DNA of 32,156 bases from NCBI GenBank assembly GCA_013314855.1, contig JABUEW010000043.1:1-32156 (forward strand), written 5' to 3'. Position 1 is the stretch's first letter. Each line of letters starts with the position of its first letter. Shown here piece by piece: positions 1 to 32,156 of this stretch. Source of the stretch: Bacillota bacterium. GTDB taxonomy: Bacteria; Bacillota; Clostridia; Acetivibrionales; DUMC01. A model generated the notes under the pieces. That model saw only the letters and a program-made list of their open reading frames with translations, was not told the origin of the DNA and ran no database searches. Made by a program: the position numbers and the translations under genes.

Positions 1-118
1 TCTACATTAATTTCTATAGACCAGTAAAGTAAGCACAATTTTATTTTCCAATCTCGTATTTTTTTCATTACTTGTCCCTGAAGTTTATCTTGTCTAAACT
101 ACTGCAAATTAGCTTGTC
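1..118. other. AT-rich segment left of the GC-rich module
   Basis: This stretch is strongly AT-rich, unlike the GC-rich DNA that begins at about 119, and I see no gene in it. The stop codon of the truncated SLH protein falls exactly at the change of composition. It may be host chromosome or the end of another inserted element; 118 bases are too few to decide. Confidence 0.5.
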
Positions 119-1303
119 TCACAACATGATTGTACCGCCCTCGTTGGAGAGGTCGCCGTCGATAGCCGTGTCCCATGCCACAGCCTCGCCGTCTTTGGTG
201 GCTGACCACACGATGTCGAGATTTCCAAGCCCGGTGGTGGACACCTCGATAGAAACTGTTTTATCCGTGTGGGTGTGCTGCGGCAGCTCAAAGGCTATGC
301 CCACCACCGGATAGACCGTGATATGCTGTGAGCAGCTTGTCGTTTTGCCATCGTAATTGGTGGCGGAGGCGGTCAATGTATAGCTGCCGCTTTCCTTGAA
401 TACAATGGTGCCGCCCTCTTTATCCAGGGAACCGGACACGGCTTCCGCAAGGTCAAGGGGCTGCGCGCTGCCGTCCGCGGCTTCTTTTGCGAGCGACCAA
501 GCGAGCGTCTTGGCGTATTTAAGGACAGGCGTTACGGTGATGCTTGTATCGGTGTGCGCCGCGGCAGGCAGTTCAAATGCAACCTGTGCCCTGGGATAGC
601 TGGCGGGGCCTCCGCCCGAACTGCCGGAGGGCGGTTTCTTTTCGCCCTCCTTTTCTGCCTCTTTTCTGATTTTTTCCAGTACTTCATCCTGCCGCACAAG
701 CAATGTGAAGGCTTCGGCTCTTGTGGTTTTGCCCTCCGGACGGATGGTGTTGTCGGGATAGCCTTTGACCAGATCGTACCGGATTGCGATGTTGACATAG
801 CCTTTGTCGGAGTTTTTGATGGCCTTGTCGTCCGCAAAGCCGGTGTTGTCCGTGGTCTGTTTTGCTTCTTCCCCCTTGCCGATTGCCCGCACCAGCATCC
901 GGATGATTTCAATGCGGGTAATCGGTTCATCGGGTTTTAAGCCGCCGCCATAATCCGCCGGGTCGAGGATGCCCCGGTCTACAAGGGCCTCGATGTTTTT
1001 CTCCGACCAGTGGCCGGCAATGTCGTCAAAGGTGGGCGGTTCTCTCCCCGCTGCTGCCGTGTCCACCTTGTGATTCCTGGCCAGCAGGGCGATAAATTCA
1101 CCTCTGGTGATGGTGGCGTCCGGCCTGACCGTTCCGTCAGGGTAGCCCTTGATCACGCCTTTTTCCGCAAGCTCGATGATGGTCTGTTCCGCCCAATGTC
1201 CCTTGATGTCGGGGAACAGGACCGCCGCGGCGTATGCGCTGCCGCAGAGCAGCAAGGACAGAACAAGGGCAAGGACGCAGATTCTCCTGCCTTTCTGTTT
1301 CAT
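119..1303 (-). CDS. Secreted S-layer homology (SLH) domain protein, C-terminally truncated
   Basis: A secreted cell-surface protein of 394 residues. Residues 1-25 are a signal peptide with a basic start, a Leu-rich core and an AYA cleavage region. Three SLH domains follow at about 29-76, 91-142 and 156-205; such domains normally bind secondary cell-wall polymer. A charged and Gly/Ser-rich linker (206-235) leads into two related beta-type repeats that open with VAFELP (240) and IAFELP (336). The first repeat is about 93 residues long. The second stops after about 60, right after EGGTIML, where the first continues with FKESGSYTLTA. The stop coincides with the change from GC-rich to AT-rich DNA, so the 3' end has been lost to a deletion or insertion. 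The ATG has an AAGGAT site about 10 bases upstream. It is the last gene of the GC-rich minus-strand module. Domain calls are firm; the truncation is inferred from the internal repeat. Confidence 0.85.
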   Translation of the reverse strand: MKQKGRRICVLALVLSLLLCGSAYAAAVLFPDIKGHWAEQTIIELAEKGVIKGYPDGTVRPDATITRGEFIALLARNHKVDTAAAGREPPTFDDIAGHWSEKNIEALVDRGILDPADYGGGLKPDEPITRIEIIRMLVRAIGKGEEAKQTTDNTGFADDKAIKNSDKGYVNIAIRYDLVKGYPDNTIRPEGKTTRAEAFTLLVRQDEVLEKIRKEAEKEGEKKPPSGSSGGGPASYPRAQVAFELPAAAHTDTSITVTPVLKYAKTLAWSLAKEAADGSAQPLDLAEAVSGSLDKEGGTIVFKESGSYTLTASATNYDGKTTSCSQHITVYPVVGIAFELPQHTHTDKTVSIEVSTTGLGNLDIVWSATKDGEAVAWDTAIDGDLSNEGGTIML

Positions 1304-1343
1304 GTGGTTTTCAATCCTTTCTGTTCGTTTTTTTTATGGATTC

Positions 1344-1377
1344 AAAAAGCCGGGGTCTCGCTTCGGGTCCCCCGGCT
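1344..1377 (-). terminator. Rho-independent terminator upstream of the SLH gene
   Basis: A perfect 8-bp stem, AGCCGGGG (1348-1355) with CCCCGGCT (1370-1377), is followed on the minus strand by a run of T residues (1344-1348). It lies between the 194-residue gene (1408-1992) and the SLH gene. Transcription from the AbrB/unknown gene pair therefore probably ends here, and the SLH gene should have its own promoter in the roughly 40 bases that remain, or depend on readthrough. Confidence 0.75.
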
Positions 1378-1407
1378 CCGTTCCATGCTTGCAACACTCC
1401 ATTGTCT

Positions 1408-1992
1408 TTACAGGTTCATGCTCATGCCGCCCCGCGCTTGCTCTTTGCGGAATGCCTCGATGGTTTCCGGTAATGGATGGATGACCTCGCCCCGCACCAT
1501 CTCGAACACACAGAAGCCGTCGCGGTCGCAGATCATCACCCGGTGCTGGTACTCCTTTTGCATCTCGATGTAGTCCTTGACCTCCTTTTCGCTGCAGAGC
1601 CACACGCCCGAGGCGTATCTGCCGTCCGGCAGAAAGCTGTACCCGCTGTACCTCGGCTCATGCTCCCGCGGGTCGAGAGCACCTCTTGGCCGGATTTGCG
1701 AAAGGTGCAGCCTGGCGGAGTCGGGCAAAAGCTCCGGCTTCAGGATGCCAAGGACGTCGCCGCGGTTCCACCGCGCACGCTCGCCGTCGGCCAGGGAAAC
1801 CGTGAAGATGGAACGACCAATGGGGTTGGGGTTGCTGCCGTTGCCACCTTCGCAAAAGTACAGTTGATGCGCACCATCCCGGCGCTCCGGCGGCAGGGAG
1901 GACGGCTTCAATACGACGACCTTGCCCGCGATGGACATGGCATACCCGGTTTCGATGCAGTCCTCCTGGGTGAATGCGTTTTTAACCGTCAT
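1408..1992 (-). CDS. Unknown protein of the GC-rich mobile module
   Basis: A 194-residue soluble protein I do not recognise. It has no signal peptide or membrane segment. The N-terminal 110 residues look beta-rich, with segments such as GKVVVLKPSSLPPE and RSIFTVSLADGERARW. The C-terminal part is rich in Tyr, Glu and Arg (KEVKDYIEMQKEYQHRV) and ends in a Met/Gly tail. The ATG sits 7 bases after AAGGAGG, a strong site. It follows the 95-residue AbrB gene by 12 bases and is probably cotranscribed with it, and it is followed by a terminator. GC-rich codon use matches its neighbours. Co-occurrence with AbrB regulators, a Dam-type methylase and an Api92-like protein suggests conjugative-element cargo of unknown role. 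Confidence 0.7.
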   Translation of the reverse strand: MTVKNAFTQEDCIETGYAMSIAGKVVVLKPSSLPPERRDGAHQLYFCEGGNGSNPNPIGRSIFTVSLADGERARWNRGDVLGILKPELLPDSARLHLSQIRPRGALDPREHEPRYSGYSFLPDGRYASGVWLCSEKEVKDYIEMQKEYQHRVMICDRDGFCVFEMVRGEVIHPLPETIEAFRKEQARGGMSMNL

Positions 1993-2004
1993 GTGAAAGC
2001 CTCC

Positions 2005-2289
2005 TTACTCTTTGCTGTTTTCTTCAAGGAGGGCGATGAGCCGCGCCGCGAGGGAGAGGAGGGTTTGCTTTTCCATGGTCCTGACGGCGGAGAACACATA
2101 CGCCTCCACCGCCTGCGGGGACTGGTCGCCCACCTCGATGAGGTCAACCTTTTGGGCGGTGACGACCCCTTTTTGCACCGCCAGCTTTATAATGTCGCCG
2201 TGCTGCATCCCTGCGGCGGCGCGGAGCTGCCTGGGGATCAGGACGCGGCCTTTGTCGTCCAGCACCTTGTAAATACCTTTACCGGACAT
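2005..2289 (-). CDS. AbrB/SpoVT-type DNA-binding protein
   Basis: A 94-residue protein with one N-terminal swapped-hairpin AbrB/SpoVT domain: VLDDKGRVLIPRQLR, then AAGMQHGDIIKLAVQKGVVTA. Family members dimerise and bind AT-rich promoters as transition-state regulators or as antitoxins. The C-terminal half (VFSAVRTMEKQTLLSLAARLIALLEE) is a predicted helix, perhaps for oligomerisation. I chose the ATG at 2289 because GGAGG lies 8 bases upstream; a GTG at 2298 is in frame but sits inside that site. The start overlaps the stop of the upstream AbrB-like gene by 11 bases, so translation is probably coupled. No toxin gene is recognisable next door, so a regulator of the element is more likely than an antitoxin. 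Confidence 0.85.
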   Translation of the reverse strand: MSGKGIYKVLDDKGRVLIPRQLRAAAGMQHGDIIKLAVQKGVVTAQKVDLIEVGDQSPQAVEAYVFSAVRTMEKQTLLSLAARLIALLEENSKE

Positions 2290-2701
2290 CCGAAACACCT
2301 CCGCTTCTCATGACTTCCCGGACGGTGTCGGGATGGATGCCGAGATCATCGAACAGCTCCCGCAGCTCATCGGGCAGGCTATCCAGCAGATCGGCCTGCA
2401 AAATGACGACCGTGCCCCTGGCGCAGACGATCTCCAGGTCGCTGTCCAAGGGAATCTCCGCCGCCTCCAGCAGTTCATGGGGCAGGGTGAGTTCCGCGTC
2501 CTCATCGTCCTTGAGAGCGGCGACGCCGTGCGGTGTCAAGACAAATTCTTTATAGGTGTTGTGGATGGAATCTGTGGAGCTGCTGATGTAGGCGAGCTTC
2601 ACCGTGTCGCCGGGGACCAGTCCCATGTCCTTCAGGAGCTGGGCGGGGACAGTGAGCTGGCCCTGTCCGTCCACAACACTTTGCATTTCAATCATTTTCA
2701 T
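2279..2701 (-). CDS. AbrB-like regulator with two swapped-hairpin-like halves
   Basis: A 140-residue protein. The N-terminal part, SVVDGQGQLTVPAQLLKDMG followed by LVPGDTVKLAY, is a recognisable SpoVT/AbrB half. A second weaker copy follows at about 91-120: AELTLPHELLEAAEI, then PLDSDLEIVCARGTVVILQ. Having both halves in one chain suggests a single polypeptide may form the DNA-binding fold that normally needs a dimer. The Asp/Glu-rich tail (DSLPDELRELFDDLGIHPDTV) is acidic. The ATG lies 9 bases after AGGAGG. It overlaps the single-domain AbrB gene by 11 bases, so the two are probably made together and may form mixed complexes. The N-terminal family call is firm; the second half is inferred. 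Confidence 0.8.
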   Translation of the reverse strand: MKMIEMQSVVDGQGQLTVPAQLLKDMGLVPGDTVKLAYISSSTDSIHNTYKEFVLTPHGVAALKDDEDAELTLPHELLEAAEIPLDSDLEIVCARGTVVILQADLLDSLPDELRELFDDLGIHPDTVREVMRSGGVSDVR

Positions 2702-2719
2702 AAACTGTTTCCTCCTTGG

Positions 2720-2737
2720 CGCCCCATCACTGGGGCG
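2720..2737. other. Stem-loop in the leader of the AbrB-like gene
   Basis: A perfect 6-bp GC stem, CGCCCC/GGGGCG, with a 6-base loop lies just upstream of the AGGAGG site of the 140-residue AbrB-like gene. On the minus strand no T-run follows it, so it is not a classic terminator of dam. It may shape translation of the leader or protect the message 5' end. Confidence 0.4.
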
Positions 2738-2772
2738 TATTCAATTTTTTTCGCATGGTCTTTTTCAGACCG

Positions 2773-3708
2773 CTATTCCGTGTCGTATAAGTCGTCCATC
2801 AGATCAAACAATCCTATCTGCGTGGGGATGTCCCGCATGCGCTCCGAGGTGTCGTAGTTGGAGATGAGTACTTCGGGGAATTCACAGCCGTTGTCATACC
2901 TTTGGGCCAGGTTGTTGATGCGGCTGACGGCTTCGATTTGATAGTCCTTGTACAGTTCCCGGATGTATTCGCAGTCGTTGTAGGACACCAGCCATTTGCC
3001 CTGGCAGCCGGCCAGCGTGTCCCGCAGCCTCGCGTGATCCTCCCTGCGGAATTCCACTGCGTAGTGACCTTCTGTTTCGAAGTACGGCGGGTCACAATAA
3101 AAAAAGGCGTTGTCCCTGTCGTACTGACGGATCAACGCCTCGAAGTCCTTGTTCTCGATCACCGTGTCTTTGAGCCTGCGGCTCCCCGACCAGATGAGGT
3201 GGAAGGTTTTGCGGATGTCGAAGGGCTGGCAGCCATAGGAAGTGCAGCCGCTGCCGTAGCTGTAGCGGATGAGCTTGAAGAAAGCGGCGGCCCGCTTGAC
3301 GTCATTCATGACGGCGTTCTCCATGAGGATGGCCTTGATTTCCTCGAACTGCGGCCCGCTCAAGTTTTGCTGGGCCAGCTCCAGTTCCTCCCGCAGGTAT
3401 TCGCTGGTGAATTCCTCCTTTTCAAGATATTTTTTCAGGACGTTGAATTCGTCCCTGCCGTTTAAGGGCAGGAAGTTCAACTCCTTGAGCAGGGCGAAAG
3501 GGCGCTCCTTGACGCAGCGGAACAGGTTGGCAAGGTCGGCGTTGAAGTCGTTGTAGACCTCCATGTCGGCACCGGGCGGCTTTCCGAACAGCACCCAGCC
3601 ACCGCCGCCGAAGACCTCAACGTACCGTCCAAACTCCTTGGGCATCCGCTGGTAGATAAGGGAGCGCAAGGCCTTTTTCCCGCCGACCCAACTGATGATG
3701 CTGTTCAA
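2773..3708 (-). CDS. D12-class N6-adenine DNA methyltransferase (Dam-like, orphan)
   Basis: Transfers a methyl group from S-adenosylmethionine to adenine N6 in a DNA target that cannot be read from the sequence. The 311-residue length is usual for the family. SAM-binding motif: SWVGGKKALR (residues 6-15) with FGGGG at 33-37; acidic contact YNDFNADL at 52-59; catalytic DPPY at 206-209. The start is a TTG, with an in-frame TGA just before it and GGAGG about 10 bases upstream, so no longer start is possible. No restriction endonuclease gene is nearby, so this is a solitary methylase, as often carried by conjugative elements to escape host restriction or to time replication. It follows the Cys-rich small gene by 7 bases and is probably cotranscribed. 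Confidence 0.92.
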   Translation of the reverse strand: MNSIISWVGGKKALRSLIYQRMPKEFGRYVEVFGGGGWVLFGKPPGADMEVYNDFNADLANLFRCVKERPFALLKELNFLPLNGRDEFNVLKKYLEKEEFTSEYLREELELAQQNLSGPQFEEIKAILMENAVMNDVKRAAAFFKLIRYSYGSGCTSYGCQPFDIRKTFHLIWSGSRRLKDTVIENKDFEALIRQYDRDNAFFYCDPPYFETEGHYAVEFRREDHARLRDTLAGCQGKWLVSYNDCEYIRELYKDYQIEAVSRINNLAQRYDNGCEFPEVLISNYDTSERMRDIPTQIGLFDLMDDLYDTE

Positions 3709-3715
3709 TCATCCA

Positions 3716-3916
3716 TCACCTCCCCGGCCTGCCGGCCCGGTCCATCTCGGTGCGCAGGCAGGTTCCGTCCGTGTCCCAGCAGATAAAACCGACGCCGGGA
3801 TAAGGACAGCCTTTGCACCGGTTTAAGTCTTTGGGAAGGGGGACGGTATAGATTTTTCTTGGCGGCCCGTGGTCGCTGTTTTCTTTTTTCTGCTGTGGTT
3901 TTACATCTGTGTCCAA
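3716..3916 (-). CDS. Small Cys-rich protein, possible metal binder
   Basis: A 66-residue protein I cannot name. The first 30 residues are basic and polar. The second half has four cysteines, C34-x2-C37, C46 and C53 (RCKGCPYPGVGFICWDTDGTC), which could bind zinc or an Fe-S cluster. The start is TTG with AAGGAG 9 bases upstream. The stop codon TGA lies within the ribosome site of the following methyltransferase gene, which argues for translational coupling and for this being a real gene. Function unknown; a small accessory factor of the methyltransferase is one possibility based only on adjacency. Confidence 0.65.
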   Translation of the reverse strand: MDTDVKPQQKKENSDHGPPRKIYTVPLPKDLNRCKGCPYPGVGFICWDTDGTCLRTEMDRAGRPGR

Positions 3917-3945
3917 GGTTTTAGTCTCCTTTCCGGCAACAAAAT

Positions 3946-4016
3946 AAGACGCCGCCTTTTCAGGTAGCGCCTTATGCTCATTTGCCTTTTCGATATATGT
4001 ATAGGCGGCATGTCTT
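3946..4016 (-). other. Long stem-loop between the Api92-like gene and the Cys-rich gene
   Basis: Two arms, AAGAC-GCCGCC (3946-3956) and GGCGGC-AT-GTCTT (4004-4016), pair over 11 bases with a 2-base bulge and a 47-base loop. On the minus strand the structure follows the Api92-like stop codon directly and is trailed by ATTTTGTT, a weak T-tract. It could be an attenuating terminator splitting the module into two transcription units, or a structured leader for the Cys-rich protein. The long loop makes it weaker than a standard terminator. Confidence 0.35.
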
Positions 4017-4017
4017 T

Positions 4018-4617
4018 CTACACACCGCCCATCTTAGGAATTTCATCCGGCTCATCTTCCACATATTCATATTCGCCGGTGCTTTCATTGTAGATATATC
4101 CTGCTTCGGCAAGGTCTATATCGAGTATGCTTGCCGCCAGTTCAAGGGCTTCGGCAGAACCGCCCGCCGGGATATAACAGCTTAAGGTTTTGCCGCTTTT
4201 ATACTCTGCCTTGCCGGTGTTATGCCCAAAGTCCTCGTCCGCCCATTTGTAGTCGAAACGGATATCCGGAAACATAGAGGACAGCTTTTTCATCAGATCG
4301 CTAACGCTGCTCCATGCGGTTAAGAATTTTACCGTGCTGCCGTCAAAATTGTCTGCGGTATGTTCGTCATAGCCATAGCTATTCCATTTCGTTCCCCAGT
4401 TTTTTATGCTCCAGTCATACCAGCAGTTTTCAGCACCGTACTTTTCAATCTCCTCCCTGCCCAGATTCCCCCTGTAGATATGTTCCGGCATCGGTACAAT
4501 TTTATTGAAATCAATGCTGCCGGCTCCAATCTCATCGTTCTTAATGGCTTCAAACATTGCCCTGACCTTTTCCTTATCACCATATGCGGTAAGTATGTTT
4601 GTGATATGATTGGGCAT
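4018..4617 (-). CDS. Api92-like protein with ferredoxin-like fold (YubB/DUF1281 type)
   Basis: A 199-residue protein starting MPNHITNILTAYG, the hallmark opening of the phage/plasmid Api92 (YubB, DUF1281) family, with KNWGTKWNSYG at about 92-102, another conserved signature. The family is found on plasmids, phages and conjugative elements; its biochemical role is not known to me. The C-terminal 30 residues are Glu/Tyr-rich and probably flexible. The ATG follows GGAGG within GGAGGAATGTAAC, which also contains the stop codon of the preceding 175-residue gene, so the two are translationally linked. The protein supports a mobile-element origin for the whole module. Confidence 0.8.
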   Translation of the reverse strand: MPNHITNILTAYGDKEKVRAMFEAIKNDEIGAGSIDFNKIVPMPEHIYRGNLGREEIEKYGAENCWYDWSIKNWGTKWNSYGYDEHTADNFDGSTVKFLTAWSSVSDLMKKLSSMFPDIRFDYKWADEDFGHNTGKAEYKSGKTLSCYIPAGGSAEALELAASILDIDLAEAGYIYNESTGEYEYVEDEPDEIPKMGGV

Positions 4618-4618
4618 G

Positions 4619-5146
4619 TTACATTCCTCCCATCGTCTGTTCGTTGAAGTTTTGTTCGTTTTCCTGTTTCAGTTCCCGCTCCGGTTTGATGAAGAAATGA
4701 TCACTGTTCCAGAAGCTGACGAAGATTTCACCGTCATCCGTTTTGATGGGACGCTGCTCGAACCCCTCGCCCCAGCCGTCAGACATTTGACCAACGGCAA
4801 AATCGAGCAGTTTGTCTGTTTCCGCTTCGGTCAGCTCACCATAAACCTCTGCCACCATTACGCCCCACAGCTTGCCGTTCCATTCTTCAACTGTCGGGTG
4901 GAGGCTATAGATTTTTTCAGATAGTGCCTGGTCATCGTAGAAGTAAACCATCAGACCACGGTCACCTTCGCTGGGCAGCTTTTCTTTTTCGATAGCGGAA
5001 AGGATTTCATCCATGTAATATACCGCCTCTGATGGAGATAATTCTTCAGGCAGATCACCTGCGCCGCACTCGCCGTATTCATGAGAAGGGTATGTTGTAA
5101 TCGACAGTGGACTGAAAAACTTGACGGTTTGCTTGATGTTTGACAT
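4619..5146 (-). CDS. Unknown mobile-element protein with DGWGEGFEQ motif
   Basis: A 175-residue acidic soluble protein that I cannot assign. A central segment, AEVYGELTEAETDKLLDFAVG, is followed by MSDGWGEGFEQRPI and then by FWNSDHFFIKPERE. I associate the DGWGEGFEQ signature with unnamed proteins of conjugative transposons, from memory only. No signal or membrane segment is seen. The ATG lies 7 bases after GGAGG. It is the first gene of the module and is cotranscribed with the Api92-like gene. A strong terminator on the same strand lies 46 bases upstream, which leaves little room for a separate promoter and suggests an attenuated leader. Confidence 0.7.
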   Translation of the reverse strand: MSNIKQTVKFFSPLSITTYPSHEYGECGAGDLPEELSPSEAVYYMDEILSAIEKEKLPSEGDRGLMVYFYDDQALSEKIYSLHPTVEEWNGKLWGVMVAEVYGELTEAETDKLLDFAVGQMSDGWGEGFEQRPIKTDDGEIFVSFWNSDHFFIKPERELKQENEQNFNEQTMGGM

Positions 5147-5191
5147 TTGATTTCCTCCAATCGTTTAAATTTTTTATCTAAAAAAGGGCAC

Positions 5192-5230
5192 AAAAAAAGC
5201 GGATGCATTTTCATTTGAAAACACATCCGC
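5192..5230 (-). terminator. Rho-independent terminator or attenuator upstream of the module
   Basis: GCGGATG (5199-5205) pairs with CATCCGC (5224-5230). After a 2-base mismatch the inner bases TTTTCA and TGAAAA pair as well. On the minus strand the stem is followed by seven T residues (5198 down to 5192). It would end transcripts coming leftward from the tRNA side. Because the first module gene starts only 46 bases further on, it could also act as an attenuator of that gene. Confidence 0.75.
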
Positions 5231-5264
5231 TCATTTTATTGAAAATCCTTATTCAGCTGTATAC

Positions 5265-5281
5265 GAGGGTTCAATTCTCTC
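5265..5281 (+). other. tRNA T-arm-like fragment (possible attachment-site remnant)
   Basis: GAGGG-TTCAATT-CTCTC forms a complete 5-bp T stem (one G-U pair) with a 7-base loop that fits the tRNA consensus TTCRANY between G53 and C61. It is followed by CAGATTGCC, which could be an acceptor-stem 3' strand. The sequence upstream does not form an anticodon arm, so at most a 3' piece of a tRNA is present. Such pieces are left by integrases that target tRNA 3' ends. Chance similarity is quite possible. Confidence 0.25.
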
Positions 5282-5359
5282 CAGATTGCCAAAAAAGCCC
5301 AATGTCATCTCTGATTTTGAAGTGTAAAAAATGGGGGTCTTTACCTCCATAAAAGCCTT

Positions 5360-5387
5360 ATGCCATGCGGGTTTAGCCGCATGGCAT
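5360..5387. terminator. Strong hairpin just downstream of tRNA-Ala
   Basis: An 11-bp perfect stem, ATGCCATGCGG (5360-5370) with CCGCATGGCAT (5377-5387), and a 6-base loop lies 19 bases beyond the tRNA 3' end. On the minus strand it is followed by AAGGCTTTTA, a weak T-tract, and on the plus strand by CTTTATTT. It is probably the tRNA terminator or a processing structure. Confidence 0.55.
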
Positions 5388-5406
5388 CTTTATTTACCTA
5401 AAAAGA

Positions 5407-5481
5407 TGGTGGAGCCGATGGGAGTCGAACCCACGACTTCAACACTGCCAGTGTTGCACTCTCCCTCTGAGTTACGGCCCC
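5407..5481 (-). tRNA. tRNA-Ala (anticodon GGC)
   Basis: A 75-base cloverleaf with encoded CCA. The acceptor stem GGGGCCG/CGGCTCC contains the G3-U70 pair, the identity element for alanyl-tRNA synthetase. The D stem is ACTC/GAGT, the anticodon arm is CAACA-CTGGCAG-TGTTG with anticodon GGC, and the T arm is GTGGG-TTCGACT-CCCAT. All stems pair, so the gene is intact. It reads GCC and GCU codons. It is transcribed leftward, toward the GC-rich module. Confidence 0.97.
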
Positions 5482-5491
5482 GTTATACCTT

Positions 5492-5497
5492 ATTATA
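5492..5497 (-). promoter_or_regulatory. -10 box of the tRNA-Ala gene
   Basis: A perfect TATAAT on the minus strand ends 10 bases before the first tRNA base, putting the start site within about 4 bases of the mature 5' end. A -35 candidate, TTGCAA, lies 20 bases upstream, longer than the ideal 17. Confidence 0.5.
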
Positions 5498-5651
5498 TTA
5501 ACCCGTTTTAAGTAGGTTTGCAATAATCGTTGTAGTAAATATTTTATGGGTAGTGTTACCGTCTAAAGTGTTCTCCCAGACTGATTATCTGGCTAATATT
5601 ATATTAATATATTTCTTTATACTTTGCAAGCCATATTTTTAAATAATATTT

Positions 5652-5942
5652 TTAAGTCACATAAATCCTTTCAGTACTGTAATTTATCAGCACGACCCTT
5701 CCATCATTTTCTATAAAACCGACTATATCCTCCAGCATGCTGTCAACATGGGCCGCTTCGTTTGATACACAAGCTATCCCCAATACTGCACTTTTCCAGG
5801 TATCATTCATACCAACTTCAGCAATTGAGGCATTAAACCTTGCCTTAACCCTGCCAATTATACTTTTGACAACGCTTCTTTTGTCTTTTAATGAAAAAGC
5901 ACCATATATAGATAGAGTTATTTTGCATACCCCAATAACCAT
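5652..5942 (-). CDS. DUF503 (YlxP-like) family protein
   Basis: A 96-residue protein of the DUF503 family: MVIGVCKITLSIYGAFSLKDKRSVVKSIIGRVKARFNAS in segments, then IAEVG, WKSAVLGIACVSNEAAHVDSML. I chose the ATG at 5942, where the family's conserved start MVxGVCKITL falls and GGTGG lies about 9 bases upstream; an in-frame ATG at 5984 would add an uncharacteristic 14 residues. In Bacillus the relative YlxP sits in the nusA-infB operon and has been linked to ribosome maturation. Here the gene stands alone between tRNA-Ala and rpe, so it may be a paralogue of the usual copy. Its biochemical role is not known. Confidence 0.85.
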   Translation of the reverse strand: MVIGVCKITLSIYGAFSLKDKRSVVKSIIGRVKARFNASIAEVGMNDTWKSAVLGIACVSNEAAHVDSMLEDIVGFIENDGRVVLINYSTERIYVT

Positions 5943-6074
5943 TGTTTCATCCACCGTGTAATAATGTAAAATTAATACATTCAATACATTCTACATAAAA
6001 CATCAAATTCCTTCTCATAAGTTAAAATCTTTTTATTCTCTTTTGACATATTTAAAGCATTCTTGTTTTAAAGA

Positions 6075-6131
6075 GCGCCCAGTTTAAAAGAGCGCATTTT
6101 ATTTTTATGAAGAAAATGCGCCCGTTTAAAA
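6075..6131. repeat. Direct repeats flanking a hairpin upstream of rpe
   Basis: The gene-free stretch 5943-6280 holds this element and the rpe promoter. GCGCCC-(A)-GTTTAAAA occurs at 6075-6089 and again at 6118-6131. Between them GCGCATTTT (6092-6100) pairs with AAAATGCGC (6113-6121). On the minus strand the hairpin is followed by TCTTTT. It may be a terminator for leftward transcription or a small repeated element; a third degenerate copy of the TTTAAAGAGCGC core lies just upstream. Confidence 0.5.
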
Positions 6132-6138
6132 TCCCCAA

Positions 6139-6167
6139 TTGATATATTCCCGTATAAGTGTTATACT
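6139..6167 (+). promoter_or_regulatory. SigA-type promoter of rpe-thiN
   Basis: TTGATA (6139-6144), a 17-base spacer and TATACT (6162-6167) give a near-consensus vegetative promoter, with a leader of about 105 bases before the rpe start. The leader contains a short tandem repeat ACAGGTG-ACAGGTG but no riboswitch I recognise. Confidence 0.65.
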
Positions 6168-6280
6168 TATTTTTAGTCGACAGGTGACAGGTGTTGGTTT
6201 TTAAGTATATATTACACAGTACGTTTTTTAGGTAATAAACATTTTTGATAAATTACATATTTCGGGGAGTGTGTTATTTA

Positions 6281-6940
6281 ATGGTAAAAATTGCACCATC
6301 CATACTGGCATCAGATTTTTCAAGATTGAGTGAAGAGATAAAAAAGGTAGAAGAAGCAGGCGCAGACTTAATACATATAGATGTAATGGACGGGCACTTT
6401 GTCCCCAATATTACTATAGGCCCTCCCGTTATTAAGTGCCTAAGGCCAGTTACCCGGCTTCCCCTTGATGTTCACCTGATGATCTCCGAGCCGGATAAAT
6501 ATATTGACGATTTTGCCGAAGCCGGTGCCGACATAATATGTGTCCACGTCGAATGCTGCTGGCATTTGAACCGTACCGTTCAAAAAATAAAACAAAAAGG
6601 AATAAAAGCCGCAGTAGCATTAAACCCTGCAACATCCCTTACAACAATAGACTGGATACTGGGAGATGTGGATATGGTGCTTTTAATGACCGTAAACCCG
6701 GGTTTCGGCGGTCAAACCTATATAGAGTCTGTAACTGAAAAGATAAGGCATTTAAGAAAATTAGTAACAGACAAAAATCTAAATACAGATATCGAAGTAG
6801 ATGGAGGAATTGATTTGAGCAATATTTATACGGTTACAGAAGCAGGAGCAAATGTTATTGTCGCAGGTTCAACAATATATAAGGCGCAGGATACAAAAAA
6901 AATTATCAGGAATTTAAAAGAATTAGCTTATCTTTATTAA
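6281..6940 (+). CDS. rpe: Ribulose-phosphate 3-epimerase
   Basis: Interconverts ribulose 5-phosphate and xylulose 5-phosphate in the non-oxidative pentose phosphate pathway, in the cytoplasm. A complete 219-residue TIM barrel: APSILASDF at the start, metal/catalytic HIDVMDGHFVPN at 32-43 (H32, D34), DVHLMI around residue 65, NPGFGGQ, and EVDGGI with the second catalytic Asp. I use the ATG at 6281 because it matches the family start MVKIAPSIL and has GGGGAG upstream; an in-frame start 12 codons earlier (6245) has no such support. It is followed by thiN after 53 bases, the usual Firmicutes pair. Normally the pair follows rsgA on the same strand; here it is on the opposite strand more than 3 kb away from rsgA. 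Confidence 0.95.
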   Translation: MVKIAPSILASDFSRLSEEIKKVEEAGADLIHIDVMDGHFVPNITIGPPVIKCLRPVTRLPLDVHLMISEPDKYIDDFAEAGADIICVHVECCWHLNRTVQKIKQKGIKAAVALNPATSLTTIDWILGDVDMVLLMTVNPGFGGQTYIESVTEKIRHLRKLVTDKNLNTDIEVDGGIDLSNIYTVTEAGANVIVAGSTIYKAQDTKKIIRNLKELAYLY

Positions 6941-6993
6941 GTTAGATGAATTAAATTAATTTTAAATACAGTATTAATGTTATGGGTGTTTTT

Positions 6994-7629
6994 ATGAACG
7001 GATTGATTGTCTGCAAAGGAGAAATAAGGGACTACTCTTTCTATAAAAAGTATTTTGATAAGGCTGACCTGATAATATGTGTTGATGGTGGAGCATACCA
7101 TATGTTAATGTTTGGTATTAACCCCCATGTTTTAATGGGAGATTTTGATTCCATAGCAATGGATGAATATAATCATTTTCTAAATTTGGGGGTGAAAATA
7201 AAGAGATTTCCCGTGGAAAAAGACGAGACAGATACCGAACTGGCAGTTGAATATGCTATTGACGCCGGGTGCAGGGAAATAACCTTAATTGGGGCTATAG
7301 GCTCAAGATTTGACCATACTCTTTCAAATATATTTCTTTTAAAAAAAATGATTGAAAGAGAAGTAAGAGGCTGGATTGTTAATGAAAATAATCAGATAAC
7401 CCTTATTAGAGACTATATCATACTTGAAAAAGAAAATGATGAAAAAGTTTCACTAATACCTCTTTCTGAAAAAGTAGAAGGCATTACTACAAAAGGACTA
7501 TATTACCCCCTTAATAATGAAACTTTGGAAGTAGGACCGACAAGAGGCGTAAGCAATGAATTTACCGGTGCCACTGCCGAAGTTACAATAAAAAGGGGAC
7601 TTTTACTTGTTATAAAAAGCAAGGATTAA
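6994..7629 (+). CDS. thiN: Thiamine pyrophosphokinase
   Basis: Transfers pyrophosphate from ATP to thiamine, giving thiamine diphosphate, the cofactor of transketolase and pyruvate:ferredoxin oxidoreductase. 211 residues. Motifs of the family: IICVDGGAYH, PHVLMGDFDSI, FPVEKDETDTELAVEYAI, GAIGSRFDHTLSN, and a C-terminal beta domain ending in GLLLVIKS with the thiamine-site segment SNEFTGATAEVTI. I prefer the ATG at 6994, which aligns with the family start and has GGGTG just upstream; an ATG at 6982 is in frame and gives four more residues. It is cotranscribed with rpe and convergent with the aminotransferase gene. No hairpin terminator is evident in the 95-base gap. Confidence 0.92.
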   Translation: MNGLIVCKGEIRDYSFYKKYFDKADLIICVDGGAYHMLMFGINPHVLMGDFDSIAMDEYNHFLNLGVKIKRFPVEKDETDTELAVEYAIDAGCREITLIGAIGSRFDHTLSNIFLLKKMIEREVRGWIVNENNQITLIRDYIILEKENDEKVSLIPLSEKVEGITTKGLYYPLNNETLEVGPTRGVSNEFTGATAEVTIKRGLLLVIKSKD

Positions 7630-7724
7630 CATTATTTAAATGAAATTCAAGTTAAATCTCTCCCTGTAAATTAAACCCCTATCTATAACTCCTAAAACCA
7701 TTATCTACCAAAATTAATATCTAT

Positions 7725-8906
7725 TCATTTAAATTCCTTTGCCAGTGCTTCGAATGCAGGCAGGGAATTTTCTATTGTTTCAATACTTATGCAGTAGGAC
7801 AACCTGAAATAGCCCGCGCATCCGAAACCTGTGCCCGGAACTATGAGGAGGTTATATTTTAACGCTCTTTTGGCAAACTCAATATCGTCGTCTATTAATG
7901 CTTTTGGGAATAAGTAAAAAGCGCCCTGGGGTTTGATACATGAGAATCCAAGTCCAATAAGATGATTATAGAGGATATCCCGCCTTTTTTTATAGAATTC
8001 CACATCTACTGCCTCATCCATGGAATGAGCTACAACCTTCTGAAAAAGGGCAGGGGCGTTGACAAACCCAAGGGTACGGTTAGAAAAAACAAGTCCGTCA
8101 ATAAGCAAATTAACATTATCTATTTTATCACTTACAGCTATATAACCAATACGCTCACCGGGGAGGGCAAGGGATTTACTGAAGGAATTTACAGTGATTG
8201 AGTTTTTAAATATTCTGAGAATGCTAGGTACTTTGACATTGTCATAAACAATTTTATCGTAAGGCTCATCTGCTATAACAAAAATTTGCGAATTAAACTC
8301 CTTCTCTTTTGAACTGATTATATCTGCCATTTTTGAAAGAACTTCCCCGCTGTAAACGACACCTGTCGGGTTGTTGGGAGAATTTACTATAATTGCCTTC
8401 GTTAATGGGCTGATATGCCTTTCTAAAAGCCCTAAATCCGGCTGGAATGTATCCTTGTTAGTGGGGACTATAACAGGTTTTCCCCCATGATTATCTATGT
8501 AAAACAGGTATTCCACAAAGTAAGGAGAAAAAACAATTACTTCTTCACCCGGATTTAAAAGAGTTTTTAAGACTACATTTAAACCGCCTGCAGCGCCACA
8601 TGTCATAATAATGTTGTCCGGCCTTAATTGCACACCTTTTTCCTTTTGCAAATAATCTGCAACTTTTGCCCTTACATCATTATAGCCTGCATTACTCATA
8701 TAACGGTGAATACCGGTTTTATTGCTTAAAACAACGGCTTTTAGGCTTTCTTTCACTGAAATAGGAGGTTCTATTTCAGGATTACCTAAACTGAAATCAT
8801 AAACTTTATCAGCACCGTAGATTTTACGGAGTTTTTCCCCTTCCTCAAACATAGCCCTTATCCAGGAAGACTTGCCAAGATTTTCAGCAATTTTTTTAGA
8901 TATCAT
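7725..8906 (-). CDS. PLP-dependent aminotransferase, class I/II
   Basis: A fold-type I aminotransferase of about 393 residues, of the aspartate aminotransferase superfamily. The pyridoxal-phosphate lysine lies in VNSFSKSLALPGERIGY. Also seen are SLGNPEIEPP (substrate arm), CGAAGGLNVVLKTLLNPGEEV (phosphate site), NSPNNPTGV, DEPYDKIVYD and, near the end, FRLSYCIS with the carboxylate-binding Arg. The ATG at 8906 has GGTGG 6 bases and AAGGAG 15 bases upstream; 11 further in-frame residues up to 8939 are possible. The amino-acid substrate cannot be read from sequence. It lies downstream of rqcH on the same strand and may be the last gene of the long operon. Confidence 0.88.
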   Translation of the reverse strand: MISKKIAENLGKSSWIRAMFEEGEKLRKIYGADKVYDFSLGNPEIEPPISVKESLKAVVLSNKTGIHRYMSNAGYNDVRAKVADYLQKEKGVQLRPDNIIMTCGAAGGLNVVLKTLLNPGEEVIVFSPYFVEYLFYIDNHGGKPVIVPTNKDTFQPDLGLLERHISPLTKAIIVNSPNNPTGVVYSGEVLSKMADIISSKEKEFNSQIFVIADEPYDKIVYDNVKVPSILRIFKNSITVNSFSKSLALPGERIGYIAVSDKIDNVNLLIDGLVFSNRTLGFVNAPALFQKVVAHSMDEAVDVEFYKKRRDILYNHLIGLGFSCIKPQGAFYLFPKALIDDDIEFAKRALKYNLLIVPGTGFGCAGYFRLSYCISIETIENSLPAFEALAKEFK

Positions 8907-8962
8907 TCTTATCCACCACTCCTTCATACCTATTGACATTACTGATATTTATAATATACTAA

Positions 8963-10759
8963 TTACTTCCCAACTTGCAACCTTTTAACTAAATTTTCAT
9001 CAGGTGTGACAAATATGGTTTTAAAATTCTCATAAATAACCATACCGGGCTTTGCACCACTGTATTTCTTTACATATTTTACCAGGGTATAATCAACAGG
9101 CACGTTAGAAGATCGGGAAGCTTTACTGTGCCATGCAGCAATGCTTGCAGCCTCTGCCAGGGTAGACTCAGGGATCTCATTTTTATGGCATTTGATTATC
9201 GTATGGGAACTGGGTATGTTCTTCACATGCAGCCACATGTCTTTTGAACCTGCAAATTTGCATGTAAGAAAATCGTTCTGCTTGTTATTTTTGCCCACAT
9301 ATATATCAAAGCCGTCAGAAGATTTGAAGTGAAGGGGTTTAGATACTCCTACTGCTTTTTTTTGCCTTGAAATCGGCTTTTTTGATTTTACAGTAATGTA
9401 ACCCTGTTCTATCAATTCTTCTTTTATCTCTTCAACCTCCGTTAAAGAGGTGCAATTGTCTAAAAGATGCAAAACACTTTCAAGATACTGAAGCTCTTCC
9501 ATAGTCTCCTCGATCTGCTTTGATGTATTATAATAAGTACTTTTGGCCTTGTTATACCGTTTGAAGTAAATTTGCGCATTTTCCTGGGGCGTTTTGTTCT
9601 CATCAAGCTCAATATCGACATACTCATTATCCGGGCTGTAATAGTTGGGCAAAGATACCTTTTTTGAATTAAGCGGTATAGAATGTATAAAAGCTGTAAT
9701 AAGTTCACCGTATAATTTCAATTTTTCCCTGTTGGCAACATCCCTTAAGGTATCTTGTTGAATGGCAAGTTTTTTTCGGCACCTTTCTAAATTTACATCA
9801 ATTATTTTTGCCAGACTGCTTTTTTTCTGCCTGAGCCTTTCTGAAAAATCTCTATCCGAATAAAACTTATCCAGGACAAAACTTATAGAATTAAAATATT
9901 TAACATTTGAATATTGCCTTATAGGTAAACAGTGAAAATCAAGGGGGTTTTGGTCTTTACCGCTTCCCAAGTCAATAATCTGCTTATATACAATACATGG
10001 CTTATAGTCTTTATTTTTTATCATATTAACTACTTCATAAACTGCATTTTTTAAATTAGCTGCCAGTGTTTTGTCTTTTGCAACACTAGTTGCATCAGTC
10101 TTTTCATCAACACCTGCAATAAAACAAATTTCTCTGCATAAAAAAGGGCTAAAACCCTTTATGCTGTTTAATAAATACTTTTCGATACTTAAATTACCGG
10201 TTGATGCAGCATTTTCAATGAGGTTATCAATATCAAGGACAAGCGGGCTTGCTTTGTTCTGAGAAGGCGGCAAGACATATTCCCTTGCAGGCATTACTTC
10301 TCTCACCCTGCTAATCTCCTTGTCTACATGCTTAATAGAATCAATAATCTTGTCGTTTTCATTAACTAATATTATATTGCTGTGTCGTCCCATAATTTCT
10401 ATTATTAACTTTTTTACCGATATAATTCCAAGCTCATTTACCGACTCTATATTAATGGTAAATATCCTCTCAAAATCGTTAAGCTCAACACCCAATATTT
10501 TTCCCCCGGATAAATGCTTCCTTAAAAGCATGCAGAAAACCGGTGGATTAGAAGGATTTTCCTTTGAGATATCAGTTAAATGAATTCTGGGGTAACTGGG
10601 GTTTGCGCTAAGCAAAAGTTTGAAGTTAGTCCCTCTAGACCATACATGTAAATATATTTCTTCTCTTTCAGGCTGAAATATCTTTACAACTCTGCCGCCT
10701 GCAAGCTTATCATTCAGCTCAAACGCTATGCAATTTGCAACTACTCCGTCCAATGGCAC
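8963..10759 (-). CDS. rqcH: NFACT-family ribosome quality control protein RqcH
   Basis: Binds stalled 50S-peptidyl-tRNA complexes and directs C-terminal alanine tailing of the nascent chain, marking it for degradation; older annotations say fibronectin-binding protein FbpA. 598 residues with an NFACT-N domain (MPLDGVVANCIAFELND onward), a central coiled coil (about 330-460) and an NFACT-R domain near 480-580 (FDIYVGKNNKQND, then MWLHVKNIPSSHTII). At the functionally important Asp97-Arg98 site of the Bacillus protein this protein has Glu97-Arg98 (NDFERIF). The start is GTG, fitting the family opening, with GGAGGA upstream. It lies 51 bases after rsgA, in place of the usual rpe. The tRNA-Ala in this window has anticodon GGC, whereas published work on alanine tailing, as I recall, implicates the UGC isoacceptor. 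Confidence 0.93.
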   Translation of the reverse strand: MPLDGVVANCIAFELNDKLAGGRVVKIFQPEREEIYLHVWSRGTNFKLLLSANPSYPRIHLTDISKENPSNPPVFCMLLRKHLSGGKILGVELNDFERIFTINIESVNELGIISVKKLIIEIMGRHSNIILVNENDKIIDSIKHVDKEISRVREVMPAREYVLPPSQNKASPLVLDIDNLIENAASTGNLSIEKYLLNSIKGFSPFLCREICFIAGVDEKTDATSVAKDKTLAANLKNAVYEVVNMIKNKDYKPCIVYKQIIDLGSGKDQNPLDFHCLPIRQYSNVKYFNSISFVLDKFYSDRDFSERLRQKKSSLAKIIDVNLERCRKKLAIQQDTLRDVANREKLKLYGELITAFIHSIPLNSKKVSLPNYYSPDNEYVDIELDENKTPQENAQIYFKRYNKAKSTYYNTSKQIEETMEELQYLESVLHLLDNCTSLTEVEEIKEELIEQGYITVKSKKPISRQKKAVGVSKPLHFKSSDGFDIYVGKNNKQNDFLTCKFAGSKDMWLHVKNIPSSHTIIKCHKNEIPESTLAEAASIAAWHSKASRSSNVPVDYTLVKYVKKYSGAKPGMVIYENFKTIFVTPDENLVKRLQVGK

Positions 10760-10810
10760 TCTGAACGCACTCCTCCTCTGTTTCCCGGTAAATTCTCTCC
10801 GCTTAAGAAA

Positions 10811-11704
10811 CTAAAATGTCTTCTTATTTTTTAGCAGGTTATATAATTGAATGTATCTCTGGTATCTCCCATAGTTTATGTTGCCTGAATCAACCTCTTC
10901 CTTCACCCTGCACTCCGGTTCTGCTATATGGTTGCAACTTCTGAATTTGCATTTGCCAATATATTCACCTAATTCAGGATAATAATATTGAAGCTCTTCA
11001 GGTTCAATTTCAATCAACTCAAAGGAGCTAAAACCGGGAGTGTCTGCAACATATCCTCCAAAGCTTAATTGAAAAAGCTCTGCATGCCTTGTGGTATGCC
11101 TTCCTCTTTTTATCTTTTCGCTGATTCCCCCGGTTTCCATAACCCAGGATCCTGCTATTTTATTTAAAATGGTAGACTTGCCTACTCCCGACTGTCCTGC
11201 TAATACAGTTATCCTATTAAATAATTTCTCTTTAAAAGACTCAACTCCTATACCTGTTTTGGAACTCATGGCTATTATCGAATAGCCTGTTTTGCTATAG
11301 GCTTCCATTATTTTTTTATATTCTTCCCCAGTATCCAGATCAATTTTGTTAATGCAAATAAATGGGCATATTCCTTTCTTCCCAGCAGTAACAAGAAGTT
11401 TATCCAGAAGCACAAAATCCGGGTCGGGTTCCTTTGCAGCAATGATAATTGCCAATTGGTCAACATTGGCAATGGCAGGCCTTATTAATTGAGATTCCCT
11501 CGGATAAACACTTTCAATAAAACCTGTACCTTCATCTTCGTCAATAACTGAAAATAAAACCTTATCCCCTGGTAAGGGAGTCAAACATTCTTTTCTAAAT
11601 ACTCCTCTGGCTCTACATTCATATATTTTATTGTTTTGAGCCTTTACATAGTAAAAACCCCCAACTCCTTTAACAATTATGCCTGTTAGTGAATCTATAA
11701 ACAC
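10811..11704 (-). CDS. rsgA: Ribosome small subunit-dependent GTPase A
   Basis: A circularly permuted GTPase that checks late 30S subunit maturation. 297 residues: N-terminal OB fold (GIIVKGVGGFYYV through FIESVYPRES), then the G4 motif NKID before the P-loop GQSGVGKSTILNKI and DTPGF (G3), the permuted order that defines the family. The C-terminal zinc domain has CKFRSCNHIAEPEC (Cys-x4-Cys-x-His-x5-Cys). The ATG has AGGGGG 9 bases upstream. It follows prkC by 31 bases in the conserved stp-prkC-rsgA order. Confidence 0.96.
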   Translation of the reverse strand: MFIDSLTGIIVKGVGGFYYVKAQNNKIYECRARGVFRKECLTPLPGDKVLFSVIDEDEGTGFIESVYPRESQLIRPAIANVDQLAIIIAAKEPDPDFVLLDKLLVTAGKKGICPFICINKIDLDTGEEYKKIMEAYSKTGYSIIAMSSKTGIGVESFKEKLFNRITVLAGQSGVGKSTILNKIAGSWVMETGGISEKIKRGRHTTRHAELFQLSFGGYVADTPGFSSFELIEIEPEELQYYYPELGEYIGKCKFRSCNHIAEPECRVKEEVDSGNINYGRYQRYIQLYNLLKNKKTF

Positions 11705-11735
11705 AATCCCCCTCTATTCCAGAATACCTTAAACA

Positions 11736-13679
11736 TTATGGCAATGCAGCCCAATCAAGGTTAATCTCCATTCTTAATACATCATTTAAAAGTACTCTGA
11801 CCTTTGTAGTACCGTTTTCCGGCACTGGTATACCTTCTATATTTATCGGAAAATCAGATTTATCGACATCTCTTTCATATATAATTCTGGTTTCATTTGT
11901 ATCTGAAGTAGTAATTTGGACCACTGTTTTTATTTTTTCTTCATATATTTCAGGATTATTCAGTTTAATGGGAATATTAACATACTTAACCTGTTCAAAA
12001 TACATATCCACTGCTGTTTCTTCATCCACAGTTTCATTTGCAGCAGGTTCCTGTTTAATTATCTTTGCATTGCCGGGGCTTCTGTCTTCCGGATACAATT
12101 TACCCACCCTCAAGTTATGTTCAGATAAAATTGCCTGTGCCTCAGAGTATGTCTTGCCTATCAGGTCAGGCACAGTTGTTTGTTTTATTTTAGGCCCCAG
12201 GCTTTTATAAATAATTACTTCGGTCTCAGGTTTAACTTTTTCATTGGCAGCAGGATAGGTGCCTATAACATGGCCGGCAGGAAATATATCACTGTATTCA
12301 TCTACCACTCTAGGTTTTGATTTTAATATCTGTTGCAATGTCACTTCCGCTTCTATAACCGACTTTCCCGAAAGGTCCGGTATTTTCACCAGTTCACGAC
12401 CTTTGCTTATTTTAAACTCAATTGAACTATATCCGGACATTTTAAATTCTGATCCCGGTTCTACGCTCTGGGAAATAATAATATCCTTTTCAACTGTGTC
12501 ATCATATACCCAGTTTTCTATAACATCAATATTCGCATTTCTCAGCTCATCAACAACTTCGTAGAAATTTTTGCCTACATAGTTCTTGACGACAAATTTC
12601 TTTGCTTCAGGAGACATAGAAGTAATTATTACTATATAACCTATATACGAAAATATACCGATTACAATCAACGATATAATAACTGCTAACATTATACTTG
12701 CCTTATCGCCTTTTTTCTTTTCTTTTCTTTTTTTATCCTGTTTAATCTGTTTAATCCTATACCCCTCCTCCTCCTCCTCCATAAGTTCATAATCATTTAT
12801 AGCTTTAATTTTTCTGGTAGGATTATTATCATTACCATTATCTTCTGCAAAATCTCCGTTTGGTTCTTTTAGTACCCGGTATAGGTCTTCAAGCATTTCT
12901 GTAGCCGTCTGGTATCTACCGCTCTGTTCTTTCTTCATTGCCTTCATCACTACATTGTTTAAAGCAACGGGTATTTTTTTATTAAGCTCTATAGGTTGGA
13001 CAGGTTTATCCTGTATATGTTTAAGTGCTATGGCCACCGGGGATTCTCCATCAAAAGGCATTTTTCCTGTTACCATTTCATATAGCACTATTCCTAATGA
13101 ATATAAATCGGACTTTTCATCAATATATCCTCCCCTGGCCTGTTCAGGAGAGAAATAATGTACTGACCCTATTGTACTGCCTACCATAGTTATAGTTGAT
13201 GAGGTGGCCGCCCTTGCTATACCGAAGTCAGTAACTTTTGCAATTCCATCTTTTGTCATAAGAATATTTTGGGGTTTTATATCTCTGTGAATAATTTGTT
13301 TACTGTGGGCATGTTCTATTGCCGAGCAAATCTGTATTGCAATTTTTACCGCTTCCTTCCATTCAACAGGCCCATTTCTAGCAATATATTCCTTCAAAGT
13401 TATGCCGTCAATATACTCCATAACAATGTAGTAGACGTTGTTTTCACTACCTACATCATATATAGATACAATATTTGGATGGGAAAGACTTGCTGCAGAT
13501 TGGGCTTCTACTTCAAATCTTCTGACAAACTCTTCATCTCCTGTAAACTCTTCCCTCAAAATTTTAACAGCAACATACCTATTAAGAAGCCTGCATCTTG
13601 CTTTATAAACAAGAGCCATTCCTCCTCCACCTATTTTTTCAATTAATTCATACCTGTTTCCAAGTACACTTACTTCCAT
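11736..13679 (-). CDS. prkC: PASTA-domain serine/threonine protein kinase
   Basis: A membrane kinase that senses muropeptides or lipid II and phosphorylates cell-wall, translation and germination targets. 647 residues. The kinase domain is about 10-270: glycine loop IGGGGMALVYKA, Lys39 in VAVKIL, HRD at 131-133 with KPQN, and DFG at 151-153. A basic, Glu/Lys-rich juxtamembrane stretch precedes one membrane helix (SIMLAVIISLIVIGIFSYI, about 330-352). Outside are three PASTA repeats, beginning near KNYVGKNFYEVVDEL, VKIPDLSGKSVIEAEV and TTVPDLIGKTYSEAQAI, and an extra beta-rich C-terminal domain of about 85 residues. The ATG has GAGGTG 5 bases upstream. It lies 13 bases after the phosphatase gene, its functional antagonist. 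Confidence 0.96.
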   Translation of the reverse strand: MEVSVLGNRYELIEKIGGGGMALVYKARCRLLNRYVAVKILREEFTGDEEFVRRFEVEAQSAASLSHPNIVSIYDVGSENNVYYIVMEYIDGITLKEYIARNGPVEWKEAVKIAIQICSAIEHAHSKQIIHRDIKPQNILMTKDGIAKVTDFGIARAATSSTITMVGSTIGSVHYFSPEQARGGYIDEKSDLYSLGIVLYEMVTGKMPFDGESPVAIALKHIQDKPVQPIELNKKIPVALNNVVMKAMKKEQSGRYQTATEMLEDLYRVLKEPNGDFAEDNGNDNNPTRKIKAINDYELMEEEEEGYRIKQIKQDKKRKEKKKGDKASIMLAVIISLIVIGIFSYIGYIVIITSMSPEAKKFVVKNYVGKNFYEVVDELRNANIDVIENWVYDDTVEKDIIISQSVEPGSEFKMSGYSSIEFKISKGRELVKIPDLSGKSVIEAEVTLQQILKSKPRVVDEYSDIFPAGHVIGTYPAANEKVKPETEVIIYKSLGPKIKQTTVPDLIGKTYSEAQAILSEHNLRVGKLYPEDRSPGNAKIIKQEPAANETVDEETAVDMYFEQVKYVNIPIKLNNPEIYEEKIKTVVQITTSDTNETRIIYERDVDKSDFPINIEGIPVPENGTTKVRVLLNDVLRMEINLDWAALP

Positions 13680-13692
13680 GCTTACACCTCTG

Positions 13693-14424
13693 TTACACTC
13701 TAATTATAACAACCGTAATATTATCATTTCCACCACTTATATTCGCCGCTTCCACAAGTTCTGCACATGCCACTTGAGGGTCATCGTTTTTTTCAACAAT
13801 GCTTTTTATTTTATCGTCGGAAAGCATGTTTGTCAAACCGTCGGTACACAATATAAAAATATCGTTATTATAAATATCGTAAGAATAAATGTCAACTTGT
13901 ACCTTTTCGAAGCATCCAAGAGCGCGGGTTATTACATGCTTTTGAGGGTGATTTTCTGCCTCTCCCCTTGTCAGAGAACCGTTCTTTATTAATTCTTCTA
14001 CATATGAATGGTCGGTAGTAAGCTGTTTTATATTTCTATTCCTCACCATGTACGCCCGGCTGTCGCCTACATGAACTATGTATAATTTTTTATCAAAGAA
14101 AAGAGCTATTACCAGAGTTGTACCCATTCCATAGTAAGGTCCCGGCTCTCTGGACTTTTCATATATAATATTATTTGCTTCCTCAATAACTTTTTCAATA
14201 AAACTATGCAAATTTTCTTCATCAAGATTTTCGGGAATATTTCCCAAACATTCACTTATATAGTCGACAGCCATTTTACTGGCAACTTCTCCGGCGCTAT
14301 GGCCTCCCATACCGTCAGCAACTATAAACGCAGCAGTCATTTTTGAAGACCCGAAAATAACATTACAACTATCTTCATTTACTTCTCGAATCATGCCTTT
14401 ATGGCTTTTTATGCCATACTTCAC
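13693..14424 (-). CDS. stp: PP2C-type serine/threonine phosphatase (Stp/PrpC)
   Basis: Metal-dependent phosphatase that reverses PrkC phosphorylation. 243 residues, the usual length for the bacterial PPM family. Motifs: MIREVNEDS, VADGMGGHSAGEVAS (metal-binding Asp and Gly-Gly), GMGTTLVIA, VHVGDSRAYMV, LTTDHSYVEE, ALG, LCTDGLTNML and GGNDNITVVII (last metal Asp). The start is GTG, with GGCGGTGAT upstream. It lies 23 bases downstream of rlmN, so stp, prkC and rsgA are probably read from the long upstream operon. Confidence 0.95.
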   Translation of the reverse strand: MKYGIKSHKGMIREVNEDSCNVIFGSSKMTAAFIVADGMGGHSAGEVASKMAVDYISECLGNIPENLDEENLHSFIEKVIEEANNIIYEKSREPGPYYGMGTTLVIALFFDKKLYIVHVGDSRAYMVRNRNIKQLTTDHSYVEELIKNGSLTRGEAENHPQKHVITRALGCFEKVQVDIYSYDIYNNDIFILCTDGLTNMLSDDKIKSIVEKNDDPQVACAELVEAANISGGNDNITVVIIRV

Positions 14425-14447
14425 AAAATCACCGCCTTGTGTGAAGG

Positions 14448-15500
14448 TTATCCACCACTCTTTTTACCTTCTATTACCCTTCTTCTTAGTTGGCCGCATG
14501 CCGCATTTATGTCATCTCCCAACTCCCGTCTTATAGTTACAGGTATACCATTACTTTCAAGTATACTTTTAAACTTTTCTATATTTTTTCTTTTGCTGGG
14601 CTTGAATATTGCCCCTTCAATAAAATTAACAGGTATAAGGTTCACATGGCATAACATCCCTTTAATCTTCCCTGTTAAAGCAAAAGCATCTTCTTCGGAG
14701 TCGTTAAAACCATCTATCATTGCATACTCAAAAGTAATTCTTCTTTTAGTTTTCTCTGTATATATCTTACATGCTCCAATAATTTTGTCAATAGAATAGA
14801 TTTTATTAATAGGCATTATTTTCAATCTTTTTTCGTCATCAGGAGCATGAAGGGAAACAGAAAGGTTAACAGGTATATTTTCATTGGATAAATTCAATAT
14901 GCCCGGTACCAAACCGCAAGTTGAAATGGTAATCCTCCTGTAGCTTATATTAAGCCCTTCCTGCAAGTTAGCCTGTTTTAAAAATTTAATTAGATTTTCA
15001 TAGTTGTCGAGAGGCTCACCTATCCCCATTATCACAATATTGCCTACCCGGCATTTACAATCGTTCTGAATAGCTAATACTTGGTCTATCATTTCCCCCG
15101 AAGTAAGATTTCTCACAAATCCAAGTCCTGAAGAAGCACAAAATCTGCATCCCATTTTACATCCTACCTGGGAAGATATGCATACTGTAAGCCCATGCCT
15201 GTAAACCATAAGAACACTTTCAATTACATTTCCATCTGAAAGAGTAAAAAGATATTTCTTTGTCCCATCTTTAGATGTATATTTTCCCTGTAGCTTAATA
15301 CTCCCAATGTATGCAATTTCCTTGAGCAAGTTTCTTAAGTCTTTCGAAATATCTGTCATATCGTCAATGTCTTTTATCCCCTTGTAAAGCCAGCTTATAA
15401 TTTGCTTTGCTCTAAACTTCTCCTGGCCAAGACCTGTTAAAAAATCTTTAAGCTCTTCAAGTGAAAGATTGAGAAGGTCTACCTTTTCATTTTCATTCAT
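14448..15500 (-). CDS. rlmN: 23S rRNA (adenine2503-C2)-methyltransferase / tRNA A37 methylase RlmN
   Basis: A radical-SAM enzyme that methylates C2 of A2503 in 23S rRNA and, in some bacteria, A37 of tRNAs. 350 residues. The Fe-S cluster ligands are C114, C118 and C121 (CKMGCRFC), and the methyl-carrying Cys near the C terminus is C335 (NAACGQL). Other family segments are GMGEPLDN-like IGEPLDNY, the SAM-site [10 protein letters not shown], and [15 protein letters not shown]. The start overlaps the end of rsmB by 8 bases, so translation is probably coupled. Confidence 0.96.
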
Positions 15501-16857
15501 TAATATCTCTTCTCCTCATCTTGGCAATAAAAAATCCGTCTGTATTATCAATATTCGGGAACAGCTGGACATAACCAACTTTAGCAGTTTCTCGGGAAAG
15601 TCCTGAAGGAAGCAGTTTGTCAAACTCCATCATTTGGAATTCACTGTTTGTATTTGACTCTAAAAATTCCCTTACAACTTCTATATTTTCATCAGACCCA
15701 ATAGTACAAGTACTATAAACAAGTACCCCTCCCGGTTTAACATATTCAGCTGAAGTCTTCAGTATTTTCAACTGCAGGCCCTTAATCTCTTTTTTATCTT
15801 CAAGAGCCCTGCTCCATTTTATCTCAGGTTTTCTTCTTATTATGCCCAATCCTGTACAGGGTGCATCGACTAGTACACGATGGGCCTTCATTATGTAGGC
15901 GGGGTCCAATAAGGTAGCATCATGTAACTCTGCTTTAATTATGTTCACCCCCAGCCTTGTAGCTGCTTCATTTATCAGTTTAATTCTATGCTCGTGAATA
16001 TCCCGCGAAATTACCAGTCCTTTGTTTTCCATTATCTCTGCTATGTGAGTTGATTTTCCTCCAGGGGCTGCACATACATCCATGACAAGTTCTCCAGGTG
16101 CTGGGTCTAATACCTGTGATACCAGCATTGAGGCTTCATCTTGGACCTGGAAATACCCTGCCCTGAACAACTCAGAACCTGTTATAGCTGTAGGGTTATT
16201 AATAATAAAAGCGTTGTCAATGTACCTTCCCTTTAAATATGCTATACCCTCTTCATTCATCTTCCTCATAAATTCATGCTTTGTTATCTTTATCGTGTTT
16301 ACTCTTACAGTAAAATCCGGATTTTTATTGTTGCTTTCAAGAAGGCTTTCAGTAAAGTCCTCTCCGAATAAATTTATCCAGTATTTAACCATCCATTCAG
16401 GGTGTGAATATTTAATTGATAAATATCTTACTGGTTCCTTATTTCTATCAGGGTATTTTATTTCGGTACGTCGCCTTGCTACATTCCTCAAAACCCCATT
16501 TACATAGCCACTGGAAGCATGGTGTCCATATTTTAAGGCAAGCTTTACACTTTCATTGCATGCTGCAGATTCCGGTATCCTATTGGTATAAAGTAATTGG
16601 TATATGCCTAACCTCAAAATATTCAGAATCCATGGAGAAAGCTTTTTTAAAGGAATATTTGAAAACTCCGCTATAACCCAATCTATAGCCAATTTCCACT
16701 TAACCGTCCCATATACCAGTCCGGTAATAAATACCTTGTCAACCTCCCTGAAAGCAGGGTTATTAAGATATTTATTTATGGTAATATTGGAATATGCCCC
16801 TTTTTCATTTATATCAAAGAGTATTTTCAATGCCGCCTCTCTGGACAAGTCAACCAT
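15493..16857 (-). CDS. rsmB: 16S rRNA (cytosine967-C5)-methyltransferase
   Basis: Methylates C967 of 16S rRNA using S-adenosylmethionine. 454 residues: an N-terminal NusB-like RNA-binding domain (about 1-135, [24 protein letters not shown] onward in part) and a C-terminal Rossmann methyltransferase with [12 protein letters not shown] (SAM loop), [18 protein letters not shown] (motif IV Cys) and [15 protein letters not shown] (motif VI Cys). I chose the ATG at 16857, which has GGAG 6 bases upstream and shares one base with the stop of the preceding protease gene (TAATG); an open frame extends 44 codons further, but that part is only the antisense-free overlap with yugP. Confidence 0.95.
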
Positions 16858-17561
16858 TAATCGCTCCTTCTCCTGCCCCCCGCCAGCAACATCAAACGCA
16901 ACAAGCTTGCAATAGCTACAGCTGCTGATGCCACATAAGTCATCGCTGCTGCACGCAGAACTTTTTTTGCAGGTTCCGCCTCGTCCCATGTAAGAATACC
17001 CATATCTTCCAGGGAAGCAATTGCCCTTGTGCTGGCATTAAACTCTACAGGTAGAGTTACAATATAAAAGGCAACCGCAGCAGCATAAAGTATTATTCCC
17101 ACGTATATAAGAGGATACAGTTGTAATATTATACCAAATATTGCTAGATAAGGTCCTGCAGCCGAACCTATATTTGCAACAGGTACCAAAGTACTTCTTA
17201 AAGCCAGAGGTGCATATCCGTACTTATGTTGAAGGGCATGCCCTGTTTCATGGGCAGCAACACCCAGCGCAGCAACCGAATTACTTCCATATACTGCCTG
17301 GGAAAGCCTTACCACTTTTGTCCTGGGGTCATAATGGTCGGTCAGCTCTCCCGGTACCATCTGGACAGACACATCCCTTAGTCCATGCCGGTCAAGTATG
17401 TTACGGGCAACTTCCGCCCCAGTTAAACCATTCCTATTGGGCAACTTCCTATATTTATTAAATGTGCCTTTAACCTTAAATTGAGCATATAATGCAAACA
17501 AGAAGGCTGGAACTACTAATATAAGATAATACTGGTCAAATCCATAAAAATATCTCATCAT
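16857..17561 (-). CDS. yugP: Membrane zinc metallopeptidase (YugP family)
   Basis: A 234-residue inner-membrane protease of the Zn_peptidase_2 family. The zinc motif HETGHALQH lies in the middle (AAHETGHALQHKYGYAPL), between an N-terminal membrane segment (YYLILVVPAFLFALYA) and further hydrophobic segments (LAIFGIILQLYPLIYVGIIL, YAAAVAFYIVTL and a C-terminal helix ending in Arg-rich residues). The substrate is unknown. The gene sits between fmt and rsmB, a position common in Firmicutes, and its stop codon overlaps the rsmB start. Confidence 0.9.
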   Translation of the reverse strand: MMRYFYGFDQYYLILVVPAFLFALYAQFKVKGTFNKYRKLPNRNGLTGAEVARNILDRHGLRDVSVQMVPGELTDHYDPRTKVVRLSQAVYGSNSVAALGVAAHETGHALQHKYGYAPLALRSTLVPVANIGSAAGPYLAIFGIILQLYPLIYVGIILYAAAVAFYIVTLPVEFNASTRAIASLEDMGILTWDEAEPAKKVLRAAAMTYVASAAVAIASLLRLMLLAGGRRRSD

Positions 17562-17606
17562 CCTATCATCACCTCGTTATATATAATATCCAAATACAAT
17601 ACTATG

Positions 17607-18557
17607 TTATCCGAAAACTTCTCCTACATTAAAATTGTGCCAACATTCCTCAATGCATAGTTTTTTACAGCCGTCAAACTGGAGCTCAAGTATCTGTATA
17701 TAGCCTTTCCCACAAGCAACAAATATTCCATTCTTTTCCTTTTTGCAAATTAAGCCGGGCATTTTTATGTAATCCTCCCTTTTTTCAACTGTACAACTTG
17801 CCGGGCATGCAACTTTTGATTTCCATATTTTAACTCTTTTCCCCTTGTAGAAAGTATAAGCCCCCGGCCAGGGATTAGTGCCTCTTATAAGGTTGTGTAT
17901 ATTTTCCGAGGGTTTGTCCCAGTCTATTAAACCCATTTCTTTTTTCAGCATGGGTGCATATGAGGCCTCTTCTTCTCTTTGCGGAATCCTCTGTATAGTC
18001 CCGGTTTTTATCATCTCCAGAGTATCTTTCAAAACTTCGGCACCAAGAAACGCTAACTTATCATGGAGTTCTCCTGCCGTCATGTCTTCAGGTATATCTA
18101 TTTCCCTTTTCAATAAAATATCTCCTGTATCCATTCCTGCATCAGTCAGCATTGTTGTAATCCCTGTTTTGGTTTCGCCGTTTATTATTGCCCAATTAAT
18201 AGGTGCAGCTCCTCGATATTTCGGCAAAAGCGAAGCATGGACATTTATACAGCCTTTCTTCGGAATATCAAGCACTTCCTGTGGAAGTATTTTCCCATAT
18301 GCAGCAGTAATCAGAAGGTCAGGAGCTATTTTTTTTAAAGTAGAGACAAATTCTTCAGTGTTCACTTTTTCGGGCTGCAATACATGTATGCCAAGCTTTT
18401 CTGCATATTCTTTAACCGGAGGGCAGCAAAGCTTTTTACCTCTCCCCTTCGGTTTGTCCGGTTGTGTAACTACAGCAACAACCCCGTATCCTTCTCTGAC
18501 AAGCATATCCAAACTCGGCACTGCAAATTCGGGAGTACCCATAAAAACAACTTTCAT
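17607..18557 (-). CDS. fmt: Methionyl-tRNA formyltransferase
   Basis: Formylates Met-tRNA(fMet) with 10-formyl-tetrahydrofolate for translation initiation. 316 residues, the usual size. Catalytic residues are N105 and H107 in NVHASLLPKYRGAAPINWA and D143 in GMDTGDILL. The C-terminal domain (about 205-316) is the tRNA-binding part. It follows def by 29 bases; def and fmt form the classic pair that adds and removes the formyl group. The start MKVVFMGTPEFAVPSL is the family's. Confidence 0.97.
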   Translation of the reverse strand: MKVVFMGTPEFAVPSLDMLVREGYGVVAVVTQPDKPKGRGKKLCCPPVKEYAEKLGIHVLQPEKVNTEEFVSTLKKIAPDLLITAAYGKILPQEVLDIPKKGCINVHASLLPKYRGAAPINWAIINGETKTGITTMLTDAGMDTGDILLKREIDIPEDMTAGELHDKLAFLGAEVLKDTLEMIKTGTIQRIPQREEEASYAPMLKKEMGLIDWDKPSENIHNLIRGTNPWPGAYTFYKGKRVKIWKSKVACPASCTVEKREDYIKMPGLICKKEKNGIFVACGKGYIQILELQFDGCKKLCIEECWHNFNVGEVFG

Positions 18558-18586
18558 CAGCTTTCCACTCCTTATAAACCTTCTTA

Positions 18587-19048
18587 CTACCGGGAATCAA
18601 TATACCTTATTACCTTATCCTTAAAAAGTATTCCGTCCAAATGGTCAATTTCATGGCATAGAACCCTAGCAAGTAAACCTTCACCCGTTATTACAACTTC
18701 TTCACCTTTTTCGTTCAAAGCTTCTACTACTACTTTCTGAGGCCTTTTTACTTCTCCATATACTCCAGGTATGCTAAGACAGCCTTCTGCTTCACTCTGT
18801 TCTCCCTCTTCGGAAACTATTCTGGGGTTAATAAGTTTAAAAAGACCCTTCCCATCTTCTATATCTATTACAATGGCTCGTTTTAATACTCCTACCTGGG
18901 GAGCTGCAAGTCCGATTCCATCGTTTTCATACATGGTTTCCGCCATATCATTTAATAAGTTAATTATTTTATCAGTAATGACATCAACTTCTCTTGACTT
19001 CTTCCGTAAAATTTCCTCCCCTTCTTTTCTGATTCTTCTTAACGCCAT
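18587..19048 (-). CDS. def: Peptide deformylase
   Basis: Removes the formyl group from nascent proteins; an Fe(II)/Zn hydrolase. 153 residues. Motif 1 is [10 protein letters not shown] (44-53), motif 2 EGCLS with metal ligand C90, and motif 3 HEIDH with H132 and H136 as ligands and E133 catalytic. The ATG at 19048 has GGAGG 6 bases upstream and fits the family start; an earlier in-frame ATG at 19066 lies before that site. It lies 30 bases after priA. Confidence 0.97.
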
Positions 19049-19078
19049 AATAAACCTCCAAAACATTTTTACATTATA

Positions 19079-21538
19079 TTATAGCATATTGACAGGATTA
19101 ATATCTATACTTAATTCTATCATATCCTTATTATTTTTTACTCTGTTAAATTCATCTGATGTTTCTCTCAAAACATTAATAAGAATATCTATATCCTTAC
19201 TCTTCAAAACAAGTCTCCATCTGTACTTATTTTTTATTTTTACTATTGGCGGTTTCATAGGACCAAGTATCTCATAACGGTTTTTATCAATGCTTTTACT
19301 TTCGAAATTTCTGCATATTATATTTTTCACTATTTTTGAACTTTCCAGTACAGTCTTATCACTAACTCCGCTCATAATTACCAGGGCAATATTAGTAAAA
19401 GGAGGATAATCCATTTCCTTACGCAATCTTATTTCTTGCCGGTAAAACGAGGCATAATCGTGTTTACAGGCAGCAAGTATGCTGAAATCTTCGGTATTAT
19501 ATGACTGTATTACAACCCTTCCCGGAATCTCTCCCCTTCCTGCCCTGCCTGCAACCTGGGTCAACAGCTGGAACGTCTTTTCCGATGCCCTGTAGTCTGC
19601 AATGTTCAACATGCTGTCAGCTGCCAGTACACCCACAAGAGTTACATTAGGGAAATCATGCCCTTTTGCTATCATCTGTGTTCCTACCATTATATTAATA
19701 TTCTGATCGCGAAATTTACCTAGTATATCTGCATGGGAATTCTTATAACCTGTCGTATCCGAATCCATCCTGATAACCGTACTGCCAGGGAAGTATCTTT
19801 TTGTCTCTTCTTCCAATTTCTGGGTACCTAAGCCAAAATGCCTTATATATTTGCTCTTACATTTTGGACACTCTTTCGGCACCTTTACCGTATACCCGCA
19901 ATAATGGCATGTCAGCCTCTCCCCTATTGCATGGTAAGTAAGGGTAATACTACAGTTTATACACCTGGCTACATATCCGCAGTTCCTGCATAAAACAAAA
20001 GGCGAATAACCTCTCCTGTTTAAGAGTAGTATGGTCTGCTGCCTTAGATCAATATTTTTACTAATTTCTTCTGCAAGTTTATTGCTGAAGATCGAGCGGT
20101 TACCCTTGTTTAACTCCTCCCTCATATCAACAAGTTCAACTCTCGGGAGCAACATGTTATTTGGCCTTTCTTTCATTTCAATAAAACCAATTTTACCTTC
20201 TTCAGCCCTGTAATAGGTTTCTACCGACGGCGTAGCAGAACCTAACAGCAATAATCCCCCCTGTTGCTTGCAGATATATCTTGCAATGTCGGCTGCATGA
20301 TATTTGGGGGTTATCTCGGATTTATAACTTCCCTCATGTTCTTCGTCGATAATAATAAGGCCGATACGTTCAAGAGGAGCAAAAATGGCCGATCTTGCAC
20401 CAATTACCACTTTTATCTTTTTTTCCATTATAAGGCGCCACTGGTCGTACCGCTCACCAAGAGAAAGCCTGCTGTGAAGTACCGCCACATCATTTCCAAA
20501 CCTTCCCTTGAATCTTGCCGTCATTTGAGGAGTAAGGGATATTTCCGGAACCAACACGATAGCTTCTTTTCCCTTCCCGATAACATACTGTATCAATTGC
20601 ATATAAACCTCGGTTTTCCCGCTTCCCGTAACCCCATGAAGCAAAAACTCGCTAAACCTTCCTTCATCTATCCGGTCTTTTAGTATCTTTAAAGCTTCAT
20701 CCTGTTCGTCCGTCAAATCTAACGGCCTGGTACTTTCATAGCCCGTATCCTTAAAAGGACTTCTTTTTACTTCTATTTCTTTAAAATCTATATATCCATA
20801 TTTTTTTAAGGTGTCCAGCACTCCGGGGGATACTCCCGCAAATTTAACAATATCCTGGACAGCCACGTATTCGTTATCCATAAGAATTTCAAGCACTTTT
20901 ATCTGCTGGATTCTTTTTAGTTTGTTACCTTCAATAACGTTTGCTATTTCTTCTTTTGGCAGAACAGCATATGCCACACGTATAAATTTTTCCTTTACCC
21001 TGGTTGCAAATTCTTCTCTAATGCTGATTATTCCTTTCGCTTCCAAATCCCTGAGGTATTTATGAAAAGACCTTAGGCTTAGTTTGTTTTTTAATTCAGT
21101 TAATTCACATTCATTCCCACACTCTACGAGAGCATCAAGTATTTTCTTTTCATTTTCTTTTACATGCCCTTCATAATTTTCCAGCTTCACAATTCTATAG
21201 GCTTTTACGCCTACCCCTGCCGGAAGCATACATTTTATTGCATCATGGTATGTACAAATATACCTCTCCCTCATCCATGCAGCAAGCCTAATCATTCTTT
21301 CATTTAAGACCGGTTTTTCATCCACCAATTTATTAATACTTTTAAGACCATCCCAGTTGCTGCTATCCAATACATCCAAAACATATGCCTCTTTCGGCAT
21401 GTTTGTCTTACCGAAGGGCACAATAACCCTCACTCCTGGTTTAACACTGTCTTTTAGTTTAGCCGGAATAACATAATGGTATTCTTTGTCAAACTCCCTG
21501 GTGCAATTACTAATTACAACTGAAGCAATATTCCCCAT
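19079..21538 (-). CDS. priA: Primosomal protein N' (replication restart helicase)
   Basis: Recognises abandoned replication forks and reloads the replisome. About 819 residues. N-terminal 3' DNA-binding domain, then a winged-helix region, then a superfamily 2 helicase core with Walker A GVTGSGKTEVY and DEEH (IIDEEHEGSYK). The zinc-binding cysteine array CRNCGYVARCINC with CHYCGY and CPKCKSK follows, and helicase motifs V and VI are seen as GTQMIAKGHDFPNVTLVG and QVAGRAGR. The ATG at 21538 is my choice; an in-frame GTG at 21547 is possible, and neither has a clear ribosome site. It lies 28 bases after the small P-loop gene. Confidence 0.96.
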   Translation of the reverse strand: MGNIASVVISNCTREFDKEYHYVIPAKLKDSVKPGVRVIVPFGKTNMPKEAYVLDVLDSSNWDGLKSINKLVDEKPVLNERMIRLAAWMRERYICTYHDAIKCMLPAGVGVKAYRIVKLENYEGHVKENEKKILDALVECGNECELTELKNKLSLRSFHKYLRDLEAKGIISIREEFATRVKEKFIRVAYAVLPKEEIANVIEGNKLKRIQQIKVLEILMDNEYVAVQDIVKFAGVSPGVLDTLKKYGYIDFKEIEVKRSPFKDTGYESTRPLDLTDEQDEALKILKDRIDEGRFSEFLLHGVTGSGKTEVYMQLIQYVIGKGKEAIVLVPEISLTPQMTARFKGRFGNDVAVLHSRLSLGERYDQWRLIMEKKIKVVIGARSAIFAPLERIGLIIIDEEHEGSYKSEITPKYHAADIARYICKQQGGLLLLGSATPSVETYYRAEEGKIGFIEMKERPNNMLLPRVELVDMREELNKGNRSIFSNKLAEEISKNIDLRQQTILLLNRRGYSPFVLCRNCGYVARCINCSITLTYHAIGERLTCHYCGYTVKVPKECPKCKSKYIRHFGLGTQKLEEETKRYFPGSTVIRMDSDTTGYKNSHADILGKFRDQNINIMVGTQMIAKGHDFPNVTLVGVLAADSMLNIADYRASEKTFQLLTQVAGRAGRGEIPGRVVIQSYNTEDFSILAACKHDYASFYRQEIRLRKEMDYPPFTNIALVIMSGVSDKTVLESSKIVKNIICRNFESKSIDKNRYEILGPMKPPIVKIKNKYRWRLVLKSKDIDILINVLRETSDEFNRVKNNKDMIELSIDINPVNML

Positions 21539-21566
21539 ACTCAACACTTTTAAAAAACATCATCAA

Positions 21567-21974
21567 TTAAATATATTCTTTTAAAAACTCCGGCATATTT
21601 TCCTTGCTGCCGGATACACTTATATTAAACTCAACCTTGTATTTAGAAGCAATTCTTTTCAATTTTGAAAAAAAGCTTTCAAGACTTCCTGCATTTTCTT
21701 TTAGTATATGTGTGATCCCATCAATAAAAATCCATTTCACATCATAGTTTTGAGCAATTATTCCACATATGAAACCTAAAAGTCCTTCTTCAGTTTCTAC
21801 AGGAAATTCACTGATATTTATAAACCGGACACCGTGCTTTAAGTCATAAATAAGCTGATTCCCATAGTCTATAAATACAATACATCCATAGTTTTTGTCT
21901 GCCATTTTATTGGCATATTCTACCATGGCCCTGGTCTTCCCGGTACCTTTTTCCCCATAAATAGCTTTAATCAT
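21567..21974 (-). CDS. Small P-loop ATP-binding protein of unknown function
   Basis: A 135-residue protein with Walker A GEKGTGKT at 7-14 and a likely Walker B at WIFIDGI in its middle, followed by a sensor-like strand FNISVSGSK. It is far shorter than AAA+ or RecA proteins and close to a minimal single-domain nucleotide-binding fold. Some databases label relatives PilT-like or twitching motility, which nothing here supports. A strong GGGAGGGG ribosome site precedes the ATG. It lies just upstream of priA and downstream of the polyprenyl synthase gene after a 106-base gap, so it may be the first gene of the priA unit. A role with PriA in replication is only an inference from position. Confidence 0.75.
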   Translation of the reverse strand: MIKAIYGEKGTGKTRAMVEYANKMADKNYGCIVFIDYGNQLIYDLKHGVRFINISEFPVETEEGLLGFICGIIAQNYDVKWIFIDGITHILKENAGSLESFFSKLKRIASKYKVEFNISVSGSKENMPEFLKEYI

Positions 21975-22080
21975 TCATATACACCCCTCCCTTTTTTCTT
22001 CCGATGCTTTTTCTCTTCATCCTAATCTTATATATATCTTATATATACAATAATATATTTTTTCAGTTATTTCAAGCATA

Positions 22081-23052
22081 TTAGTCTTTTAATTTTAGCC
22101 TCAGCCTGGTTATCAAATCCTGAAAAATGCCCTTATACCTATTGTTTGGAAGAGAATTAAGTGTATCAATACCTCTCTCTATATATTTCTCAAGTATTTT
22201 TTCCGAATATTTTATTCCTCCTAATTCTTTTACCGCAGTTATTGCCATTGCTATTTCTTTACACGGTACTTTGCCTTCCCTATCTTTAAAAGTCAGTATT
22301 GTCCTTTTAAGTGTCTCACTTTTTGCCATGGCGTATATAAGAGGCAGTGTTATTACTCCCTTTGAAATATCGTTACCTGTGGGTTTTCCTGTAACTTCCG
22401 GCTCCAGGATAAAATCATTTATATCGTCCCGTATCTGAAAAGCCATACCATAATAAAATCCGAACCTGGTTAAAGTCTTTACAATATGGGAGTGACATTC
22501 TGCAGAATCCGCACCCAGGGCACATGCAGCGGAGAATAAGACAGCAGTTTTCCTATTGGTTTTTTTCAAGTATGAAACTATCGAAGTGTTAATATTGAAC
22601 CTATCAAGAAATTGGTCAACTTCTCCTTCACAAATTGATTTCAACCCTTTGGCTATAATTTCCATTTTATCTTTGGATACTTTTCCTGAAAGCATTAAAA
22701 CAGCTTTTGTAAATAAATAATCACCAGTATAAATTGCCATATCTGTACCATATTTCTCAGATACGGTAATTACGCCTCTTCTTATTTTTGAATTATCTAT
22801 TATATCATCATGAACAAGGGTTGCATTATGAAGTATTTCAATCGCCCCTGCTATGGGTATGGTCTTTTCTCTTCTATATTCCCCGAATTTGGCAGAATTT
22901 ATGACAAATAGAGGCCGTATCCTTTTGCCTCCCGAATCTATTAAGGTCTGAACAATTTCTTCAAGGGTTTTATTCCTTGAATGTATGCTGTTTTTTATAA
23001 ATTCTTCAACCAACTTCAGTTCCTGGAATATTTCCGGATATTCGCTCCACAA
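22081..23052 (-). CDS. Polyprenyl diphosphate synthase (HepT/DmkB-like)
   Basis: Adds isopentenyl diphosphate units to make the isoprenoid tail of menaquinone or demethylmenaquinone, or another long-chain polyprenyl product. 323 residues of the trans-prenyltransferase family: GGKRIRP (41-47), first Asp-rich motif DDIID (82-86), KTAVLF, and second Asp-rich motif DDIND (209-213) in FQIRDDIND. The start is TTG with a weak site; no ATG exists near the family's N terminus (WSEYPEI), so TTG is accepted. It is the last of four adjacent genes with the EetA/EetB/ApbE-like set, matching DmkB of Listeria, whose quinone serves extracellular electron transfer. No menaquinone ring genes are in the window. 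Confidence 0.9.
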   Translation of the reverse strand: MWSEYPEIFQELKLVEEFIKNSIHSRNKTLEEIVQTLIDSGGKRIRPLFVINSAKFGEYRREKTIPIAGAIEILHNATLVHDDIIDNSKIRRGVITVSEKYGTDMAIYTGDYLFTKAVLMLSGKVSKDKMEIIAKGLKSICEGEVDQFLDRFNINTSIVSYLKKTNRKTAVLFSAACALGADSAECHSHIVKTLTRFGFYYGMAFQIRDDINDFILEPEVTGKPTGNDISKGVITLPLIYAMAKSETLKRTILTFKDREGKVPCKEIAMAITAVKELGGIKYSEKILEKYIERGIDTLNSLPNNRYKGIFQDLITRLRLKLKD

Positions 23053-23067
23053 GTTAACAACACAACC

Positions 23068-23592
23068 TTATCTTACCAAAATTTTTTGAAAAATATTTGT
23101 CCTTTTTAAAGCCTTTATCAAATAATTGCTGCACAAACCTACAAAGCTTCCCATAATTACTCCCGATAGGATAAGTATAGGCAGATAGGCCATTACTGAA
23201 AAATCTTTCATAATAACACCTGCCATTAGCAATTGGCCTATATTGTGCATCACGGCACCTGCAATACTTATCCCGATAATACTGAATAATCCTGTCGTTT
23301 TGTAATACATGAAATTCATAACGACAGTGCTGAGGATACCTCCTGCAATACTAAAAAGAAATACGGTAAACCCTCCTGTAAAAAGAGAAGAAATTACAGT
23401 CCTTAAAATTACAAGTATAAAGGCATCTTTAAGCCCTAAAAATACTATGGTTGTAAGGACGATAATATTTGCCAACCCCAGTTTAATACCCGGTAATGCT
23501 ATTGGTAAAGGTATCCAGTTTTCGATTATCGAGAGAACTATTGCTTGCGCCGTAAAAATTGCAAGCATTACCATCTTCTTTGTTTTCCCCAT
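23068..23592 (-). CDS. eetB: Gx-transporter family membrane protein (EetB-like)
   Basis: A 174-residue protein with five or six membrane segments, e.g. MVMLAIFTAQAIVLSII, LANIIVLTTIVFLG, FTVFLFSIAGGIL, GISIAGAVMHNIGQLLMAG and MAYLPILILSGVIMG. It belongs to the family labelled heptaprenyl diphosphate synthase component I or Gx transporter, and the SLFTGG...AGGILS stretch is typical. It has no prenyl-synthase active site. In Listeria and Enterococcus the homologue EetB is needed for extracellular electron transfer, apparently for moving electrons through the membrane together with EetA. The ATG comes 1 base after the stop of the EetA-like gene, so the pair is coupled. Family assignment is firm; role by analogy. 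Confidence 0.82.
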   Translation of the reverse strand: MGKTKKMVMLAIFTAQAIVLSIIENWIPLPIALPGIKLGLANIIVLTTIVFLGLKDAFILVILRTVISSLFTGGFTVFLFSIAGGILSTVVMNFMYYKTTGLFSIIGISIAGAVMHNIGQLLMAGVIMKDFSVMAYLPILILSGVIMGSFVGLCSNYLIKALKRTNIFQKILVR

Positions 23593-23593
23593 G

Positions 23594-24007
23594 TTAATAC
23601 GTTACTCCGTCTACTTCATCTTTTTTCCCTTCAATTTTTATCATGAAGCGCCCAGGCAGGCAAACAGCAGTATCGCCCGGTTTTTCCAACCACCCTGTCT
23701 TCACGCAAACCTTATCGGGACAATTAGATTCTTCAAACCTGATCCTGCCCTTTTCAATTAAAATCACAACCCGGTAATCCCCCGAGATTTCCAGCCTCTC
23801 GGGGCCTTTTATTTCATCAAGGTCAACTTCTTTTATTATCTTATTGCCCTGCCTTATAACTGCGACTTTACGGATATTGGCTCCTCTTGAAAAAGCTTCC
23901 GGCAACAAGATGCCGGCTAAAGCTAAAAGTAGTATAAAAGTAACAAGAAAAACATCTCCTTTTTTAAAAATATTACCTTGTTTAGAAATATTACCTTTTT
24001 TCAACAT
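23594..24007 (-). CDS. eetA: NusG domain II membrane protein (EetA-like)
   Basis: A 137-residue protein with one N-terminal membrane helix (VFLVTFILLLALAGILL, about 19-35) and an extracytoplasmic NusG-II (DUF1312) domain containing SNCPDKVCVKTGW and AVCLPGR, with conserved cysteines C96, C101 and C116. The Cys pair could form a disulfide or bind a redox centre. It corresponds to EetA of the Listeria electron-transfer locus. The ATG at 24007 has AAGGA 8 bases upstream and overlaps the end of apbE by 17 bases; an ATG at 24028 has no good site. The fixed order apbE-eetA-eetB-prenyl synthase argues for one complex or pathway. Confidence 0.82.
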   Translation of the reverse strand: MLKKGNISKQGNIFKKGDVFLVTFILLLALAGILLPEAFSRGANIRKVAVIRQGNKIIKEVDLDEIKGPERLEISGDYRVVILIEKGRIRFEESNCPDKVCVKTGWLEKPGDTAVCLPGRFMIKIEGKKDEVDGVTY

Positions 24008-25109
24008 AATTAAATTCCTTGCTTTCATCCTTTAAAACAAAATTGCCTCTTAACCCTGAAGATACATAAATGTTTTTGTCTCGTGTAATAAAAATACCTT
24101 CAACTCCTTCTAAACTCTCTACCAGTTCCATTCCCTTTTCCAGCCCCAAAACAAATACGGCCGTTGATAAAGCATCTCCCTTAATTGACAGGTCCGTTAT
24201 AATTGTTGCACTAATTAGGCCTGAGTCTGAAGGATAACCCGTTTTTGGGTCCAGTATATGATGATACCTTTTGCCGTTTGCCTCAAAATACCTTTCATAA
24301 TCACCCGATGTTATAACAGCCTTGTCAGATACCTCAACTATTCCGATATATTTGCCCGTCACATCCCTTGGGTGTTGTATTCCTATTTTCCATGGGGTTC
24401 CATCGGGTTTTTTACCTAGGGTTACTACATTTCCACCCAAATTTATATAGGCGGATTTTATTCCATGTTTTTTGTAGATTTTTATAGCTTCGTCCCCGGC
24501 ATACCCCTTTGCTATACCGCCCAAATCAATTGACTGGCCGGTTCTTCCCAGTTTTGCCTTCAAATTTTCCTCATCAATAAATAAATCTTTATAATTTACC
24601 AATAAAAGTAAATCTTTAATTTCTTTTTCTTCAGGTACTCTTTGTTTATCCGTAGATATTCCCCATGCCTTTATTAAGGGTCCCACAGTTGGATCAAAGG
24701 CGCCACTGCTTAATTGGGAATATTCTTTTGCTTTTGACAGTACATATATGGTATCCTGACTTAAGCTAACAGCACCCTTCCCTGCCATTTTATTAAGTGC
24801 GTTCACTTCACTATCCGGCGAATTTACTGTCATTTTGCGTTCAATATCCTTAAGCCTTTCAGCCACCTCTTTTACTGCATTACTTGCATTGCTTGAATTA
24901 TTTGCATTACCCTCATTATCTCCATTATTTGCATATACCTTCTGGGTTATAATTGTACCCATCAAAAACTCCTGCCACTCAACAAGTCCATCCTCATCAG
25001 AGTTCTTCTTATTTTTACCTGCGCAGGATGTTAAAGGCGTTAAGATTAAAGGTAACAACAAAATTATTGCATATAGCTTTATCTTGTACAATAGGAAATT
25101 ATTATCCAT
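23991..25109 (-). CDS. apbE: ApbE-type FAD:protein FMN transferase, lipoprotein (FmnB-like)
   Basis: Transfers FMN from FAD onto a Ser/Thr of partner flavoproteins outside the membrane. 372 residues. The signal peptide ends in a lipobox, PLTSC with lipid-bearing C29, so the enzyme is membrane-anchored. Family motifs: SSGAFDPTVGPLIKAWG, GRTGQSIDLGGIAKGYAGDEA, YINLGGNVVTLG, ITSGDYERYFEANGKRYHHILDPKTG in parts, and the metal-binding region DLSIKGDALSTAVFVLG. The ATG at 25109 is preceded by AGGAGA; the open frame extends 14 codons upstream to a GTG inside a tandem repeat, which has no proper site. A substrate is next door: the lipoprotein at 25345-25761 carries the flavinylation motif. Confidence 0.93.
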   Translation of the reverse strand: MDNNFLLYKIKLYAIILLLPLILTPLTSCAGKNKKNSDEDGLVEWQEFLMGTIITQKVYANNGDNEGNANNSSNASNAVKEVAERLKDIERKMTVNSPDSEVNALNKMAGKGAVSLSQDTIYVLSKAKEYSQLSSGAFDPTVGPLIKAWGISTDKQRVPEEKEIKDLLLLVNYKDLFIDEENLKAKLGRTGQSIDLGGIAKGYAGDEAIKIYKKHGIKSAYINLGGNVVTLGKKPDGTPWKIGIQHPRDVTGKYIGIVEVSDKAVITSGDYERYFEANGKRYHHILDPKTGYPSDSGLISATIITDLSIKGDALSTAVFVLGLEKGMELVESLEGVEGIFITRDKNIYVSSGLRGNFVLKDESKEFNYVEKR

Positions 25110-25134
25110 TCTCCTGGTGCAATCTCCTTTTAAA

Positions 25135-25180
25135 TAATTTTTATTATACACCTCTCCTAATTTTTATTATACACCTCTCC
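25135..25180 (-). repeat. Perfect 23-bp tandem repeat in the apbE leader
   Basis: Two identical 23-base units abut at 25135-25157 and 25158-25180. On the minus strand each unit reads GGAGAGGTG followed by TATAAT and AAAAATTA. Each copy therefore carries a Shine-Dalgarno-like site and a -10-like hexamer (TATAAT at 25143-25148 and 25166-25171). It lies 26 bases upstream of the apbE ATG. The perfect identity points to recent duplication or an unstable site. Confidence 0.9.
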
Positions 25181-25200
25181 GGGTCAAATGACCTAATGCT

Positions 25201-25231
25201 ATTATATCATGGTTGTCAACTTAGCCATCAA
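25201..25231 (-). promoter_or_regulatory. Candidate promoter of the apbE operon
   Basis: TATAAT (25201-25206 on the minus strand) has TTGATG 19 bases upstream (25226-25231); the spacer is longer than ideal. A perfect TTGACA (25214-25219) is also present but too close to that -10 box. The TATAAT copies inside the tandem repeat are alternatives without a matching -35. Confidence 0.35.
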
Positions 25232-25266
25232 CTTAAAGCATCCGACATCTCCCATCTAAAACAATA

Positions 25267-25291
25267 CCCCAGGTTAAACTTTTGCCTGGGG
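25267..25291. terminator. Terminator hairpin between the flavin lipoprotein and apbE
   Basis: CCCCAGG (25267-25273) pairs with CCTGGGG (25285-25291). On the plus strand it is followed by CTCTTTTT, a good T-tract; on the minus strand by TATTGTTTT, a weaker one. It probably ends the lipoprotein transcript on the minus strand and may act in both directions. Confidence 0.7.
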
Positions 25292-25344
25292 CTCTTTTTA
25301 TCTGATTTTCAAGCATTATTACGTCGAAAGTGGTCTGACCTGCA

Positions 25345-25761
25345 TTATTTTTTTGCCTTCTCCAAAGCTTCCTTAACAAGAGACACAAAGGTTTCGTGCG
25401 AACGGGTAGCTCCTGATATTGCATCAACCTTGTTTATGTCCTGGACTTCAACAAGCTTGTCTCCATATGTCTTTGAAGCTTTTATAGCCTTCTGAGCCTT
25501 ATCGTAGTTTTCCTGGTTTTCAATTTTTCCATCTTTTTTACCGTAGTCTTCATCTTTTTCTTTACCATTGCTCATTTCTTTCCATACAACATCAGTGATT
25601 TTACCATCTTTAATGGTTATTTCCACCAATGCAGTATTGCCATAATCGTCAGGCTGGCTTTCAGCTTTCCATGTACCATCTTTGTACTTGCTTCCGCTGC
25701 AACCGCTTACCAAAACTAAAGCTAATAAAACTACAAATGTAATAATGAGATATTTCCTCAT
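25345..25761 (-). CDS. FMN-binding-domain lipoprotein (PplA-like, single flavin site)
   Basis: An exported electron carrier of 138 residues. The signal peptide has a lipobox VSGC with lipid-bearing C21. The mature part is one FMN_bind domain: YKDGTWKAES, TALVEITIKDGKITDVVW, and the flavinylation motif DAISGATRS, in which T119 would carry covalent FMN attached by ApbE. Listeria PplA has, as I recall, two such domains; this one has a single site and is half as long. It has its own terminator, is divergent from ndh2 across 226 bases, and lies upstream of apbE. A role as terminal surface electron carrier is inferred from this setting; a part in another flavin-dependent reductase is possible. Confidence 0.88.
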   Translation of the reverse strand: MRKYLIITFVVLLALVLVSGCSGSKYKDGTWKAESQPDDYGNTALVEITIKDGKITDVVWKEMSNGKEKDEDYGKKDGKIENQENYDKAQKAIKASKTYGDKLVEVQDINKVDAISGATRSHETFVSLVKEALEKAKK

Positions 25762-25987
25762 AATAATATGCCCCCTTAAAATGATAATTTTGTTATAATA
25801 TTTACCCTGAAAAATCTAAATTAATCCAATTTTTTTGCTTTTTTTTGTATTATAAATTTTATCAATTTTAATTTGGTTGTTAAGTTGTTGTTTATATTTC
25901 TAACAATAAGGTAAATAGTATTATGTATAATATATTTTTAAAAATATTTGTTAATTATATAACATGATAACATGGGAGGAGTAGCCA
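25762..25987. promoter_or_regulatory. Divergent control region of the flavin lipoprotein and ndh2
   Basis: A very AT-rich spacer that must hold the promoters of both genes. On the plus strand TATAAT at 25926-25931 is a good -10 for ndh2, without a convincing -35. It is followed at once by the perfect 16-base palindrome ATATTTTTAAAAATAT (25932-25947), which would cover the start site and could be an operator. The ndh2 ribosome site GGAGG lies 8 bases before its ATG. For the lipoprotein, TATTAT/TATAAC-like boxes are seen near its start, but none is decisive. Confidence 0.45.
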
Positions 25988-27760
25988 ATGTCAACCAAAA
26001 TTGTTATTCTGGGAGCAGGATATGCAGGAATTAAAGCTGCCCTGACTTTATACAAAAAAAAAGAGAAGGATGACATAGAAATTACGGTAATCGATAAAAA
26101 CCCTTATCATACCTTGTTAACGGAAATTCATGAAGTTGCAGGCAACAGGATAAATGAAGACGGAGTAATTGTTCCTTTAAAAGATATTTTTAAATATACT
26201 GATGTTAAATTGGTCTGTAACAAAATAACAAATATTGATTTTGAGAATCAAAAGCTCTATTCGGAATCCGAAGAATACCAATATGATTATTTAATAATTG
26301 CTGCAGGAAGCCATCCGAACTTTTATGATATACCCGGAATGGAAAAACATAGTTTTCCTTTATGGTCTTATGAAAACGCAATTTCTATACGTGAGCATAT
26401 AAAAGACTGTTTTTTAAAAGCCTCTCAAGAAAAAGATCCTGAAAAAAGAAAAACACTATTAACTTTTATTGTAGGAGGAGGAGGTTTTACCGGTGTAGAA
26501 ATGATAGGGGAATTAGCCCTCTGGGTGAAAGACTTATGCGCCGAATATGGTATTTTGAGAAATGATGTTAAATTAATACTTATAGAAGCTCTACCCGAAA
26601 TACTCAACAATTTAAAACCAAAAAGCGTAACAAAAGCCAGGAATTACCTGATTAACAAATTGAGAGTCGAAGTTATGGTCAATGCTCCTATAATCGAAGT
26701 TACTGCTGATACGGTTAAATTAGAAAATGGAACTATTATTCCCTCAAAAACACTTATCTGGACTGCAGGGGTAAAAGCATGCAATCTGGCTGATTCCCTT
26801 AAAATCAGTAAAGGTAAAGCTTGCAGAATAAATGTAGACCAATACACTCAAACGCAATACGAAAATGTATTTGCTGCCGGTGATATATCAATTTTTAAAA
26901 CCGAAGAAGGCTCTCTTCCTGCTCTTGTTGAAGCAGCCCTACAAACAGGAGAAGTTGCGGCTTTGAATGTTCTCTCCCGGATAAGAGGGAAAGAAATGAA
27001 AAAGCTGGAGCCAAAGCTCCATGGTGTAATGGTATCTGCAGGAAGTTATTTTGCTGTAAGCAATATTATGGGACGTGAGCTTCCCAGGCTGTTATCAATA
27101 CTGATGAAGTATCTTGTTAACATTCACTACCTCTTTGGAATAGGCGGATTTGAACTTGTGTTTAAATATATCAAACATGAGTTTTTGTTTAAAAAGCAAC
27201 GTAAAACTCTGATAGAAAAACATGTTTCTTCAATTACCCCTGCATTTTGGCTAGTACCTATAAGGTTGTTTTTAGGCTATGCATGGCTGGCAGAAGGAAT
27301 TAAAAAAATAAATGAAAAATGGCTTGTAAAAGCTCTCCTGGCAGGTGCTCCTCCTGATGCTGGCAGCGGTGCATCAATTACCGATACGGGGGAGAAAGTT
27401 TTTAGAATAATCAGTGACCATACACCTGGTTGGTACGCCTGGATAGCTGATAATATTATAATTCCAAATGCCCTCATATTTCAAATACTGATTGTAATAG
27501 CTGAATTAGGACTGGGGCTGGCATTTATATCGGGCACATTCACTTTCATAGCGGCTATTGTATCACTTGTGATGAATTTGAATTTTATACTCTCAACCGG
27601 AATGTATTCATACGACTGGTGGTATATACCCGCTGCTTTAAGCATGATGGGAGGCGCAGGAAAGGCTTTTGGTGTTGACCATTACCTTATACCGTATCTT
27701 ATGAGACAGTGGAGGTATTTTGTAAGGAACAGAAAATTTAAGCCCCTCCTATTTAAGTAG
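25988..27760 (+). CDS. ndh2: Type II NADH dehydrogenase with C-terminal membrane domain (Ndh2/Ndh3 of electron-transfer loci)
   Basis: Oxidises NADH and reduces membrane quinone without pumping protons. 590 residues, against about 400 for ordinary NDH-2. FAD-binding GAGYAG is at 9-14, NADH-binding GGGGFTG at about 163-169, and the second FAD motif FAAGDIS at about 295. From about residue 405 a membrane domain follows, with hydrophobic segments FWLVPIRLFLGYAWLAEGI, ALIFQILIVIAELGLGLAFI, FTFIAAIVSLVMNLNFIL and WWYIPAALSMMGGAG, resembling DoxX-like domains. NDH-2 with such an extension is characteristic of the flavin-based extracellular electron transfer loci of Listeria (Ndh2) and Enterococcus (Ndh3). 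It is divergent from the flavin lipoprotein gene and its 3' end overlaps the SSB-like gene by 12 bases. Confidence 0.92.
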   Translation: MSTKIVILGAGYAGIKAALTLYKKKEKDDIEITVIDKNPYHTLLTEIHEVAGNRINEDGVIVPLKDIFKYTDVKLVCNKITNIDFENQKLYSESEEYQYDYLIIAAGSHPNFYDIPGMEKHSFPLWSYENAISIREHIKDCFLKASQEKDPEKRKTLLTFIVGGGGFTGVEMIGELALWVKDLCAEYGILRNDVKLILIEALPEILNNLKPKSVTKARNYLINKLRVEVMVNAPIIEVTADTVKLENGTIIPSKTLIWTAGVKACNLADSLKISKGKACRINVDQYTQTQYENVFAAGDISIFKTEEGSLPALVEAALQTGEVAALNVLSRIRGKEMKKLEPKLHGVMVSAGSYFAVSNIMGRELPRLLSILMKYLVNIHYLFGIGGFELVFKYIKHEFLFKKQRKTLIEKHVSSITPAFWLVPIRLFLGYAWLAEGIKKINEKWLVKALLAGAPPDAGSGASITDTGEKVFRIISDHTPGWYAWIADNIIIPNALIFQILIVIAELGLGLAFISGTFTFIAAIVSLVMNLNFILSTGMYSYDWWYIPAALSMMGGAGKAFGVDHYLIPYLMRQWRYFVRNRKFKPLLFK

Positions 27761-27766
27761 GGGCTT
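27740..27766. terminator. Shared bidirectional terminator hairpin inside two gene ends
   Basis: AAGCCCCT (27740-27747) pairs with AGGGGCTT (27759-27766). The hairpin spans the stop codons of both ndh2 (plus) and the SSB-like gene (minus). It is flanked by AAAATTT and TTTACC, so each strand sees a modest T-tract. Confidence 0.65.
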
Positions 27767-28387
27767 TACCTCTTCCATTTTTGATATTGAAACTTCATAA
27801 GCCGTCTTTGTGACTATTTCACCTGAGTCATACCTTTTTTGGTATTCTCTGCTCTGGATTCTTCCCCATACTTTTATATTATCGCCTACAGATAAGTTTT
27901 CCGAATACCTTGCATTTCTTCCCCAGGCAATACAAGGGATATAGTCGGACTTGTTGTACGGACGGTTAACTGCCAACAGTAAATCCGCTATTTCCCGGCC
28001 GAAAGGTGTAGTCCTGTATATAGGTTTTTTACATATGTACCCGTCTAAGTAAATTTGGTTGGGATTCTTTATTTCACTTTCATCCCCTAAAAAAACTATT
28101 TCTCTTGCAAACACAGTTAAAATCAATTTATTTCCTTCTTTTCCATAATTATTATAAGACCTGAATTGTCCTTCTATTTTAACGATACACCCCTCTCCCA
28201 ATTGCTGTTTTCCTATAAGGCGCTCAGATATTGTCACGGGAATCTTATCACTACTATCACTGAGTCTCGGGACTTCAAGAATAAAAGAGTAAAACCCTTC
28301 TCCATATACTTCATGACTGTATTCCAACTCAGAAACCACTTTGCCGGCAATTGTGACTACATTGTTTTCGATGAGGTTTCCAACCAT
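27749..28387 (-). CDS. Single-stranded-DNA-binding-like protein with two OB folds
   Basis: A 212-residue protein of a clostridial SSB/PriB-like family. Two OB-fold units are visible: residues about 8-110 (NNVVTIAGKVVSELEYSHEVYGEGFYSF and on to REIVFLGDE, in parts) and about 118-205 (NQIYLDGYICKKPIYRTTPFGREI, then PCIAWGRNARY and GDNIKVWGRIQSREYQK). The second unit is closer to ordinary SSB, and no acidic DDDIPF-type tail is present, unlike replicative SSB. I chose the ATG at 28387, which fits the family start MVGNLIENN and has a G-rich site upstream; an ATG at 28417 is in frame. It is probably an accessory DNA-binding protein. It is convergent with ndh2. Confidence 0.8.
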   Translation of the reverse strand: MVGNLIENNVVTIAGKVVSELEYSHEVYGEGFYSFILEVPRLSDSSDKIPVTISERLIGKQQLGEGCIVKIEGQFRSYNNYGKEGNKLILTVFAREIVFLGDESEIKNPNQIYLDGYICKKPIYRTTPFGREIADLLLAVNRPYNKSDYIPCIAWGRNARYSENLSVGDNIKVWGRIQSREYQKRYDSGEIVTKTAYEVSISKMEEVKPLLK

Positions 28388-28530
28388 TTGCCCCCCACTC
28401 TCCTCTCTTTTTCTCATGTACTTATATAAATTTTTCTATTGTATTATTATTCATAGAAGGACAATTTTAGAAGCAATTTCAATAGTAAATAATTTATTAT
28501 ATAAATTGCCGTCCTCTTCCATTAAATTAT

Positions 28531-28560
28531 ATTATATTACATATATTTTACACATTGCAA
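28531..28560 (-). promoter_or_regulatory. Candidate promoter of the SSB-like gene
   Basis: On the minus strand TTGCAA (28555-28560), an 18-base spacer and TATAAT (28531-28536) fit a vegetative promoter. It would give a leader of about 140 bases. A second TATAAT begins 5 bases further on. Confidence 0.5.
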
Positions 28561-28676
28561 ATTATTCTTTTTTTTACAAGGAATTATTATTAATTGTACG
28601 AATTCAGCTCCCGCTTATAGAAGTGAAAGACTTCTTCTGGCATCTGGTTAAAAACAGGTAGGTCGTCCAAAATTAT

Positions 28677-29351
28677 TTATTGTACCTGGGTAGGAGAGTG
28701 AGCCAATGTGTTTAATTCCACTCCCGTGTTCAATTCTACCCCACTGGCAACGGCAAATGCTACTGCACCAAGAGCTCCGTATATGTCAACCTCTTTTCCC
28801 ACATCAATTCTATACTCCTGCGGTCCAATTGTATTTCCATTTATTGACTTTACAGTTTTTTGCTGGTACAACATAAATCCTTTTTCGAACATTGTATCAT
28901 CAACGCTGGATGTAGTTATACTTGCCTTCGAGTTAAAACCGTAAGTAACAGTGTCAAATTTAAGATCCTTTAAGAAAGCAAGGTCATCAATATAATCTTC
29001 ATTTACAATTATTATGCCCTTTTCGTCAAGTAATGACAGTAACTTCTCAATTTGTTTTTTGTAAACAGAAGATATATCAATATATAAAATAATGTCAAAT
29101 TTTAAATCCGGTTGCAGGTAATTTAATATTTCAAAATTTGTATCGCTAACATCTATTTTTAAAATTAAAATATCAGTACCGTTTTTTCTGACTTCATGTA
29201 TATAGCTCTTTATTTTATTTTGACCTAATTCAATCAAGTTTCTTAAACTAACGATGCTTGTTTTTTTATTATGGGAAGCCAATATGGCATTAATTAGATT
29301 GGTAGCCTTTGCCTGATTTTCATCCCGGCCGATTATTCCTGCTATCATCAT
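28677..29351 (-). CDS. Mur-ligase-like protein lacking the ATP-binding loop
   Basis: A 224-residue protein that resembles the central domain of Mur ligases without being a working ligase. The start MMIAGIIGRDENQAKATNLINAIL occupies the place of the usual GTNGKT loop, but the Gly-Lys-Thr is replaced by RDENQA. Further matches are FDIILYIDIS (metal/substrate strand), GIIIVNEDYID (like the NADD motif), TVTYGFNSKASIT (like TYGF) and VDIYGALGAVAFAVASGVEL (like the NALAA helix). It also lacks the C-terminal ligase domain. The tail holds a duplicated GVELNT-GVELNT. The ATG at 29351 has GAGG 8 bases upstream. Function unknown; a regulatory or binding role in cell-wall synthesis is speculative. Confidence 0.7.
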   Translation of the reverse strand: MMIAGIIGRDENQAKATNLINAILASHNKKTSIVSLRNLIELGQNKIKSYIHEVRKNGTDILILKIDVSDTNFEILNYLQPDLKFDIILYIDISSVYKKQIEKLLSLLDEKGIIIVNEDYIDDLAFLKDLKFDTVTYGFNSKASITTSSVDDTMFEKGFMLYQQKTVKSINGNTIGPQEYRIDVGKEVDIYGALGAVAFAVASGVELNTGVELNTLAHSPTQVQ

Positions 29352-29519
29352 TGGTAAAACCTCATTTCTTAAGCGCATTAATAGTAAATTAAATAAATTA
29401 TGTAGTTTATATAATATACATTTTTAATAATTATATGTATGATTAATTCTCAATTCTTAATTTTTACATTCCTTCAGAAGACTGGATTATGTCCATCAGT
29501 AGTATACATGTCCTCTATA

Positions 29520-30899
29520 TCATTTAAATAAAACCGGTTCTTGCTCAAAAAGTGTCCAAGGGTTGGTAAAAACATCATGAACAGATATTGCAAAGTGCAA
29601 ATGCGGACCTGTGGAGAAACCGGTAGAACCAACTTCACCTATAATTTGTCCTTTAATTAAATCATCACCTTCTTTAACCGCTATGCTGTCCATATGGTAG
29701 TTCCAGCTTATTATTCCATAGCCATGATCTATAAGAACAGTATTTCCTGTAAGAATTAAATGTCTTGCAAGTATAACTTTGCCAGAATTTGTTGCTTTAA
29801 CAGGTGTTCCTATATCTGCGGCAATATCAATACCACTATGCCTGTATGAAGTTGGAGCATTGTTTACAAATCTTCTCATGCCAAACTCGGTGGTGATTCT
29901 TCCTTCAACAGGTTTTAGAAAAACGCCGTCCCACATTTTAACAGGAGTATCAGTTTTTCTTACAGCTCCTATATATTTGTTGTATTCTTCATAAGCAGCA
30001 TCGTTCCGTGTAGATTGATCCACCTCTTCTGAAATGGTAAGATATTGAATTGGAAATTCTTTAGGTAAGACGCTGATAGTTATCTCGTAAGATTCCTTCT
30101 TATTTATCAAGTTGACGTTTTCTGCAGTTAGCGAAACAATATAGTCGGAAGGTTTTAAATCATAGCTTAGGGGAAGAATAGCAAATTTGCCATGTTCATA
30201 TTTATAAAAAGGCAAATCTGATTTTGCCAAATCAGATTTTAAAAATATATCTTCATCTTCGTTTGCATATTTTGCAAAAATTGTTAATAACTCCCCAGGA
30301 AAAGTCTGAGAAGAAGAAACCTCAAACTCAATTGGAACATCATTAACAAAAGCAAATTCATATATAGCTTCGCCATAAAAACCTCTATCGGCTGATCCGG
30401 ATTCATACCAGAAAGCTGTAATTTTGTAAAGTAACTCACCTTCTTCTTTTGGTTGAAAAATCGAATAACCGGATAAGGGACATTCGGATTCGGATAATCC
30501 ATTTTCTAAAACAATGCTGTCTTCTTGAAAAATCAGATTATTCTTTTTAAATATTTGCAAATTAAGCTTATCAGGATTGTGACTACATTTAAGAATTAGA
30601 TTCCCGTTATAAAAAAGCACTTCCGGTTTATCATCTAAATTATATAAGACATCCTTATTTTCAGAAATAATAGCATTGTCATCCGGAAAAGGATAAAATT
30701 TATTATTCTTTCCTCTATAATACCAATTTCCCGTTTTTATCGAGCCTTTGACAGAATGAGTTCCATCTGTTAGTTCAATATCGGGGGGTATTGTAGATGT
30801 ATAAAACTCCTCATCCCGATTAACATTATTAACATTAATAAACAAAAACATAGAAATTGTGCAAACAGAAATTATGCAAATTATTATAAATTTTCTCAT
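29520..30899 (-). CDS. Exported M23 (LytM-type) peptidase
   Basis: A 459-residue secreted or membrane-anchored protein. Residues 5-22 form a hydrophobic N-terminal segment with no lipobox. The middle (about 25-330) is beta-rich and unassigned and probably contains Ig-like modules. The C-terminal 115 residues are an M23 domain: GRITTEFGMRR, zinc motif HSGIDIAADIGTPVKA, NTVLIDHGYGIISWNYHMD, and GEVGSTGFSTGPHLHFAIS with the last His ligand. All the expected metal and catalytic residues are present, so it is likely an active peptidoglycan endopeptidase; a role in sporulation or wall remodelling is inferred. The ATG has AAGGT 8 bases upstream. The 28-base gap to the isomerase gene upstream suggests cotranscription. 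Confidence 0.88.
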   Translation of the reverse strand: MRKFIIICIISVCTISMFLFINVNNVNRDEEFYTSTIPPDIELTDGTHSVKGSIKTGNWYYRGKNNKFYPFPDDNAIISENKDVLYNLDDKPEVLFYNGNLILKCSHNPDKLNLQIFKKNNLIFQEDSIVLENGLSESECPLSGYSIFQPKEEGELLYKITAFWYESGSADRGFYGEAIYEFAFVNDVPIEFEVSSSQTFPGELLTIFAKYANEDEDIFLKSDLAKSDLPFYKYEHGKFAILPLSYDLKPSDYIVSLTAENVNLINKKESYEITISVLPKEFPIQYLTISEEVDQSTRNDAAYEEYNKYIGAVRKTDTPVKMWDGVFLKPVEGRITTEFGMRRFVNNAPTSYRHSGIDIAADIGTPVKATNSGKVILARHLILTGNTVLIDHGYGIISWNYHMDSIAVKEGDDLIKGQIIGEVGSTGFSTGPHLHFAISVHDVFTNPWTLFEQEPVLFK

Positions 30900-30926
30900 T
30901 TCAGTTACCTTTCTATGTTAAAAACT

Positions 30927-31778
30927 CTATCTATTAGGGTTTAACTTAGAATAGCCTCCCAATATTGGTATTAAAAAATCTCTTGCTTTAATTATGTCTA
31001 TCCTTTGCTGAGGCCCACTAATTTCCCTTTCGATTATGTATGGTCCTTTATAACCATAACTTAGTAATTTCTTTATTAATTCCGGGAAGTTTACAAGACC
31101 CTCACCCACAGGCATTTCTTTACCTAGATTACGTCCATCGGTAGGATACATGCCATCTTTTACATGGATACCCCTGATTTTTTCTTTATATATATCTACT
31201 GCATCCACAGGATTTGCTTTGCCATATAAGAGCAAGTTAGCAGGATCAAGATTCACGCCCAAATTATCAAGTCCAACATCTTCTATAGTCCGCATCAAGG
31301 TAACAGGTGTCTCCTGGCCTGTTTCAAAGTTTAAATACAGGTTATATCTCTTGCAATATGAAGCTACTTCCCTGATAGCAATAACTGTCTCCCTGTATTC
31401 TGTTGTTGCAGGGTTCTCAGGAATAAACCCCATGTGAGTGGTAACATCAGTTATACCTAGCATATTTGCAAAATCTGCACCCTTTTTAAGCTCCTTTATA
31501 CGCTGGGCACGATATTCCCGTGGAACCAACCCTAATGTAAGTGGACCGTCAATAAAATTCCATACTGCCGGAGGAGACCAACCAGCCCATAAACTCGTTA
31601 TTTTCACTTTGTCTTTTACTATTTCTTTTAATTTTTCTGCATTTTCTCGAGTATATAATTCCATATTCCAGCAATTAATTTGACAACAATTTAATCCGAG
31701 TTCAAGTATACTTTCTATCCCATTTTCAAGTATATGCTGCAACTGTACAATAATACCAATATCAATATTACTTACCAT
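30927..31778 (-). CDS. Sugar phosphate isomerase/epimerase (xylose isomerase-like TIM barrel)
   Basis: A 283-residue TIM-barrel protein of the AP_endonuc_2 superfamily. Metal-site segments: TTHMGFIPENP, LNFETGQE (Glu ligand), LGVNLDPANLLLYG (Asp), IRGIHVKDGMYP (His and Asp) and YIIERE (last Glu). Relatives isomerise sugars or act on inositol-type substrates; the substrate cannot be told from sequence. The ATG follows AAAGGATAGGATAAA. It has a clear promoter upstream and is probably cotranscribed with the M23 peptidase gene downstream. Confidence 0.87.
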   Translation of the reverse strand: MVSNIDIGIIVQLQHILENGIESILELGLNCCQINCWNMELYTRENAEKLKEIVKDKVKITSLWAGWSPPAVWNFIDGPLTLGLVPREYRAQRIKELKKGADFANMLGITDVTTHMGFIPENPATTEYRETVIAIREVASYCKRYNLYLNFETGQETPVTLMRTIEDVGLDNLGVNLDPANLLLYGKANPVDAVDIYKEKIRGIHVKDGMYPTDGRNLGKEMPVGEGLVNFPELIKKLLSYGYKGPYIIEREISGPQQRIDIIKARDFLIPILGGYSKLNPNR

Positions 31779-31836
31779 TTTATCCTATCCTTTCTATCTA
31801 TAATATAGTAAAATTAGTAGTTACTTTTTATATTTT

Positions 31837-31866
31837 ATTTTAGTCACAATTTACTATTTAAGTCAA
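31837..31866 (-). promoter_or_regulatory. Promoter of the isomerase-M23 unit
   Basis: On the minus strand TTGACT (31861-31866), an 18-base spacer and TAAAAT (31837-31842) form a good vegetative promoter with a leader of about 50 bases. I see no gene between 31779 and 32074. Confidence 0.65.
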
Positions 31867-31997
31867 CTGCAATATTTACATAAGCAATTTGCATTGCATC
31901 ATATTCTTAATTGATATTACCATGTTTTACCTATAAACATTGAACTAAAACAATTTTATTCCAAAGTTTCATACGTTAGTATTTTTTCATTTATCCT

Positions 31998-32013
31998 CTC
32001 TTGGAGGCAAGAG
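31998..32013. other. Small stem-loop in the right intergenic region
   Basis: CTCTTG pairs with CAAGAG around the loop GAGG. No T-tract follows on either strand, so it is not a convincing terminator. It lies between the possible partial gene at the window end and the isomerase promoter. Confidence 0.3.
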
Positions 32014-32074
32014 GGCAGGTCATAACCTTCCTTTAAACCAGCAATAAAATGTTAAACGATATGCCGTTATGCCG

Positions 32075-32155
32075 TTAAGACCCTTGCTGCGGTAAACGGT
32101 ATAAACCCGGCTGTTCCCAGGGTTCATCAAGACCAAGTCCTCTAAGGTCTGCTAC
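32075..32155 (-). CDS. Possible C-terminal end of a gene running off the window
   Basis: A 26-codon open frame enters from the right edge and ends in TAA: VADLRGLGLDEPWEQPGLY, then RLPQQGS. I do not recognise it. The local DNA is richer in GC than the neighbouring spacer, which fits coding sequence. Another minus-strand frame in the same stretch also stays open for 43 codons after a TAG, so the reading is uncertain. Confidence 0.25.
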   Translation of the reverse strand, partial: VADLRGLGLDEPWEQPGLYRLPQQGS

Positions 32156-32156
32156 T

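Follow-up and report, generated by a model that had tools for sequence, protein, structure and literature searches.

In Listeria monocytogenes and Enterococcus faecalis, the gene set for flavin-based extracellular electron transfer (FLEET) comprises the NADH dehydrogenase Ndh2, which has a membrane part, together with EetA, EetB, FmnB/ApbE, a DmkB-like synthase and the lipoprotein PplA; in L. monocytogenes, the membrane quinone is the product of DmkA and DmkB. Clostridia are usually regarded as fermenters that lack an electron chain based on quinones. Lactiplantibacillus plantarum, a fermenter with Ndh2, a prenyltransferase and a chain synthase, lacks a complete DHNA pathway; according to three reports, extracellular electron transfer (EET) of this quinone auxotroph works with exogenous DHNA and needs Ndh2 and, conditionally, PplA (PMC8837199, PMC9888254, PMC10746273). 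EET gene sets of Clostridia, with genes of the faecalis type, have already been published; in the literature that we searched, we found no description of FLEET in Acetivibrio or Ruminiclostridium.

Here, we analysed a stretch of 32,156 nucleotides (the window) from a clostridium of the order holding these two genera, which is known from a draft genome alone (G000; 252 contigs, 96.6% complete). Judging by its gene content, one locus in this window on balance probably encodes a FLEET-like electron-export chain, a head-group-auxotrophic variant as in L. plantarum, with one ApbE and one EetB common to it and to the Rnf complex; we do not claim this variant of FLEET as unpublished. The reading is partly supported, with good support from the gene set, the PplA-domain-type carrier, the membrane extension of the type II NADH dehydrogenase (NDH-2) and the co-occurrence with a MenA-type prenyltransferase. 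The features of the locus are as follows.

22081..23052, minus strand: polyprenyl diphosphate synthase, hepT/dmkB-like, 323 aa (PF00348 polyprenyl_synt, 221 bits)
23068..23592, minus strand: eetB, 174 aa, ECF-S-like protein, probably the subunit for FAD export (PF07456 Hpre_diP_synt_I, 164 bits)
23594..24028, minus strand: eetA, NusG domain II protein, 144 aa, overlapping apbE (PF07009 NusG_II, 101 bits)
23991..25151, minus strand: apbE/fmnB, FMN transferase with lipoprotein-like N-terminus, 386 aa as listed (PF02424, 326 bits)
25345..25761, minus strand: lipoprotein carrier, PplA-like, 138 aa, with a single FMN_bind domain and a single DAISGAT site (PF04205, 38.3 bits, cut-off 22)
25762..25987, no strand: divergent intergenic region with a weak Rex-like palindrome at 25948-25965
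25988..27760, plus strand: ndh2, type II NADH dehydrogenase with C-terminal DoxX-like membrane domain, 590 aa (PF07992 Pyr_redox_2, 131 bits)

In a profile search of the window, all six ORFs at 22081-27760 were recovered at these coordinates with matches above the Pfam cut-offs, which bears out the six-gene FLEET-like set claimed by the first-pass annotation, including the EetA, EetB, FMN_bind and ApbE families for which it had proposed a profile check. The best NCBIfam model for the polyprenyl synthase was TIGR02748 (281 bits, below the equivalog cut-off of 456.55). EetB and ApbE are the only matches to their families (PF07456 for EetB) in the whole genome. EetB also shows a weak PF12822 ECF_trnsprt match below cut-off. 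Following PMC9973259, where eetB is identified by PF07456, a role as ECF-S-like exporter of FAD suits it better than one in quinone machinery. No FmnA- or EcfT-like gene was noticed when the ORF lists were read by eye. The true start of apbE may lie slightly downstream of the listed one.

The carrier, whose sequence was read by eye, holds a lipobox-like VSGC and a single DAISGAT motif. It matches one half of the NCBI PplA model NF041941 (40.5 bits over model positions 177-288, cut-off 325) and, weakly, the structure 3o6u (E 8.6e-5). With 138 aa compared to a model of 302 positions and one FMN_bind domain where PplA has two, it is PplA-like, not PplA. The single flavin site noted in the first-pass annotation is real; it is not special to this genome, as one-domain carriers are common in such loci. 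NF041941 matches carriers of the window type (P-type) in either half or in both, covering positions 177-288 in the window, 53-157 in L039 and 52-282 in L204. A second type (p-type) carries Dxx[ST][GA]AT in none of 27 rows and [DE]xx[STA]xVT in 26 of them, a set of rows that includes three from divergent loci and two duplicates; judged by size, it may be the FMN-bind2 type described in PMC11334425. We rejected the idea that the carriers of collinear clusters are true PplA while that of the window is not: the model hits carriers of the window type, and the four p-type carriers scanned gave no match.

In NDH-2, the core spans residues 1-395 approximately and a DoxX-like domain follows at about 402-590. 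The core aligns end to end, over 4-394, with the solved NDH-2 4nwz, and the stretch that we take to be the quinone site of 4nwz is kept with one Q-to-E change. The C-terminal domain is marginal as a DoxX match: PF07681 reached 23.8 bits (cut-off 23.6) when the last 200 or so residues were searched alone and was not reported for the full-length protein, and PF04173 DoxD and PF07291 MauE stayed below cut-off on this domain. Since the structure model of full-length NDH-2 was poor in its C-terminal part, we folded the domain alone, which gave an all-helical model. A Foldseek search with it returned none of 53 matches at E<=0.001, and its comparison to the solved membrane domain of the vitamin K carboxylase GGCX yielded Z scores of 6.3-8.7 over 119-134 residues (12 entries), beside 9.3 for TMEM35A and 7.1 for the unrelated CD53. 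For ApbE-flavinylated systems, PMC8238504 defines the EET type operationally: the flavinylation-associated gene cluster must include an NADH dehydrogenase that has a transmembrane helix. The locus fits this definition through the helical DoxX-like end of NDH-2 together with FMN_bind and ApbE, rather than through the KEGG assignment and helix predictor employed there.

In one relative (G009), the DoxX domain forms a protein by itself, of 181 aa, with its own start and a ribosome-binding-site-like sequence; the gene lies head to head with lipoprotein, EetA and EetB genes, and a full NDH-2 is found approximately 15 kb away. This arrangement supports a tentative and rather unlikely proposal: the DoxX-like end might be the membrane hand-off site, with a built-in naphthoquinone (or flavin) pocket and perhaps a GGCX-like broad fold, that reduces the outside FMN lipoprotein, so that the chain would form a self-contained NADH-to-surface relay run by many quinone-auxotrophic fermenters on scavenged naphthoquinone heads. 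We found nothing in the literature searched tying DoxX to the Ndh2 of FLEET; two DoxX proteins were raised in Fe(III)-reducing Haloferax according to PMC13104607. The stand-alone protein makes the membrane crossing of electrons in FLEET-like chains testable.

To see the locus among its relatives, we compared 40 genomes, 28 with NDH-2 and 12 without, and read 67 NDH-2 loci from genome contigs, leaving out 13 of 80 initial loci (Paenibacillus L239-L251) that matched in the DoxX part only. The divergent layout was present in 41 of the 67; this frequency and 15 aligned relatives, 54-71% identical to the NDH-2 of the window, indicate that the arrangement is not due to chance. Several families show NDH-2 head to head with EetAB and HepT, in many cases joined by ApbE and a flavin lipoprotein. 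HepT and EetB each occur in 33 divergent loci, EetA in 29 and ApbE in 28, and the carrier is of the window type in 20, of another type in three and missing beside NDH-2 in 18; both carrier and ApbE are kept in only about half. ApbE is missing from 13 loci, in 11 of which it is truly non-adjacent, as 6-9 kb of sequence are visible on that side. HepT is missing from eight, among which L187, L189, L192 and L195 have 9 kb of visible sequence. In the 40-genome set it is present in all 15 uncut divergent clusters, against one of six NDH-2-less genomes that retain ApbE-EetA-EetB. A prenyltransferase gene comes next after the divergent NDH-2 in three of the 41 loci (L172, L183, L204). NDH-2 stands alone in 11 of the 67 loci, eight of which start at most 0.5 kb from a contig end. 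In the NDH-2 tree (92 rows, 77 different), the nearest relative is that of G016. The sister genome G001, 89% complete, gave no NDH-2 match.

The same order also has collinear clusters; two examples, L057 in G002 and L060 in G005, contain EetA, EetB, NDH-2 with a DoxX-like end, HepT, ApbE and a UbiA-family prenyltransferase. Unlike the divergent loci, the collinear clusters run in one direction, have a longer NDH-2 (median 638 aa, 15 loci) and employ the p-type carrier without Dxx[ST][GA]AT; several (L055, L056, L064, L065) are partial and show just NDH-2, the carrier and ApbE in the visible sequence. Both layouts occur together in four of the 40 genomes (G018, G024, G032, G036). The NDH-2 of G019, G021 and G038 and the second one of G036 were assigned to the collinear layout by match length together with neighbouring UbiA and ApbE matches. 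A reduced FLEET as full account was rejected on the strength of these four genomes. The first-pass annotation had suggested a reduced or distinct version; reduced is doubtful, since the order has two established layouts, of which the window shows one, and four genomes hold both. G030 has a further NDH-2 without a cluster (L067).

How would the chain obtain its quinone? A DmkA-like gene, absent from the window as reported initially, was found elsewhere in the genome (G000:C6:40864-41787), scoring below the NCBIfam equivalog cut-off. In this draft genome, neither MenB nor MqnA/D, the only head-group markers used, gave a match. Quinone synthesis, for which a genome check had been proposed and whose absence had been named as speaking against the reading, is half there: prenyltransferase and chain synthase are kept, as in L. 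plantarum, whereas the head-group markers gave no match. The locus differs from those of Listeria and Enterococcus in its divergent layout, its one-domain carrier, a DmkA-like gene outside the locus and the lack of a head-group pathway marker match. In L. plantarum the FLEET locus is called complete, while here DmkA lies apart and Rnf presumably draws on the same single ApbE and EetB. Over the 40 genomes, a MenA-type prenyltransferase (MqnP-type in G009 alone) occurs in 26 of 28 genomes with NDH-2 and none of the 12 others, with UbiA proteins that poorly match MenA/MqnP references (G017, G029, G039, others) counted as not MenA and a Fisher p of 1.6e-8 that is indicative only, as the genomes are related. 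The same holds when only genomes with completeness of 90% or more and contamination of no more than 5% are counted (22 of 23 versus 0 of 6). MenB exceeded its cut-off in two of the 28, ten genomes with sub-cut-off matches only (highest G009, 148 bits) being counted as without it; PF02621 did so in G026 and G039 (28 and 47 bits). The host may rely on a quinone building block from other microbes.

In our main reading, NDH-2 would oxidise NADH in the cytosol and pass electrons to a membrane-borne naphthoquinone with a prenyl chain; this chain would come from HepT and be joined to the head by the orphan DmkA/MenA-like enzyme. The head group (DHNA or similar) would be imported, as no marker of either known pathway was found in the genome. 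The DoxX-like end would aid electron hand-over across the membrane to the FMN lipoprotein, which may in turn reduce an acceptor outside the cell, for example humics, Fe(III) or flavins. FAD export would fall to EetB and its ECF partners, and ApbE would attach FMN to the lipoprotein; this single pair presumably serves Rnf and another lipoprotein as well. If this is true, such Clostridia could dispose of electrons extracellularly whenever other microbes around them provide the quinone head group. The redox balances assumed for them would change, quinone cross-feeding as reported for L. plantarum would extend to them, and named cultured species become available for tests: Caldicoprobacter oshimai (L212) has both carrier and ApbE next to NDH-2, and Acetivibrio mesophilus (L178) has the locus with no carrier next to NDH-2.

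The best-surviving alternative, which we nonetheless consider unlikely, holds that ApbE-EetA-EetB is a flavinylation kit for Rnf, with NDH-2 and HepT as a separate neighbour and no electron export. The genome has one ApbE and one EetB match and an Rnf on contig C11, with NAVSGAT in RnfG and DAVSSAT in RnfD; five genomes (G001, G013, G014, G031, G035) hold ApbE-EetA-EetB and Rnf without an NDH-2 match or HepT in the stretch read, and the 13 of 41 divergent loci with ApbE out of view fit as well. However, the carrier in this genome sits between NDH-2 and ApbE, no RnfD exceeded the cut-off in six of 17 compact-locus genomes (G022 has a 62-bit partial match), and small non-Rnf FMN_bind proteins, defined by our own thresholds (score below 55 bits, reading frame of at most 230 aa), track NDH-2, with 14 of 17 compact-locus, 4 of 11 collinear-only and 0 of 12 NDH-2-less genomes. 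The cluster in the window contains no Rnf genes. The Rnf-associated clusters of Clostridia have the same three flavinylation genes; in six NDH-2-less genomes no carrier adjoins them, and in five of these no HepT is in view.

Less probable is a quinone-free route in which NDH-2, via its DoxX domain, hands electrons directly to free flavin, EetA or the lipoprotein. It would account for the rarity of MenB and for G016, which has neither MenB nor a MenA-type enzyme, but sits poorly with the prenyltransferase in 26 of 28 NDH-2 genomes and none of the others, and with a core that aligns to 4nwz throughout, presumed quinone site included. According to PMC9888254, riboflavin-dependent iron reduction by L. 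plantarum needs Ndh2 and eetA/B and not DmkA/DmkB, which favours this route, with quinone pre-growth being required. A role of NDH-2 solely in recycling or detoxifying oxygen or stray quinones, beside lipoprotein genes with another job, agrees with its ordinary core, the 18 divergent loci without carrier and the lack of a cytochrome bd match in G000 (and in all 40 genomes), but is quite improbable in view of the head-to-head order recurring in several families.

Outside the coding regions, Rfam at gathering threshold gave a tRNA at 5410-5481 as sole match, and a terminator scan stayed at chance level, as did a scan of the whole window for Rex-like sites with an assumed Rex consensus. The palindrome at 25948-25965 fits 12 of 14 positions of this assumed consensus, and sites of at least 12 of 14 were found in 6 of 41 distinct intergenic regions compared to 0.64 expected.

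The locus at window 22081-27760 holds all six genes proposed for it in the first-pass annotation, as confirmed by open reading frames and Pfam profile matches:

Strand -: FMN_bind lipoprotein (carrier), ApbE, EetA, EetB, polyprenyl synthase (HepT)
Strand +: NDH-2, 590 aa, divergent and facing the FMN_bind lipoprotein gene

Judged from sequence, this is a FLEET-like locus of divergent clostridial layout, and we call it a FLEET variant since it does not show two features of Listeria FLEET, the two-domain PplA and own DHNA synthesis. By the operational definition in PMC8238504 it counts as extracellular electron transfer, with electron export predicted from the genes. The EetA gene overlaps the ApbE gene. 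NDH-2 residues 4-394 align with the solved NDH-2 4nwz, and the remainder past 394, searched by itself, lies barely over the Pfam DoxX cut-off. The draft assembly (4.43 Mb, 252 contigs, 96.6% complete, 3.3% contaminated) contains the window as contig C43; its taxonomic order was placed by same-order genomes whose NDH-2 rows exactly match those of Acetivibrio mesophilus (G025), Anaerobacterium chartisolvens (G027) and Ruminiclostridium papyrosolvens (G036).

Searching 40 genomes (our own and 39 relatives) with the window NDH-2 gave a match in 28 and revealed two layouts. In the divergent one, HepT, EetB, EetA, usually ApbE and sometimes a carrier face an NDH-2 of ~590 aa; the full collinear form reads EetA, EetB, prenyltransferase, NDH-2 (638-714 aa), HepT, carrier, ApbE, and several clusters hold just part of this series. 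The divergent type was found in 17 genomes and the collinear type in 15, with four genomes holding both. A wider set of 67 NDH-2 loci from genome_contigs, counted after excluding 13 of 80 whose match was confined to the DoxX part, split into 41 divergent and 15 collinear loci plus 11 with no family member visible, and eight of these 11 lie at contig ends. In the NDH-2 tree, the window groups with support among 21 rows, of which 19 are divergent and two alone, while collinear rows form groups of 18, 5 and 2. Since it recurs across loci and groups in the tree, the divergent arrangement is an established layout and not decay in a single genome, and the earlier reading as a reduced version is doubtful as a full account. 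The layout is nevertheless loose: beside NDH-2, the carrier is missing in 18/41 divergent loci, ApbE in 13/41 and HepT in 8/41 (four with ample sequence), often with 6-9 kb in view, and by our own count carrier and ApbE are both present in 19 of the 41. Within the 40 genomes, every divergent cluster that is uncut (15 of 15) includes HepT.

DmkA is missing from the window, as annotated, but a DmkA-like gene lies elsewhere in the genome. Two UbiA-family proteins exceed the cut-off; one is a decaprenyl-phosphate phosphoribosyltransferase, above its model cut-off. The other is nearest to MenA-type models, all below cut-off, and is 53% identical to a G002 protein and 65% to a G023 protein; because of this affinity, and because the G002 homologue sits within a collinear cluster, we take it as the DmkA-like enzyme. 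The proposed genome check for men genes turned up this prenyltransferase, below model cut-offs, and gave no match for MenB or MqnA/D in our draft genome, whereas own DHNA synthesis is a feature of Listeria FLEET. When UbiA proteins of the 40 genomes were sorted by best reference and spot-checked with NCBIfam, a MenA-type prenyltransferase (in G009 alone, MqnP-type) was found in 26/28 NDH-2 genomes vs 0/12 others (Fisher 1.6e-8, a guide only as the genomes are related), and in 22/23 vs 0/6 of the cleaner genomes. MenB exceeded the cut-off in only 2/28 NDH-2 genomes (G011, G030). This pattern fits organisms joining a chain to a head group made elsewhere, for which L. plantarum is the known case according to PMC8837199, PMC9888254 and PMC10746273; scavenged naphthoquinone heads probably supply the locus. 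Counter to the pattern, G016 has NDH-2 but neither MenA-type prenyltransferase nor MenB; G010 likewise has no UbiA match. Cytochrome bd subunit I was matched in 0/40 genomes.

In L149:4589-10107 (G009) and L150:4336-11342 (G032), a UbiD-family decarboxylase and an MqnP-type prenyltransferase lie near an SsuA-like binding protein; the L149 decarboxylase exceeds the menaquinone TIGR03701 cut-off, and L149 additionally has UbiX and ABC transporter genes. MqnA/D was above cut-off in neither genome. Salvage of a late futalosine-pathway intermediate is possible. In our own genome, L153:3724-5550 (contig C89) holds an identical copy (478/478 residues) of the transporter-like gene preceding the DmkA-like gene on contig C6, adjoining a decayed DmkA fragment that contains one stop (87% identity across 97 residues), which may reflect a duplication or a strain mixture.

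The genome has one ApbE and one EetB, plus an Rnf complex, and flavinylation is probably shared between Rnf and the locus. ApbE-EetA-EetB is kept in six NDH-2-less genomes, with HepT present in G003 and not in view in G001, G013, G014, G031 and G035. We distinguish two modules: one exports and attaches flavin (EetB, EetA, ApbE; common to Rnf), and the other leads from NADH to quinone (NDH-2, HepT, prenyltransferase). In L. plantarum, eetA/B were important in some assays, as stated in PMC9888254.

The window lipoprotein has one FMN_bind domain above the Pfam cut-off, compared to two in Listeria PplA, and scores 40.5 bits against the NCBI PplA model, which relatives' carriers match in one or other half or in both; we read it as half a PplA. 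The Dxx[ST]GAT motif is present in window-type carriers of 17/20 divergent loci, and Dxx[ST][GA]AT in 0/27 rows of the other carrier type, five of which were scanned and fell below the Pfam FMN_bind cut-off or had no match. Instead, 26/27 of these rows contain [DE]xx[STA]xVT, a pattern picked after inspection, which, as one weak pairwise alignment suggests, sits at the same place. As the other type fills the same slot in three divergent loci (L205, L206, L233), the two types seem able to replace each other. A second DAISGAT lipoprotein, 32% identical to that of the window, is encoded on contig C39. The genome's three FMN_bind frames measure 156, 167 and 225 aa, hence no large FMN_bind-fused reductase was found among them.

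Folded by itself on 45 sequences, the DoxX domain gave a usable model (mean pLDDT 79). Among re-aligned Foldseek candidates, TMEM35A ranked top against this predicted model (Z 9.3), followed mostly by the vitamin K carboxylase GGCX, which fills 12 of the best 14 rows with Z 6.3-8.7 over 119-134 residues; CD53 reached 7.1 and VKOR 4.3-5.3. Since helical bundles attain such values through common arrangement, as the tool cautions, and Foldseek with the model gave no match at E<=0.001, we treat this likeness as no more than a lead. An arrangement in G009 says more:

L066:9510-10055: stand-alone DoxX-like gene, own ATG after a ribosome-binding-site-like stretch

Its 181-aa product is 63% identical to window NDH-2 residues 399-583, and the gene faces, head to head, a one-domain FMN lipoprotein, EetA and EetB, so that next to the carrier this protein stands where NDH-2 would be. 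Downstream is a gene that looks MerR-like by eye.

Window 1-4500 has a GC content of 0.54-0.58 vs 0.33-0.42 elsewhere in the window and holds methylase-like and SLH-like frames, judged by eye; it may be an island of mobile DNA or a join made in assembly. A candidate Rex-like palindrome lies at window 25948-25965, 22 bases ahead of the NDH-2 start, and an equally good one occurs in 6/41 related intergenic regions vs 0.64 expected.
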